NCBI GenBank assembly: GCA_903824045.1
Contig: CAIJVD010000037.1
Location: forward strand, 1 to 64,000
Source of the DNA: an uncultured Chlorobiaceae bacterium
GTDB taxonomy: Bacteria; Bacteroidota; Chlorobiia; Chlorobiales; Chlorobiaceae
DNA: 64,000 bases
Reading direction: 5' to 3'
Shown: positions 1 through 64,000 of the stretch, piece after piece
Position numbering within the stretch: position 1 is the stretch's first letter
How the letters are laid out: the number at the start of each line of letters is the position of its first letter
Notes under the pieces: model-generated
Database searches by the model: none
Told to the model about the DNA's origin: nothing
Seen by the model: only the letters and a program-made list of their open reading frames with translations
Made by a program: the position numbers and the translations under genes

Positions 1-165
1 GATATACCCTTTTTCCCAATGAACAAACTTTTCTGGCATTGATACCGCCATTCTCTCAAGAGTTTTAATTGCCCGACCTATTCGCCGAACAAAACTCTTG
101 TGCTTGCGCATCAACCATCGCATCAGATAGAGATTCATATGCGGTTTGATTGGAAGAGAGAAACT
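1..165 (-). pseudogene. Group II intron reverse transcriptase/maturase, C-terminal fragment
   Basis: Read on the minus strand from about 165 to the window edge, one frame stays open and encodes a stretch resembling the C-terminal end of group II intron-encoded proteins: an NLYLMRWLMRKHKSF block, a basic helix, then a KFVHWEKGY ending like the usual FxHW ending of this family. Everything N-terminal (reverse transcriptase palm, fingers, most of domain X) is missing; upstream of about 165 the sequence becomes an interspersed repeat instead. I see no proper start codon context, so this is a truncated remnant. The fragment runs off the left edge, so its true end and any intron RNA domains V and VI cannot be judged. 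Family call rests on motif resemblance only. Confidence 0.55.
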
Positions 166-369
166 TAGGGGACGACATTCATATCACTCACTTCAGACTC
201 TTCGGGGCTGGGGGAGATATTGGGATTGCCTTCCAGGGATTGGCGGTCATTGCTACCGACATGGCTCCCACCTGGGGCTTTCGAAAATGCCGTGCCGTAG
301 GGATGGCAATTCCCGGAAAGAGGTATCCCCATGACCATAAACCGCGGAGCGGTGAGATGTTGGCAGCTC
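166..369. repeat. Interspersed repeat, copy A (about 200 bases)
   Basis: This stretch begins with TAGGGG and ends with GGTGAGATGTTGGCAGCTC. It is closely similar, in the same orientation, to positions 1650-1867. Shared blocks include CGGGGCTGGGGGAGATATTG, TTCCAGGGATTGGCGGTCAT and CCGCGGAGCGGTGAGATGTT. On the minus strand it contains an open frame of about 75 codons. The differences between the two copies change amino acids rather than being silent, which argues against a conserved protein. The repeat abuts the truncated reverse transcriptase. No terminal inverted repeats or transposase were found. Confidence 0.75.
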
Positions 370-439
370 GAACATGTTGCAAAACCAGCCAAGCCCGACT
401 ATCCCCCTTACAGCGCGAGCTCCCCCAAGCTTAATTGTT

Positions 440-949
440 TTAAATTGTCCCTTTACGCTTACTGGCCAGTTTCAGAAGATACCAGGGAATTGCTGCGATT
501 TCCCGGAGATGGTAATAGATCCAGCGCCACCTCGCAGTACTCCCCCTGCCACTTGGCGGGCTTTTCGCCTCAACCGCTACTCCCATATGCCGAAAAGCAA
601 GGATGGCCCGGTAGAGGTGGTAGCTGTCTGTGACGACGATCGCCCGCCGCCAGCATTGGTTGTTCATGATCCGCGCACAAGCGAATGCGCTCTCAAGCGT
701 CGTCGCAGAGTGCTCGTCGAGCAATATCCGCTCATCCGGGACCGCCGCTGTGAGTGCCAGCTCACGCATCACCCCGGCTTCCGAAAACCCGCTCTTGCCA
801 AGACCGCCTGAAAAAAGAAGCATGGGAGCGCTCCCGGCGCGAAACAATTCGATGCCGTATTGGGTCCTGCGTTGTAGCGTAGGTGTCGGCTTGCCGGATG
901 GCAGCACCCCTGCGCCAAGCACGACGATAACATCCGCCGTCGGCACCAT
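440..949 (-). CDS. DUF218 (YdcF/SanA/ElyC-like) family protein
   Basis: A 169-residue protein matching the DUF218 fold. It has an N-terminal beta strand and glycine turn (VIVVLGAGV, residues 7-15), an SGG turn near 47-49, an acidic-serine block (DEHSATTLESA, 78-88) and the family hallmark VTDSYHLYRA (106-115, usually VTSxxHxxRA). DUF218 proteins are linked to envelope functions such as vancomycin-barrier and enterobacterial common antigen phenotypes in enterics, but the reaction is not settled. There is no transmembrane anchor, so this is the soluble core form. The ATG lies two bases after the stop of the upstream YARHG gene, so the pair is almost certainly co-transcribed and translationally coupled. 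Confidence 0.8.
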   Translation of the reverse strand: MVPTADVIVVLGAGVLPSGKPTPTLQRRTQYGIELFRAGSAPMLLFSGGLGKSGFSEAGVMRELALTAAVPDERILLDEHSATTLESAFACARIMNNQCWRRAIVVTDSYHLYRAILAFRHMGVAVEAKSPPSGRGSTARWRWIYYHLREIAAIPWYLLKLASKRKGTI

Positions 950-951
950 AT

Positions 952-1509
952 TCAGCGCAACTGGGTTTCCTGGTATTTCAAAAACTGGATGTTGGCCTGC
1001 TCGATCGGATTCAGCATACCGGGGGGGAAATTACCCGGTTCGTATCTCGGTGAATACCAGCTCTGGCGGCTGAAATAGCCCTGCAAATCGGCACGCATGA
1101 ACTTCATGCCATGCCTGGCGTAGATCTCGTTGCGCATGATCTCGAGTTCGACTGCACTTTTGCCGAAGATATCGCGTGGGGTTACCTTTCGAGTCATAAA
1201 ATAGGGAACAGCTTGTCCTGGCCCGTCCGGAGCAAGCGAGGATGAGGGCAGTGCAACCTCTCCGCCAGGAGTGGGCGTTACGGAAACAGAGCCTGAATCC
1301 TGTTGTTTTTCCTTGCCGCTAAGGTTAAAGAAAATACCGACCAGCAGGAGCAGAATGCCGGCAATGCCAGCGAACTTCTGCTTTCCGGGTTCAACCATGA
1401 TCTTTCCGCTAATCCCCCCGGTGATAGCCAGCAACAGAAAGAGAATACCGCTAACGATCAGGATGACCGGCAGCGGCGTTGATTGAATCAGTTTCAGATA
1501 ACTGTCCAT
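952..1509 (-). CDS. Membrane protein with C-terminal YARHG domain
   Basis: Starting at the ATG at 1509 the protein has 185 residues. Two hydrophobic segments (roughly residues 9-33 and 44-62) are followed by a proline-rich linker. The C-terminal YARHG domain carries the defining RNEIYARHGMKF motif, followed by YFSRQSWY. YARHG domains are extracytoplasmic modules of unknown function, often linked to cell-wall or peptidase proteins. A longer frame begins at 1572, but the extra 21 residues are hydrophilic and precede a normal membrane start, so the shorter start is preferred. It sits between the two copies of the 200-base repeat and is the first gene of a two-gene unit with the DUF218 gene. Confidence 0.7.
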   Translation of the reverse strand: MDSYLKLIQSTPLPVILIVSGILFLLLAITGGISGKIMVEPGKQKFAGIAGILLLLVGIFFNLSGKEKQQDSGSVSVTPTPGGEVALPSSSLAPDGPGQAVPYFMTRKVTPRDIFGKSAVELEIMRNEIYARHGMKFMRADLQGYFSRQSWYSPRYEPGNFPPGMLNPIEQANIQFLKYQETQLR

Positions 1510-1649
1510 AGCAACAATAGCTTTTTGGTTGCGCGGTAATGACCCATCAGCGTCATCGAACTGCCAACGCAATGAACAGCAACCTGACCAACTTCTGCCA
1601 AACTCTGCTCACAGAAGAAATATACGGAATAATCACCTGACGCGCACAA

Positions 1650-1867
1650 TAGGGGTGACATTCATAACGCTCACTTCTGATGTTTCGGGGCTGGGGGAGA
1701 TATTGGGTTTGCCTTCCAGGGATTGGCGGTCATAGCTACCGACATTGCTCCCCCGGGGGCTTGCGAAAATGCCGTAGGCATGATCTTTCGCTAGCCGGGG
1801 ATGGCAATCCGGGGAAAGAGGTATGCCCATGACATTAAACCGCGGAGCGGTGAGATGTTGGTAGCTC
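1650..1867. repeat. Interspersed repeat, copy B (about 218 bases)
   Basis: Second copy of the repeat at 166-369, same orientation, with the same TAGGGG left end and GAGATGTTGGTAGCTC right end. It differs by scattered substitutions and about 20 extra bases near 1775-1800 (around the CATGATCTTTCGCTAGCC block). Its right end lies only about eight bases from the modD stop codon. The two copies define a 1.3 kb interval carrying the DUF218 and YARHG genes. Confidence 0.75.
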
Positions 1868-1874
1868 TTTGGTG

Positions 1875-2741
1875 TTATTGCTCCATTGCGGGGAGGAGAG
1901 AGACGGCAATATCGGCGGGCTTGCCGAAATAGGGAGATGAGAGTACCAGCAGATCAACCCCCGTTGCTGCGTATTCGGCTGCGTTTTCGGCATTGATGCC
2001 TCCTGCTGCGGAGAGTTTGATGCCGGGATAGGAAGCTCGGAGGGACTGGACGAGTCGACCGAGACGGGCGGGGTCGAGTTTGTCGAGCTGGATGATCTCT
2101 GCGCCGGCAGCGGCGAGCCGGAGGGCTTCCTCCTCACACTCGGCTTCGGCGACCACCTTGTGCTCAGGGGCGTTTGCTTTCAGAGACCCGATAGCCTCAG
2201 CCACCTGGTCAGGGCCACCGAGAAAGAGCGCATGCTGCCTGAAGATGAGAATGGAGTCGGAGAGCCCGATCCTGTGGGGAATCGCCCCGCCGGCCATGAT
2301 AGCTTTGAGCGCGATTTTTTTTGTGCCGGGAAAGGACTTTCTGGTTGTGACGAGCCTGATGGCTGAATTGATCGCGGTAGCACGGTTGACGATCCGTCTG
2401 GTGCGGGTAGCGATGCCTGAAGCGTATTCGAGCAGGTTCAGGGCGACTTTCCACCCCGCATGAAGGCTGGCGGCACTGCCGGATGCAGAAAGGATGACTG
2501 CCCCTGCGTCAACCTCTGTGCCGCTCTCGAGGACTGTATTGACAGCAGCACCGCACTTTTCGAGGATACGGGCGGCCTCCTCGCTACAGCAAACGACCGT
2601 AGCTTCACGGGTCGTGAAAACAATCTCCCCCGGCATTGCGCTTATCGAAAGCAGAGCGGTCGTCAGATCTCCGTAAGGGATATCTTCGTCGATCAGGCGG
2701 TCGATATCACTGTCAGTGAGTCGATAGGTTGTTGTGTTCAT
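1875..2741 (-). CDS. modD: ModD, NadC-like protein of the molybdate operon
   Basis: With the ATG at 2741 the protein has 288 residues; a TTG at 2753 is possible but less likely. It resembles quinolinate phosphoribosyltransferase (NadC). It has an N-terminal DEDIPYGDLTT block, the TRKSFPGTKKIALKAIMAGG segment equivalent to the NadC phosphate-binding region, the EAECEEEALR and IIQLDKL strands, and a terminal GGINAENAAEYA segment. ModD proteins are this NadC-related family found in molybdate transport operons; their reaction is unknown and they should not be called NadC on similarity alone. It is the last gene of modABCD, 27 bases after modC. Confidence 0.85.
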   Translation of the reverse strand: MNTTTYRLTDSDIDRLIDEDIPYGDLTTALLSISAMPGEIVFTTREATVVCCSEEAARILEKCGAAVNTVLESGTEVDAGAVILSASGSAASLHAGWKVALNLLEYASGIATRTRRIVNRATAINSAIRLVTTRKSFPGTKKIALKAIMAGGAIPHRIGLSDSILIFRQHALFLGGPDQVAEAIGSLKANAPEHKVVAEAECEEEALRLAAAGAEIIQLDKLDPARLGRLVQSLRASYPGIKLSAAGGINAENAAEYAATGVDLLVLSSPYFGKPADIAVSLLPAMEQ

Positions 2742-2768
2742 GCTATTGGTCAATCCTGTTGGGGAAAA

Positions 2769-3824
2769 TCAGCCGAGCTGGCGGAAGGCGGAGGCCTTGA
2801 TGGCGGCAAAGAGCGTGCTGCCGGCTGCCACACCGAGCTCATCTGCAGCCGAGCGAACAATTTCAGCGACCAGCTGCTCGCCGTTTACGGAGAGAACCAC
2901 GCCGACGCGGCCATCCGCATCGAACATCTCCTTGACAGTGCACTCCAGCAGATTGCGGGCACTGATCGCCTCCGGGTGCTTTCTGAAAAGAATGATATCG
3001 CGAGAGGAGAGCTCGAAAAGCGCCCTCTCCTCAAGCCTGTCCGGAGAGATCAAGAGAGTATTGCGTCCCCACCGCCAGGCCACAAGACCACGATCGGCAA
3101 CAGGGTCAGCAAGGCGCAGCAGGTTGAGGTAGCCGCCCTGACTGAGGGCCATCCTGCTCCGGGCAAGCCCCTCAGGCGTAGTCTCCTCGACAAGCTGGCC
3201 CCCCTTGACAACAATGACCTGCTCGGCCATGAGGCGCATCTCGGTCATCGAGTGCGATATAAACAGGTAGGGAATGCGGAACTCTTCGCTGACGCTCTTC
3301 AGGTAGGGAATAATCTGAAAGCGCAGTGTGTCGTCGAGCGCAGAGAGCGGCTCGTCCATAAGGAGAAGACGGGGATTTGAGAGCACAGCCCTCGCCAGCG
3401 CGATCCGCTGTTTTTCTCCGCCGGAGAGATGGCGCACCCGCCGCTGAAGGAGAGGGCGAAGCTGAAAGAGCTCGATGAGCGACTCCGGCGTGATAGCGCG
3501 ATCAGCATCGCTGCATCGCCGGTAACCGTAGAGCAGGTTGCTCCTGGCACTCAGGTGGGGAAAGAGCATCGCCTGCTGGAAGACAATGGCGATGCGCCGC
3601 TGTTCCGGAGAGAGGTCTACACCCCTCTTGCTGCTGAACAGGCACTCACCGTCCAAGAGAATCTCACCCCTGTCGGGGCGCAGCAGGCCTGAGAGAAGAT
3701 GGATCAGGGTTGTCTTTCCGCTTCCCGAATCACCAAAAATGCCGACCCGCTCACCCGAAAGATCAGTGGTGAGCTGAAGGGAAAAGCCTCCAAGCGTTTT
3801 TTCGATATCAATATGCAGCTTCAC
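2769..3824 (-). CDS. modC: Molybdate ABC transporter ATP-binding protein ModC
   Basis: A 351-residue cytoplasmic ATPase that drives molybdate uptake through ModB. Visible motifs in order are Walker A (GDSGSGKTT, about residues 31-39), a Q-loop (VFQQAMLFPHLS), the ABC signature (LSGGEKQRIALARA), Walker B (LLLMDEPLSALDD) and the switch His (FISHSM). The C-terminal 100 residues contain a TOBE-type oxyanion-binding region (ISARNLLECTVKEMF). TOBE domains in ModC are thought to sense intracellular molybdate. Translation starts at a GTG that overlaps the modB stop (GTGA), a translational coupling arrangement. Length and domain order are normal for ModC. Confidence 0.93.
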   Translation of the reverse strand: MKLHIDIEKTLGGFSLQLTTDLSGERVGIFGDSGSGKTTLIHLLSGLLRPDRGEILLDGECLFSSKRGVDLSPEQRRIAIVFQQAMLFPHLSARSNLLYGYRRCSDADRAITPESLIELFQLRPLLQRRVRHLSGGEKQRIALARAVLSNPRLLLMDEPLSALDDTLRFQIIPYLKSVSEEFRIPYLFISHSMTEMRLMAEQVIVVKGGQLVEETTPEGLARSRMALSQGGYLNLLRLADPVADRGLVAWRWGRNTLLISPDRLEERALFELSSRDIILFRKHPEAISARNLLECTVKEMFDADGRVGVVLSVNGEQLVAEIVRSAADELGVAAGSTLFAAIKASAFRQLG

Positions 3825-4507
3825 AGGCCGTTGCTCCTGTCGATTTTTCTCGAGAGCAGCTCATGGAGGAAGAGCACCGCAACGGAGATGACGATCGAGA
3901 CGAAGCAGAGCGAGAGCGCCATGGCGGTGCTCGACGGGGAGCTGGCATAGTCGTAGATGGCCAGCGGAATGGTTTGCGTAACACCGGGAATGTTTCCGGC
4001 AAGAATGATCGTCGCGCCGAACTCACCGAGGCTTCTGGCAAACATGAGCGACGAACCGGCAATAATCCCTTTCATCGAAAGCGGAAGAATGACGCTCAGA
4101 AGGCTGTCAAGCCATGATGCGCCAAGCGTTCGCGAGGCCTTGACAAGCAGGGGGTCTATCGACTCCATCCCGAGCCGGATCGAACGTACGAGAAGAGGAA
4201 AACCGACGACGGCCGAGGCGATGACGGCCGCCTTCCAGGTGAAAATTAGATGAATGCCCGCCGAGGCGAGAAGTTGACCGAGCCAGCCGTTCTTGCCGAG
4301 AAGCAGGAGCAGAAGATAGCCAATGACCACAGGGGGAAGGGTGAGCGGAAGGTTGACAAGAACCTCAAGCAGCACTTTACCCCGAAACGTCCTGAAAACA
4401 ATCAGCCAGGCTGCGGCAAAACCGAGGGGCAGGGAGAGCGCTGTCGCTGCAAAAGCCACTTTCAGCGACAGCACTATGGCGGTGATATCTTCCGGCGTCA
4501 GCTCCAT
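3821..4507 (-). CDS. modB: Molybdate ABC transporter permease ModB
   Basis: A 228-residue inner-membrane permease from the ATG at 4507 (a TTG at 4525 would add six residues). Several hydrophobic segments are evident, and the cytoplasmic EAA loop that docks with ModC is visible around SRTLGASWLDSLLSVILP, followed by the conserved FARSLGEFGATIILAGNIPG segment typical of ModB/CysTW permeases. It forms the channel for molybdate delivered by ModA. It overlaps modC by four bases and follows modA by 47 bases, consistent with one modABCD transcript. Confidence 0.93.
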   Translation of the reverse strand: MELTPEDITAIVLSLKVAFAATALSLPLGFAAAWLIVFRTFRGKVLLEVLVNLPLTLPPVVIGYLLLLLLGKNGWLGQLLASAGIHLIFTWKAAVIASAVVGFPLLVRSIRLGMESIDPLLVKASRTLGASWLDSLLSVILPLSMKGIIAGSSLMFARSLGEFGATIILAGNIPGVTQTIPLAIYDYASSPSSTAMALSLCFVSIVISVAVLFLHELLSRKIDRSNGL

Positions 4508-4554
4508 CGGTCTGCAAGAGTTCAATTAAGTCGGTCTGTTCGAGTAAGGTATGA

Positions 4555-5316
4555 TCATTTCAGCAGAAAGCCGAATTTGCTCAGCACAGCGCCTGCCTCA
4601 TCACCCTGAAGGTAGGCAAGGAAAGCCTTCGCCTCTTCGTTTTGTGCCGCTTTGGCGGTCACGGCCATCGGGTAGACCACCCTCGGATAGAGATTCTGCG
4701 GGACGACAAAGAGGATTTTCGCTTTTTTCGCCAGCAGCGCATCGGTTCTGTACACAAAACCGCCGTCAACCTCGCCGAGTTCAGCATACATGAGGCACTC
4801 CCGGACATCCTTTGCCATAACCAGCTTGCCCGAGAGCTTGCCAGCGATACCCGCTTTCGTCATTGCCGCCATGGCGTACTCGCCCGCCGGAACGCTCTTC
4901 GGGCTGCCGATCGCGATTTTATCGAGCGACAGGATATCCTTCATCGAAGTGACTTTTTTGGAAGTCGCGCCGGTGAAGACAAGCGAATTGTAGGCAAAGG
5001 TCTTGATGCTCGGGCCGGCGATGAGCTTTTTGCTGTTCAGGTGATCCATCCACTCGGTGTTGGCCGCAATAAAGAGATCGGCCGGGGCGCCGTTTTCGAT
5101 CTGGCCGGCAAGTGTGCCGGAACCGCCAAAATTCTTGACAAAGAGCGCTCCGGGATGTTTTGCGCTGTAGCTGGCACAGAGTTCATTGATGACCTCCTTC
5201 AGGCTTGCGGCCACCGAGAGGTTCAGCTCACCGGCCATGACAGGAGAGGCCATAATCAGCAGGGCAAAACAGAGGAGCGCCGTCCTTTTCACTATCGGCA
5301 TCATTGTTTTATTCAT
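4555..5316 (-). CDS. modA: Molybdate-binding periplasmic protein ModA
   Basis: A 253-residue protein with a clear Sec signal peptide (positive KRT followed by a hydrophobic core and an AxA-like VMAGE cleavage region near residue 28). The mature start LNLSVAASLKEVINEL is typical of ModA. Other family features are GSGTLAGQIENGAPADLFIAAN, which contributes oxyanion-binding residues, and the C-terminal AKAFLAYLQGDEAGAVLSKFGF. It captures molybdate or tungstate in the periplasm and hands it to ModBC. As the first gene of the operon it lies just downstream of the ModE-type site at 5345-5368. Confidence 0.93.
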   Translation of the reverse strand: MNKTMMPIVKRTALLCFALLIMASPVMAGELNLSVAASLKEVINELCASYSAKHPGALFVKNFGGSGTLAGQIENGAPADLFIAANTEWMDHLNSKKLIAGPSIKTFAYNSLVFTGATSKKVTSMKDILSLDKIAIGSPKSVPAGEYAMAAMTKAGIAGKLSGKLVMAKDVRECLMYAELGEVDGGFVYRTDALLAKKAKILFVVPQNLYPRVVYPMAVTAKAAQNEEAKAFLAYLQGDEAGAVLSKFGFLLK

Positions 5317-5344
5317 TGTGGTGTTGTTGGCGTTGACGGAAAAG

Positions 5345-5368
5345 CGTTATAACATCGTAAACATATCG
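5345..5368. promoter_or_regulatory. Candidate ModE operator upstream of modA
   Basis: An imperfect 24-base palindrome with half-sites CGTTATAA and ACATATCG separated by eight bases, about 30 bases before the modA start. Its length and half-sites resemble the ModE operator of the E. coli modA promoter as I remember it. A second half-site-like CGCTATATAC overlaps at 5367-5376. ModE with bound molybdate represses modABC in enterobacteria, and a modE gene lies on the other side of this spacer, so autoregulated repression of the mod operon is the natural inference. Confidence 0.6.
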
Positions 5369-5585
5369 CTATATACCAAGAAAAAAAAAGAGCGCCCCGG
5401 ACGTTTTTCCTGTGAGCACCTCTTTTTTCCCCTCTCCGATCCACGCATTTACACCCGCCCCGTGGTATTGAAATAATGCAATAAGGGGACACATAATCTC
5501 CCTGAAAACATATATTTTGCAGTGCAAAGCGCACTTCCTGCCCCAAAGAGGTACGCTTAGCGTTCATAACCAAATTTTGGCCCGA

Positions 5586-6398
5586 ATGGTGAAATGCGCA
5601 AAAGAGGAGATCGCTCTTGAGGGGAGCGTCTGGTTCCAGAAAGCCCAGAACAGGTTCCTGGGTGGCGACCGGATCTCGCTGCTTGAGAAGATCGACGAAC
5701 TCGGCTCGATCAACAGCGCTGCGAAGGCGGCAGGGATCAGCTACAAAACCGCATGGCACCTGGTCAACATGATGAACAACCTCTCCGACAAACCGCTTGT
5801 CGAACGAGTGGCCGGCGGAAAAGGGGGTGGCGGAACACTCTTGACCAAAGAGGGAAAGAGTGTGATTGCTCAGTTTCGGGTCGTTCAGGATGAGCACCGG
5901 AAATTTCTCCAGAACCTCGAGGAGCGGCTTGAAGACTCAAATCATCTCTATCAATTCTTAAGGAGGATATCCATGAAAATCAGTGCGCGCAACGTCTTTG
6001 CCGGGACGGTCGGGAAAATCACCAGGGGCGCAGTCAATGCGGAGGTTCTGCTTTCGCTCACCGGAGGAGCCGCCGTTACCTCGATAATCACTAACGGCGC
6101 AGTCGACAACCTTGGCCTGAAAGAGGGCATGAACGCCTATGCCATCATCAAGTCGAGCTCCATCATTGTCGGCACAGCCATCGACGCCGCAAAGATCAGT
6201 GCCAGGAACATCATGACTGGTCGCGTCAGCAAGATTATTGAAGGGCCGGTTAGCAGCGAAGTCGATATAGAGATCGGCGGAGGCAATGTCATCTCTGCAA
6301 TCATCACTCATGGCAGTTCCGAAAAACTCGGCCTGAAAGAGGGCAATGAGGCCACAGCGCTCTTCAAGGCCTCCAGCGTTATTCTCGGCGTAAGCTGA
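5586..6398 (+). CDS. modE: Molybdate-responsive regulator ModE (HTH plus two TOBE domains)
   Basis: From the ATG at 5586 the product has 270 residues, the usual ModE size; a TTG at 5517 would add 23 residues with no family resemblance. Residues 1-129 are a winged-helix domain with the ModE hallmark LLEKIDELGSINSAAKAAGISYKTAWHLV region. Residues 130-270 are two tandem TOBE (molbindin) modules, each starting with a SARN(V/I) motif (MKISARNVFAGTV and KISARNIMTGRV) and each containing an SxxIITxG segment. ModE binds molybdate and represses modABC. It is divergent from modA with a 269-base spacer containing the candidate operator. A strong internal ribosome-binding site precedes codon 130. Confidence 0.93.
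   Translation: MVKCAKEEIALEGSVWFQKAQNRFLGGDRISLLEKIDELGSINSAAKAAGISYKTAWHLVNMMNNLSDKPLVERVAGGKGGGGTLLTKEGKSVIAQFRVVQDEHRKFLQNLEERLEDSNHLYQFLRRISMKISARNVFAGTVGKITRGAVNAEVLLSLTGGAAVTSIITNGAVDNLGLKEGMNAYAIIKSSSIIVGTAIDAAKISARNIMTGRVSKIIEGPVSSEVDIEIGGGNVISAIITHGSSEKLGLKEGNEATALFKASSVILGVS
5960..5975 (+). promoter_or_regulatory. Internal Shine-Dalgarno and ATG inside modE
   Basis: The sequence AAGGAGG followed by six bases and an in-frame ATG lies exactly at the junction between the DNA-binding domain and the two molybdate-binding domains of modE. It is among the best ribosome-binding sites I see in this window, better than that of modE itself, which has no clear one. Initiation here would give a 141-residue protein made only of two TOBE modules. 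Confidence 0.6.
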
Positions 6399-6415
6399 AC
6401 CCTGCCTCTGCTATG

Positions 6416-6441
6416 GCGGAGGGGCGCCGAGGCTCCTCCGC
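6416..6441 (+). terminator. Hairpin after modE
   Basis: GCGGAGG and CCTCCGC form a perfect seven-base stem around a 12-base GC-rich loop, 17 bases after the modE stop codon. There is no following U-run, so it may be a weak terminator or an mRNA 3-prime end stabiliser. The rest of the spacer to glyS shows nothing recognisable. Confidence 0.35.
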
Positions 6442-6582
6442 AGGCTGGTCCGGGCTCACCACATTTGCTCCCAAGTGCACACTCTCCTCCGGAACGGATT
6501 ATCTCCTTTGTTTATTATATTGCTCAACATTCGAGCCACCGAGATGGCACGGAGGATTTTTTGCAACCTCTTTTATCAAACG

Positions 6583-8052
6583 ATGAGCAATTCCGATCAA
6601 AACCGGGTACAGGATCTGAACCTGTCACCCGATAAAGTGATGCACAAGCTGGTTTCGCTGGCAAAGCGCCGCGGCTTCATTTTCCCCTCTTCAGAGATTT
6701 ACGGAGGGCTCTCCTCCTGCTTCGACTACGGCCCTCTGGGCAGCGAGATGAAGAAGAACATCAAGGAGCTCTGGTGGAACTCGATGACCCGGCGCCACCA
6801 GAATATTGTGGGTATCGACGCTTCGATCATGATGAACCCGACGGTTTGGGAGGCATCGGGGCATGTGGCGAGCTTCAACGATCCGATGATTGACGATCGC
6901 ACCACCAAGCGGCGCTACCGGGCAGACCACCTGATTGAGAACCATCTGGGCAAGCTGGTTCGTGACGGCAAGGATGATGATGCAAAAAGGGTACAGGCGC
7001 GTTACGAGCGCATTGCAGAATCAGCCGATCCAAACAGGGCGCTGTACGAAATCATTGTCGATGAAGGGATCAAAGCCCCCGATACCGGCTCGGGCGACTG
7101 GACAGATGTTCGCCAGTTCAACCTGATGTTCCAATGCAATATGGGTGCTGTGGCGGACTCTTCCGGCATTGTCTACCTCCGGCCTGAAACCGCGCAGGGC
7201 ATCTTCGTGAACTTCCACAATGTCCGTGAATCCTCACGCATGCGGGTGCCCTTCGGCATCGCACAGATCGGCAAGGCATTCCGCAACGAGATTGTGAAGG
7301 GGAACTTTATCTTCCGCATGGTGGAGTTCGAGCAGATGGAGATGCAGTACTTCGTCAAACCGGGCACACAGGCCGAGGCCTTCGAGGAGTGGCGTGCGGA
7401 GCGGTTTGCCTGGTACATCGAGAAGCTCGGTCTTCGTCCGGAAAAACTGCACTGGTACAAGCACGACAAGCTCGCCCACTATGCCGACCTTGCCTACGAC
7501 ATCAAGTTCGAGTTCCCCTTCGGCATTGAGGAGATCGAGGGAATTCACTCGCGGACCGATTTCGATTTGAAGCAGCATCAGGAGTATTCCGGCAAGAACC
7601 AGGAGTATATCGACCAGCTCACCAACGAGCGCTACATCCCCTATGTGGTGGAGACCTCGGCCGGCTGCGACAGGCTCTTCCTGGCACTGCTTTCGGATGC
7701 ATACAGTGAGGATATCGTCGACGGCGAGGAGCGCGTGATACTGAAGCTTGCACCGAGAATCGCTCCGGTCAAGGCGGCAGTGCTGCCTCTCATGAAAAAA
7801 GGAGGTCTGGGCGAGGCGGCGGCAAAGCTCTCGGAGGAGCTCTCGGAGAACTATCTTGTGCAGTACGACGACTCAGGGTCTATCGGCAAGCGATACCGCC
7901 GTCAGGACGAGATCGGCACTCCCTTCTGCTTCACCGTTGACCATGAGACGCTTGAGGCCGGCACCGTTACCGCCCGTTACCGCGACACCGCCGCGCAGGA
8001 GCGGATCGACATCTCGAAGGTCCGGGAGTTTCTTGCGGCAAACCTTGTTTAA
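6583..8052 (+). CDS. glyS: Glycyl-tRNA synthetase, homodimeric type
   Basis: A 489-residue class II synthetase that charges tRNA-Gly. The start at 6583 (MSNSDQN) is preferred over an upstream frame start at 6475, whose extra 36 residues look like translated spacer. The N-terminal domain carries KRRGFIFPSSEIYGG and FDYGPLG, both typical of the eukaryote/archaea-like alpha2 enzyme. Motif 2 is FRNEIVKGNFIFRMVEFEQME. Motif 3 appears near PYVVETSAGCDRLFLALL. The C-terminal anticodon-binding domain follows (APVKAAVLPLM and GKRYRRQDEIGTPFCFTVD). It is a single-gene unit ending 15 bases before bchP. Confidence 0.95.
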   Translation: MSNSDQNRVQDLNLSPDKVMHKLVSLAKRRGFIFPSSEIYGGLSSCFDYGPLGSEMKKNIKELWWNSMTRRHQNIVGIDASIMMNPTVWEASGHVASFNDPMIDDRTTKRRYRADHLIENHLGKLVRDGKDDDAKRVQARYERIAESADPNRALYEIIVDEGIKAPDTGSGDWTDVRQFNLMFQCNMGAVADSSGIVYLRPETAQGIFVNFHNVRESSRMRVPFGIAQIGKAFRNEIVKGNFIFRMVEFEQMEMQYFVKPGTQAEAFEEWRAERFAWYIEKLGLRPEKLHWYKHDKLAHYADLAYDIKFEFPFGIEEIEGIHSRTDFDLKQHQEYSGKNQEYIDQLTNERYIPYVVETSAGCDRLFLALLSDAYSEDIVDGEERVILKLAPRIAPVKAAVLPLMKKGGLGEAAAKLSEELSENYLVQYDDSGSIGKRYRRQDEIGTPFCFTVDHETLEAGTVTARYRDTAAQERIDISKVREFLAANLV

Positions 8053-8067
8053 CTACCAATTACCCTC

Positions 8068-9210
8068 ATGCGTTACGATGTTGCCGTCATAGGTGGAGGG
8101 CCCTCAGGGGCGGTTGCCGCTGCAATACTGGCTAAAGCCGGACTCTCAACCGTTCTTGTCGAGCGAAATCTCGACAATGTGAAGCCCTGCGGAGGAGCAA
8201 TTCCCCTCGGGCTGATTGAGGAGTTCAGCATCCCGTCTGATCTCGTCGAAAAGAAGCTCTCCCGCATGCGGGCCCGCTCGCCGAAAGGCAGAATGATCGA
8301 CATGAACATGCCGAACGGATACGTGGGCATGGTAAGGCGCGAGAAGTTTGACAAGTATCTGCGCGCCGAAGCCGCGCGTGCCGGAGCGGTCATCATGGAG
8401 GGGCTGGTGAAAACCATCACGCCCTCAGGTGACGGATTTCGCATCACAACCCTCAACGACAAGGTGCCAGCCCTGCGTGTCCGCAAGATTATCGGTGCCG
8501 ACGGCGCCAACTCCAAGACCGCTGAAGAGCTGCGCTTTCCGCCAAACGAGCTGAAGGTGATTGCCATGCAGCAGCGATTCCACTACACTCCGGCCATCGA
8601 GAAATTCCGCGATATCGTCGAGATCTGGTTCGACGGCGAGGTCTCTCCTGATTTTTACGGATGGATCTTCCCGAAGGCCGATCACCTGGCCATAGGCACC
8701 GGCACAGAGGATAACCGGCACAATATCAAGGCTCTCCAGAAACGGTTTGTGGAGAAAATCGGGATCACCGACAAGCCCTACCTGGATGAAGCGGCAAAGA
8801 TTCCGATGAAGCCGAGAAAATCCTTTACGAGCGAAAATGCCATTCTTGTCGGCGACGCCGCCGGTCTGGTTACGCCGGCAAACGGCGAGGGGATTTTCTT
8901 CGCCATGCGCTCCGGAAAGCTCGGCGCTGAGGCAATGATCGACCACTTCAGGAACAAGGCGCCCCTCGCCAACTACGAGCGGAAGTTCCGCAAGCTCTAC
9001 GCGCCTATCTTTTTCGGCCTTGAGGTGCTGCAGGCGGTGTACTACCGCAACGACCGTCTGAGGGAGAGCTTCGTGGCCATCTGCGCGGATGACGATGTGC
9101 AGAGAATCACCTTCGACTCCTATCTCTACAAGAAAATGGTGCCAGCACCATGGCGCGTCCAGATGAAAATCTTCTCAAAGAACATTGTTCATCTGATCAA
9201 GGGCCGCTGA
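8068..9210 (+). CDS. bchP: Geranylgeranyl reductase (BchP/ChlP family)
   Basis: A 380-residue FAD-dependent reductase. The N-terminal Rossmann motif is [21 protein letters not shown], followed by the family marker KPCGGAIP near residue 40. The second FAD-binding motif is [21 protein letters not shown] near 265. In phototrophs this family reduces the geranylgeranyl side chain of bacteriochlorophyll to phytyl; in green sulfur bacteria the product is needed for bacteriochlorophyll a and reaction-centre pigments. Related reductases act on archaeal lipids or menaquinone, so the substrate is inferred from family and organism. The stop codon abuts the ATG of the next membrane-protein gene, which suggests a two-gene unit. 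Confidence 0.85.
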
Positions 9211-9882
9211 ATGCTCCTCTCCTTTCCAAACTGGATCATCCACATCTCTTCGGCCCTCGAGTGGGGGATTGCCGCTGCACTCTTTTTCCGCTACGGCAGA
9301 ATGACCGGGCGGCGCGAGATCCGCATCTTCGGCCTTGCAATGCTTCCGCACTGGTTGGGAAGCTTTTTTGTGCTGGGGTACCATATTTCGGGCGACCGTA
9401 TCCCGCTCCTGCTCGACCTGTCGGAGGTCATCAACCTCTTTGGCAGCATCGCCCTCCTCCTGGCAACACTGAACCTCCTGAAATCGGTCAAGGCCCGCCA
9501 ATCGTTCGGCTATGCCGCCTCGCTCGGCGCCATCATGGTGGCGGGCAAACCCCAGTCATACATGGGTTCCGATATTTTTGACGCGGTGCTGCAGCTCTCC
9601 AGCGTGGTCTACATCGCCTTTCTGGTGCTGCTTTTGATCCTGCACCGGCGCGACCGCACCATTTTTTCGGGACTGAGCGTCGCAGGATTCTGGTTCGTGC
9701 TCATCTTCATTTCGGTAACGATCTTCTGCATGTACCTCGCAACCGAGGTACGGGGTTACCCGACGCTCTCTCACGACGACCTCCTCCACGGCCTGGCCGA
9801 AAGCCTGCTCTCCATGAGCAATCTCATGATCGCCATCGGCGCACAGAAAAAAATAAACGAGTTTAAAAATGCGGGCGGGTGA
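9211..9882 (+). CDS. Membrane protein with DUF2499 (Ycf49-like) and DUF3593-like halves
   Basis: A 223-residue protein with about six hydrophobic segments. The N-terminal half (LSFPNWIIHISSALEWGIAA, then a short helix and GLAMLPHWLGSFFVLGYH) resembles the Ycf49/DUF2499 proteins of cyanobacteria and plastids. The C-terminal half (hydrophobic helices, then DDLLHGLAESLLSMSNLMIAIG) resembles DUF3593, whose signature is a LHGxAE motif near the end. In cyanobacteria I recall these as separate small genes. No function is established for either. The ATG directly follows the bchP stop with no spacer, so the two genes are probably translated together. Domain calls are by eye. Confidence 0.6.
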   Translation: MLLSFPNWIIHISSALEWGIAAALFFRYGRMTGRREIRIFGLAMLPHWLGSFFVLGYHISGDRIPLLLDLSEVINLFGSIALLLATLNLLKSVKARQSFGYAASLGAIMVAGKPQSYMGSDIFDAVLQLSSVVYIAFLVLLLILHRRDRTIFSGLSVAGFWFVLIFISVTIFCMYLATEVRGYPTLSHDDLLHGLAESLLSMSNLMIAIGAQKKINEFKNAGG

Positions 9883-9887
9883 AGCGC

Positions 9888-11585
9888 TCAGGGGTGAAGC
9901 GTGCGTGAATAGCGATTCTGGTCGGTCACGACAGCAATCGCCTTTTTCACCACGGGGTCCTCTTCAAGCTCTTCTTTTCGCGCAAGCTTTTCGTTGTAGT
10001 GGTGCTGGATCTCCAGCTCGAGAGCATTGCACACCTGCTCCGACTCACGCGCGATCTCCTCTTCCTTCAGGCGGAGGGCCTCCTCCTGCAGTTCACCAAG
10101 AAGCTTCTGGCGACGCTCGCTCTGGTTCTGGGTGACGCTCCCAAAGCTCTCCTTGAGTGCATTGAGGCGACGTTCCAGCTCGGAGAGATAGCTAAACGCC
10201 CTGTCCTTCAGGAATGCAGCGAACGACGCCATCAGCGCCTTCCGGTCCTGCGGTGACTGAGGCTGGGATGGATGCTCTGCACGGTAGCGAGCAGCAAAAA
10301 GAAAGAGCATGCCGCTTTTGCGGATGGCACTCACGTAGGCGGAAGAGGGCTCTTCTGACAGATGAATATCGGGGGTGATGCCGCCGCCACCATAGACCTT
10401 GCGCCGCCCTTTTGTAAAGAATACCTTCGAAAGGCTTTCGGCGGGGCTCTTCTGGAGTACCTTGCGACCCTCCTTGAGGGGCTCACGCTCCTTCTGGATG
10501 AGACGCCCGGAAGGGGTATAGTATTTGGCGGTGGTTAGCTTCAGGGTATTGTCGTAGGAGAGCGGGAGAACCGACTGCACGAGCCCTTTGCCGTATGAAC
10601 GCTCCCCGAGGATAACGCCCCGGTCGAGATCCTGGAGGGCACCGGAGAGGATTTCAGAAGCCGACGCACTCTGGTCGTTGATCAACACGGCAAGAGGTAT
10701 CGAGAGGTCGAGCGGCGGGGTCTCGGTTACCCAGGTTTTGGAGCTCTCCGGCTGGCGCCCGCGGATGGAAACGACCAGGCTCCCCTTGGGGACAAAAAGC
10801 GAGGTGACCTCAACGGCAGCGGTCAAGAGTCCCCCGGGATTGTTTCTGAGATCAAGAATGACCCCCTTCATCGGGCGCTGGCGTTGCTTTGACTGGCGCA
10901 CAAGAGCCAGAAACGCTTCACGCAACTCCTCAGCCGAACGCTCGCCAAAGCTCTTCATCTCGATGTAGCCGACGTCGCTCAAAATACCGCTGTAGAGGAC
11001 CGTACTGACCCTTACCTCACCTCTGAAAAGCTTGACCGTAAAGGGCTTTGCTCCCTCCCGCTCGATATCGAGGCTCACTGCCCCGCCCGACGGCCCCTTG
11101 AGAAGCCTCTTGACATCCTCAAGCGATGTATCGTTCAGCTTCGTCTGGTTGACGGCCGCGAGCCTGTCGCCAACGCGCAAGCCGGCCAGGGCGGCGGCAT
11201 ACCCGTCAACGAGTGAGCTGATGTAGACCTTTCCTGAAATGGCGGTGATGGTGACGCCAATACCGGCATACTGCCCGCTGGTCAGCTCGTCGAGCTCCTC
11301 GGAATCTGTCTTGTCAAGGAAAACCGTATAGGGATCGAGCGTGCGGAGCATGCCGTCAATACCTGACGTCATGAGCCGGCTGACATTGAGCGAGTCGACG
11401 TAGCTATGCGAAAGATTGTGATAGACCTCGCCAAGCAGATCGATATTTTTGAGGATATCGAAATACCCCTTGTCGGCAGGAACAGCCGAGTAGAGCGGCG
11501 CTGAGGGAACGCAGCAGAGAGAGAGAAGCGCGACAAGGACGCTCATCCCCCTGCGGACCTTGTGACCCTGCAGGACGCGTCTCAT
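9888..11585 (-). CDS. C-terminal processing protease (S41 family)
   Basis: A 565-residue periplasmic serine protease with an N-terminal signal or anchor (hydrophobic core about residues 14-33). A PDZ domain (GIGVTITAISGKVYISSLVDG, ending GLRVGDRLAAVN) precedes the S41 catalytic domain. The catalytic serine lies in NDQSASASEILSGAL and the lysine in GERSYGKGLVQS, a Ser-Lys dyad as in Tsp/CtpA. The last 130 residues are highly charged and predicted helical (LEELQEEALRLKEEEIARESEQ), consistent with the C-terminal extension of Prc-like proteases. It begins three bases after the dapD stop. Substrates cannot be read from the sequence; envelope quality control is usual. Confidence 0.9.
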   Translation of the reverse strand: MRRVLQGHKVRRGMSVLVALLSLCCVPSAPLYSAVPADKGYFDILKNIDLLGEVYHNLSHSYVDSLNVSRLMTSGIDGMLRTLDPYTVFLDKTDSEELDELTSGQYAGIGVTITAISGKVYISSLVDGYAAALAGLRVGDRLAAVNQTKLNDTSLEDVKRLLKGPSGGAVSLDIEREGAKPFTVKLFRGEVRVSTVLYSGILSDVGYIEMKSFGERSAEELREAFLALVRQSKQRQRPMKGVILDLRNNPGGLLTAAVEVTSLFVPKGSLVVSIRGRQPESSKTWVTETPPLDLSIPLAVLINDQSASASEILSGALQDLDRGVILGERSYGKGLVQSVLPLSYDNTLKLTTAKYYTPSGRLIQKEREPLKEGRKVLQKSPAESLSKVFFTKGRRKVYGGGGITPDIHLSEEPSSAYVSAIRKSGMLFLFAARYRAEHPSQPQSPQDRKALMASFAAFLKDRAFSYLSELERRLNALKESFGSVTQNQSERRQKLLGELQEEALRLKEEEIARESEQVCNALELEIQHHYNEKLARKEELEEDPVVKKAIAVVTDQNRYSRTLHP

Positions 11586-11588
11586 AGG

Positions 11589-12434
11589 TCACCGGAGAGC
11601 CTCTTCGAGAGCCGTGGCGCTGTCCGTTCGGGCGTCGCGGTACTTGATGATGAGCGGAGTGTAGATGGAAAGTCCGTGTTCAGCGGCGAACTCCCCCTTG
11701 ATTTTGCGCGAACCGGCAACAACAACCGCGCCGGCGGGGATGACCAGAGGGCTCCTTGCAGTTTTTCTGTAAATGGTGTTCAGGGCAAGATCGTAAACCG
11801 GGGTGGAGCCGTTGAGAATAACGCCCGTACCGATGACCGAACGCTCCCGGACAATGGTGCCTTCATAGATGCCGCAGTTGCCGCCCACCATTACCTCATC
11901 CTCAATGATGACCGGCATGGCGCCGACCGGCTCAAGCACTCCGCCGACCTGAACGCCGGCTGAGAGATGCACCTTTTTTCCAACCTGGGCACAGCTCCCT
12001 ACGAGGGCATGGGAATCGATCATGGTGCCCTCGTCAACATAAGCTCCGACATTGACATAGGCCGGAGGCATCATGACAACCGAAGGGGCGAGATATGAGC
12101 CGTCCCGCACGGCCGAGCCGCCAGGGACAATGCGGACATTGTCGGCAAGCGTCAGCGACTTCAGCGGATAGGTATCCTTGTCGATAAAGGTCAGAGCGCC
12201 GCCCTCCATGAGCTGGAGCCGGCCAAGGCGCATGCCGAGCAGAATGCCCTCCTTGACCCACATGTTGACAACCCAGTCGCTGCCGGATTTTTCCGCCGCC
12301 CGAACCTTGCCTTCATTGAGAAGCTTCTTGAAGCTCTCAAAGACGCTGCGCGCCTCCCCCATCTCCTGAAGAGCCGCAGCTCCGAAGGATGAAAACCCGA
12401 GAATCGACTCTTTCAATGCATCATACTGTCCCAT
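11589..12434 (-). CDS. dapD: Tetrahydrodipicolinate N-succinyltransferase
   Basis: A 281-residue left-handed beta-helix acyltransferase of the lysine and meso-diaminopimelate pathway, which also supplies the peptidoglycan precursor used by MurE encoded further right. The N-terminal helical region is followed by hexapeptide-repeat coils: [36 protein letters not shown], and [21 protein letters not shown]. The segment NGSTPVYDL is typical of DapD. It lies in a minus-strand set with the upstream RNase E/G gene (16-base gap) and the downstream protease (3-base gap). Confidence 0.93.
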
Positions 12435-12450
12435 AACACCCCTGCTGCTG

Positions 12451-14151
12451 TTAAATATCGCCGTATTCGGCGGTTATATCCTTGTTATTTTTCCGGCTGT
12501 AGAATCTGAAATCGTCGCTTCTGAGCGATTCGTCCGGCTTCACCTTGACGAAAAGCAGGTGCTGGAGAAACCATTTCAGTTCGGTATTCATGTCGCTGTT
12601 TGAAAGCGGCTCGACAACCGTCGGGCTGACGTAGAGATCGAGCTGCTGGAACTTCAGTGTATGCTTGAGAGCGTACTTTCTGAGCCACCGCTCAATCTGG
12701 TTGATCGTCGTAAAGCGGGCCTGAACCACACCGGTGCCGCCGCAGGCCGGGCACTGGTCGCCCATGCGCTGCATAAGGCTCGGTCGTATCCTCTCGCGGG
12801 TGATCTGCATGATTCCGAAGTCCGACATCGGGATGATGTTCGATTTCGCGCGGTCGTTGCGAAGCTCGTTCTTCATCATGTCGTAGACCTTCTTCGCGTT
12901 TTTCTGGTCCAGCATATCGATGAAATCGACAACAATAATACCGCCGATATCGCGAAGTCGGAGCTGACGCACGACCTCGCGCGCCGCCTCAAGGTTGGTT
13001 TTCAGGGAGTTCTCCTCCTGCTCGCGCTTGGCGGCATATCGTCCGCTGTTAACGTCAACAACCACCATCGCTTCAGTGTGCTCGATGATGATGTAGCCGC
13101 CGGACTTGAGCCAAACCTTGCGGGAGAAAATCGACTCCACATCCTTTGCGATGCCGTACCCTTCGAAAAGGGGAAGCTTGCCCTGGTAGAGGCTGACATT
13201 CTTCACCATTTCAGGAGCCGCCCACTGGATGTAGTTCAGCGTCTCCTTGTGAATCACCGGAGAGTTCGCCACAATTTCCGTGACGTCAGAGGTGAGCGAG
13301 TCGCGCAGAACGCTCGAAATAATGGTATCCTCCTTGAAAATGAGCTGGGGCGGCACAGCGTCCTGGAGCTGCACCTCAATCTGCGTCCATTTGCCAAGCA
13401 GCTTTTCGAGATCCTGCTTCAGAAGCGTCTCCTCCTGGTCCTCGGCCACCGTGCGGATGATGGCGCCGAACCCTTCGGGCAGCATTGAACGTACCAGCTT
13501 CTTCAGCCTTGAGCGCTCCTTGCGGGCAACCACCCGGCGCGATACGGCAACCTGGCCCCCACCGAACGGCAGAAGCACCATAAAGCGACCAGCAATAGTA
13601 ATGTCGGAGGTGAGCCGTGACCCCTTGCTGCTGATAGGCTCCTTGATAACCTGCACCAGAATGGAGTCGTTCGGCTTGAGCTTTCCGGCAATCATCTGGG
13701 TATAGGACTGGCGTTTTTCGGCCTTCTCCTTCTCGTCACCCGAAGGACGCTTGCCCCCGCTACGCGCAGCCTGCTTGACTCCGCCCTGCTCGGTAACCGT
13801 CTGGGTTCCGGCAATAGAAGCCGCCTTGGGCTCATCGCCATCCTCATCCTCGCCGGCCGCCGCATCCTCATCATCCTCATCATCCTCAATCAGCGCACGG
13901 TAGTCCTCGCTGGTGGTGCCTACATCGGAAAAATGGAGAAACCCGTCGGACTTCTGGCCGATATCGACAAAAGCGGCCTTCAATCCCTCGACAACTTTGT
14001 GAACCCTACCAAGATAGATGTCGCCAATGCTCCGCCGGCTTTCAGGACGCTCAATAATCAACTCGGCCAAACGGCCATCTTCGACAAGCGCAACCTGTAT
14101 CTCGTCGCCGGTTTTGTTCATCAGCAACTGCTTGTTCAAACTCTTCCTCAT
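12451..14151 (-). CDS. rng: Ribonuclease E/G family endoribonuclease
   Basis: A 566-residue single-strand-specific endoribonuclease for rRNA and mRNA processing. An N-terminal S1 domain ([30 protein letters not shown]) is interrupted by a low-complexity stretch of about 65 residues, first strongly acidic, then lysine-rich, before the S1 fold resumes at [16 protein letters not shown]. The catalytic Mg-binding aspartates are in [10 protein letters not shown] and [11 protein letters not shown], and the Zn-link cysteines are in CPACGGTG. There is no long RNase E-type scaffold tail, so the architecture is RNase G-like. RNase E versus G naming is not decidable here. Confidence 0.9.
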
Positions 14152-14481
14152 TCGGTATCTCTTTTTTTAATAGAACATTATAACCTGCCAGCGCATCACG
14201 GTCGACCCTCTCGCCATGATGCTCAAAAATCCCTGGGCTTCTGAGTGCCGGGCCCTCTCCCGAGCGGCAACAGCCTGCTGAAATAAAATCAGACAGACCA
14301 GCAGAGAAGATAAGAAATTAAACACGCAAACAGCAAAACGCCCCCCGTCTGAACCCCGCCAGGCTTCAGAAACCAGTGATAAGCGATCCGCCGTTGCACT
14401 CTTTGGGCGAAGTTGCGTACATTTTACCACAACGCGCTTTTCCGAGTATTACGACGCCGGGCTTAATCAACGACTGCACTC
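14152..14481. other. Divergent intergenic region between rng and the DUF2461 gene
   Basis: This 330-base spacer must hold the promoters for the leftward rng-dapD-protease set and the rightward DUF2461-rnhB-yraN set. I see no RNA gene and no convincing operator. A minus-strand frame (14167-14430, GTG start) with one hydrophobic segment exists but has no recognisable family. Confidence 0.4.
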
Positions 14482-15168
14482 ATGATAACGAGCACTACAC
14501 TTGCATTCCTCGGTGAGCTGAAAGAGCACAATGACCGGGAGTGGTTCACCGGGCACAAGCATGAGTATCAGCATGCCTATGGTGACGTTCTCGACACGGT
14601 TGTGCACCTGCTGATCCGGATTGGCGCATTCGACAGCGATATTGCCGCGTCAGCTCTTGACCCGAAATCCTGCATCATGCGCATCAACCGCGATGTCCGG
14701 TTTTCGAAAGACAAGTCGCCCTACAAGACCAACATCTTTGCCTTCATCAACAAGGGCGGCAGAAAAAGCCCCTTCGGCGGCTACTATCTCCATCTTGAAC
14801 CGGGCGCCTCGTTCATCGGCGGTGGAATCTACATGCCCGAGCCTGCGGTGCTGGAGCTGCTGCGAGGGGAAATAAGCGACAACTTCCGGGAGTGGACGAG
14901 AATCGTGAATGACAAGGCGATGGCGGCCAGCTTTCCGGGTGGTGTGCAGCCTTCCGGCAAACTGAAAAGCCCTCCCAAGGGCTTTGAGATCTCAAATCCG
15001 GCAATTGAGTACCTCAAATTCAAAGGGTACTACACCCAGCGCTTCCTTGATGATAAAGAGGTGACCTCCCCGGCATTGGTTAGCAATCTTGAGGGCATGT
15101 TTGCCTCCGTGAAACCCATGATCGATTTTCTCAACCGGCCACTCCAAAAACTTTCGCGGCCATCATGA
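14482..15168 (+). CDS. DUF2461 family protein
   Basis: A 228-residue protein matching DUF2461 (TIGR02453). Recognisable blocks are the start TLAFLGELKEHNDREWFTGHK, the conserved MRINRDVRFSKDKSPYKTN (about residues 70-88), GGYYLHLEPGASFIGGGIYMPEP, and the C-terminal LKFKGYYTQRFLDD. The family is widespread in bacteria and fungi and has no assigned reaction. It is probably cytoplasmic: no signal peptide or membrane segment is present. The stop overlaps the rnhB start in an ATGA arrangement, so it is the first gene of a coupled set with rnhB and yraN. Confidence 0.88.
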   Translation: MITSTTLAFLGELKEHNDREWFTGHKHEYQHAYGDVLDTVVHLLIRIGAFDSDIAASALDPKSCIMRINRDVRFSKDKSPYKTNIFAFINKGGRKSPFGGYYLHLEPGASFIGGGIYMPEPAVLELLRGEISDNFREWTRIVNDKAMAASFPGGVQPSGKLKSPPKGFEISNPAIEYLKFKGYYTQRFLDDKEVTSPALVSNLEGMFASVKPMIDFLNRPLQKLSRPS

Positions 15169-15782
15169 ACACAAGCTACGAGTGGCCGCTGTGGGAGCGA
15201 ACGAACCTGATCTGCGGCATTGACGAGGCGGGGCGGGGGCCGCTTGCCGGGCCGGTTGTGGCGGCGGCGGTTGTTTTTCCTCGCTGGTTCAATGCGGAGG
15301 GGACGCTGCTTGAAAAGCTCAACGACTCCAAGAAGCTGTCTGCGGAGCTACGAAGCGCGCTTGCTCCGGAGATCAGCAAGGCCGCTGCCTTCTGGGCCAT
15401 CGAGGCTGTGGGGCCGGAGAGCATCGACGAGATAAACATCCTGCAGGCTACCATGCGGGCGATGAACCTTGCCATCGAAAAGCTGGTGGTTGCGCCGGAA
15501 CTGCTGCTGGTTGACGGCAACCGGTTCCGATCGACTCTCGAGATCCCCTTCGAAACCATCGTGAAGGGTGACTCGCGAGTCTTTTCGATCGCTGCGGCCT
15601 CAGTGCTTGCCAAAACACGCCGGGACGAGATCATGACGGAGGCTGCAACGCAGTGGCCGCACTATGGGTTTGAGCGCCATTTCGGCTATGCGACGAAAGA
15701 GCATGTTGAGGCGATACGAATGCACGGGCGGTGCGAAATCCACCGCAGGAGCTTCAGGCTTCGCGAACTGGGGGAAAAATAG
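15165..15782 (+). CDS. rnhB: Ribonuclease HII
   Basis: A 205-residue type 2 RNase H that removes ribonucleotides and RNA primers from RNA-DNA hybrids. The catalytic acidic residues are visible in [20 protein letters not shown] (Asp and Glu), LLVDGN (Asp) and [21 protein letters not shown] (Asp). The C-terminal [13 protein letters not shown] is characteristic. It overlaps the upstream DUF2461 stop by four bases and ends one base before the yraN start, so the three genes are almost certainly co-translated. Confidence 0.95.
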
Positions 15783-15783
15783 C

Positions 15784-16170
15784 ATGGCCCTCCACGATAC
15801 CCACCTGCTTGGTCTCCTGGGCGAAAACCTCGCGGCCGATTACCTCCAAAAAAAAGGGTACCGCATCATCACGCGCAACTACCGCTACCACCGTAACGAG
15901 ATAGACATCATTGCGCGACACCGGGGAACCGTCTGCTTTGTGGAGGTAAAAACGCGCACCTCCGATGCAAAAGGCCACCCGGCCGAGGCGGTCACTCCAC
16001 AGAAGCAAAGGGAGATCATCAAAGCTGCCCGGGCATGGCTTGCGCTGTCGGGAGAGGGTGAGCAGGATTGCCGGTTCGACGTGCTTGCCGTCATTGTCGA
16101 GAGCATGCATGAGGGCCGTATTGAGCGCTCCGTCATCGAACATTTTACCGATGCATTCTGGGCCGATTGA
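15784..16170 (+). CDS. yraN: UPF0102 (YraN) family nuclease-fold protein
   Basis: From the ATG at 15784 the protein has 128 residues, normal for the YraN/UPF0102 family. It shows [22 protein letters not shown], the endonuclease-fold motif [22 protein letters not shown] (Asp and ExK), and the trailing [14 protein letters not shown] helix. The fold is that of Holliday-junction-resolvase-like nucleases, but a cellular role is not established. It is linked to rnhB, a neighbour seen in many bacteria, which hints at a DNA-maintenance job. Confidence 0.9.
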
Positions 16171-16231
16171 GAGGCGGAAGAGGCGCTTTTTTTTCTTATC
16201 TTGAACATCATTTTGAACGCAAATGCCATAG

Positions 16232-19501
<3,270 letters not shown>

Positions 19502-19590
19502 GCGTCCTTTCTGGTAAATATTATGTGGTTCCCGGGTGCGTTACATCGCTCGGCCCTGCAAGTGCGTTGCGTTCAACATAAAAAGAATAT

Positions 19591-19621
19591 CCCTGCATCG
19601 CAAAATGGGCCTGATGCAGGG
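19591..19621 (-). terminator. Putative terminator of the secDF operon
   Basis: A perfect nine-base stem (CCCTGCATC and GATGCAGGG) with a 13-base loop lies 34 bases beyond the secF stop. On the minus strand it is followed by ATATTCTTTTTATG, an imperfect U-rich tract, so it can act as an intrinsic terminator for secDF. Confidence 0.55.
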
Positions 19622-19654
19622 AGGAAATTGCGTCCTTAAAAAAGCAAACTCAGC

Positions 19655-20590
19655 TCAGGATGCCTTGCTGCCCCTCAGGTGAACCGGGCTTTTCGAGAGT
19701 CTCAGCCAGTCGTAAACAAGCGGAGCGGCAACAAAGATCGAAGAGTAGGTTCCGATAAGGATACCGACAAAGACGGCAAAAGCAAAGCCTCTGATAGCGG
19801 GACCTGCAAAGATGAAGAGAACAAAGACCGAGAGCAGCACCGTGCCGGAAGTAATGATCGTCCGGCCAAGGGTCTGGTTCATGCTTTCATTGAAAATCCG
19901 CTCGTAATCGGACGGCTTCTGCCCCCTGATCCTCTCGCGGATACGGTCGTAAACGACGACGGTATCGGTGATGGAGTATCCGGCAATGGTAAGAAACGCC
20001 GCGATAATGCTCTGGTCCATCTCAAGCGGCATGAAATCGAACAGGCCTCCGAGAATACTGAAGAGGCCGAGAACTGTCAGAATATCATGAAAAATGGCAA
20101 CCACACCGGCCGTTGCAAATTTAACCTCAAAGCGGAACCCTACATAGATAAGAATCGCCAAAAGAGCAGCAAAGAGTGCTTTTACTGCCGACCATTTCAA
20201 ATCCGATGCAATGCTTGGACCAACAGCATCGATGCGTACGATCTCTCCATGATTACCCTGAAGGTCGGCGGCAAAGGCATTGGATATGCGCGACTTCAGA
20301 TCATTTGTCTCTCCGCTGAAGGCGGTGCTGAACAGAAACGACCGATCAAGGCCATACTGCTTGAGAGAACCGGAAAGCCCCGCCTTGTCGATCACAGAAC
20401 GCACGGTGCTGACATCGACGTTTTTCTCGAATCGTATCAGAACTTCAGAGCCCCCTCTGAAATCGATGCCGTAGTTGAGTCCCTTGACCACAAGAGAGAT
20501 CATCCCTGCCAGCAGAATAAAAACAGAAAAACCGTAGGCGATTTTGCGGAACCCCAGAAAATCGAAGTTGGTCTTATGAAAAATCCTCAT
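19655..20590 (-). CDS. secF: Protein translocase subunit SecF
   Basis: A 311-residue inner-membrane protein with six predicted membrane helices. The N-terminal helix is followed by the SecF hallmark GLNYGIDFRGGSEVLIRF, a small periplasmic domain, and the conserved helices with YVGFRFEVKFATAGVVAIFHDI and SITDTVVVYDRIRE. SecDF uses the proton gradient to complete protein export after SecA. It follows secD by 21 bases, and a hairpin 34 bases downstream likely ends the transcript. Confidence 0.96.
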   Translation of the reverse strand: MRIFHKTNFDFLGFRKIAYGFSVFILLAGMISLVVKGLNYGIDFRGGSEVLIRFEKNVDVSTVRSVIDKAGLSGSLKQYGLDRSFLFSTAFSGETNDLKSRISNAFAADLQGNHGEIVRIDAVGPSIASDLKWSAVKALFAALLAILIYVGFRFEVKFATAGVVAIFHDILTVLGLFSILGGLFDFMPLEMDQSIIAAFLTIAGYSITDTVVVYDRIRERIRGQKPSDYERIFNESMNQTLGRTIITSGTVLLSVFVLFIFAGPAIRGFAFAVFVGILIGTYSSIFVAAPLVYDWLRLSKSPVHLRGSKAS

Positions 20591-20611
20591 GAGTTGAAGT
20601 GTATTGAAATA

Positions 20612-22426
20612 TTAACCGAAACTTTTTTCCGACATGACGTTCCGTGAAAGCAGGAACGAGAAGATCTCCTTGGTCACCACGATCGAGGTAAAGAGACTTG
20701 CCGATGTACCGATCATGAGGGTCAGGGCAAACCCCTGAATTGGACCGATTCCGTATGTGTAGAGCAGAAATGCCGCGAAGAGGGTCGTGACATGTGAATC
20801 AAGAATCGAGGAGAAGGCGCGATCATAGCCAAGTTCAATGGCCGAGACGAGGCCCTTGCCTGCATCGAGCTCTTCGCGTATCCTCTCATAGATAAGCACG
20901 TTGGCGTCCACCGCCATACCGATGGTCAACACAATGCCCGCAATGCCGGGAAGGGAGAGCGAGGCGCTGAATCCCGCCAGAACAGAGAGCACAATCAGAA
21001 TGTTGAGCACAAGGGCTATATCTGCAGCAATCCCGGCTTTACGGTAGTATACCAGCATGAATACCGATACAGCAATAAACGACCAGGAGAGCGAGAGCAT
21101 GCCTGCGCGGATATAGTCAGCACCAAGGGAGGGTCCGACAGTGCGCTCTTCAATGATCCGTACCGGTGCAGGAAGCGCTCCGGCCTTAAGCACAATTTCA
21201 AGATCCTTGGCCTCCTCGAGGCTTTCGATACCGTTGATCACGGAGTTCCCTCCAGGTATCTTCGACTGTACGACCGGTGCACTGTAGACCGCCCCGTCAA
21301 GCACGATAGCAATGCGCTTGCCGATATTGGCGCCGGTTATTCGAGCCCATTTCGAGGTACCCTCGGAGTTCATCGTCATCATTACCTCGGGCTGAACGCC
21401 CTGAGAACCGAAGGTGGCCTTTGCTTCAGTAATAACTCCGCCTGTCAGTTCAGGGGTCTTTCTGACAAGGTAGACACTGTAGAGCTTCTCCCCGGCCTTC
21501 CCATGATCCGACTTTGCGCTGAGTACAAGCTCGGTATCCTGGGGCAGCTGGGCCTGGATGTCGCTGCGGCGAAGCAGTGCCGACACAAAGTCTCTCGTCC
21601 GTTCGGAGGTATATGCCGAACCGTTTTCAGTGACGCCGATCAAGTCATAGAGCGGCTTTCCGGAAGTGCTTGCCCCTGCGGCTGCGGGCGTGGCCTTCGC
21701 AACCGAAGCGGTATCATTGAGCGCCGTGCCGCTTTTGACAAGATAGGTATTGATCCGGTCAAGGGTCCTGACAAGTGCCTCTGGATCGCGAAGAAGCTTG
21801 AACTCCAGCTTGGCGGTCCCCTTGAGCAAGTTTCTCACCCTGCCCTCATCGGAGACGCCAGGCAACTCGATGATGATTTTCCTGGTACCCTGAGTGGTAA
21901 TGACGGGCTCAGCCACGCCGTACTGATCGATTCTATTGCGAACAATCTCCTTTGCCCGGTTGAGCGCGTCATCAGACTCCTTTTCGAGTTTGACGATGAT
22001 CTCGCGATCGGTATTGCGAATATCATAGAAATAACGGCTGAGACGAACGTTCTCGTTGCCAAACTCGGAAACAAGCAGGTCAATCACCCTTGCGTCGCTT
22101 TTCGCAGCTTTCTCTCTGACGGCGGTCATTATGGAAAAGAATTTCGCATCCTTGTTCCACGCTTTCTGTTCGAACAGATCGACCTGATCAACCTCCATCA
22201 CCAGATGCATGCCCCCCTTGAGGTCCAGGCCAAGCTTAAGGCTTTTTTTACGGGCATTTTCAATCTCCTCGCGATGACTCAAAGCGTAACGGAGGCTGTC
22301 CTGCGACGACCTGTAGCTTTCAATCTGTTTCGTCAGGGTGTAGTCATGCCAGGTAGGCCACAAGGACCATAGAGCCACAATGGCAACCACAGCTATGAGA
22401 AAAAGGTTAAATCGTTTGTTTTTCAT
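20612..22426 (-). CDS. secD: Protein translocase subunit SecD
   Basis: A 604-residue partner of SecF. The first membrane helix ([19 protein letters not shown]) is followed by [16 protein letters not shown], the large periplasmic P1 region containing [19 protein letters not shown] and IIIELPGV, a second region with [12 protein letters not shown], and a C-terminal block of five helices with [19 protein letters not shown]. An Ala/Ser/Thr-rich insert near residues 235-255 is probably a surface loop. It begins a minus-strand transcript whose promoter must lie in the 433-base spacer toward mnmG. Confidence 0.96.
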
Positions 22427-22832
22427 TGATGGCTTAGCTTAACGCTCGAAAGAAATAATTCAGCCAATATATAAAAAATTGGGGTACCGATTAACTATCA
22501 ATACACTTCCCTGCGCCGCCGTAACCAGGCATAGCCGAGAATGACAATCGCTTTCGAGCGAGCCGCCAAGCAATGAAATTAGAAAGACGTGTTATTGATA
22601 AAGTTGGTATTTTACAAAGGTCATCCAGCATGCCTTAGGGCTCAGCCATAAAACCGCCTATGTCATTACTAATTAATAACTTACGCATCAGCGGCGGCCG
22701 CTGGGAACAGCGCCTCGGGGCAATAGTGGCGTACCTCGGGGCAGCATCAAAGCATCTCTCTCCCCCTGCTCTTAATGGCCAGATCATGAATTACCAGACA
22801 TTTTCCTTAGTGAAGCAAGCGCACTGCGTGAA
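22427..22832. other. Divergent intergenic region between secD and mnmG
   Basis: No tRNA or other RNA gene was recognised here. The left half near secD is AT-rich (ATATATAAAAAATT around 22468-22482) and may hold the secD promoter. An open frame at 22660-22872 has no family resemblance and runs through the parS site into mnmG, so it is not called a gene. Confidence 0.4.
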
Positions 22833-22848
22833 TGTTTCACGTGAAACA
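22833..22848. other. parS centromere site, copy 1
   Basis: The 16-base palindrome TGTTTCACGTGAAACA is a perfect match to the widely conserved bacterial parS sequence bound by ParB (Spo0J). It ends 11 bases before the mnmG start codon, so bound ParB could also affect mnmG transcription or translation. An identical site lies just after mnmG. Confidence 0.93.
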
Positions 22849-22859
22849 ATCGAACGATC

Positions 22860-24725
22860 ATGTATGATATAATAGTAGCGGGTGCGGGACATGCCGGGTG
22901 CGAGGCTGCGCTTGCTGCGGCAAGAATGGGCGCCACATGCCTGCTTATAACCTCTGACCTTTCCGCTATCGCAAGGATGTCGTGCAACCCCGCGATAGGA
23001 GGGGTCGCAAAGGGGCAGATAACGCGAGAGATCGATGCGCTAGGCGGAGAGATGGCGAAGGCTATCGACGCAACAGGGATTCAGTTCAGAATGCTGAACA
23101 GGAGCAAGGGGCCGGCGATGCACTCACCAAGAGCGCAGGCTGACAAGGCGAAGTACTCCCAGTACATGCGGGACGTCATTGAGAGTGAACCCAATATTGA
23201 CCTGCTGCAAGACACGGTCACTGCGATAGATACGGCTTCAGGCAAATTCAGGGGAGTAATCATCACCTCCGGCAGAATTATCTGCGGATCAGCTGCGATA
23301 TTGACCTGCGGGACCTTTCTTAACGGACTGATTCACGTAGGAATGAATCACTTCCCCGGAGGGAGGAGCGCCGCAGAGCCACCGGTTCACGGCCTGACTG
23401 AGTGCCTCGTGGCCCTGGGGTTCAAGGCGGGAAGACTGAAAACAGGAACGCCACCAAGAATAGACTCGAGGAGCGTAGATTATTCCGCGGTCGAACGGCA
23501 AGGGGGCGACGAAGAGCCTGTCCGATTCTCATTCAGCGAAATTGATAATATACATCCGGAGCAGGTGAGCTGCTTCATCAGCCGGACGACCGAGAAAACA
23601 CACGAAATTCTGAAAACCGGCTTTGACCGCTCACCGCTCTTCACGGGAAAAGTGCAAGGCACGGGGCCGAGATACTGCCCCTCGGTAGAAGACAAGATCT
23701 GCCGTTTTCCAGAGAGAACGAGCCATCACATATTCCTTGAGCCTGAAGGATTGAGCACAAATGAGATGTACGTGAACGGCTTTTCAACCTCGCTGCCGGA
23801 AGAGATCCAGATTGAGGGACTTAAATCCATTCCCGGCCTTGAACAGGTAAAGGTAATACGGCCGGGCTATGCGATTGAATACGATTACTTCCTACCCTAT
23901 CAGCTTCAGAGAAGCCTTGAAACAAAAGTCATCAGCAATCTCTATTTTGCCGGTCAGATCAACGGCACGTCCGGGTATGAAGAGGCGGCAGCGCAGGGAC
24001 TTATGGCAGGGATCAATGCCGGACTGAAAGTTAAAGGCAGAGAACCACTCCATCTGAAGCGCTCCGACGCCTATATCGGCGTGCTTATTGACGACATCAT
24101 CACCAAGGAGACGCTTGAACCATACAGAATGTTCACCTCTTCTGCCGAACACCGGCTGCTGCTCCGCCACGACAATGCAGATATCAGGCTTCGAGGGATT
24201 GGACGCGATGTCGGGCTGGTCGATGAGCAGCTATTTGCAGCAACAAACCGTAAAATCAAGGCGATCGAAGCAATAAAGGCGCTCTGCTCCCGAGCAAAAG
24301 TCACTTCAGAGGAGATCAATGCTGATCTTCGCGCACTCGGCTATAGTGAGGTTACAACAGTCCAAACCGCAGGGGCTCTTCTCAAGAGACCAGGGATAAC
24401 CCTGCACCTGCTCCTTGAGGCCTCTTCGGGGCTTAACACCCAAGCCAAAAAGATAACAGCAGATCCAGCTGTCTATGAGCAGGTTGAGATTGACTTGAAG
24501 TATGAGGGCTATCTGAAACGCGACAATCTGATGAGTGAAAAGATATCACGGCTTGAATCGCTGAAAATCCCTGCCTCATTAGACTACACTACCATTTCCG
24601 GCCTCTCAAGTGAGGGAAGGGAGAAGCTGATTAACTACCGACCCGAGACCATCGGCCTGGCGTCAAGAATCCCGGGGGTCTCCCCTTCGGACACCTCCGT
24701 CCTCACTATTCGGCTTGGCAGATAG
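22860..24725 (+). CDS. mnmG: tRNA uridine-5-carboxymethylaminomethyl modification enzyme MnmG (GidA)
   Basis: A 621-residue FAD protein that, with MnmE, modifies the wobble uridine (U34) of several tRNAs. The FAD Rossmann motif is [21 protein letters not shown] at residues 3-23. Family markers are the [22 protein letters not shown] block, [17 protein letters not shown], the FLNGLIHVG and [12 protein letters not shown] segments with the conserved cysteine region CGTF, and [12 protein letters not shown]. The C-terminal MnmE-binding helical part ends [16 protein letters not shown]. Placement next to the origin is common. Identical parS sites stand 11 bases before the start and 11 bases after the stop. 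Confidence 0.96.
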
Positions 24726-24736
24726 GAAAGAGAAGT

Positions 24737-24752
24737 TGTTTCACGTGAAACA
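24737..24752. other. parS centromere site, copy 2
   Basis: Second exact copy of TGTTTCACGTGAAACA, placed 11 bases after the mnmG stop codon and 41 bases before the family B polymerase gene. Together with copy 1 it brackets mnmG at equal distance. parA and parB are not in this window. Confidence 0.93.
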
Positions 24753-24793
24753 TTTTCGCATGCTTATGGTTACACCCTAACAACCCGACCTCC

Positions 24794-27187
24794 ATGGAAA
24801 GCATTATTAGAGATATCGTGAACAACGACCTTCTGTTCGGGAAGGACAAAGAGGAGCGCATTGTGGGCGCATATCAGCTCTCCGACACCCATGTGCGGGT
24901 ATTCACAAGAGATCAGGAGGGGGTCCGCTTTCATGACGACACAGTCTACCCTTTCTTTTTTCTTTCCGACAGCGTCCTGCTTGAGGGGTTTGTTCCCGAG
25001 GATAAGGACAAGTTCTGGATGGTCAAGCTTTCGGGGGAGAACTACTATCAATACCTCGCCATATTTAAAAGCTGGAGAAGTTACCGGGCCGGGGTAGAGT
25101 TCATAAACAGCCGCCGCAATACGGAGAGCGGGGAGGGGGGCGCAAGAGAAGATGGCCCTGAAAGCAGCCCGCTGGTCTACAACAAGGGCGATGCCGTAAC
25201 ACAATATCTCCTGCAGAGCGGCAAAACCCTCTTTAAGGGGATGATATTCGATGATCTTTACCGGCTACAGCTCGACATCGAGACGAACTATGATCCGTCA
25301 TCCCGGAAGGGAGAGGGCAACGGGCCCGGTGCTGACGAAATCATCATTGTCTCGTTATGCGATAACCGGGGATGGGAGGCGGTGCTCCACTCAAAGGGAC
25401 GGGACGAGAAGGCCCTGCTTGAAGAGCTTGTCGCGGTGATCAGGGAAAAAGACCCCGATGTTATTGAGGGCCATAACATCTTCAGTTTTGACCTTCCCTA
25501 CCTGCAGCGCCGGTGCGAGCGTCACTGTGTCCCCTTTGCCGTGGGGCGGGACGGACTCGTGCCAAAATCCTACCCATCAAGCATCAGGTTTGCAGACCGA
25601 AGCATCGACTATCCATTTTTTGACATCCCTGGGCGGCATGTCATTGATACGCTCTTTCTCGTTCAAAGCTATGATGTTGCAAAGCGCTCCATCCAGAGCT
25701 ACGGGCTGAAAGCCGTCGCAAAGCATTTCGGATTTGCCTCCCCGGACCGAACCTATGTAGACTATAAGGATATTGCCTCCCTCTGGAAAAACAACCATGA
25801 AAAGCTCCTGGCCTACGCCCTGGACGATGTCCGCGAAACAAGGGCACTCTCTTCCCTTCTGTCAGGCAGCAACTTCTACCTCTCACAGATGATGCCCTAT
25901 ACCTATGCCATGACCTCCCGCATAGGGCAAGCCGCCAAAATAGAGGTTCTTTTTGTGCGAGAGTATCTCAGAAAAAAACACTCCCTGCCCAAGCCCTCAT
26001 CGGGTCAGCAGCACTCCGGCGGCTATACAGAGGTGTTTCTCAAAGGGATTCTGGGGCCGATTGTCTACGCTGACGTCGAATCGCTCTATCCGTCGATCAT
26101 GCTCTCCTACAATATCTGCCCGAAAAGCGACGAGTTAAAGATATTTCCGAGTGTCCTGCATGACCTTAAAGACCTGCGCTTCAAGGCGAAAGACAAAGCT
26201 CGGGAGGAGAAAGAGCTGGGCAACCGGACGCTTGCAGACAATTTCGACGCCATGCAGGGCTCTTTCAAGATCCTGATAAACGCCATGTATGGCTATCTGG
26301 GCTTCAGTGGCGGCATATTCAACGATTTCAATGAGGCCGACAAGATAACCTCTACCGGGCAGGGGATTGCCAAAAAGATGATCATGGAGTTCGAGGCACG
26401 GGGATGCCGCGTCATCGAGGTGGATACTGACGGAATCCTGTTTGTCCCCCCCCCTGGGATAACGACAGAGTCCGATGAAAGAGCGCTCGTCAGCGAAGTC
26501 TCTACCCTCATGCCTCAGGGCATCAATATCGGCTTTGACGGGAGGTTCAAGAAGATGATCTCCTACATGAAGAAAAACTACGCCCTGCTGGGATATGACA
26601 ATGTAATGGCCCTGAAAGGATCATCGCTCACCAGCCGGAGCGGAGAGAAGTTTGGCAGAGATTTTGTACGCCGGGGGTTTGAAAAGCTCCTGAGCGAGGA
26701 TGTCACCGGCCTTCACCATCTGTTTATGGAGTACCGTGAAAACATTTTGAACCATGTTTTGGATGTTTCGGAATTCTCAAGAACTGAATCGCTGAAAAAC
26801 ACCGTCGAACAGTACCAGGAGGACGTAAAGTCCGCAAAGAGATCAAAGTCAATTACCTACGAACTGGCAATCCGCTCTGGGCTAAAAGTCACGAAAGGCG
26901 ACAGGATTACCTTTTATATTTCTGGCACAGGGGCAGGCTCGGCCTCTTATGACAAGGGTAAGCTTGCCTCCGACTGGAGCCGGGATAAGCCGGACGAGAA
27001 CACGCAGTTCTATCTGAAACGACTTGATGAGCACTGCCAGAAGTTCCTGCCATTTTTCAAGCCACAGGATTACAGTATGATTTTTTCAGCCGATACGCTC
27101 TTCTCCTTCTCTCCGGAAGGCATAGCGCTTGTCAGGGATATCCGCCATACAGAGACGAGCCAGCTTGGGGGTGAGCTTCCGTTCTGA
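24794..27187 (+). CDS. Family B DNA polymerase (DNA polymerase II-like)
   Basis: A 797-residue polymerase, close to E. coli Pol II in length. The 3-prime to 5-prime exonuclease is intact: Exo I LDIET (D161, E163), Exo [11 protein letters not shown] (about 228-236) and Exo III YALDD (341-345). Polymerase motif A is DVESLYPSI (D427), motif B is KILINAMYG (492-500), and motif C is VDTDG (D544, D546), with Gly where Ser is most common. [11 protein letters not shown] segment matches the KxY region. All catalytic acids are present, so the enzyme should polymerise and proofread. Pol II enzymes act in damage bypass and repair; the cellular role here is inferred. Confidence 0.92.
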
Positions 27188-27317
27188 GGGCGCAGAGCGG
27201 TGAAGCCCTTTGTGCCGCTTGCAACAATAATTTATATTTCCCTCAAGGAACTATGAAGGGCATATTCCTGTATTATAGTGGTAACCTCTTTATTTTAAAT
27301 CAATTCCCGATATAACA

Positions 27318-28541
27318 ATGACAGACAATAAAGTTCTTCCCGTCTCCGCCGACGTCAGCTGGATAGGTGTTCTCGACCCCGGCCTTATCACCTTCGACAT
27401 TGTGATGGAGACCAAGTACGGCACCACCTACAACTCCTATTTTATCAATGCCGACAAGAAAACGGTCATAGAGACAACAAAAGAGAAGTTTTGGCCGACC
27501 TATCTTGATAAAATCAAGCAGGTTACCGATCCGGCAGATATCGAGTACATCATCGTCGATCATACCGAGCCGGATCATTCGGGCAATGTCCATAACCTGC
27601 TCAGCGTTGCACCGAATGCCACGGTGGTAGGAAGCGGCAATGCCATAAAATTTCTGCGTGACCAGACAGGCCATGACTTCAAATCAATGGTTGTCAAGAC
27701 CGGAGACACCCTCGATCTCGGCAACAAAACGCTGCATTTCATCAATGCGCCAAATCTGCACTGGCCGGACACCATCTATACCTGGCTTGAAGAGGACCGG
27801 ATTCTTTTCACCTGCGACTCATTCGGCTCACACTTCAGCAATGAGGCGATGTATGATGACGCCGTGGGCGATTTTGACGATGCCTTTACCTACTATTTCG
27901 ATGCTATTCTGCGCCCATACAGCAAATACATGATTCAGGCTGTCGAGAAAATCAGACCGCTCGATATTCAGACGATTTGCCCGGGACATGGCCCGATATT
28001 GAGAACACACTGGAAGAAATATGTCGATCTTTCACTGAAGTACTCGAATGCGGCAATAGCCATGCCTCACGAGAAGAATATCCTTATCGCCTATGTTTCA
28101 GCCTACGAGAACACCACGCTGCTGGCACACAAAATCGCCGAGGGTCTTCAGCAGTCCTGTGACTTCCGCATCGATATCTGTGATGTTGAAAACATCCATT
28201 TTTCCAAGCTCGAGGAAAAGATCGCCCACTGTTCAGGCATTATTGTGGGATCTCCGACGATCAACCAGAACATTCTGCCGCAGATCTATCAGCTCTTTGC
28301 CGCCATCAACCCTATTCGCGACAAGGGCAAACTTGCTGCAGCCTTCGGTTCTTACGGCTGGAGCGGGGAGGCATCGAAAATGATTGAGAGCAACCTGACG
28401 ATGCTCAAGCTGAAGGTTTTTGAACAGAACGTGATGGTTAAATTCAAGCCTCATGAGCCTGAATTCGAGATTTGCAAAGCGTTTGGCAAGGCCTATGCCG
28501 ACAAAATGATCGAGATGTATCAGCTGAGCTGTGATCTCTGA
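27318..28541 (+). CDS. Flavodiiron protein (A-type flavoprotein, FprA-like)
   Basis: A 407-residue oxygen or nitric oxide reductase. The N-terminal metallo-beta-lactamase-like domain carries the diiron ligands: DHTEPDH near residue 80, HWPD near 151, CDSFGSH near 169, and CPGHGP near 230. The C-terminal flavodoxin domain starts at [13 protein letters not shown], with FMN-binding loops at GSPTIN and GSYGWSG. There is no rubredoxin or flavin reductase extension, so this is the minimal class A type that needs a separate electron donor. In strict anaerobes such as green sulfur bacteria it is a plausible oxygen-detoxifying enzyme. A strong terminator follows. Confidence 0.93.
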
Positions 28542-28585
28542 GCGGTGAAAAGTGGCCTCCTGCGGGAGTCTGATCAATAGCGTGA

Positions 28586-28618
28586 AGGGCTGTCCCTTTA
28601 TGGCGACAGTCCTTTTTT
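28586..28618 (+). terminator. Intrinsic terminator after the flavodiiron gene
   Basis: AGGGCTGTC and GACAGTCCT form a nine-pair stem (one G-U pair) around a 10-base loop, followed directly by TTTTTT. It lies 45 bases after the flavodiiron stop. Its end touches the stop codon of the convergent DciA-like gene. Confidence 0.85.
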
Positions 28619-28910
28619 ATTTGAAGATGATTTCCTCAACCATCGGCCTGTCCAGCTCGGCATTAAGCCTGCTGATAATATCCTTCTTCCGGAAGTTCAG
28701 CTCCATGCGCCATGAGGGATTTTTTACCCTGATGAAGAGCTGCCCCCCTGTAAAACGCTCGATGGTCGTCACTCCAGCAATTGCATCTCCTACAACGCTG
28801 CTCCATACCTGGAGTGTCTTGTACTGCCGGTAGGCCTCGTCGATTCCAAGCGTCCGGCACATCTCCGTAACGACTGTGGAAATTTTTTTTGGGTCCCTGG
28901 TTCTTGCCAT
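28617..28910 (-). CDS. DciA-like protein (DUF721)
   Basis: A 97-residue DUF721 protein. The conserved core is visible: YKTLQVWSSVVGDAIAGVTTIERFTGGQLFIRVKNPSWRMELNFRKKDIISRLN. DciA in gammaproteobacteria and many other phyla is the replicative-helicase operator that replaces DnaC/DnaI, and DUF721 defines the wider family. A good ribosome-binding site (GAGGAG, four bases before ATG) precedes it. It starts eight bases after the recF stop in the dnaA-dnaN-recF direction, so it is transcribed with replication genes. Confidence 0.82.
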   Translation of the reverse strand: MARTRDPKKISTVVTEMCRTLGIDEAYRQYKTLQVWSSVVGDAIAGVTTIERFTGGQLFIRVKNPSWRMELNFRKKDIISRLNAELDRPMVEEIIFK

Positions 28911-28918
28911 GATCTCCT

Positions 28919-30022
28919 CTATCCTTTTAGCTTCAGCGATTCAATCCGAAAGGGGGTCATGTGAGGATATTGATGTTTGTCTGCCGAGGTAATGACCGCT
29001 TGGCCGCATGTTTCGAGAATGCTGAATATATCTGCAATCCGCGATGAATCAAGTTCGCTGAAAATATCATCGAGCAGGCAGACAGGCCGCTCGCCAAGTG
29101 TTTCAAAGAAAAATCGCTGCTGGGCAAGCTTCAGGCAGATAAGAAAGGTTCTCATCTGGCCCTGGGATGCAAATTTTTTAATTTCACGACCGTTTATCAT
29201 AAACACCAGGTCATCCCTGTGCGGACCCGCCATCGTCTGCCCCCGAAGAATCTCCGCTCTTTGAATGTCGCTGAATTTCTGAAGATAACGGTTGTAGAGC
29301 ATCTCCTCAGAGGGATCCGGACCGATATCCAAAAACGCTGATCTATAAGTAATAAGTGGAATTTCATCAAGTTTCAAGCGACTGAATATCTCGCTGAAAC
29401 AGCTGAAGAGGGCGGCAGTGACGATCATTCTTTTTCTGACAATCGAAGCGGCCAGTCGGGCAAGAGTGTCTGTCCATATCGAGAGCATCCCGTCATCAAC
29501 TGATCTTTTTTCTGCAAGAAGCTGTAGCTGGGCGTTTCGCTGAGAGAGAACCCTCCTGTAGGACATCAGATCCTCCAGATATCTCCGGTCAGTCTGGCTG
29601 ATGGCATTGTCAAGAAAGCGGCGGCGCTCCGCTGGAGCTCCATTGACAATGACAATTTCGGGAGGGGAAAAGGTGATGCAGGGGATGGTTCCAACGTGAC
29701 TCGAAAATGTAGTCAGCTCACTGTTGTTGACCGTTATCTGCTTTTCTCTTGCCTCGCTGTAGCTGATTTTAACAGCGGCGGTGTGTCCAGCTCCATCGAT
29801 AAAGGTGCCGTTAAGGAGAAAATACTCTGAAGAAAAGTGCAGAGAGTCACTATCAGCAGCGCTGACAAAGCCTCTTGTCAGCGCGCAATAGTGTATTCCT
29901 TCAAGAATCGAGGTTTTTCCTGATCCATTGGGACCGTGAATGAGATTGATCCCCTCTGTCGGCTCAAAGGCCGATACAGGGTGATTCCTGAAATTCTCAT
30001 AGGTAATACGCTCTACTCTCAA
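28919..30022 (-). CDS. recF: DNA replication and repair protein RecF
   Basis: A 367-residue SMC-like ATPase that helps load RecA at gaps. The Walker A motif is GPNGSGKTSILEGIHYC (about residues 30-46), and Walker B with the D-loop is VCLLDDIFSELDSSRI. The family markers TFSPPEIVIVNGAPAERRRFLDNAISQ and GPHRDDL are present. Translation begins at a TTG with a GAGG ribosome-binding motif seven bases upstream; no ATG is available near the conserved N-terminus. It follows dnaN by 18 bases. Confidence 0.95.
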   Translation of the reverse strand: MRVERITYENFRNHPVSAFEPTEGINLIHGPNGSGKTSILEGIHYCALTRGFVSAADSDSLHFSSEYFLLNGTFIDGAGHTAAVKISYSEAREKQITVNNSELTTFSSHVGTIPCITFSPPEIVIVNGAPAERRRFLDNAISQTDRRYLEDLMSYRRVLSQRNAQLQLLAEKRSVDDGMLSIWTDTLARLAASIVRKRMIVTAALFSCFSEIFSRLKLDEIPLITYRSAFLDIGPDPSEEMLYNRYLQKFSDIQRAEILRGQTMAGPHRDDLVFMINGREIKKFASQGQMRTFLICLKLAQQRFFFETLGERPVCLLDDIFSELDSSRIADIFSILETCGQAVITSADKHQYPHMTPFRIESLKLKG

Positions 30023-30040
30023 TAATCGACCTCAACCCAT

Positions 30041-31165
30041 TCAATTGTTTATTCGAACCGGCATCACCAGAATAATCAGCTTGTCGTCATCCTGTTCCTT
30101 GTGCGGCTTGAAGATAACAGCTGTTGTAGGGCTTTTGAGCTCGATGCGGATTTCGTTGTCATCAAGATGAGCAAGCGCCGCCTCAATAAAGCGTGAATTA
30201 AATCCTATCGTTATCTCCTCTCCCGAGAAACTGCAGGGAAGCTCTTCCTGAGCAGCTTCACCCTCATTGGTATTTTCAGCCATTATTTTCATGCGCTGCC
30301 CCTCAATAACCAGACGCACATCACCGATGCTCGAAAAGCGTCCAACACGCCTTACCGAATCATAGATCAATGAACGCTCTACAACCAGATGTTTATCATG
30401 CTCTACAGGGATAACAGCCTCATAATTCGGATAGGGTTCAACAATCAGAGCTGCATCGAGTACCACGCTGCCACTGATGAAGCGCACAAATTTTCTGTCT
30501 GCATCAATGCTCATGGTCAATGATTCGTTCTGCGCGAGTTTCTGAACAATTCCGAGAACTCTCGACGGGACGACTATTTTCTGTTTTTCCTGAACATCAG
30601 AAGAGGAGCTCTTTCTGCAACGGACCAATCTGTGCCCGTCTGTTGAGACTGCCGTAATGGTGCTCCCCTCAATTTCAAAAAGGACACCCATCATGGCAGG
30701 GCGCATATCGTCTACGCTACAGGCAAAAATGGTTTTCTGCACAAGATCGAGGAATTCGGAAGTTTGCAGTTCAAGCGAGATATCGTAGTTCTTCTCGTGC
30801 TTTTCAGGTTTGCTTTCGAACTGGCAGGGTATCTTGTATCGTCCTTTGTCAGTCGTGATGAGCACGGTGCCATGATCGCTGATCTCCTGACGCTCGATGG
30901 TAAAAGTCACCGAGGTATCGTACATGCTTCGGAGAAAATCCTGGAGAGTTCTGGCCTTGATACCAATGTTTCCCGTATCAGTGGTATCGACGTCGCTCTT
31001 TGCCGTAATTGAAAGTTCACCATCCGTCGCAAACAGAGTGAGCGAACCCGACTCCATGGAGAGGTGGATGTTATCAAAGCGGGGATCGATGGCTTTTGCA
31101 GGTATTGCCTGCACAACCTTACCGACTGAATCCTGAAGTTGCCTGATTGAGGAAGTTAATTTCAT
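30041..31165 (-). CDS. dnaN: DNA polymerase III beta subunit (sliding clamp)
   Basis: From the ATG at 31165 (MKLTSSIRQLQ) the clamp has 374 residues, the normal size; a TTG at 31174 would add three residues. The three clamp domains are recognisable: the N-terminal KVVQAIPAKAIDPRFDNIHL region, the middle SVDDMRPAMMGVLFEIEGSTITAVSTDGHRL segment, and the C-terminal GFNSRFIEAALAHL block ending ILVMPVRINN, which matches the usual VMPMR ending. The clamp tethers polymerase III and other partners to DNA. It lies downstream of dnaA across a 280-base candidate origin spacer. Confidence 0.96.
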   Translation of the reverse strand: MKLTSSIRQLQDSVGKVVQAIPAKAIDPRFDNIHLSMESGSLTLFATDGELSITAKSDVDTTDTGNIGIKARTLQDFLRSMYDTSVTFTIERQEISDHGTVLITTDKGRYKIPCQFESKPEKHEKNYDISLELQTSEFLDLVQKTIFACSVDDMRPAMMGVLFEIEGSTITAVSTDGHRLVRCRKSSSSDVQEKQKIVVPSRVLGIVQKLAQNESLTMSIDADRKFVRFISGSVVLDAALIVEPYPNYEAVIPVEHDKHLVVERSLIYDSVRRVGRFSSIGDVRLVIEGQRMKIMAENTNEGEAAQEELPCSFSGEEITIGFNSRFIEAALAHLDDNEIRIELKSPTTAVIFKPHKEQDDDKLIILVMPVRINN

Positions 31166-31445
31166 CTGCTCCAACTTTAACTATTTATGATTTATGAAAA
31201 GATTGTTGTTGTAATTGGTGATGTTGATATCGTGATAACTCGATAGATTGATCGTTTAATGTATTCTATTTTAACGATTTAGTGATCAGTATCAAGGTGA
31301 ATTGGATGTTTACAACCTGCCCCTCCCTGCTACCTTATCCTGTTAGCTGTTTGTGGATCAATTTCGGCGCCTCCTGAATATGTTGATAAAACTTGAGTTG
31401 TCAAGATTGCCTGAACATCCAGCCAACATACTGTCAACATCCTTT
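31166..31445. other. Candidate oriC segment between dnaN and dnaA
   Basis: A 280-base AT-rich spacer. The heptamer TCAACAT (or its complement) occurs at 31221-31227, 31380-31386 and 31434-31440. Near-consensus DnaA boxes with one mismatch to TTATCCACA lie at 31352-31360 (TGTGGATCA) and 31381-31389 (TGTTGATAA), read on the minus strand. The part from 31171 to 31300 is the most AT-rich and could be the unwinding element. Origins usually lie beside dnaA, so this is a likely part of oriC. The function is inferred. Confidence 0.55.
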
Positions 31446-32921
31446 TTACATCGACGAGATCTCTATTCTTTTCGTGATTTCATCGATTTTTTTCCGCTCC
31501 TCTGCTGTTGAGTCTACTTTTTTGGTGATGGTATTGACCGCATGAATGACGGTGGAGTGGTCTCTGCCCCCAAAGTGCAGGCCGATCGTCTTCAGTGAAG
31601 AGTCCGTCAGCAGTTTTGAGAGGTACATCGCTATCTGGCGACCGACGGCAATCTCCTTCTTCTTTGACTTTCCCTTCAGATCATTTGGGGTAATCGAGTA
31701 GTAGCGGCAGACCGCTTTTTCTATGGTGTCAAGCGTCAGCTGCTTGGTGGTATGGCGTATAATATCCTTCAGTGTTGATTTTGTGAAATTCAGGTCAATC
31801 TCCCTGTTGTCGAGGGACTGAGCGGCCAGCAGCTTGACGATGCACCCCTCCAGCTCCCTGACATTCTCCGTTACATTGGTGGCGATGAACTCGATAACGG
31901 TTTCCTCGAGGTTGACGCCGCTCTGATGGAGCTTGCTGAGAATGATCGCCTTGCGAGTCTCGTAATCAGGTGGCTGGATATCAGCCGAAAGACCCCAGTT
32001 GAAACGCGAGATCAGACGGTCCTCAATGCCTTTTATATCCTTAATAGGGCGGTCTGCAGAGAGGATGATCTGTTTGTTCGACTGGTGAAGGGTGTTGAAA
32101 ATATGAAAAATCTCTTCCTGGGTTTTTTCCTTGCCCGAAAAGAACTGAATGTCGTCGATGATGAGGACGTCAATCGATCGGTAGAAGGAGGAAAACTCCT
32201 GGATTTTGCCGTTCTGGATGGCGTTGACGAAATCGATGGCAAATTTTTCGCTCGAGACATAGAGAACTCTCGACGAAGGGCGATGCTCCCGGACGGTATT
32301 TCCGATAGCCTGCATCATGTGCGTTTTTCCTAGCCCCACGCCGCCGTAGATGACCAGCGGATTGAATGCATTTTGACCGGGGCTCTGGGCTACAGCTTTT
32401 GATGCCGCAAAGGCAAGCGAGTTGCAGTCTCCGCGGATGAGTGTATCGAAGGTGTATTTTACATTGAGGTGAGTTTCAAACCTAATCAGGTTGCGCTCAA
32501 ACTCTGCTGCGGCTTTCGTCTGTTCAGGGGAGGAGGGGGGCGAGGCGCTGAATGCGGATGGAAGCGCACTCTGGTGTGGCAACTCTATCGTTACAGGCTG
32601 GCCCTGAGATTTATCCATAACGATGGAGTACATGAGTCGGGCTTCGGGGCCTATGGCATCCTTAAGTGCCTCTTTGAGGAATGATGAGTAGTTTTCTTCA
32701 ATCCATTCGTAGAAAAACTGACTCGGAACCTCTATGGTCAGTTCGCTGCCCGAAAAGCTCAGGGGTTTTATCGGAAGAAACCAGGTTTTAAAGGCAAGTG
32801 GATTTATTTTTTCCTTGATGTCGTCGAGGCAGTTCTCCCATACCTGATGCTCAATGGAGCCGTTTTTACGGCCTTTGGTCGGCGGATTATCCCGCGACGC
32901 CTTTACTGTATAGTCGAGCAT
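31446..32921 (-). CDS. dnaA: Chromosomal replication initiator DnaA
   Basis: From the ATG at 32921 the protein has 491 residues. Domain I begins at [32 protein letters not shown] short linker, Ser- and Pro-rich, precedes the AAA+ domain with [22 protein letters not shown] (Walker A), [10 protein letters not shown] (Walker B) and ISRFNWGL (sensor region). Domain IV carries the DNA-binding signature [13 protein letters not shown]. DnaA-ATP binds the origin and opens DNA. The frame stays open to an ATG at 33074, adding 51 residues, but these do not resemble DnaA and include an origin-type TCAACAT motif, so the shorter start is preferred. Confidence 0.95.
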
Positions 32922-33074
32922 AACATACGGGAATTTGGAGGGTAAGGGGCTCGAATAGCGACGCCCATCAACATTTACTGTGTACAAGTTACTGTTTTCG
33001 ATAGACAATAAACAATTTCCCTGGAGAAAATCCCCGAAGAGCCCGAGGGGCCAAGCCCCCCAAGTTTTCAACAT

Positions 33075-33389
33075 CCTATCTCTCTATTATATAATCAGTT
33101 AGTTGAGACCGGCTTTAAAGTAGTCAACATATGTTGATTCCCTTTAGCCGCAGGGCTTACTGGGGTTTCGGGGGGCGTTGTTTTTTTTCTCAACAAGTTA
33201 TCAACATTATTGTGCCCCTTTGGCAGCACTCGCTTTTCAGGTAATTGCAGCGGGCATTTACAGCACATTTCGGGCTTCGGCGTCACAGGGTGAAATGGGC
33301 TTGCTGGATCTATTTGTTAATGAGAGGTGATTATGCTAAATTACGCGCCCGGTAATTTTGAATAAATAACAAGTGCGGAGTTATAACCG
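33075..33389. other. Divergent spacer between dnaA and rpmH, second candidate origin segment
   Basis: This 315-base spacer has TCAACAT motifs at 33124-33130, 33131-33137 (inverted, making the perfect palindrome TCAACATATGTTGA) and 33201-33207 (within TTATCAACAT). Two more lie just to the left at 32968-32974 and 33068-33074. It must also hold promoters for dnaA and rpmH. The motif spread on both sides of dnaA suggests a bipartite origin or dnaA autoregulation. Confidence 0.5.
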
Positions 33390-33551
33390 ATGAAAAGAAC
33401 GTTTCAGCCAAGGAATAGAAAGAGAAGGAACAAGCACGGCTTCAGACAGAGGATGTCGACAAAGAACGGCCGCAAGGTGCTTTCCTCAAGAAGAGCCAAG
33501 GGGCGTCATTCGCTCTCAGTCAGCAGCGAGATGGGCACACGCCACCAGTAG
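33390..33551 (+). CDS. rpmH: 50S ribosomal protein L34
   Basis: A 53-residue basic protein reading [20 protein letters not shown] at the start and [15 protein letters not shown] at the end. The first 43 residues are the classic L34 sequence ([37 protein letters not shown]). The C-terminus carries about eight residues beyond the usual end. It is the first gene of the conserved rpmH-rnpA-yidD-yidC run divergent from dnaA. Confidence 0.97.
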
Positions 33552-33565
33552 AGTAACTCTTGTCG

Positions 33566-33586
33566 CTGCCGGCACAAAGCCGGCAG
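33566..33586 (+). other. Perfect hairpin between rpmH and rnpA
   Basis: CTGCCGGC, a five-base ACAAA loop, and GCCGGCAG form an eight-pair GC-rich stem 15 bases after the rpmH stop. It lacks a U-run, so it is more likely an mRNA processing or stability element that separates the highly expressed rpmH message from rnpA than a full terminator. Confidence 0.5.
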
Positions 33587-33614
33587 GATACCATAAACCC
33601 GCTCTTTTGAGGTT

Positions 33615-34031
33615 TTGAATAAGCTCCATGTTCACTCTCTGCGGAAGCATGAGATATTGAGAAAAAAGCTGCAGATTTCACTTCTGTTCAGGAGCGGAGC
33701 CAGCGTCAGGGGTGATTTCATGAAAATGATCTACGCCGACCTCAAGCCGGAAAACGATGCCCTTTGTGACGTGCCGGCCATTCTGTTCGCGGTGAGTAAA
33801 AAAACAGTTCCCCTGGCTGTTCACCGAAACAGGGTCAAGAGGATGATGCGGGAGGCATACCGGCTCGAAAAATCAGATGAATCGGGTGTGCCGAAGGGGC
33901 AGCACCAAGGCAGTGACGGAACGCAGCGATGTATAGCGTTCCTTTATACGACGAGAAACCGCGATATACCCGGCCTTGAAGATTTCAGGGAGGAGATCAG
34001 AAGATTGACCCAGAGTGCGGGACGTTGCTGA
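33615..34031 (+). CDS. rnpA: Ribonuclease P protein component
   Basis: A 138-residue basic protein that assists the RNase P RNA in maturing tRNA 5-prime ends. The RNR signature is clear (VHRNRVKRMMREAYRLEK), preceded by the strand AILFAVSKKTVPLAV and followed by FLYTTRNRDIPGLEDFREEIRRL. No ATG lies ahead of the conserved LRKHEILRKK start, so a TTG at 33615 with a GAGG motif three bases upstream is the likely start. A glycine- and glutamine-rich insert (about residues 90-104) lies between the RNR helix and the last strand and looks like a loop expansion. Confidence 0.9.
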   Translation: MNKLHVHSLRKHEILRKKLQISLLFRSGASVRGDFMKMIYADLKPENDALCDVPAILFAVSKKTVPLAVHRNRVKRMMREAYRLEKSDESGVPKGQHQGSDGTQRCIAFLYTTRNRDIPGLEDFREEIRRLTQSAGRC

Positions 34032-34113
34032 TTACCCAGGGATTATCCGGTTATGGTAAAAATTGGCTGCCGTGATGAAAATGTTTTGTTAGCTGACAAA
34101 GGACGAGTGAAGT

Positions 34114-34389
34114 ATGATGGTCTGGAGATATGTCAATCAGCTGCCTATTCTGATGATAAAGTTGTACCAGGCGTTTCTTTCGCCGCTGCTCGGTTCGTCC
34201 TGCAGATTTGTACCCACCTGTTCAAGCTACGGGCTTGAAGCGTTTCAGCACTATAATCCCCTCTATGCGTCATGGCTGACCTTCTGGCGCATCCTGCGGT
34301 GCAATCCTTTTTCGAAGGGCGGCTATGACCCGTTGCCCTTGAGGGTCAATAACAGTTCCGGTAAAACTAACGAGTGTTGTAATGGATAG
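34114..34389 (+). CDS. yidD: Membrane protein insertion efficiency factor YidD
   Basis: A 91-residue YidD/UPF0161 protein. The family core is present: [14 protein letters not shown]-type amphipathic start, [20 protein letters not shown] with its conserved cysteines, and [17 protein letters not shown]. YidD is a membrane-associated helper for YidC-dependent insertion. It overlaps the yidC start by eight bases and stands in the canonical rnpA-yidD-yidC order. A second ATG at 34117 is equally possible. Confidence 0.95.
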
Positions 34390-36127
34390 AAATTCAGTAA
34401 CAGGCCTTGCGCTTATCGCCCTGATCATGATTGTCTGGCTGCAGTTCATGTCGCCGGAGAAAAAACAGTTGAAGCAGGATGCCGCAGTGCGGACGGAGCT
34501 TGCCGCTCGTCAGGCAGAGGCCGTCCAGACCGCCCCGGTGCCATCCTCCGAGAGTTTCGGTGCGTTTGCATCTGCAGCAGGCGGCAAAGAGCAGGCAATT
34601 ACGGTTGAGAACGACCTGTTCCGCGCTACACTCTCTTCAAAGGGAGCGACATTGACCTCACTTGTGCTGAAAAAGCACCTTGACGGAAATCATCAGCCAT
34701 TCAACCTGGTCAACAGCAGCAAAAACGGAGCGCTTTCGCTGCTCTTTCTGACCCGGGACGGCAAAAAAATTGACACCAGGGATCTCTATTTCCGAACGGC
34801 CACCATCGATACGCTCCACACCCTTAAGGGCAAGGAGAGCTATGCGGTGCACTACCATCTCGATGCCGGCTCCCAGCAGGCGGTTGACATAACCTATCTT
34901 TTTTCCGGCGAGAGCTACAAGATCGATTATGATGTAAGGCTGACCGGATTTGCAAGCGAACTGGCGGGCAACGAGTATCAGCTTCAGTGGGATGGCGGAC
35001 TGGCCTATTCAGAAAAAAACCGGCAGGATGAGGCTCAGAGCGCAATGGCCGGAGCATTTCTTGGTGGCAGCCTTGTAAAGCTTGATGCGGCCAAGGAGAA
35101 TCAGGCATACCGGGAGGAGCAGTCGGGCGAAGCCAAGTGGGTTGCTGTTCGCAACAAGTACTTTGTAGCGGCACTTATCCCCCAGGGGCGCACCGAAGGG
35201 TTCTTCCTCGGCGGCAAAAGGAAGGGCAAGGAGTTTGAGGAGTATGTGGCAGCGCTGAAAATGGCGGTACCTCCTTCGGGCACTCTCTCCGACAATCACT
35301 TCAGCCTCTACCTTGGACCTCTCGATTACAATACCGTCAAAGCTCAGAACGCCGGGCTCGAAAAGATTATGGACTTCGGCTGGGAGTGGCTGACCAGGCC
35401 GTTCGCCGAGTATATCATTCTGCCGGTCTTTAGCTGGATGAACGGTTTTATGGGCAATTTCGGACTCATCATCATCATTTTCGCCTTCCTTATCAAGACA
35501 GTCACCTACCCGCTCTCGATGGCTTCGACGAAGTCGATGAAAAAGATGAGCGCCCTGCAGCCCGCCCTCAAGGAGCTCCAGGAGAAATACAAGGACAACC
35601 CGGCCAAACTGCAGAGCGAGCTGGGACGGATCTACAAGGAGGCTGGGGTGAACCCTGTCGGCGGATGCCTTCCGGTAGTGCTGCAGATGCCGCTGCTTTT
35701 TGCGATGTTCTATGTTTTCCGCTCTTCAATTCAGCTTCGCCAGCATGGATTTCTCTGGGCAAAGGATCTGTCGATTCCCGACTCGATTTTCGATTTCGGC
35801 TTCAGCATCCCTATGTACGGTGACCATATTGCGGTCTTTCCGATTCTCATGGCGGTGACGGTCTATGTTCAGCAGAAGATCACCCCGACGACCCAGTCCA
35901 ATGAGCAGATGAAGATCATGACCTACATGTTCCCCGCCATGATGCTGCTCTTTTTCAACAACATGCCTGCGGGTCTCGGCCTCTACTATCTGATGTTCAA
36001 CATCTTCAGTGTCGCCCAGCAGTTCTATATCAACAAGACCACGACAGCGGCCGACATGCCGCAAGTGCATCTCGGTACGGCATCAACAGGTGCCCGCAAA
36101 AAACATAAAGGGAGCGCTAAAAAGTAA
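34382..36127 (+). CDS. yidC: Membrane protein insertase YidC
   Basis: A 581-residue insertase. The first membrane helix ([18 protein letters not shown]) is followed by a large periplasmic beta-sandwich domain (about residues 60-330) with [20 protein letters not shown]. The conserved insertase core begins near [15 protein letters not shown], then [21 protein letters not shown], the cytoplasmic hairpin [42 protein letters not shown] and the final helices with LPAGL-like [11 protein letters not shown]. The basic tail [12 protein letters not shown] may contact ribosomes. It works with SecDF, encoded to the left, and YidD. Confidence 0.96.
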
Positions 36128-36136
36128 GCAAAGCCT

Positions 36137-36739
36137 ATGACGCCCTTTGAGCAGGCTGATGTCTGGCTTTTCCAGCTGGTGAACCTCCGTCTGGTTCACC
36201 CAGTTGCAGATGACCTCATGGTTTTTCTGACCAGAGGGTCGCTCTCATGGCCGATTCTTTTCATTGCGGCTCTCTTCATGGTTGTGCAGAAGGGGCGCCA
36301 GGGCGTTCTGATTCTGCTTCTTGCCCTGCTTTCAGTCGGCGTGGCCGATTTCATCGCTTCGGGCCTCTTCAAGCCTCTCGTCCATCGCATCCGTCCCTGC
36401 TTTGCCCTGGAGCACGTTCGCCTGCTCGTCACGCAGGTTTACAGTTACTCATTCGCCTCTTCACACGCCGCTAATTCTGCCGCCGTCGCCACAACTGCCT
36501 GGATCTTTTTCCACCGGGGCGGTGCTCTCGAAAAGCTCTTTTCCGCCTTTATGATCCTCTACGCAGCCGGGGTCGCCTATTCGCGGGTGTACGTTGGCGT
36601 GCACTATCCCGGTGATGTTCTTGCAGGCATGATGATCGGCATCCTCTCGGCCTCGCTCTCTTACCTCGTCCTGTCATGGATCGTTAAGAACATTGTTCAG
36701 CCGCGCCTCATGCGAAGGGAGCAATCAGGAAATGGATGA
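36137..36739 (+). CDS. PAP2 family phosphatase
   Basis: A 200-residue integral membrane phosphatase with about five or six hydrophobic segments. The three PAP2 motifs are present: KPLVHRIRPCF (KxxxxxxRP), SFASSHAANSAA (the PSGH equivalent, here SSH) and SRVYVGVHYPGDVLAG (SRxxxxxHxxxD). Such enzymes often dephosphorylate undecaprenyl pyrophosphate or phosphatidylglycerol phosphate; the substrate cannot be chosen here. It follows yidC by nine bases and overlaps the start of the ROK kinase gene by eight bases. Confidence 0.88.
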   Translation: MTPFEQADVWLFQLVNLRLVHPVADDLMVFLTRGSLSWPILFIAALFMVVQKGRQGVLILLLALLSVGVADFIASGLFKPLVHRIRPCFALEHVRLLVTQVYSYSFASSHAANSAAVATTAWIFFHRGGALEKLFSAFMILYAAGVAYSRVYVGVHYPGDVLAGMMIGILSASLSYLVLSWIVKNIVQPRLMRREQSGNG

Positions 36740-37646
36740 GCTGCGGTGGGGTGTCGACCTCGGCGGAACCAAGATCGAGGCGGTTGTGATTGACGGCACC
36801 ATGCGCCCCCTCTCGCGCCGCAGGATCGCTACCGAGGCTGAAGGCGGTTATAGCCACATTCTTGGACGCATAGGCCGGCTGCTCGAGGAGGTATCGGCAG
36901 AAACGGGCCTCGCTCTACCCGAGAGGCTGGGCATCGGCACTCCCGGAAGGTATGACGAGCCGCTCCGGGTGATGAAAAACTCCAACACCCTGTCGCTCAA
37001 CGGACGCGACCTGAAGGGCGATATCGAAGCGGTTCTACGGCGAGCGGTTGTGCTGGAAAACGATGCCAACTGCTTTGCGCTCGCCGAATCCATGCTTGGC
37101 TCAGGGGCTGAACTCATGAGCGATCCCGCCCGGGCCGCCTTCGGCATCATTCTTGGCACCGGAGTTGGCGGAGGAATCGTCACTGGCGGGAGGGTCCGGC
37201 GCGGTGCGCACGGCATCGCCGGCGAGTGGGGGCACAATGAGCTGATCGCTGAAGGCGAAGAGTGCTACTGCGGTCGCAGGGGGTGCGTCGAAACGGTGAT
37301 TTCAGGGCCTGCGCTCGAGAGGCACTACCTTGGACTGAGCGGTAAACGCAAGCCTCTCGTCGAAATCGCACTGGAGCGAGAGTCCGACAGCGCGGCAGCT
37401 GCCACCATGGAACGGCTGCTTTTTTATTTTGGCAAGGCGCTTGCCCAGGTCATCAATATACTCGATCCCGACATCTGCATTCTCGGCGGCGGAGTCGGAA
37501 GCATCGAACTGCTCTACTCAAAAGAGGTTGTAGAGGCAATTGAAAAACATCTCTTCACGAGCGAACTCCGCATCCCGCTTCTCCGCCCCCTCCTCGGCGA
37601 CAGCGCGGGGGTATTTGGAGCGGCACTATTAACCAGTAGTTTGTAA
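36732..37646 (+). CDS. ROK family sugar kinase
   Basis: From the ATG at 36732 (with AGGA just upstream) the protein has 304 residues. The phosphate loop is VDLGGTKIEAVVID near residues 6-19. The ROK signature includes GTGVGGGIVTGGRVRRGAHGIAGEWGH with the Zn-binding His, followed by the Zn motif CYCGRRGCVE. The catalytic Asp lies in VLENDANCFALAE. There is no helix-turn-helix domain, so this is a kinase rather than a ROK repressor. Glucokinase or fructokinase activity is likely, though the sugar is not certain. Confidence 0.88.
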   Translation: MDELRWGVDLGGTKIEAVVIDGTMRPLSRRRIATEAEGGYSHILGRIGRLLEEVSAETGLALPERLGIGTPGRYDEPLRVMKNSNTLSLNGRDLKGDIEAVLRRAVVLENDANCFALAESMLGSGAELMSDPARAAFGIILGTGVGGGIVTGGRVRRGAHGIAGEWGHNELIAEGEECYCGRRGCVETVISGPALERHYLGLSGKRKPLVEIALERESDSAAAATMERLLFYFGKALAQVINILDPDICILGGGVGSIELLYSKEVVEAIEKHLFTSELRIPLLRPLLGDSAGVFGAALLTSSL

Positions 37647-37782
37647 CGCTTATCTCAACGCGTCCAAATGGGGCGGTGGCATCCTCCGGATTCTCCAACC
37701 GCTTATTGCCAGCCCGCAGGTTTTCGTAAGATAAATCCATCTACATAGACTTGAACCCGCTCTTTTTGCTGGAGAGTGCGTC

Positions 37783-37800
37783 CTTTAGTCATGACTAAAG
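37783..37800. promoter_or_regulatory. 18-base perfect palindrome, possible operator
   Basis: CTTTAGTCATGACTAAAG reads the same on both strands, typical of a dimeric repressor site. A further TTTAGT follows at 37807-37812 and pairs with ACTAAA at 37794-37799 as a second, spaced inverted repeat. No cognate regulator is recognisable in the window. Confidence 0.4.
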
Positions 37801-37846
37801 TTTTCATTTAGTTCATAACATCAACAGAGATAGCATCTCCGGTCTG

Positions 37847-37880
37847 ACGCTCTCAACCTGGTTGGGAGCGTTTCTTTTTT
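37847..37880 (+). terminator. Strong intrinsic terminator
   Basis: ACGCTCTCAAC and GTTGGGAGCGT form an 11-pair stem (one G-U pair) with a three-base CTG loop, followed by TTCTTTTTT. It lies 200 bases after the ROK kinase stop. That is far for a simple gene terminator, so it may end either the kinase transcript or a short RNA starting in the spacer. Confidence 0.85.
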
Positions 37881-38170
37881 CAGCCCGCCAGTCGCTTTTT
37901 TCCTCATGTTGCAATCACACGGTGCATCAATCACCTCTGAGCGCTTACTTGCCGAGAGTCGGACGGCTTTGGCTGCTTGAGGTGAAATACAGGTAATAGT
38001 ATAGGCTAGGGTTTTGGGATTTTGCAGGTATTGGGCGGCAAGGGGTGCTTTTTTCTGCCTCAAATGCATGCGGTTTTGTATGTTAACGGATTGCCGTTCC
38101 GGCCTTTGAGCGCATTGCTATGGCGGAGTGGCTGTAACCTGTTGATTTTATAAGGCATAAAAGGGTTCCA

Positions 38171-39628
38171 ATGGCAGAAGAGCTTTACAGGAAAGGGGAT
38201 ATCATCACGCTCACGGTTACCGATCTGGCGGAGAAGGAGCAGTGTTTCGGACGACTTGACAACGGCATGGCGGTGATGGTCAGCGGGATGCTTGCTTCGG
38301 GTGACCGGGTGGCGGCTAAAATCAGAAAGGTCCGCCAGCGCTATATCGAGGCGTCATCGGTAGAGGTGCTTGAGTCCTCACCGGACAGGACGGATCCGCG
38401 TTGCCACTATTTCGGCGTGTGCGGCGGGTGCAAGCTGATGCATATCCGCTATGAGGCGCAGCTGCTCTACAAGCAGAAGAAGGTCCGTGACGCCCTTGTG
38501 CATCTCGGCAATTTCCCCGATCCGCCTGTCAGAGAGGCACTTGCGGCACTCTCCCCCTTCCATTACCGGAACAAGATCGAGTTCTCGTTTTCCAGCATGC
38601 GCTACCTTCTGCCCGAAGAGCTATCGCTGGAGAAGCTCGAGCGGCCGAAGGAGTTTGCTCTTGGCTTTCATACTCCGGGCAATTTCGAGAAGGTTATTGA
38701 CATTGACTACTGCTACCTTGCCGTCGAAGAGATGAACCGGGTGCTTGCGCTGACCAGGGAGTTTGCGCTTGCCAACGCCCTGGCCCCTTACGCGGTCAAG
38801 GCCCACACCGGCTTTTTGCGCAATCTTGTCGTTCGCTTCAGTGAGAACCGGCGGGAGGTGATGGTCAATCTTGTCACCTCATGGCATGACGCTCCGCTTA
38901 TGGAGCGCTACCGGGCGCAGCTCGAGTCCGGAATGTCGGGCCAGACGATGACCATTGTCAACAATGTGACCGGGCGGCACAATACCGTCGCTACCGGAGA
39001 GCAGGAGTTTACGGTTTCAGGCGCGGGATATATCACCGAGCAGCTTGGCGGCCTTGACTTCCGCATTTCGGCGAACTCCTTTTTTCAGACGAACTCTTCG
39101 CAGGCAGAGGTGCTCTACCAGAGTATTCTCGATGTTGCGGGGCTCTGCAAGGATGATACCGTCTACGATCTCTATTGCGGAACCGGCACCATTACGCTCT
39201 ATCTGGCAAGGCACTGCCGTCAGGTGGTCGGTCTCGAGGTTGTCGAAAGCTCGATAGGGGATGCAAGGAGCAATGCCGAGCTGAACGGCATTCCGAATGC
39301 GGCCTTCTACCAGGTCGATTTGAAGGATTTTCATGCTATGCTCGATACGCTTGACCATTACGGCGCACCGGATGTGATCATTACCGATCCACCCAGGGCG
39401 GGCATGCATCCGAAGGCGCTCTCAACGCTGCTGCGCCTCAGGCCGCGCAAGATCATCTATGTTAGCTGCAATCCAGCCAGCCTTGCGCGTGATGGCAAGG
39501 AGATTGCCCAGAGCGGCTACACGCTCTCATCGGTTCAGCCAGTCGACATGTTTCCGCATACTGCGCATATCGAGAGCGTCGCCTGTTTTGATCGGGACGA
39601 TCACGCTCCGGTTTCGAGGACCCTGTAG
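38171..39628 (+). CDS. 23S rRNA (uracil-5-)-methyltransferase, RlmD/RumA type
   Basis: A 485-residue SAM-dependent RNA methyltransferase. An N-terminal TRAM-like domain (GDIITLTVTDLAEKEQCFGRLDNG) is followed by iron-sulfur cluster cysteines in CHYFGVCGGCKLMHI. The SAM-binding motif is VYDLYCGTGTITLYLARHC. The family motif is ITDPPRAGMHPKAL, and the catalytic cysteine is in YVSCNPASLARD near residue 435. The target is most likely a uridine in 23S rRNA, but the family also includes tRNA enzymes, so the exact site is not claimed. Its last 28 bases overlap the convergent DUF1232 gene. Confidence 0.88.
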   Translation: MAEELYRKGDIITLTVTDLAEKEQCFGRLDNGMAVMVSGMLASGDRVAAKIRKVRQRYIEASSVEVLESSPDRTDPRCHYFGVCGGCKLMHIRYEAQLLYKQKKVRDALVHLGNFPDPPVREALAALSPFHYRNKIEFSFSSMRYLLPEELSLEKLERPKEFALGFHTPGNFEKVIDIDYCYLAVEEMNRVLALTREFALANALAPYAVKAHTGFLRNLVVRFSENRREVMVNLVTSWHDAPLMERYRAQLESGMSGQTMTIVNNVTGRHNTVATGEQEFTVSGAGYITEQLGGLDFRISANSFFQTNSSQAEVLYQSILDVAGLCKDDTVYDLYCGTGTITLYLARHCRQVVGLEVVESSIGDARSNAELNGIPNAAFYQVDLKDFHAMLDTLDHYGAPDVIITDPPRAGMHPKALSTLLRLRPRKIIYVSCNPASLARDGKEIAQSGYTLSSVQPVDMFPHTAHIESVACFDRDDHAPVSRTL

Positions 39629-40032
39629 TCTGCCGTTTCGGCCGATGAGGCTTTTGCCGCCTCCCAGGCGGTAAAGCGCTCAACGTCCGTGATGATTGAT
39701 GAGAAGAGGGAGGAGATGATGGCTACATCGTCCGCAAAGCCGACAAGAGGAATGAAGTCGGGGATGAGGTCGAAAGGTGCGACAAAATAGATGAGGGCGG
39801 CCGCAATGAGGACGATTGTCTGCCAGGGAATGTCGGTGTACTCCCTGGTTGCATAGCTTCGGAGCATCCGTCCGAGCGCGCGGATTTTGCCGGCCGCGTC
39901 GCCAAGCAGGGAGGACCCTTTCCCCTGCTGCATCAGGAGACGGAAGGCCGCATCGACCAGCCTCGTTGTCTTTCGGGGGCTTGCGGCGACCCTCTCAGCC
40001 TTTCTCCGGCTCTTCTCAAAGACGTTATTCAT
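39601..40032 (-). CDS. DUF1232 (YkvA) family membrane protein
   Basis: A 143-residue protein with the DUF1232 core: IPWQTIVLIAAALIYFVAPFDLIPDFIPLVGFADDVAIISSLFSSI. The PxDLIPDxIPxxGxxDD pattern defines the family. It has a basic N-terminal region and one or two membrane segments. No biochemical function is known. It converges on and overlaps the RlmD-type gene by 28 bases and is followed (upstream on this strand) by a rhomboid gene 13 bases away, so the two are probably one transcript. Confidence 0.88.
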   Translation of the reverse strand: MNNVFEKSRRKAERVAASPRKTTRLVDAAFRLLMQQGKGSSLLGDAAGKIRALGRMLRSYATREYTDIPWQTIVLIAAALIYFVAPFDLIPDFIPLVGFADDVAIISSLFSSIITDVERFTAWEAAKASSAETADYRVLETGA

Positions 40033-40045
40033 CGTTCACCTCGCG

Positions 40046-40867
40046 CTATTTGCTACCGGCTCTGAGCAGTTTGCGGCGCTCCTCTTCACTCAGGGATCCA
40101 TACCCTTTCAGGGAGATTTTGTCGAGGATGGCGTTGATCTCCGCCTCTGAAACCGGTGCAGGTGCATCCTTTTTCTCCTGACGGTAGAGGCGGGGGCCCT
40201 CACTCCTCTTGAAAAGTGCCTTGAGTTTTTCAAGCAGCTCTGCGGCCGACCACTCGTTTCTTTTGATGGTAATGTAGATGAAGCCGATCAGCATCCCGCC
40301 GAGGTGCGCAAAGTGCGCGATATTGCTGCCGCTCCCCATCGCCCGGCTTCCGAGGCCGGAAAAGAATTCGATGAGTGCATATCCGGCGACAAAGTATTTG
40401 GTCTTGACCGGGACAAGGAAGTAGAGGAAGATATAGCGGTCGGGAAACATCATGCCGAAGGCGAGCAGGACGCCGTAGATGGCTCCCGAAGCCCCGACAG
40501 TCGGATAGCTGTCGCCAATGGTCATCAGGAGGTTGATGACGGCTGCACCGATGCCGCAGATATAGTAGTAGAGGTTGAACTGTTTCGTGCCCCAGTAGTT
40601 CTCGATCTCTGCGCCGAACATCCAGAGGGCGAACATGTTGAAGAAGAGGTGTGCGCCTCCACCGTGCAGGAACATATAGGTGAGCGGCTGCCAGATTCTG
40701 AAGTGTCCGGATCCCAGGGGCCAGAGTGCGCCGAGGGTGGTGATGGCTTCGCCAGCGGGGGTCATCTGCAGCAGAAACACGCCGATGTTGAGTATGATAA
40801 GGCTTTTGATTGCCGGGGGTATAAACTGAAACCCCCCGGGGCTGTAAGGCCTGCCGGAATAGTTCAT
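40046..40867 (-). CDS. Rhomboid family intramembrane serine protease
   Basis: From the ATG at 40867 (MNYSGRPYSPGG) the protein has 273 residues. The rhomboid core is clear: the first loop HGGGAHLFFNMFALWMFG with HxxxxHxxxN, the catalytic serine in VGASGAIYGVLLAFG, and the catalytic histidine in HFAHLGGMLIGF. About six membrane helices are present. The C-terminal 70 residues are cytoplasmic and charged (KKDAPAPVSEAEINAILDKIS) and resemble a small helical tail found on other rhomboids. Substrates are unknown. A longer start at 40900 is less likely. Confidence 0.9.
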   Translation of the reverse strand: MNYSGRPYSPGGFQFIPPAIKSLIILNIGVFLLQMTPAGEAITTLGALWPLGSGHFRIWQPLTYMFLHGGGAHLFFNMFALWMFGAEIENYWGTKQFNLYYYICGIGAAVINLLMTIGDSYPTVGASGAIYGVLLAFGMMFPDRYIFLYFLVPVKTKYFVAGYALIEFFSGLGSRAMGSGSNIAHFAHLGGMLIGFIYITIKRNEWSAAELLEKLKALFKRSEGPRLYRQEKKDAPAPVSEAEINAILDKISLKGYGSLSEEERRKLLRAGSK

Positions 40868-40937
40868 CGTGATAGCTATGGGTTCTGCCTGTCCCCGCAA
40901 CCCGCAGTTGCGGGGTGCGCGGGCGGCGGGTATGGTA

Positions 40938-42131
40938 TTAGTCGTTCAGTGCGGCGATTCCCGGAAGCACCTTGCCTTCGAGAAATTCGAGGCTTGCTCC
41001 GCCACCGGTCGAGATGTGAGTGATTCCTCCGGCGAGGCCAGCCTTGGCTATGGCAGCTGCGGAGTCTCCGCCGCCGACAATAGTGGTCGCACCCTTTGCG
41101 GTCGCATCAACAAGCGCACGCGCAACGGCCATCGTGCCGGACGCGAAGTTGTCGATTTCAAAGACCCCCATCGGGCCGTTCCAGAGAACCGTCCGAGCAC
41201 CAATGATCTCGTTGCGGTAGGCCTCGGCAGCTTTAGGGCCGATATCGACGCCGATCATCCCGTCAGGAATGGCGCTGATCAGTGCAGAGTGGAATGGTGC
41301 GTCAGCCGCTATCTTTGAAGTCAGAATGACGTCCTCGGGAAGGAGAAGCTTTATTCCCCGCTGTTTGGCCTGTTCAAGAATCTCAAGAGCCAGCTCGATC
41401 TTGCTCTCTTCGACCAGGGAGTTTCCGACCTCATAGCCTTGGGCCTTGAAGAAGGTGAAGACCATTGCCCCGCCGATCAGCACCGTATCGACTTTTTTGA
41501 AAAGGTTTTCCAGAACATCGATCTTGCCGGATATCTTCGAGCCGCCAAGGATAGCAACGAAGGGTCGCTCCGGATCCTGCAGGGCTTTTCCAAGATACAT
41601 AAGCTCCCTTTCGATCAGGTAGCCGGCAACGGCAATCGGTACGAAGTGGGTGATGCCTTCGGTTGAGGCATGGGCGCGGTGGGCGGTTCCAAACGCGTCA
41701 TTGACGTAGAGCTCTCCGAGCGAAGCAAGCTCCTTTGCGAACTCCGGGTCGTTGGCCTCTTCCTCGGGGTGGAATCTCAGGTTTTCAAGCAGTATGACCT
41801 CGCCGTCGCGCATGGCCAGCACCTGCTGCATGACCTCGGTGCCGATGCAATCCTTTGCCATGGTAACCGGAGCGTCGATAAGAGCTGCGAGTTTTGCCGC
41901 GACCGGCGCCAGCGAGAACTCCGGGTTGACTTTGCCCTTTGGTCGGCCAAGGTGGGACATCAGAATAAGGCGGCCGCCATCGTCAAGCACCTTTTTGATC
42001 GAAGGGAGCGACTCGACGATTCTCTTGTCGTCGGTGATGTTTTTCCTGTCGTCAAGCGGAACATTGAAGTCGACGCGCATGAGTACCCGTTTGCCTTGGA
42101 TTGAGAGGTCCGACAAGGTCTTTTTCTGCAT
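40938..42131 (-). CDS. pgk: Phosphoglycerate kinase
   Basis: A 397-residue glycolytic and gluconeogenic enzyme that interconverts 1,3-bisphosphoglycerate and 3-phosphoglycerate with ADP/ATP. The N-terminal substrate domain has [16 protein letters not shown] and [12 protein letters not shown]; the basic patch [13 protein letters not shown] follows. The nucleotide domain has [34 protein letters not shown], and [13 protein letters not shown] near the C-terminus, ending [13 protein letters not shown]. Length and motifs are typical. It stands alone between rhomboid and mltG. Confidence 0.97.
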
Positions 42132-42241
42132 TTCTCGTATTGATTAGTTGAAAAAACTCTGTTGCTCCAAAATTACCCTAATATGCAAAATAAACAATTC
42201 CCCTGACAGAGGATCGACTCACAATGTGGCACTGCCACACC

Positions 42242-43258
42242 TTATTGCGCGGCCTGCCTGCGGGCCTGGCGGTATTTTTTAATGTTCTCGCCGTGAGCCG
42301 CAAGGGACTCGGCGAAGTTGTGCCCGCCGGTTCCCGTAGCCACAAAGTAGATGAATCCGGTGGTGGCGGGCTTGAGAACCGCGAGAATCGAGGCTGCGCC
42401 GGGATTGCAGATCGGGCCGGGAGGAAGGCCATTATGGCGGTAGGTATTGTATGGCGAGTCGACTCCGAGGTCATTGTAATAGAGGTGGCGGGCCGTCCCT
42501 CCAAGCGCATACTGTACGGTCGGGTCGGCCTGCAGGCGCATGTTTTTTGTAAGCCGATTGAGATAGACGCTTGCTACGACCGGTTTCTCGGCATCAACGG
42601 GGGTTTCGGCTTCAACAATGGATGCCAGCGTAAGGAGCTGGATTTCGTTCAGTCCTCGCCTGGCGGCAACGGTTTTGAGAGAGTCGGAGTAGAAGCGCCG
42701 GAATCGTCCCACAAGAAAGCTGGCGGCTTCGGACGGGGTGCTTGCCCATGCAAAGTCATAGGTTCCGGGAAACAGATACCCCTCTGCATTTCTTGCCTTG
42801 ATATGGTACTTCCGGAGCATCAGGCTGTCCTGGGCGGCCGCCATAAACGCGGTTGAGTCGATGTCGAGCTTGCGGGAGAGAATTCTGGCGACCTTCTGGA
42901 GGTCGAGCCCCTCGGGGAGCGTAACCCGAACTTCGTCCTGGGGGTGGAAGTGGAGGAAGAGGAGGAGCTGGAGGTTGCTCATGCCGCCCGCAATAGTGTA
43001 TCGACCGGGCTTGATGTTGTGTATGCGGGGAATAACTCTGCCGGTAAGAAGAGCGGGCCAGCTACTCCGAATGGTTCCGTTTCGCACCATCTCATCGACG
43101 ATCGCTGTGAAGCCGGTTCCGCGGTGAACCGTGAGTTTTGTAGGCTTCGACGTTGTATTAAGTCCCGGAATCAGGAGAAAAGAGAGCAGGATAGCCAGTG
43201 CGATGGGCAACAGGGCTTTGAGTCGTTTTGCCAAAGAGCTTTTTTTGTGTGATGCCAT
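42242..43258 (-). CDS. mltG: Endolytic murein transglycosylase MltG (YceG)
   Basis: A 338-residue cell-wall enzyme that cleaves nascent glycan strands. A single N-terminal membrane anchor (ALLPIALAILLSFLLIPG) precedes a LysM-like region (IPRIHNIKPGRYTIAGGMSNLQLL) and the catalytic YceG domain. The catalytic glutamate is in LASIVEAETPVDAEKPVVASVYLNRL. Other family markers are MRLQADPTVQYALGG, SPYNTYRHNGLPPGPICNPG and the C-terminal YFVATGTGGHNFAESLAAH. It begins 14 bases after the chorismate mutase gene and should act with the mur and fts proteins encoded nearby. Confidence 0.95.
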   Translation of the reverse strand: MASHKKSSLAKRLKALLPIALAILLSFLLIPGLNTTSKPTKLTVHRGTGFTAIVDEMVRNGTIRSSWPALLTGRVIPRIHNIKPGRYTIAGGMSNLQLLLFLHFHPQDEVRVTLPEGLDLQKVARILSRKLDIDSTAFMAAAQDSLMLRKYHIKARNAEGYLFPGTYDFAWASTPSEAASFLVGRFRRFYSDSLKTVAARRGLNEIQLLTLASIVEAETPVDAEKPVVASVYLNRLTKNMRLQADPTVQYALGGTARHLYYNDLGVDSPYNTYRHNGLPPGPICNPGAASILAVLKPATTGFIYFVATGTGGHNFAESLAAHGENIKKYRQARRQAAQ

Positions 43259-43272
43259 CGAAAATCGTCCGG

Positions 43273-43599
43273 TTACCTCGAAGGGATATCATGCTGGCTG
43301 TTTTTCCACTCATGCTGGCAGATGCGGGACTCTTCGAGAATGCAGCGGTAGATCTTCTCCAGGGCATTGGAGACAAGCGGTGAGTCGGCCAGGTTCAGAA
43401 CATTGTTGAGTACCTCTTTTTCGCGTTGGGGCTGGAGGACCTGTTCGCCGATGCAGGACTTCAGTGCACTGATATTGCGGGCGCAGTTAAGCCTGTCGGA
43501 GAGCAGGGCTGCAAGCTGGCGGTCAATGGCATCAATTTTCTTTCGCCACAGGTCCAGTTCCTGCCAATGCTCGTTATGCTTGAGGGTGCTGTCAGACAT
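43273..43599 (-). CDS. Chorismate mutase, AroQ class
   Basis: A 108-residue all-helical protein. It has LDLWRKKIDAIDRQLAALLSDRLNCARNISALKS, matching the AroQ-type helix 1 with its Arg and the xxIDxxLxxLLxxR pattern. A following block QPQREKEVLNNVLNLA supplies the ExxxL residues, and LEKIYRCILEESRICQHEW is helix 3. It converts chorismate to prephenate for Phe and Tyr synthesis. There is no fused dehydratase, dehydrogenase or DAHP synthase domain. It is next to mltG, which suggests co-transcription rather than a shared pathway. Confidence 0.88.
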   Translation of the reverse strand: MSDSTLKHNEHWQELDLWRKKIDAIDRQLAALLSDRLNCARNISALKSCIGEQVLQPQREKEVLNNVLNLADSPLVSNALEKIYRCILEESRICQHEWKNSQHDIPSR

Positions 43600-43650
43600 T
43601 ATGAATAGAGTGGTTTAGCGTTAACCGGATCCGGTCACCAGGAGCCGCCA

Positions 43651-44160
43651 TTAATTCTTCCCGCGGGTAAAGAGCGCTTTCCAGCTCGCAACCTCCTGCT
43701 CACTCAGCGCCGACTGGCCGTCGAAATTGAATTTCCCCTCTTCGGAGGCGCCCTGAGGGGAGGCCGCCCTTTTCTTCAGTTCCTTTACAAATGCTTCGGA
43801 TGCCATGCAGGACGCACCGAACGCGGATGCGTAGCGGCGGATCTCCTCGTCCGAACTTACAATAGTAACCATTTTTACTTTTGTGTTCAACGATTTTACG
43901 TATTCAATGATCCAAAGGTCGGCGCTTTTTGATGCGGGAGTAAAGACAATATGGAGTGGAGCGATGAGTGGCGAATCCTGGCGGTGTCCTTTTCCATCAT
44001 AGACAACCGTTACGTGGTGTCGTGTTCTCTTTTGAAAGGCGACAAGCTCCTGCTCCATACTCCTGCGCAATGAGTCGAGCGCTGAGAGTGAGGGTGACGG
44101 AAACAGCTTGTGCATAAGATTATAGCCGTCGATGACGAACTCTTTGCAATCTCTCTTCAT
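43651..44160 (-). CDS. NYN (YacP-like) domain protein
   Basis: From the ATG at 44160 the protein has 169 residues. The PIN-like NYN fold is recognisable by EFVIDGYNLMHKLF, where the Asp and Asn are active-site positions, VTVVYDGKGH, FTPASKSADLWIIEYVKS, and VTIVSSDEEIRRYASAFGASCM. YacP/Rae1 of Bacillus is a ribosome-associated mRNA endonuclease, so an RNA-cleaving role is plausible here. The C-terminal 40 residues are probably a flexible tail. It is divergent from mraZ with the MraZ boxes in the spacer. Confidence 0.78.
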   Translation of the reverse strand: MKRDCKEFVIDGYNLMHKLFPSPSLSALDSLRRSMEQELVAFQKRTRHHVTVVYDGKGHRQDSPLIAPLHIVFTPASKSADLWIIEYVKSLNTKVKMVTIVSSDEEIRRYASAFGASCMASEAFVKELKKRAASPQGASEEGKFNFDGQSALSEQEVASWKALFTRGKN

Positions 44161-44251
44161 GGGGGGCGCTCTCTTGGAAGGCAACATAGAACCTATGCCA
44201 TAAAATAGCTGAATATTTTTTTAGTGCATCCTTTTTTAATACATTTTGTGG

Positions 44252-44276
44252 TGGTGGAAAATGGGGAAAAATGGGG
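44252..44276 (+). promoter_or_regulatory. MraZ box array ahead of the dcw cluster
   Basis: Three pentamers spaced exactly 10 bases apart: TGGTG at 44252, TGGGG at 44262 and TGGGG at 44272, separated by GAAAA and AAAAA. This matches the known MraZ operator form (TGGGN repeats with five-base spacers) by which MraZ controls its own operon. The last box ends 14 bases before the ATG at 44291. Confidence 0.75.
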
Positions 44277-44290
44277 AAGCATATCAGAGA

Positions 44291-44761
44291 ATGGCCGGCT
44301 TTATAGGAAAAGAGGTTCATGCCGTTGATGAAAAGGGGCGGCTTATGATTCCTGTCAGATTTCGGCGCAGGTTCGGTCGGCCAGCATCGGATGGCGGAAG
44401 CGGGAGCGATGTGGAGCCTGTCGAAGCGCTCTATATCAGGAAGGCCCCCGACCGTTCCATCGAGCTCTATGAACCGTTCGTCTGGGCGGGAATCAGAAAG
44501 ACCATATCGGCACTTTCCGATTTTAATCCCGAGGAGCGCTTGCTGAAGACACTCATGTATGAAAGCCTTGAGACGGTCGAGCTTGACCGGCAGGGGCGGG
44601 TTGCGCTCTCCAGGGAGTTTCTTGACCATGCAGGAATCGAAAAGGACGTTGTTATTATCGGCGCGGATACAAAAATGATTGTCTGGAAGCCCGAGCATCT
44701 TTCCGCCGTGCTCGAGGAGAGTGCAGGGCGCTTTGCATCTCTTGCCGGAAGGTATTTTTAG
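44291..44761 (+). CDS. mraZ: Transcriptional regulator MraZ
   Basis: From the ATG at 44291 the protein has 156 residues. It contains two MraZ/SpoVT-AbrB-like halves: AGFIGKEVHAVDEKGRLMIPVRFRRRF near the N-terminus and ESLETVELDRQGRVALSREFLDHAG in the second half, each with the DxxGR motif. MraZ forms rings that bind TGGGN repeats and control division and wall genes. Possible upstream starts at 44246 and 44261 would place the MraZ boxes inside the coding frame and add residues not usual for the family, so 44291 is preferred. The TAG stop overlaps the rsmH start. Confidence 0.93.
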   Translation: MAGFIGKEVHAVDEKGRLMIPVRFRRRFGRPASDGGSGSDVEPVEALYIRKAPDRSIELYEPFVWAGIRKTISALSDFNPEERLLKTLMYESLETVELDRQGRVALSREFLDHAGIEKDVVIIGADTKMIVWKPEHLSAVLEESAGRFASLAGRYF

Positions 44762-45747
44762 TGGCAACGCCGAGGGATAGCTATCACGATCCGGTGCTTC
44801 TGGAGGAGATCACGGCACTGCTGGTCAGAAAACCGGGCATCTATGTTGATGGCACCCTTGGAGGCGGCGGCCACTCTCTCGGAATTCTCAGGGCGCTCCA
44901 GGCGGCTGGGCATGCCGGCGGGTCGCTGCTGATAGGTATAGATCAGGATGACGAGGCCTTGAGGTCGGCCGCAGAGAAGCTCAGCGAGTTCGCAGGGCGG
45001 GCGGTACTTGTTCAGGGCAATTTTCAGGAGATAGAGGAGATTATAAGGCGTGTTGCCGCCGAAAAAGGCTTAAGGCCAAAGGCTGAGGGAATCCTGCTCG
45101 ATCTTGGCGTCTCATCATTTCAGATCGACACGCCGGAGCGGGGGTTCAGCTATCTTCGCCAGGGGCCGCTCGACATGCGGATGGACAGAGGTGCCACGCT
45201 CTCAGCCAGGGAGTTAGTCAACACGCTTGATGAAGGTGAGCTGGCAAGAATCATATTCAGGTATGGCGAGGAGCCGAGAAGCCGTTCAATATCGAGGGCG
45301 ATTGTCCGGCATCGCGAGAAAAACGGGGAGATCGAAACGACCGAGGAGCTTGCTTCCATTATCCGCGCGATCTGCGGTCGGGACACGGTCATTAAGACGC
45401 TCTCACGGGTTTTCCAGGCCCTGAGGATTGAGGTGAACCGCGAGCTCGAGGTGCTTCGCGAGGCTTTGCTGGGAGGCATCGCATCCCTCGATGATGGGGG
45501 GCGTATGGCGGTCATCAGCTATCACTCGCTTGAAGACCGGATCGTTAAAACGATTTTTGCCGATCAGGCCAGGAGTGACTGGGGGCCGAAAGGGGTTGGC
45601 TTGAGGGAGCCGGTCACGAAGGGTATTATCAGCCAGGTTACCCGGAAGCCGATGCTGGCGACTCCGGAGGAGATCAGCCTGAATCCAAGGGCAAGAAGTG
45701 CAAAATTGCGTGTTATAGAAAAACTCTACGAGGGGAGGTCAGCTTGA
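44761..45747 (+). CDS. rsmH: 16S rRNA (cytosine-N4)-methyltransferase RsmH (MraW)
   Basis: A 328-residue methyltransferase acting on C1402 of 16S rRNA. The start is GTG, sharing a base with the mraZ stop. The conserved N-terminal HDPVLLEEI-type segment (here YHDPVLLEEITALL) is followed by the SAM motif YVDGTLGGGGHSLGIL, ILLDLGVSSFQIDTPERGFSYLRQGPLDMRMD, and the C-terminal AVISYHSLEDRIVK with NPRARSAKLRVIE. It is the second gene of the dcw cluster and overlaps the start of the ftsL gene. Confidence 0.97.
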   Translation: MATPRDSYHDPVLLEEITALLVRKPGIYVDGTLGGGGHSLGILRALQAAGHAGGSLLIGIDQDDEALRSAAEKLSEFAGRAVLVQGNFQEIEEIIRRVAAEKGLRPKAEGILLDLGVSSFQIDTPERGFSYLRQGPLDMRMDRGATLSARELVNTLDEGELARIIFRYGEEPRSRSISRAIVRHREKNGEIETTEELASIIRAICGRDTVIKTLSRVFQALRIEVNRELEVLREALLGGIASLDDGGRMAVISYHSLEDRIVKTIFADQARSDWGPKGVGLREPVTKGIISQVTRKPMLATPEEISLNPRARSAKLRVIEKLYEGRSA

Positions 45748-46220
45748 GTGACAATAGTGGCATAGCGTCATCATTGAGGATGTTTCGGGAGCGCATCAGC
45801 AGCGCTCTGGAGCGGTTTCGCAATTCGGAGCGGACGGGGGAGCCGATGTTCGCAGGCGAAGCCGGGGCGATGCTCTCCCGTGATGATTTTTCTGATCTTG
45901 GGGATGGAGATTCGGAGCTTCGGGAGATGATCGACAAGACCTTCAAGTTCGATATCGCCTCCCTCCTGCAGCTGAGATCTTTTTTGTATCTTCTCTCTGC
46001 CACGGGGATTGTTCTCTTCCAGACCCACAACACGCTCGCAATAAAAAATCTTTCCATGCAGAATGAAAAGCTGCGTGATCAGCTGCGGATGACCTCCAGC
46101 GTGCTCACCTCACAGGAGCTGAAAGTGCATGAGCTGCACAGCATCCATAATATTGCGCAGTCTTCCGAAGGGCTTGGCCTTACTGGCTCAACTGTTCCGT
46201 CCGTCAAACTTCTGCCCTGA
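45744..46220 (+). CDS. ftsL: FtsL-like division protein
   Basis: A 158-residue protein at the ftsL position. A cytoplasmic N-terminus of about 78 residues is followed by one membrane helix (LRSFLYLLSATGIVLFQ) and a short heptad-type segment (IKNLSMQNEKLRDQLRM) leading to about 55 further periplasmic residues. This single-span plus coiled-coil layout is that of FtsL, which joins FtsQ/FtsB and activates FtsWI; the identity rests on position and topology because FtsL sequences diverge widely. The cytoplasmic part is longer than usual. Translation begins at a TTG that overlaps the rsmH stop (TTGA). Confidence 0.65.
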   Translation: MSDNSGIASSLRMFRERISSALERFRNSERTGEPMFAGEAGAMLSRDDFSDLGDGDSELREMIDKTFKFDIASLLQLRSFLYLLSATGIVLFQTHNTLAIKNLSMQNEKLRDQLRMTSSVLTSQELKVHELHSIHNIAQSSEGLGLTGSTVPSVKLLP

Positions 46221-46252
46221 ATGATGAGCAACCAATCGAACTGGACCCAACC

Positions 46253-48274
46253 ATGAGTTACCGGCAGCATGCAGGGAAACCGGAAGATCATGAGTTCGGC
46301 CGCCGGCTCGGTATCGTTGTGCTCATTTTTGCGGCCTTTATCGCCGCCATCATAGGGATGCTGCTCAGTATCCAGATCGTCAATGTCAAGGTGTGGCGGA
46401 CGAAGGCGGTCCGGCAGTACGAGCGGGTTGTGACCGAGGTTGCAGAGCGGGGGTGTATTCTCGACCGGCATTCGCGCATGCTGGCAGAAAGCATCGAGTC
46501 GGTCTCCTTTTATGCCGATCCCGTTATCGTGCGCAACTCCCCTCTTTTCAATGAAAAAGGAAAGGCGGTCATCGACCGAAAGAGCGGCAAGCAGAAAACC
46601 TTTGACAACTCAGCTGCCGTCGCCACGCTTTTTGCAAAATATCTTGGCATCAACCGCCAGCTCTGCCTCAAGGAGCTGAGTCGCCCGAAAGGGGTGATTG
46701 TGATTGGCAAAAAGATCCCCGTGTCGCGGGCTCTGCCGATACTGCAGGAGAAGATTGCGGGGGTCTGGTCGGACAAGGAGCATCAGCGCTACTACCTCAA
46801 TGTTGCATCACAGGTTATCGGCTTTACCGACAGCAAAAACATCGGGAGCAGCGGTCTTGAGCTCCAGCTCAACAAGGATCTCAAGGGCATTGACGGCACC
46901 AGGATCTTTCAGCGATCGGCCACCGGTGTCCGTTACCCCGCGCCCGAGGCAAAGCAGCAGGATGCGGTTAAAGGCAATAGCGTTCAGCTGACCATTGACG
47001 CCGACATACAGAGCATCGTCGAGGACGAGCTGACCAAGGCGGTCGGCAAGTTCCGCGCTGATGCTGCGGCATGCATCGTCATGGACGTTCGCACGGGGGA
47101 GATCCTTGCGATGGCCAACAATCCTGTTTTTGATCTCAACCAGCGGGGGTCATGGACTCCGGAGCGCTCACGCAACCGTGCGGTAACCGACAGTTACGAG
47201 CCAGGCTCGACCTTCAAGATTGTCATGGCCGCTGCGGCAACCGAGGTGCTGAAGCGGAAAGCCACCGACATGGTCTTCGCCAATAACGGGGTGCTGCCGG
47301 TCTACAACCTCTCCATCAAGGACCATGAGCCTTACGGGAACATCACCTTCCGCCAGGCGATCATGTACTCGAGCAATATCGTTGCGGCCAAGACCGCCAT
47401 GGCGGTCGGAGCCGAGCAGTTCAATGCCTATGTGCACAATTTCGGATTCGGAACAAGAACCGGCCTCGGGATTGTCGGCGAGTCCCCCGGCAGGGTTCGC
47501 CCTTTCGGAAGCTGGGACAGCACAACGCTTCCCTGGATGGGCTACGGCTATCAGGTGATGGCGACACCGCTTCAGATCCTTCAGGCATATGCGGCTGTCG
47601 CCAATGACGGCAAGCTGATGCGCCCATTCATCATCAAAAAGGTACTCGACGCCAACGGCAAGGTGGTGCGCGAGACTTTGCCCAAAATTGTGCGGCAGGC
47701 CGTCACGCCCGAGACGGCGCGATATCTCGGCCGGGAGTACTTCAAGGCGGTTGTCGACAGCGGCACCGCCAAAAGCGCCGCAGTTCCAGGCATAAGCGTT
47801 GCGGGCAAGACCGGCACCGCCCAGCGTGCCGCCGGCGGCTCATACGCCAATAAAGTCTATGTCTCCTCATTTGTCGGATACTTTCCGGTAGAGGCCCCGC
47901 TCTACGCCATCATTGTGCTGGTGGAAAATCCGAGAACTGCCTACTATGCCGCGACCGTTGCCGCACCGGTCTTTTCTTCCGTGGCATCGCGGATGATCGC
48001 CTGTTCTGAAGAGATGCAGAAAAATCTCTCATTCCGCTCTCCGGAGCAGGCGGTTATCGATTCCCTTCATACGATAGCCGTTCCGCAGCTTGCTGGAATG
48101 AATCGCCAGGAGGCGAAGCGGCTGCTGAAATGGCTCAAGCTCGACATGGATTATTCCGGAGATTCGGACGGTGTGGTTGTCGGCCAGAGCATCGCGCCCG
48201 GCGTGAAAGTCGAAAAAGAGCAGCTCGTCAAGGTGGTGCTCGGTTCGAGAAACCGGAAGAGCAAGCCGTTATGA
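46253..48274 (+). CDS. ftsI: Septal peptidoglycan transpeptidase FtsI (PBP3) with C-terminal PASTA domain
   Basis: A 673-residue class B penicillin-binding protein with one N-terminal anchor (LGIVVLIFAAFIAAIIGMLL). The dimerisation domain contains RGCILDRHSRMLAES. The transpeptidase has all three active-site motifs: SxxK in EPGSTFKIV (about residue 320), SxN in YSSNIVAA (about 372), and KTG in VAGKTGTAQ (about 516). Residues from about 605 form a PASTA domain (VPQLAGMNRQEAKRLLKWL, ending VKVVLGS). It crosslinks septal wall with FtsW. Its stop overlaps murE by four bases. Confidence 0.95.
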   Translation: MSYRQHAGKPEDHEFGRRLGIVVLIFAAFIAAIIGMLLSIQIVNVKVWRTKAVRQYERVVTEVAERGCILDRHSRMLAESIESVSFYADPVIVRNSPLFNEKGKAVIDRKSGKQKTFDNSAAVATLFAKYLGINRQLCLKELSRPKGVIVIGKKIPVSRALPILQEKIAGVWSDKEHQRYYLNVASQVIGFTDSKNIGSSGLELQLNKDLKGIDGTRIFQRSATGVRYPAPEAKQQDAVKGNSVQLTIDADIQSIVEDELTKAVGKFRADAAACIVMDVRTGEILAMANNPVFDLNQRGSWTPERSRNRAVTDSYEPGSTFKIVMAAAATEVLKRKATDMVFANNGVLPVYNLSIKDHEPYGNITFRQAIMYSSNIVAAKTAMAVGAEQFNAYVHNFGFGTRTGLGIVGESPGRVRPFGSWDSTTLPWMGYGYQVMATPLQILQAYAAVANDGKLMRPFIIKKVLDANGKVVRETLPKIVRQAVTPETARYLGREYFKAVVDSGTAKSAAVPGISVAGKTGTAQRAAGGSYANKVYVSSFVGYFPVEAPLYAIIVLVENPRTAYYAATVAAPVFSSVASRMIACSEEMQKNLSFRSPEQAVIDSLHTIAVPQLAGMNRQEAKRLLKWLKLDMDYSGDSDGVVVGQSIAPGVKVEKEQLVKVVLGSRNRKSKPL

Positions 48275-49812
48275 GTGCCACACTTGAATATGCGGGCCGC
48301 GAGGCGGTGATGCTGGAAGAGCTCCTGGCGGGAATCACTGCGCTCTCGAGGAGGGGTGCGGCTGCGCCGGGTCAGAGGGTCAGCGTGGTTACGAGTGATT
48401 CACGAGAGGTTATCCCCGGCGCGATTTTTGTGGCTGTACGAGGCTACTGCACAGACGGTCACCGCTTTATCGGCGCCGCCATCAAGAGCGGGGCGGTTGC
48501 GGTGCTCTGTGAGGAGCTCCCCCCGGATGAGGGCGACAGAGAGGTGTATATTAAGGTCGCCGATTCCAGAAAGGCGCTTGCTGAGGCGGCCCGGCTCTTT
48601 TACGGCTGCGCTTCGGATCGGCTGATGATCATCGGGGTCACCGGAACCAACGGCAAGACCACAACGGCAAGGCTGATTACGGCAATGCTCAACGCCTGCG
48701 GGATTTCGGCGGGCTATATTGGTACCAATCTCTGCTTGATCGGTGATCGGCAGATCCCCCTTGACAGGACAACCCCCGAGGCTCACGGCCTGCACGCGCT
48801 ATTTCGTCAGATGGTTGATGCCGGTTGTATGGCTGCGGTCATGGAGGTCTCCTCCCACGCCCTGATGCTCGGGCGGGTGGACGGCGTCCGCTTTCATGTG
48901 GCGCTCTTTACCAACCTGAGCATGGAGCATCTTGATTTTCACCGCACGATGCAGGAGTACGCTTCGGCCAAGCAGCGGCTTTTCGACCAGCTCGCCCCGG
49001 ACGGTTTTGCCGTGTTCAATGCGGATGATCCCCGGACGGCAGAGATGGCCCGGCGCGTCGCTCCTGAGCGGCGCTTCTGCTGCACCATGCACTCTTCGCT
49101 CCCCCTGGAGCTGGAGTGCCGGCGTCAGTTCAGGGCGGAGATAATCACGCAGTCGCTTGCTTCGAGTCGTATTGAGCTGCACTTTCCCGATGTGCAGATG
49201 ACGATGGATGTAGGGCTGCCTGGCGAGTACAATGTGATGAATGTCCTTGAAGCAGCGGCCACCGGTTTCGGTATGGGGCTTCCGCCGGAGGCGATCTGTC
49301 GATCACTGTCGGCACTCTCCGCAGTTGACGGGCGAATGGAGCGGGTGGGGCGCCTGGAGTTGGGCATGCACGCGTTTGTGGACTATGCCCATACCCCCGA
49401 TGCGCTCTTCAAGGCGTTGACAACCCTCCGGGCCCTCAAGCCCGAAGGCGGACGTCTTGTGGTTGTGTTCGGATGCGGCGGCAACCGCGACAGGGCGAAA
49501 CGGCCAGAAATGGGCAGGATCGCCTCTGAACTCGCCGACGAGGTCATTATCACCTCAGACAACCCCCGGGATGAAGATCCCCTGGCCATCCTCGACGAAA
49601 TCGCCAGCGGCATGCCGGAGGGGAGCTACAGGAGGGTGCCGGACCGGGCCGAGGCCATCCGTCAGGCAGTTGGACTGCTCCGGGAGGGAGATGTCCTTCT
49701 GGTTGCCGGTAAGGGGCACGAAAAGTATCAGGAGATTTCCGGACAGAAAGAGTATTTTTCCGACCAGGACCAATTACGCAAGTATATGCAGGAAAAGGAG
49801 TGCGGGAGATGA
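48271..49812 (+). CDS. murE: UDP-MurNAc-L-Ala-D-Glu meso-diaminopimelate ligase MurE
   Basis: From the ATG at 48271 (overlapping the ftsI stop as ATGA) the protein has 513 residues. Order of landmarks: the uracil-binding N-domain with VVTSDSREVIPGAIFVAVRG, the P-loop GVTGTNGKTTTARLI, the central VMEVSSHALMLGRVDGVRF, and the C-terminal VDYAHTPDALFKAL, FGCGGNRDRAKRPEMG and TSDNPRDEDP. The DNPRDEDP motif is the marker of diaminopimelate-adding enzymes, consistent with dapD in this window and a Gram-negative wall. The translated frame continues upstream of 48271 only as a shadow of ftsI. Confidence 0.96.
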   Translation: MSATLEYAGREAVMLEELLAGITALSRRGAAAPGQRVSVVTSDSREVIPGAIFVAVRGYCTDGHRFIGAAIKSGAVAVLCEELPPDEGDREVYIKVADSRKALAEAARLFYGCASDRLMIIGVTGTNGKTTTARLITAMLNACGISAGYIGTNLCLIGDRQIPLDRTTPEAHGLHALFRQMVDAGCMAAVMEVSSHALMLGRVDGVRFHVALFTNLSMEHLDFHRTMQEYASAKQRLFDQLAPDGFAVFNADDPRTAEMARRVAPERRFCCTMHSSLPLELECRRQFRAEIITQSLASSRIELHFPDVQMTMDVGLPGEYNVMNVLEAAATGFGMGLPPEAICRSLSALSAVDGRMERVGRLELGMHAFVDYAHTPDALFKALTTLRALKPEGGRLVVVFGCGGNRDRAKRPEMGRIASELADEVIITSDNPRDEDPLAILDEIASGMPEGSYRRVPDRAEAIRQAVGLLREGDVLLVAGKGHEKYQEISGQKEYFSDQDQLRKYMQEKECGR

Positions 49813-51230
49813 AGGGTGTGTTGAGTATTGAGGATTTCCGGAAGGTCGGCACGGTGGCGATCTCCACGGCGGCAGCTCCCCCCCTGGAAATCGAGGGACC
49901 GGTGGTGGTTATTGATTCGCGTGAGGTGAAGGGCGGCGAGATTTTTATTGCCCTCAAGGGAGACCGGACGGACGGCCACTGCTATGTCGCGAGCGTTTTC
50001 GAGAGAGGGGCGAGCTGGGCGATGGTCAGCCGGGAGTGGTATGAAGCCGAGGGCTCACCGCTCCCGCCTCCCGCAAAAGGGTTTATCGTCACCGGTGATA
50101 CCGTTCTTGGCCTTCAGGAGCTTGCACGGATCTACCGCTCCACGTTCTCCATTCCTGTAGTGGCAATCGGTGGCAGCAATGGCAAGACCACGACAAAGGA
50201 GATGGTCGCCTCCGTGCTCGGTGCCGCCTTCAGGGTCAAGATGAGCCAGGGCAACAGGAACAACCATCTCGGCGTCCCCCTGACCCTGCTCCAGCTCCGT
50301 CAGGATACCGATATCGCCGTAGTAGAGGTTGGCATCAACCATCCCGGAGAGATGGAGGAGCTTGCTGAAATCGCCATGCCTACCCATGGACTGTTGACCA
50401 ACATCGGCCATGAGCACCTCGAGTTTCTTATCGATCTTGACGGGGTTGCAGCGGCCGAACTCAAGCTTTTCGACTATCTGCTCCGTCACGGGGGGAGCTG
50501 CTTCATCAACGAGGAGGACCATCGGCTTCAGGCCGCCGGTAGCGGCGTTCAGGGCGCTATCCGTTACGGTTCAGCTGAGGGGGCAGAATCGGACTGCCGG
50601 GCGAGCGAGCTCTCCGTTGAGTCGGACGGCCGCATCTCCTTTCTGCTTTCGCTGCACGCGGACTCCGCAAGGGTGCGTTTGAATTTTACAGGAAAACACA
50701 ATGTCATCAACGCCATTGCCGCCGCCGCCGTGGGCGCTCATTTCGGACTTTCGCTGCCCCAGATAAAAGAGGGGCTTGAGCGGCTTGTTCCCGCTCCGGG
50801 CTGGAAGCGGCTCGAGGTTATCGAGAGCGGGGGCATCAGGATTCTCAACGATACCTACAACGCGAATTCGGACTCCATGCGGCTGGCCATTGACGCCTTG
50901 TGCGATCTGCCCTGTTCTGGACGCAGGATTGCCGTCCTTGGCGATATGCTCGAGCTCGGCGCGGCAGGAGATGTTGAACATGAACGGATTGGCAGGTATA
51001 TTCACGAGCGGGCCGTTGACATGATGCTTGTTTTCGGAGAGAGGGCCCGGCTGATATGCCGTGAGGCCGCTGAACGGTGCCGGGGCCATTTCGACACCCA
51101 TGAGGAGCTTCTTCGTGCCCTGCTTGAGGTTGTCCGGGAGGGCGATGCACTGCTTTTCAAGGGCTCGAGAGGCATGAAGCTCGAACAGGTGGTCGAGGCG
51201 CTGATCAAGGCCCGAATAATACAAGAATAA
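49809..51230 (+). CDS. murF: UDP-MurNAc-tripeptide D-alanyl-D-alanine ligase MurF
   Basis: A 473-residue ligase from the ATG at 49809, which overlaps the murE stop by four bases. It has VVIDSREVKGGEIFIALKG, the P-loop VAIGGSNGKTTTKEMVASVL, VEVGINHPGEMEELAEIAMPTHGLLTNIG, and the C-terminal NDTYNANSDSMRLAIDAL and VLGDMLELG. It adds D-Ala-D-Ala to complete UDP-MurNAc-pentapeptide. The C-terminal KGSRGMKLEQVVEAL is also typical. The ddl gene that makes its substrate is not in this cluster. Confidence 0.96.
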   Translation: MKGVLSIEDFRKVGTVAISTAAAPPLEIEGPVVVIDSREVKGGEIFIALKGDRTDGHCYVASVFERGASWAMVSREWYEAEGSPLPPPAKGFIVTGDTVLGLQELARIYRSTFSIPVVAIGGSNGKTTTKEMVASVLGAAFRVKMSQGNRNNHLGVPLTLLQLRQDTDIAVVEVGINHPGEMEELAEIAMPTHGLLTNIGHEHLEFLIDLDGVAAAELKLFDYLLRHGGSCFINEEDHRLQAAGSGVQGAIRYGSAEGAESDCRASELSVESDGRISFLLSLHADSARVRLNFTGKHNVINAIAAAAVGAHFGLSLPQIKEGLERLVPAPGWKRLEVIESGGIRILNDTYNANSDSMRLAIDALCDLPCSGRRIAVLGDMLELGAAGDVEHERIGRYIHERAVDMMLVFGERARLICREAAERCRGHFDTHEELLRALLEVVREGDALLFKGSRGMKLEQVVEALIKARIIQE

Positions 51231-51262
51231 CGCACATACAATAAACAGACAAGAATCCCCCT

Positions 51263-52369
51263 ATGCTCTACTATCTGCTGCATTACATCGACAGGATGTT
51301 TCGACCGCCGGGACTTCATGTCATCGAGTATCTGACCTTCAGGGCGAGTGCGGCAGCGATCACCTCGCTTCTGATTACGCTTTTTGCCGGCCCTGCATTC
51401 ATCCGCTACCTCAAGGCGCGCTTTATAGAGCCGGTCAAGGAGGAGGCGCCGCCGGAGCACAGGCAGAAAAAAGCCCTCCCGACCATGGGCGGGCTGCTTA
51501 TCATTTTTTCAATCGAGATCTCGGTGCTGCTCTGGTCGAAGTTCATCGATGCGCATGTCTGGCTGATCATGCTGGCCGTGCTCTGGATGGGTGTTATCGG
51601 CTTCATCGACGACTACCGGAAAGTTGTGCTGAAAATCAAGGGGGGGCTCTCCGCCCGATACAAGCTGATCGGTCAGGTGACGCTCGGCATGGTGATCGGT
51701 ATCTATACCTGGCGCGACCCGGCGTTTTCGGTGCTGCTTTCAACAACAACCGTCCCTTTTTTCAAGAACCTGACCATCGATTACGGCATTTTTTATATCC
51801 CGATCGTCATCTTTATCATTACAGCGGTCTCCAATGCGGTGAACCTGACTGACGGTCTTGACGGCCTTGCCTCCGGGAGCTCCGCCCTTGTGGTTATGGC
51901 TCTCGGCGGATTTTCATACCTTGCCGGTAACGCGGTCTATGCCACCTATCTGAACATTCCCTTTATTCCCGGCGGCGGCGAAATCATGGTTGTCTGCATG
52001 GCGATTGTCATGGCATGCGTTGGCTTTCTCTGGTTCAACTCGCATCCGGCCGAGATCATCATGGGCGACACCGGTTCGCTTGCGCTCGGCAGCGCCATAG
52101 CGGTCATTGCACTGCTGATCAAGCAGGAGCTGCTCCTGCCGGTGCTGGCAGGTATCTTTTTCCTCGAAACGCTCTCGGTTTCACTGCAGGTGCTCTATTT
52201 CAAATATACGAAGATGCGTTTTGGCGAGGGCAGGCGGATCTTCCTGATGGCGCCGCTCCATCACCATTTTCAGCTCAAGGGGTGGCCGGAACAGAAGATT
52301 GTGCTCAGGTTCTGGATCATCACCATTATCTTTTTCCTTACAAGTCTCATGACCCTGAAACTCAGATGA
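51263..52369 (+). CDS. mraY: Phospho-N-acetylmuramoyl-pentapeptide transferase MraY
   Basis: A 368-residue enzyme with about ten membrane helices that transfers phospho-MurNAc-pentapeptide to undecaprenyl phosphate, forming lipid I. Family motifs are [12 protein letters not shown], the catalytic Asp pair in [22 protein letters not shown], and the [19 protein letters not shown] end. The C-terminal stop overlaps the murD start by four bases; the gap to murF is 32 bases. Confidence 0.97.
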
Positions 52370-53769
52370 TTGCCATGGACGCAGCCGGAAAAAGGGTACT
52401 GGTCATCGGTGCCGGCAAGAGCGGAGTGGCCGCGGCGGAGCTGCTTCAGCGGCAGGGCGCCGAAGTGCTGGTGAGCGAAGTAGGCCCTGTCGGCGAGGAG
52501 GTGGCGGCCCGACTGCAGCAGCAGGGAATCTCCTTAGAGCAGGAGGGGCACTCCGGACGTTTTTTTGACGCCGATTTCTCGGTCGTCAGTCCCGGCATTC
52601 CCCCTCATGCACCGGTCATTCAATCGTTGCAGGCTCGAGGGGTGGCAATCTACAGCGAGATTGAGCTCGCCTCATGGTACTGCCGTGCACGGATTGTCGG
52701 CATCACCGGAACTGACGGAAAGACCACGACTTCAACCCTGATTCACCGTATCGCCGAGAGCGACGGACTCCGCAAGGGGTACCGGTCGTTCAGTGTCGGC
52801 AATATCGGCGTGCCCTTTGCTTCGAAGGTTGAGGAGATGGGGCCGGGTGACGTGGCGGTGGTCGAGCTGAGCAGCTACCAGCTTGAACGCTGCTTTACCT
52901 TCAGGCCTGAGGTCTCGGTTATCACCAATATCACCCCCGATCATCTGGCTCGCTACGGCGGCGACATGCAGCAGTATGCCGAGGCGAAGTACAGGATCTA
53001 TGCCAATCAGAAAGAGGGGGACACGCTTGTCTACAATGCGGATGACCCGATCCTCAGAAGCCATTTTGAGGGTGTGGCAGGCCGCCTTCCCTTCAGCATA
53101 ACCCCTTTCGGCCAGGATCGACCAGCTTCCGCAGAGGAGTGCCGCGCGGTGTTGATCGAAGATGATGCCGTGGTTGTGCGCACCTCCGCCGGCAGCGAGC
53201 GGGTTATTGAACTCTCTCGGGTTCTGAAGGAGAGCTTCAGGGGGAGGCACAATATCTATAACACGCTTGCCGCAGTCGCCACGGCAAGGGCGCTCGGCAT
53301 CGAGGATGATGCCGTCAGAACCGCGCTTGAGGAGTTCAGGGGGGTCGAGCACCGCCAGGAGTTTGTTGCCTCAATCGACGGCTGCGGGTGGATCAACGAC
53401 TCCAAGGCTACCAATCTCAATGCCATGCGCCAGGCGCTTGAATCGGCACCCGGACGTGTTGTCCTCATTGCCGGGGGTCAGGATAAAGGCAACGACTACC
53501 CCTCCATCGGAGGGCTTGTTCGTGAAAAGGTCACCATGCTGATCGCGATTGGAGAGTCAAAAGGAACGCTGGCATCGGCCTTTGAGGGGATCGTCCCCTT
53601 GAAGCAGGCCTCTTCGCTCGAAGAGGCGGTGCGCTTTGCCCGTGAGGCTGCAGGAAATAAAGAGAGCGTGCTTTTTTCGCCGGGGTGCGCAAGCTTCGAC
53701 ATGTTCAAGAATTTCGAGGACCGCGGCCGGCAGTTCAAACAATGCGTCCATCAATTGGAGAGATGCTGA
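52366..53769 (+). CDS. murD: UDP-MurNAc-L-alanine D-glutamate ligase MurD
   Basis: From the ATG at 52366 (ATGA overlap with mraY) the protein has 467 residues. The N-terminal Rossmann-like domain has [17 protein letters not shown]; the P-loop is [15 protein letters not shown]; the central region has [10 protein letters not shown] and the C-terminal domain [15 protein letters not shown] and [12 protein letters not shown]. The end [17 protein letters not shown] is the classic MurD C-terminal motif. The open frame further upstream is an mraY shadow. Confidence 0.96.
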
Positions 53770-54953
53770 ATACCGCCAACATTCCCGGTACTTCCCCGGA
53801 GCTTCCGGCGCCCTCTCGCGGGGCGGCTGTGGCCGGAAAGCTGCTGCTCCTGATCGTTGCCATGCTTATGTGCATCGGTATTGTCGTCGTCTACAGCAGT
53901 GGCGCGGGATGGGCGGAGACGAAATATGCAAGCACGGAGTACTTCCTCTGGCGCCAGCTTTTCTTCTCACTGCTCGGCATTGCCGTCATCGTCCTCTTCG
54001 GCCGGATCGACTACCATTTTTTCTGGAAGACCAGCAGGATCATTCTCTATAGCAGCATCGCCCTTCTCTCCCTGTTGCTGGCCATGAAGGCAGTGCATCT
54101 CATTTCTGGAGCGGCACGGTGGATCGGCTTCGGGCCGCTTAAATTTCAGGTTTCCGACTTTGCCAAGTATGCGGTAATCTTTCACTTCTCAAGGCTTATC
54201 ACCGAAAAACGCGAGTATATCAAGGATCTCAAAGACTCCTATTATCCCCTGCTCACGAACCTGATGGCTGTCGTCATCCTGGTGGCTCTCGAACCGAACT
54301 TCAGCACTGCATCCCTTATCGGCATGATAGGTTTCATGCTCATGTTTATCGGCGGGGTCAATATCCGCCACATGCTGTTGACGGCTCTGCCGCTTCTTCC
54401 CATCGCGGGTATTTTTGCCATTGCCGCGCCCTACAGGGTGGCTCGCTTGCTCTCCTTTTTCAGCGGAGATGAAAAAGGTATGAGCTACCAGGTCGTGCAG
54501 GCTTTGATCGGGCTTGGTAACGGAGGGCTCTTCGGTCTCGGCATCGGCAACAGCAAGCAGCGTGAGCTCTACCTGCCGCTCTCCTACAACGACTTTGTCT
54601 TTGTTGTCGTGGGCGAGGAGTACGGTTTTATCGGCGCCCTTGTCGTTATTGCCCTGTTTGCCGGATTTCTGGTCTGTGGCCTGATCATAGCAAAGCATGC
54701 TCCCGACAGCTTTGGCCGGTATGTTGCCAGCGGCATCACCCTTGCCATCTCCCTTTTTGCGTTCATCAATATCGCCGTCGCCTGCCACCTGCTCCCGACT
54801 ACAGGCGTCGCCCTTCCCTTTATCAGTTACGGCGGCACGGCACTGCTCTTCAACTCGCTCGGGGTCGGCATTCTCGTCAGCATATCGGGCTACAGGAAGC
54901 GGCACCCGGGAGCCCCCCTTCCAATCGACGGCGCCGAGAGGAGTGCATTATGA
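53763..54953 (+). CDS. ftsW: Septal glycosyltransferase FtsW
   Basis: From the ATG at 53763 the SEDS protein has 396 residues; an ATG at 53742 is also possible. About ten membrane helices are visible. Family markers are [57 protein letters not shown], the extracellular [30 protein letters not shown] with the catalytic Asp/Glu region, and [26 protein letters not shown]. It polymerises lipid II at the septum with FtsI. The start overlaps the murD stop by seven bases and the stop overlaps murG by four. Confidence 0.95.
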
Positions 54954-56047
54954 ACATTCTCTTTGCAGGAGGGGGAACCGGAGGGCATCTCTATCCGGCC
55001 GTGGCCATGGCGGGTGAACTGAAAAAGTTGGATCCGGGTGTTGCAATCTCCTTTGCCGGTACGACCAGCGGCATCGAGGCCACGGAAGTTCCAAGGCTCG
55101 GCTACCCTCTTCACCTGCTCCCTGTAAGGGGGCTGAAACGAGGCCGTTCACTCTCGGCTCTCATTGGCAATCTTGGCGTGCTCTCTGATTTTGCGCTCTC
55201 TCTTGGCCGTGCCGCAGCCCTCATATGGAGGGAGGCTCCCGATGTTGTCGTCGGCACCGGAGGGTTTGTCAGCGGGCCGATGCTTCTGGCGGCCCAGCTT
55301 ATGGGCAAAAAAACGCTCATCCAGGAGCAGAACGCCTTTCCCGGAGTGACCACAAAGCTGCTTTCGAGACTTGCAACCGAGGTGCATATTGCTTTTGAGG
55401 AGGCGCGAGGCTTTCTGCACAAAAAAGAGGGGGTCTTTGTCACCGGCAACCCATCCCGCACTTTCATTGTGCAGGAGCCTGACTCAGCAAGAGCCCGTTT
55501 CGGCCTTCACCACCCCCGCCCGACGCTGCTGGTCTTCGGCGGGAGCCGCGGAGCCCGCTCGATAAACAATGCCGTACTCAAGCGGCTCGACGAAATTCTC
55601 GCCGGAGCAAATCTTATCTGGCAGACCGGCTCGCTCGATTTCGACCGGATCCGCGGGCAGGTCAAGAGCTCCGAATCGCTTTTTCTGGCGCCCTATATTG
55701 AGGATATGGGTGCGGCATACGGCGCTGCCGATCTCGTGGTCTGCCGCGCAGGGGCCTCTTCGATAGCCGAACTGACCAATCTCGGAAAGCCGTCGGTGCT
55801 TATTCCCTATCCGTTCGCTACCGGCGACCATCAGCGCCACAATGCCCGTTCGCTGAATCGGGGCGGGGCCGCGATCGTCGTCGAGGACAGCGATCTTGAC
55901 GCTGATGCGGCGATACAGGAAATTCTCGGGCTGCTGCAGGACGCAGGGCGGCGCAAAGAGATGGGCGCAGCCGCCCTGAGGCTCGCCTACCCCGATGCTG
56001 CCCGCCAGCTTGCGCTGCGCATTGTCAGCCTTGCTCAACAACATTAA
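54950..56047 (+). CDS. murG: UDP-N-acetylglucosamine transferase MurG
   Basis: A 365-residue membrane-associated GT-B enzyme that adds GlcNAc to lipid I, forming lipid II. The N-terminal glycine-rich loop [18 protein letters not shown] is diagnostic. Further markers are [44 protein letters not shown], and the donor site [35 protein letters not shown]. It overlaps the ftsW stop (ATGA) and ends 15 bases before murC. Confidence 0.97.
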
Positions 56048-56062
56048 CCGCAGGGGAGTGGA

Positions 56063-57475
56063 ATGGAACTTGGCAAAACAAAAAGCGTTCATATTGTTGG
56101 TATCGGCGGGGCCGGCATGAGTGCCATTGCAGAGCTGCTGCTGAAATCGGGCTTTGGCGTGACCGGTTCGGATATTTCGACGGGAGAGGTGACCGACAAG
56201 CTTCAGGAGCACGGGGCGGTCATCTACAAGGGACACCGGGCAGAGCAGGTCGCCTCGTGCGATGTGGTTGTCTACTCATCGGCCATTCGCCCGCAGGAGA
56301 ATATCGAAATCATCGCTGCTGAAAAAGCAGGCATTCCCGTCATCAAACGCGACGAGATGCTCGGTGAGCTGATGCGCTACAAATCGGGAATCTGCGTTGC
56401 GGGAACCCATGGCAAGACGACCACCACGGCCATGATCGCCACCATGCTCATTGAGTCAGGGGAGTCTCCGACGGTCATGATCGGCGGCATATCGGACTAC
56501 CTGAAGGGGAGTACGGTTGTCGGTGAAGGAAAGTTCATGGTCATCGAGGCGGACGAGTATGACCGGGCATTTCTGAAGCTTACCCCGACCATTGCGGTCA
56601 TCAACAGTCTCGAGTCGGAGCATATGGACACCTACGGCACCCTCGAGGAGCTGAAGCATGCTTTTGTGGACTTTGCCAACAAGGTACCTTTCTACGGAAG
56701 GGTGATCTGCTGTGTTGACTGGCCTGAAATCCGCAAGATCATCCCCTCCCTGAACCGTCTCTATACCACCTTCGGCATCGAGGAGCCCGCTGATGTGATG
56801 GCCTCGGAGATCGTGCTCGAAAAAAAACGGACCACGTTTACCGTAAACGCTCAGGGTCGTGAGTTCAGGGATGTTTGCATCAATGTGCCGGGGCGACACA
56901 ATGTGCTCAATGCCCTTGCTGCTTTTTCGGTTGGCCTTGAACTGGGGCTTGAGCCCGAAAAGCTTATTGCCGGTCTTGGTCGCTACAGCGGCATGAGGCG
57001 TCGCTTCCAGGTGAAATTCGATAATGGCAAGGGTCTTCTGGTGGTTGATGATTACGCCCACCACCCCTCGGAGGTTAAGGCAACGGTCAAGGCCGCCAAA
57101 AGCGGCTGGACGGATTCGAGGGTGATTGCGATTTTCCAGCCGCATCTCTTTTCGCGCACCAAGGAGTTCGCCGACGAATACGGCTGGGCCCTTTTAAGGG
57201 CGGACAGCGTCTATGTCGCCGACGTCTATCCTTCCCGTGAAAAGGCCGAGAATTTCCCGGGTGTCGATGGAGAGCTTGTTGCTGCCGCTGTGCGCAAGGC
57301 GGGAGGCAAGCATGTCGAGTACATCCCGCACAGGGAGGCGCTGCTTGCCGCTCTCGGCCAGGAGGCCCGGAACGGGAACATGCTGCTCTTCATGGGCGCG
57401 GGAGATATCACCCATCTGGCTTCGAAGGTAGCCGAAATCTGCCGCCAGAAATCGGCGGGAGGGAGTGCATCGTGA
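56063..57475 (+). CDS. murC: UDP-N-acetylmuramate L-alanine ligase MurC
   Basis: A 470-residue ligase that starts the peptide stem. The N-terminal Rossmann motif is [17 protein letters not shown], followed by [15 protein letters not shown], the P-loop [44 protein letters not shown], and the C-terminal [20 protein letters not shown] and [13 protein letters not shown]. In many dcw clusters murB and ddl follow murC; here ftsQ follows directly after 24 bases. Confidence 0.97.
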
Positions 57476-57499
57476 ACGGAACAGAAAAAGTCGCCCTCC

Positions 57500-58393
57500 A
57501 TGCCTGACTCTCAGAACTGGAAATACCGGGATGATTTTCCGGAACCTGCGCCTCCATCGCTCCCGGAGAGCAATCCCGCAGAGCAGAGCCCCCTGGAGGC
57601 CCCGAAGGGTTCTTCCGGAAGCTGGGTTGTGATGCTCGTCGTATTTCTTGCTGTTCTCGGGGCTCTTGTCGGACTGGCAAACTATGCCGGTCACTGGAAA
57701 AAGGAGGTCGTGGTCAGGGGGTTTGTCGTCGAGGGGGTCTCAATCATCCCTCCCGGAGAGCTCCTCGGCAGAGTGACGCCCTTCAGGGGGCAGAATCTGG
57801 AGGAGCTTGACACCAGTCAACTCAAAAGCAGGATTATTTCGCACCCCTATGTCAGGGATGCGGTTATACAGAAGGAGCTGAACGGCATAGTCCGCATAAG
57901 GGTGGTGGAGCGGGTTCCTCTGGCCCTTACCGATGCAGCCGGTGTGATGATGGCTATCGACCGGGAGGGCTTTCTTCTTCCCGGAAAAGAGGCATTCCTG
58001 GAGCGAACGCCAAAGCTCCTTCGTGTCAGCGGTCTCAGCCGCCTCAAGCCGGCAGGCAACGGCCTCACGCAGATGGATCGAAGGGAAACGGCTCTGCTTT
58101 TACAGTTTCTCGACGCATTCCGGGGGAGCGAGTATGCCCCTCTTTTGATTCGCGAGTTTCACTTTTCAGACAATAATCAGAGTTACTGTATTGCCGCTCA
58201 GGCCCCCACCCGTTTTATTGTCGGCAATGACGGCAACTTCAAGGAAAAGTTGAAAAAATTCGAGATATTCTGGCAAAAGGTAGTTTCAAAGAAAGGTTTT
58301 GGCTCATTCGAGACTGTGGATCTGAGGTTCAGGGACAGAATTTTTACCAGGGATTCTGTATCTCCGGAGGTTCCGCGGGTTAACCCCCTGTGA
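57500..58393 (+). CDS. ftsQ: Cell division protein FtsQ (DivIB)
   Basis: A 297-residue bitopic protein. A proline-rich cytoplasmic region of about 35 residues leads into one membrane helix (WVVMLVVFLAVLGALVGLANY). The FtsQ POTRA segment follows (VVVRGFVVEGVSIIPPGELLGRVTPF), then SRIISHPYVRDAVIQKELNGIVRIRVVERVPLAL, typical of the FtsQ/DivIB domain. FtsQ recruits FtsBL to the division site. It sits in the canonical murC-ftsQ-ftsA-ftsZ order and ends 21 bases before ftsA. Confidence 0.92.
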   Translation: MPDSQNWKYRDDFPEPAPPSLPESNPAEQSPLEAPKGSSGSWVVMLVVFLAVLGALVGLANYAGHWKKEVVVRGFVVEGVSIIPPGELLGRVTPFRGQNLEELDTSQLKSRIISHPYVRDAVIQKELNGIVRIRVVERVPLALTDAAGVMMAIDREGFLLPGKEAFLERTPKLLRVSGLSRLKPAGNGLTQMDRRETALLLQFLDAFRGSEYAPLLIREFHFSDNNQSYCIAAQAPTRFIVGNDGNFKEKLKKFEIFWQKVVSKKGFGSFETVDLRFRDRIFTRDSVSPEVPRVNPL

Positions 58394-58414
58394 TAATCAT
58401 GCGGGAATAGTGTA

Positions 58415-59770
58415 ATGCTGAAAAGCGATATCGCTGTAGGTCTTGATATTGGGACAACGAAAGTGTGCGTTGTCGTTGCCGAAAAGGACGCTGCCGGCAA
58501 GCTTAACGTGCTCGGCAAGGGGCGTTCCGATTCCGACGGACTGCAGCGTGCTACGGTAGTCAATATAAACAAGACGGTTGCGGCTATCCGCGCGGCCGTC
58601 GCCGATGCCGAGCGGGAGTCCTCCATCCGAATCCGGGCGGTCAATGTCGGTATTTCGGGGGCGCATGTCTACTGCATCCAGAGCAGTTCGGAAATCAGCA
58701 TCAACCAGTCAGGCATTGTCAACGACTCTGACGTGAAGCGCTTTCTCGACAAAGCCAAATCCAACATCCGCTACCTCGATATCGAGCACGAGATCATTCA
58801 CGTCATCCCCCAGGAGTTCATCGTCGACGACCAGGAGGGCCTGCCCGATCCCATAGGCATGGCAGGGACGACCATGAATGGCAGCGCCTATATTGTCGTC
58901 GGGCTTAAAACCAAGATACGCAACATCCGCCAGTGCGTTGAGCAGGCCGGTCTTGAGATCGGAGCGCTGACCTTCGAGCCCGTGGCATCGGGTATGTCGG
59001 TCATGAAGGAGAGCGAGAAGAAGAGCGGTGTTGTCGTCATCGACATCGGCGGGGGAACGACTGACGTTGCTATCTATATTGACGGCGTCATCCGCTACTC
59101 CGAGGTTATCAAGGTCGCGGCAAATGATGTGACTCACGATGTTGCCTATGGAGTGAGGGCTCTCAATGAGGTTGCCGAGGATCTGAAGATCAGGCATGGA
59201 TGTGCTTCGGCAAGGATCAGCGGCGAAGATGAAGAGCTGCTTATCGAGGGGGTCGAGGGTCGTCCGCAGAAATCATTTCCAAAGAGCTCGCTGGTTATGA
59301 TCATCGAGGCTCGTATGATAGAGATTCTTGAACTGGTTCGGGACTCAATCAAGCGTTCTGATTATTACGAATACATAAATGCGGGAGCGATCATTACCGG
59401 CGGAGGCTCGCTTCTGCCGGGTACAGAGGAGCTTGCCCGCGAGGTTCTCGGGCTCGATGTGCGCATCGGTTACCCTGAAGGGGTCTCCGGCGGAATCAAG
59501 GGTTCCGTGAGCAATCCCATGTATGCCACGGTGATGGGGCTTGTCGCCCACGCCTTCCAGCACAGTCTCCCCGGTGGCAGCGGGTTTGCCATAGCGCCAG
59601 AGCCGCCGCCGCCTCCGCCGCCGCCGCCACCACCCCCGCCACCGCGCGGGGCCGCCCATCGAGCCGAGGAGAAGCGTCGCAATAAGGTGCCCAAGGAGCC
59701 TGGTCAGGCGGGTGTGCCGGTCATGGAGCGGGTGAAGGCATGGCTGAAGAATTTCTGGGCACAGCTGTGA
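58415..59770 (+). CDS. ftsA: Cell division protein FtsA with polyproline linker
   Basis: A 451-residue actin-like protein that anchors FtsZ to the membrane. ATPase motifs are VGLDIGTTKVCVVVA, VVVIDIGGGTTDVAIYIDG and AGAIITGGGSLLPGTEEL. The 1C subdomain lies between about residues 85 and 165. After the core come 14 consecutive prolines (residues 397-410, bases 59603-59644), a basic linker (RGAAHRAEEKRRNKVPKEPG), and a C-terminal amphipathic helix VMERVKAWLKNFWAQL, the membrane-targeting sequence. The linker is unusual for FtsA and would need elongation factor P for translation. Confidence 0.95.
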   Translation: MLKSDIAVGLDIGTTKVCVVVAEKDAAGKLNVLGKGRSDSDGLQRATVVNINKTVAAIRAAVADAERESSIRIRAVNVGISGAHVYCIQSSSEISINQSGIVNDSDVKRFLDKAKSNIRYLDIEHEIIHVIPQEFIVDDQEGLPDPIGMAGTTMNGSAYIVVGLKTKIRNIRQCVEQAGLEIGALTFEPVASGMSVMKESEKKSGVVVIDIGGGTTDVAIYIDGVIRYSEVIKVAANDVTHDVAYGVRALNEVAEDLKIRHGCASARISGEDEELLIEGVEGRPQKSFPKSSLVMIIEARMIEILELVRDSIKRSDYYEYINAGAIITGGGSLLPGTEELAREVLGLDVRIGYPEGVSGGIKGSVSNPMYATVMGLVAHAFQHSLPGGSGFAIAPEPPPPPPPPPPPPPPRGAAHRAEEKRRNKVPKEPGQAGVPVMERVKAWLKNFWAQL

Positions 59771-59812
59771 TGAACCGCAGAGAACGATCGTCTTTTAATG
59801 GAGAGTGGAACA

Positions 59813-61108
59813 ATGGCATTTGAGCTGGATCCCGGTCTGTTTGACAGCGACCAGGGTAAAGGGGTAACCATACGGATCGTCGGCGTCGGCGGCTGCGGAG
59901 GCAATGCGGTCAACAACATGATAGACCGCAAGATCGGCGGCGTCGAATACATCGTTTTCAATACCGACCGGCAGGCACTTTTCAACTCGAAAGCACCTCT
60001 CCGGGTGCAGATCGGCAAGAAAGCCACCAATGGCCTTGGGGCGGGTGCTGATCCTGCAAAGGGTCGCCAGGCCGCTGAGGACGACCGCGACATTATTGCT
60101 GCCCAGCTCAAGGGCGCCGACCTTGTCTTTATTGCTGCAGGAATGGGCAAGGGTACCGGTACGGGCGCGGCTCCGGTGATTGCCTCCATCGCCAGGAACA
60201 TGGGTATTCTTACCATTGGCGTCGTCACTCGGCCCTTCAACTTCGAAGGTCAGGTCAAGGCGAAGATTGCCGACGGCGGTATTGCGGAGCTGCGAAAATA
60301 TATCGACACTCTGATTCTTGTTGAAAACGAGAAGATTCTGAGCATTGCCGAGGAGGGGGTCAGTGCCACCGAGGCCTTCAATATGGCCAATGACGTCCTC
60401 TACAGGGCGGCCAAAGGCATTGCCGATATCATTACCCGCCACGGTCATGTCAATGTCGATTTTGCAGATGTCCGCAGCATTATGAGCGGAGCGGGCGATG
60501 CTGTTATGGGTTCGGCCGCCGCGGCCGGAGATCGACGCGGACTGAAAGCCGCATCGGACGCCCTCAACAGTCCCCTGCTCGACGGCGTGTCGGTCAAGGG
60601 TGCAAAGGGCGTGCTGGTCAACATTACCGGCCAGGTATCGATGTGGGAGCTGAGGGATGCCATGAGCTATATCGAGGAACAGGTTGGCAACGAGGCCAAG
60701 ATTATCAACGGCTATGTCGATGAGCCGCAGGTTTCCGGTGAAATCAGGGTGACGGTCATTGTAACAGGGTTCAAGAGGGTCTCTTCAGAGGATCGCAGCT
60801 CTGCCACGGCGCGGCTTCCCGCTTTCCCCACGGCGTCGAGCCGTCCGGTACACTCGCCCCAGTCGTCGGTCAGGCCGCCGGTTTCAACCGTTCCTGAGCG
60901 GCAGGAGGAGGACCTCCGTATCCCTGCCTATATCAGAAGGCAGCTCTCTATCCATGACCCTCATGATGTAGGTGTCAGAAAAAATTTCGGCCGCGGTGTC
61001 GACCAGCAATCGGCGCATTCCGGCTTAACAGGGGATCAAGAAGATAAAATCCAGAAAGGCTCCTCAGATACCCCGGCATATCTCCGCCGGAAAAACAACG
61101 GAATCTGA
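59813..61108 (+). CDS. ftsZ: Cell division GTPase FtsZ with two C-terminal peptide motifs
   Basis: From the ATG at 59813 the tubulin-like protein has 431 residues; an ATG at 59798 would add five. The GTPase signature is [20 protein letters not shown], with [12 protein letters not shown] at the N-terminus, NTDRQAL, and the T7 loop [12 protein letters not shown]. The core ends near residue 325. A variable linker follows. The conserved FtsZ tail motif appears twice: [10 protein letters not shown] (around 369-378) and [10 protein letters not shown] (420-429, the true C-terminus). FtsZ forms the Z ring and binds FtsA through such a tail. Confidence 0.97.
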
Positions 61109-61141
61109 TCGGGTCATTTCCGACAAACAAAAAAGGGTTTC

Positions 61142-62434
61142 ATGCATTATTGTAAGCTTACCGCAGAAGATGCGGTGGCAATGATCAAGTCAGGTGACAG
61201 AGTCTTTCTTCATACCGCAGCCGCTACTCCGCAAAGGCTGATCGAAGCGATGGTCGGAAGGGCCGACAAGCTTCGGGGGGTCGAAATCGTCAGTCTTCAC
61301 ACCGAGGGGGATGCCCCCTATGTCCGGCCGGAATACCGGGAGAGCTTCAGGATGAACGCCCTCTTTGTGGGTCGCAACATCAGGGATGCAGTTCAGCATG
61401 GAGATGCTGACGCCATTCCGGTTTTCCTGAGTGACGTTCCCTCCCTCTTCAGGAACGGAGTGCTTCCGCTCGATGTTGCCCTTGTGCATGTCTCCCCGCC
61501 CGACAGGCATGGATACTGTTCGCTCGGAGTCTCGATCGACGCGACGCTCTCTGCGGTGCATGCAGCCAGGCTTGTCATTGCCCAGGTCAATCCGAACATG
61601 CCCCGCACCCACGGCGAAGGGCTTCTGCATACCAGCAAGATTCACGCAATGGTGGATGTCTCCGATCCGCTTCTTGAGACACCGCTCCATGAGCTGAGCG
61701 CGACGGAGATCAGCATCGGCCGTCATATCGCCTCTATTGTTGAGGATGGGGCGACCCTTCAGATGGGAATCGGCGCCATTCCTGATGCGACCCTTGCGGC
61801 GCTCTCCGATCACAAGAACCTGGGGATCCATTCGGAGATGTTTTCTGACGGCGTGATTGATCTTGTCGAAAAAGGGGTGATCAACGGCAGCCAGAAGCGG
61901 ACGCACAAGGAGATCATTGTGGCAAGCTTTCTGGTCGGAACCCGGAGGCTCTATGATTTTGTCGACGACAACCCGCTCGTCGAGATGTTGCCGTCCGATT
62001 ATGTCAACGACACTCGGGAGATCCGCAAGAATCCAAAGGTGACGGCCATCAACAGCGCCCTCGAAATTGACATGACCGGCCAGGTCTGTGCCGATTCCAT
62101 TGGCCAGAAGTACTACTCCGGTATCGGGGGGCAGATGGATTTTATCCGTGGCGCGGCACTCTCAAAAGGGGGCAAGCCTATTATCGCCCTTCCCTCGACC
62201 ACCAAAGGCGGCTTGTCACGCATCGTTCCCCAGCTGAAGCCGGGCGCAGGCGTCGTGACCACCCGTGCTCACGTCCAGTACGTGGTGACCGAGTTCGGTA
62301 TTGTCAACCTGCATGGCAAGAATCTCCGCCAGAGAGCAGAGGCGCTGGCAAGTATTGCTCATCCCGACTTCCGAGAAGAGATCAGCCGCCAGGCGCACGA
62401 TCTCTTCGGCTCATACGGCCGCAGATTCAGCTGA
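61142..62434 (+). CDS. Acetyl-CoA hydrolase/CoA-transferase family protein
   Basis: A 430-residue protein of the acetyl-CoA hydrolase / 4-hydroxybutyrate CoA-transferase family. Landmarks are the N-terminal EDAVAMIKSGDRVFLHTAAATPQRL, VSPPDRHGYCSLGVSID, MGIGAIPDATLAAL, the catalytic glutamate in LGIHSEMFSDGVIDL, and YSGIGGQMDFIRGAALSKGGKPIIALPST, the oxyanion loop region. It transfers CoA between acetate and another acid, or hydrolyses acetyl-CoA. The substrate cannot be chosen from sequence; links to acetate metabolism fit a reductive-TCA organism. It starts 33 bases after ftsZ. Confidence 0.9.
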   Translation: MHYCKLTAEDAVAMIKSGDRVFLHTAAATPQRLIEAMVGRADKLRGVEIVSLHTEGDAPYVRPEYRESFRMNALFVGRNIRDAVQHGDADAIPVFLSDVPSLFRNGVLPLDVALVHVSPPDRHGYCSLGVSIDATLSAVHAARLVIAQVNPNMPRTHGEGLLHTSKIHAMVDVSDPLLETPLHELSATEISIGRHIASIVEDGATLQMGIGAIPDATLAALSDHKNLGIHSEMFSDGVIDLVEKGVINGSQKRTHKEIIVASFLVGTRRLYDFVDDNPLVEMLPSDYVNDTREIRKNPKVTAINSALEIDMTGQVCADSIGQKYYSGIGGQMDFIRGAALSKGGKPIIALPSTTKGGLSRIVPQLKPGAGVVTTRAHVQYVVTEFGIVNLHGKNLRQRAEALASIAHPDFREEISRQAHDLFGSYGRRFS

Positions 62435-62457
62435 ATCTGCGCTGAAACCCGTCCGGC

Positions 62458-63234
62458 TCAGGCTTCGTTTCTTCCGGAATGAAGCCCGATCAGGGTGACC
62501 ATCCTGCCGGTATCGCCATTGTCCCTGCGATAGGAGAAGAAGAGGTCGCTGTTTCGGGACGAGCACCACTCTGAGCGCTCTATCTGCGCCGCCGGAACGC
62601 CTGCCTCGGTCAGCTGCTGGAAGTTCACCATTGCAAGATCAAGCAGGAACTTCCTTTCACCCCCCGAGTTCGGGGAGAGTCTGCTGAATTCAGGCTGAAA
62701 AGCCTTTGCAACAAGCTCGTCTACCTCATAGGCTGCGGCGGAAATACCGGTGCCGATATAGGCAAGGCACTCTTCGGGGAGTGTATTGAACTCTCTCTGC
62801 ATGGCTTCAATACTCTTTGTGACAATGTGCGCAGCACTGCCCTTCCAGCCCGCATGAACCGCTCCGACAGCCCGGCGGCGGGGGTCGTAGATGAGGACTG
62901 GATAGCAGTCGGCAGTCATGACCGAGAGGTAGAGATCGGGAGTTGCTGTAATGAATGCGTCATAACCGTTGTAGTGACCGGGAGACTCCGCCTTGAGGAT
63001 CCTCGATCCGTGGACCTGCACAGAGCTGACCAGCCGATAGGGATCTATGCCCGCATCTGCAGAGAGCCGGGAGATGTTTTCTCTGACCCGCTCGGGCAGG
63101 TCCCCGGTGTTGTTGCCAAGATTGAGGGATGCGTAGGCCCCCTGGCTGACGCCACCCTTTCGGGTGCTCTGCAGTGCTACCAGTTCGCTGTGACCGGCAA
63201 AGATGGCCGGAAGGATATATTCAGTTTGCTTCAT
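62458..63234 (-). CDS. pgeF: Peptidoglycan editing factor PgeF (YfiH, multicopper-fold family)
   Basis: A 258-residue member of the YfiH/DUF152 family. The three conserved Zn/Cu-ligand regions are visible: VSSVQVHGSRI (His), SVMTADCYPVLIYD (Cys) and AVGAVHAGWKGSAAHIV (His). GGVSQGAYASLNLGNNTGD is the family N-terminal signature. Family members have been reported as polyphenol oxidases, purine nucleoside phosphorylases or, in E. coli, cell-wall editing enzymes that remove wrong L-Ser stems. It is convergent with the CoA-transferase gene. Confidence 0.9.
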   Translation of the reverse strand: MKQTEYILPAIFAGHSELVALQSTRKGGVSQGAYASLNLGNNTGDLPERVRENISRLSADAGIDPYRLVSSVQVHGSRILKAESPGHYNGYDAFITATPDLYLSVMTADCYPVLIYDPRRRAVGAVHAGWKGSAAHIVTKSIEAMQREFNTLPEECLAYIGTGISAAAYEVDELVAKAFQPEFSRLSPNSGGERKFLLDLAMVNFQQLTEAGVPAAQIERSEWCSSRNSDLFFSYRRDNGDTGRMVTLIGLHSGRNEA

Positions 63235-63471
63235 TGCTACTCAGCGCTTCGTTCAATGGTATTTTGCCTGACCGACCCCAACGGTCGGCCAAGAGTGAAC
63301 ATATTGTTTTTCGGGCAATGAACCGCCAGAGAGGCGAACAATGGCGGAAGCGGTTCATTATTTCGCGAAGAGTATTATCTTGCACGGTGCGGAATGGTTG
63401 AGTCCGTCGTGAGTTCCGGGGGAGCTGGTCGGGAGCCTTTCTGCATGAGTGATAAACAGGGGTGATGAACG

Positions 63472-63717
63472 ATGCCGCATCGTGATGAAGAGCGCTTTCC
63501 TGATCAGTTTGGCCGTTCGGTCCGGGCGCTCTCTGAATATATGGGGATAGGGTTGCAGATTGCGGCGAGTTTCGCCTTTTTTGTGATGCTTGGATATTGG
63601 GGGGACAGCAAGCTTGGAACTTCACCCCTCCTTCTTCTTTTGGGAGTGGTCGTCGGGATGGTCGGGATGGGTCTGGTTCTGGCAAAGGTTGTCAGATCGG
63701 CCAATAAAAAGAGGTAA
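63472..63717 (+). CDS. AtpZ/AtpI-type F-ATPase accessory protein
   Basis: An 81-residue protein with a short polar N-terminus (FPDQFGRSVRALSEYMGIG), one hydrophobic hairpin (LQIAASFAFFVMLGYWGDSKLGTSPLLLLLGVVVGMVGMGLVL) and a basic tail. The GYWGDSKLGTSP turn between the two helices is typical of AtpZ (DUF2335-like / AtpQ) proteins that precede ATP synthase Fo genes and help ring assembly or Mg transport. A 237-base spacer lies upstream with a short CCGACC/GGTCGG hairpin near 63271-63287. Confidence 0.8.
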   Translation: MPHRDEERFPDQFGRSVRALSEYMGIGLQIAASFAFFVMLGYWGDSKLGTSPLLLLLGVVVGMVGMGLVLAKVVRSANKKR

Positions 63718-63758
63718 GCATTTTTTTCTCCATAGCAAACGTGAAAGGCAGGGGTTAT

Positions 63759-64000
63759 ATGAGGCCGCTCTTTGATTTTCTATTAAAGTTATTTATCTTG
63801 ACTGTCATTTTATGGGCAGGTATCTTGTTTTTTTCCGGCATTCAGGTTGGCAGCGCCGAGTTCCGCTCTGTACTGTATGCATGGATGATGGTGGCAACAA
63901 ACACCCTTGCCGGATACCTGATCTTTGAATATGCATTTGACAAGGCCCCCCGAATTTTCACACTATCGGTGTTCGGCGGTTTGACAGTCAGGCTTCTGGC
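63759..64000 (+). CDS. Membrane protein at the start of an ATP synthase locus (incomplete)
   Basis: The frame begins at the ATG at 63759 after AGGGG and runs past the window end (80 codons visible). It encodes two or three hydrophobic segments (FLLKLFILTVILWAGILFF and a second helix SVLYAWMMVATNTLAGYLIF). Position immediately after the AtpZ-type gene suggests an AtpI/AtpR-like subunit, usually followed by atpB, but the visible part is too short to be sure. Confidence 0.55.
   Translation, partial: MRPLFDFLLKLFILTVILWAGILFFSGIQVGSAEFRSVLYAWMMVATNTLAGYLIFEYAFDKAPRIFTLSVFGGLTVRLL

Follow-up and report, generated by a model that had tools for sequence, protein, structure and literature searches.

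MraZ proteins assemble as ring-shaped oligomers and bind DNA through AbrB-like domains. In Escherichia coli K-12 (NC_000913.3), the sequence before mraZ reads TGGGAAATTG TGGGGCAAAG TGGGAATAAG, with boxes at positions -43, -33 and -23 from the ATG. According to the accessible part of PMC7761207, repression by E. coli MraZ extends over the first 11 genes, from mraZ to murC, and the promoter mraZ1p is described in the available sections of PMC5089854 as giving a 38-nt 5' UTR. With regard to Burkholderia cenocepacia, the accessible part of PMC7761207 places the MraZ repeats 3' of the -10 box, where they overlap the dcw transcription start as the E. coli repeats do, and reports binding of MraZ to a fragment carrying these repeats by EMSA. 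For Mollicutes, the MraZ box is given as AAAGTG[T/G] (Fisunov et al. 2016, as quoted in the accessible part of PMC8475190), and loss of MraZ in M. genitalium is described in the same part of that article as strongly increasing MraW and FtsZ. MraZ boxes of Chlorobi or Bacteroidota were the subject of no paper found in our literature search; most subscription journals lay outside its coverage, so this is no proof that none exists.

This study examined the mraZ locus in a stretch of 64,000 nucleotides of Chlorobiaceae DNA, hereafter the window. The features relevant to the argument are the following.

43651..44187, minus strand: divergent YacP-like NYN-domain gene, with its longest-frame start (Pfam PF05991)
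44216..44222, plus strand: seven consecutive T in the -35 region
44240..44245, plus strand: putative -10 element TACATT, assigned from conserved spacing, its first base 12 nt before box 1
44252..44281, plus strand: predicted MraZ operator of three boxes with A-tracts between them, from a pattern match and conservation in relatives
44261..44263, plus strand: in-frame ATG arising from box 2, 30 nt 5' of the likely start and probably not used
44291..44761, plus strand: mraZ from its likely true start, 156 amino acids and stop (relatives' alignment, NCBIfam, Pfam)
44761..45747, plus strand: rsmH (mraW), overlapping the mraZ stop codon (NCBIfam)
45744..61108, plus strand: remaining dcw genes, none more than 32 nt from the next

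Direct TGGG-type repeats at a 10-bp period precede mraZ in the window. The first-pass annotation had described three boxes with a 10-base period, and these were confirmed with exact coordinates, the boxes starting at 44252 (TGGTGGAAAA), 44262 (TGGGGAAAAA) and 44272 (TGGGGAAGCA) at a period of exactly 10 bases. The order in the window is TACATT (44240-44245), TTGTGG, TGGTGGAAAA TGGGGAAAAA TGGGGAAGCA from 44252, TATCAGAGA and ATG 44291; relative to this ATG the boxes lie at -39, -29 and -19, which leaves 39 nt from box 1 to the ATG. Box 1 is TGGTG and not TGGGG. It was also correctly noted that the array falls inside the stretch that a longest-frame annotation would call coding, since the longest mraZ frame opens at TTG 44246 and its second in-frame start, ATG 44261, overlaps box 2.

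The array is unique in the genome. With up to one mismatch allowed, the pattern TGGKG-N5-TGGKG-N5-TGGKG was found once in the 64-kb window, with no mismatch, and when the 64 kb were dinucleotide-shuffled 100 times, 4 shuffles contained a match at the same tolerance (mean 0.04). Across both strands of the 2,085,430-base genome, the sole match to TGGK-N6-TGGK-N6-TGGG is the array at 44252, and the reversed control gave no match in the same genome. No further three-box target was found in the genome with a more detailed pattern allowing up to 3 mismatches, which returned the 44252 array alone.

Conservation was assessed in 65 loci from a scan of GTDB genomes, all belonging to Chlorobiota by record title (L002-L066), and in 20 mraZ upstream regions of a sister genus (L099-L118), obtained from 20 of 21 genomes, the remaining one having no match. 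Together with the window these form 86 rows; removal of four duplicate or same-assembly rows left 82 (81 relatives and the window), each represented by its 300-nt upstream region. The three-box core was scored at 12 of 12 bases in 49 rows, 11 in 23, 10 in 7 and 9 in 3, and hence at 11 or more in 72, while among 1640 dinucleotide shuffles of the 300-nt regions a score of 12 was reached by none, 11 by 9 and 10 by 96. The three rows with a best array of 9 are inside the shuffle range. Counted column by column in 81 rows, all three boxes keep their TGG at 91-100%, with mostly A in between, and conservation drops off 3' of box 3. In the sister genus, the operator and the ribosome-binding site would overlap in the last 10 nt 5' of the start codon, and one of its members (L112) has box 1 and box 2 starting 9 bases apart instead of 10.

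A stricter pattern applied to 86 genomes of the family identified 44 arrays in 43 genomes, one of which has two mraZ contigs, and its reversed control gave no array in the same 86 genomes. All 44 arrays sit 29-140 nt upstream of mraZ. The boxes vary, and this pattern misses 43 of the 86 genomes, including that of the window, whose array falls outside it because box 2 is TGGGGAAAAA. As the looser scoring gives 11-12 of 12 in 72 of the 82 rows, the missing genomes at least partly reflect a limit of the pattern. In the wider phylum, 11 or 12 of the 12 core bases were present within the scanned 560 nt in 21 of 30 loci. These loci are the best-scoring MraZ domain matches in 394 phylum genomes and do not sample the phylum at random; none of 600 base shuffles of these regions reached 11 core bases. 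The first-pass annotation had proposed that MraZ autoregulates the whole dcw cluster in this phylum. The Chlorobiaceae arrays and the wider-phylum loci do argue for a widespread site, and this evidence concerns the site, not its regulatory action there. An MraZ operator of the kind described in Proteobacteria and Mollicutes is thus conserved in front of mraZ throughout the green sulphur bacteria.

The position of the array is related to the putative promoter. TACATT or TACCTT is located 10-13 nt 5' of box 1 in 79 of the 86 rows, the remaining 7 showing a spacing of 14 (one), 22 (one) or 24 (one) or no such motif in the searched stretch (four), and at columns -34 to -30 relative to box 1, 88-96% of 81 rows have a T. 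A generic promoter scan did not list TACATT 44240-44245, and this putative -10 differs from TATAAT. In contrast to this near-constant spacing, the array of relatives can be as near to the mraZ start as 29 nt or as far from it as 140 nt, and the 82 rows form groups with 29-39 nt (24 rows), 60-65 nt (5 rows) and 90-140 nt (53 rows) between box 1 and the start codon. An array that holds its place next to the putative promoter even when the gene is 100 nt nearer or farther is a transcription element and not coding sequence. In green sulphur bacteria, the operator thus keeps its position relative to the putative promoter, whatever its distance to the start codon. The YacP-like NYN-domain gene at 43651-44187 shares the intergenic region with mraZ; of 63 relatives tested, 46 have a YacP-like match of at least 158 residues upstream of mraZ, and another locus has a match of only 22 residues.

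A start of mraZ at ATG 44291 is well supported by comparison, in line with the start favoured by the first-pass annotation. The protein matches of all 65 GTDB loci begin at residue 1, the methionine at 44291, which is also where the NCBIfam MraZ model begins; an in-frame stop lies between the array and the start in 43 of the 82 rows; and in the nine rows that were translated, likeness upstream of the start is seen only where the boxes fall. The boxes alone, on which that annotation had relied, are insufficient to fix the start because an operator could lie inside a coding region. The same data bear on the possibility that the repeats are coding, with mraZ starting at TTG 44246 or ATG 44261 and the periodicity belonging to an N-terminal extension. 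Although the frame has no stop between TTG 44246 and mraZ, includes ATG 44261 and has GGTGG just 5' of that ATG, the array follows the promoter and not the reading frame, and TTG 44246 would fall 5' of the inferred transcription start. Given the relatives' alignments, the in-frame stops and the non-conservation of the peptide, a coding extension was rejected as highly improbable. The comparison thereby fixes the likely mraZ start in this genome. The three (A/G)TGG boxes (44252-44281), being spaced by 10 bases, offer a potential start codon in each of the three reading frames, and one of them is therefore in frame with mraZ unless a stop intervenes. Such an array may be a built-in cause of mis-called mraZ starts, where automatic annotation can fail.

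Two other explanations accept 44291 as the start. The G-rich boxes could act mainly in translation, as a Shine-Dalgarno sequence instead of a protein-binding operator, which would suit the 20 sister-genus genomes, where box 3 is directly 5' of the start codon at Shine-Dalgarno distance, and three more relatives in which it is likewise placed (L048-L050). However, in 53 of the 82 rows more than 85 nt separate the array from the start codon, yet its boxes are conserved there too, and ribosome binding needs no three boxes at an exact 10-bp period. Since the array keeps to the putative promoter while its distance to the start varies between 29 and 140 nt, a translation element was rejected, and we consider it extremely improbable. 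It is very unlikely, too, that the array serves some other regulator or that MraZ acts there as an activator. The former is conceivable in that MraZ binding to the array in this lineage is deduced from homology; but the sequence, period and position agree with those of the E. coli MraZ boxes, and the array is present only beside mraZ. An activator role could draw on Mollicutes, for which the accessible part of PMC8475190 links more FtsZ to mraZ loss in one species as well as to MraZ overexpression in a different one, whereas the place of the array over the inferred start point fits repression.

The gene downstream encodes a member of the MraZ family. It is the first gene of the dcw cluster, and its product exceeds the cut-off of the curated full-length NCBIfam equivalog model (193.8 against 162 bits), also matches Pfam PF02381, and resembles by sequence the solved MraZ structures 9qlr, 9sx6, 9qlg and 1n0e. 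From mraZ to ftsZ (44291-61108), every gene is on the plus strand and closely spaced. The part at 45744..61108 comprises a small gene in the ftsL position, an FtsI/PBP2-type transpeptidase gene, murE, murF, mraY, murD, ftsW, murG, murC, a gene in the ftsQ position, ftsA and ftsZ. The assignments of rsmH, murE, murF, mraY, murD, murG, murC, ftsA and ftsZ are above NCBIfam cut-offs; ftsW is the best NCBIfam match of its gene, slightly below the cut-off (322.7 against 337.5 bits), the transpeptidase gene matches PBP2/FtsI-type NCBIfam models below their cut-offs, and the genes in the ftsL and ftsQ positions, with no NCBIfam match, are named by position. Scans of 44100-61500 gave 12 promoter-like sites against 7.3 in shuffles (sd 2.9) and 17 terminator-like sites against 15.2 (sd 4.2); being near the chance level, they say nothing for or against internal promoters.

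Taken together, the array is very probably the MraZ operator of the dcw promoter, through which MraZ made from ATG 44291 would repress in negative feedback. What the analysis itself shows is that the array is present, that it occurs once in the genome, that its spacing to the putative promoter is conserved and, through comparison with relatives, where the protein starts. RNA polymerase would recognise the promoter with its -10 at 44240-44245 and, by analogy, start transcription near box 1, at approximately 44251-44257. MraZ translated from ATG 44291 would then assemble as a ring and contact the three TGGG-type boxes, whose spacing of one helical turn puts them on the same DNA face, with A-tracts in between. 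Bound there, MraZ would mask the start point along with the earliest bases of the transcript, and could repress mraZ and the genes co-transcribed with it, perhaps as far as ftsZ, the outcome being a negative feedback loop. Binding, ring assembly and repression are carried over here from E. coli, Burkholderia and Mollicutes. Homology with the E. coli and B. cenocepacia systems, the latter as presented in the accessible part of PMC7761207, makes MraZ autoregulation likely in this lineage.

Many Chlorobium relatives (e.g. L011, L022, L028, L033, L035 and L060) have 90-140 nt between box 1 and the start, with a T-run-bearing leader of about 100 nt 3' of the operator. A T6 run is present in 31 of the 53 long leaders against 8.2 expected, and a terminator-like hairpin in 9 of the 53 against 1.6 expected by base shuffling, in rows that are related and not independent; the mean folding z over the 53 is -0.71. 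In several of these leaders, box 3 is the 5' arm of the terminator-like hairpin. That the third box doubles, in some relatives, as a DNA operator for MraZ and an RNA attenuator of the dcw operon is unlikely, and the terminator-like attenuator, being weakly supported, was set aside as a side lead. If it were true, the genome of the window, which lacks the leader (39 nt from box 1 to the ATG), would have DNA-level control alone. Long mraZ leaders with a terminator are described in the available sections of PMC5089854 as exclusive to Rhodobacteraceae.

As judged from its sequence, the array in the window is a canonical MraZ operator and an ordinary member of the known class. Like E. coli mraZ1p (Pmra; Eraso et al. 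2014, by way of PMC7761207 and PMC5089854), it has three boxes at a 10-bp period between the promoter and the mraZ start, and the distances to the ATG are nearly the same (-43/-33/-23 in E. coli and -39/-29/-19 in the window), whereas the A-tracts are more regular in the window and box 1 is TGGT there. B. cenocepacia PmraBc, as described in the accessible part of PMC7761207, likewise has repeats with a 10-nt period (7 nt and a 3-nt spacer), lying 3' of the -10 box and covering the transcription start, both of which are putative in the window; in contrast, it has four repeats and the window has three. The Mollicutes, according to the accessible part of PMC8475190, share with the window direct repeats in the mraZ promoter and, in M. 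genitalium, one site per genome, and differ in the repeat core, which is AAAGTG[T/G] there and AAARTGGK in the window.
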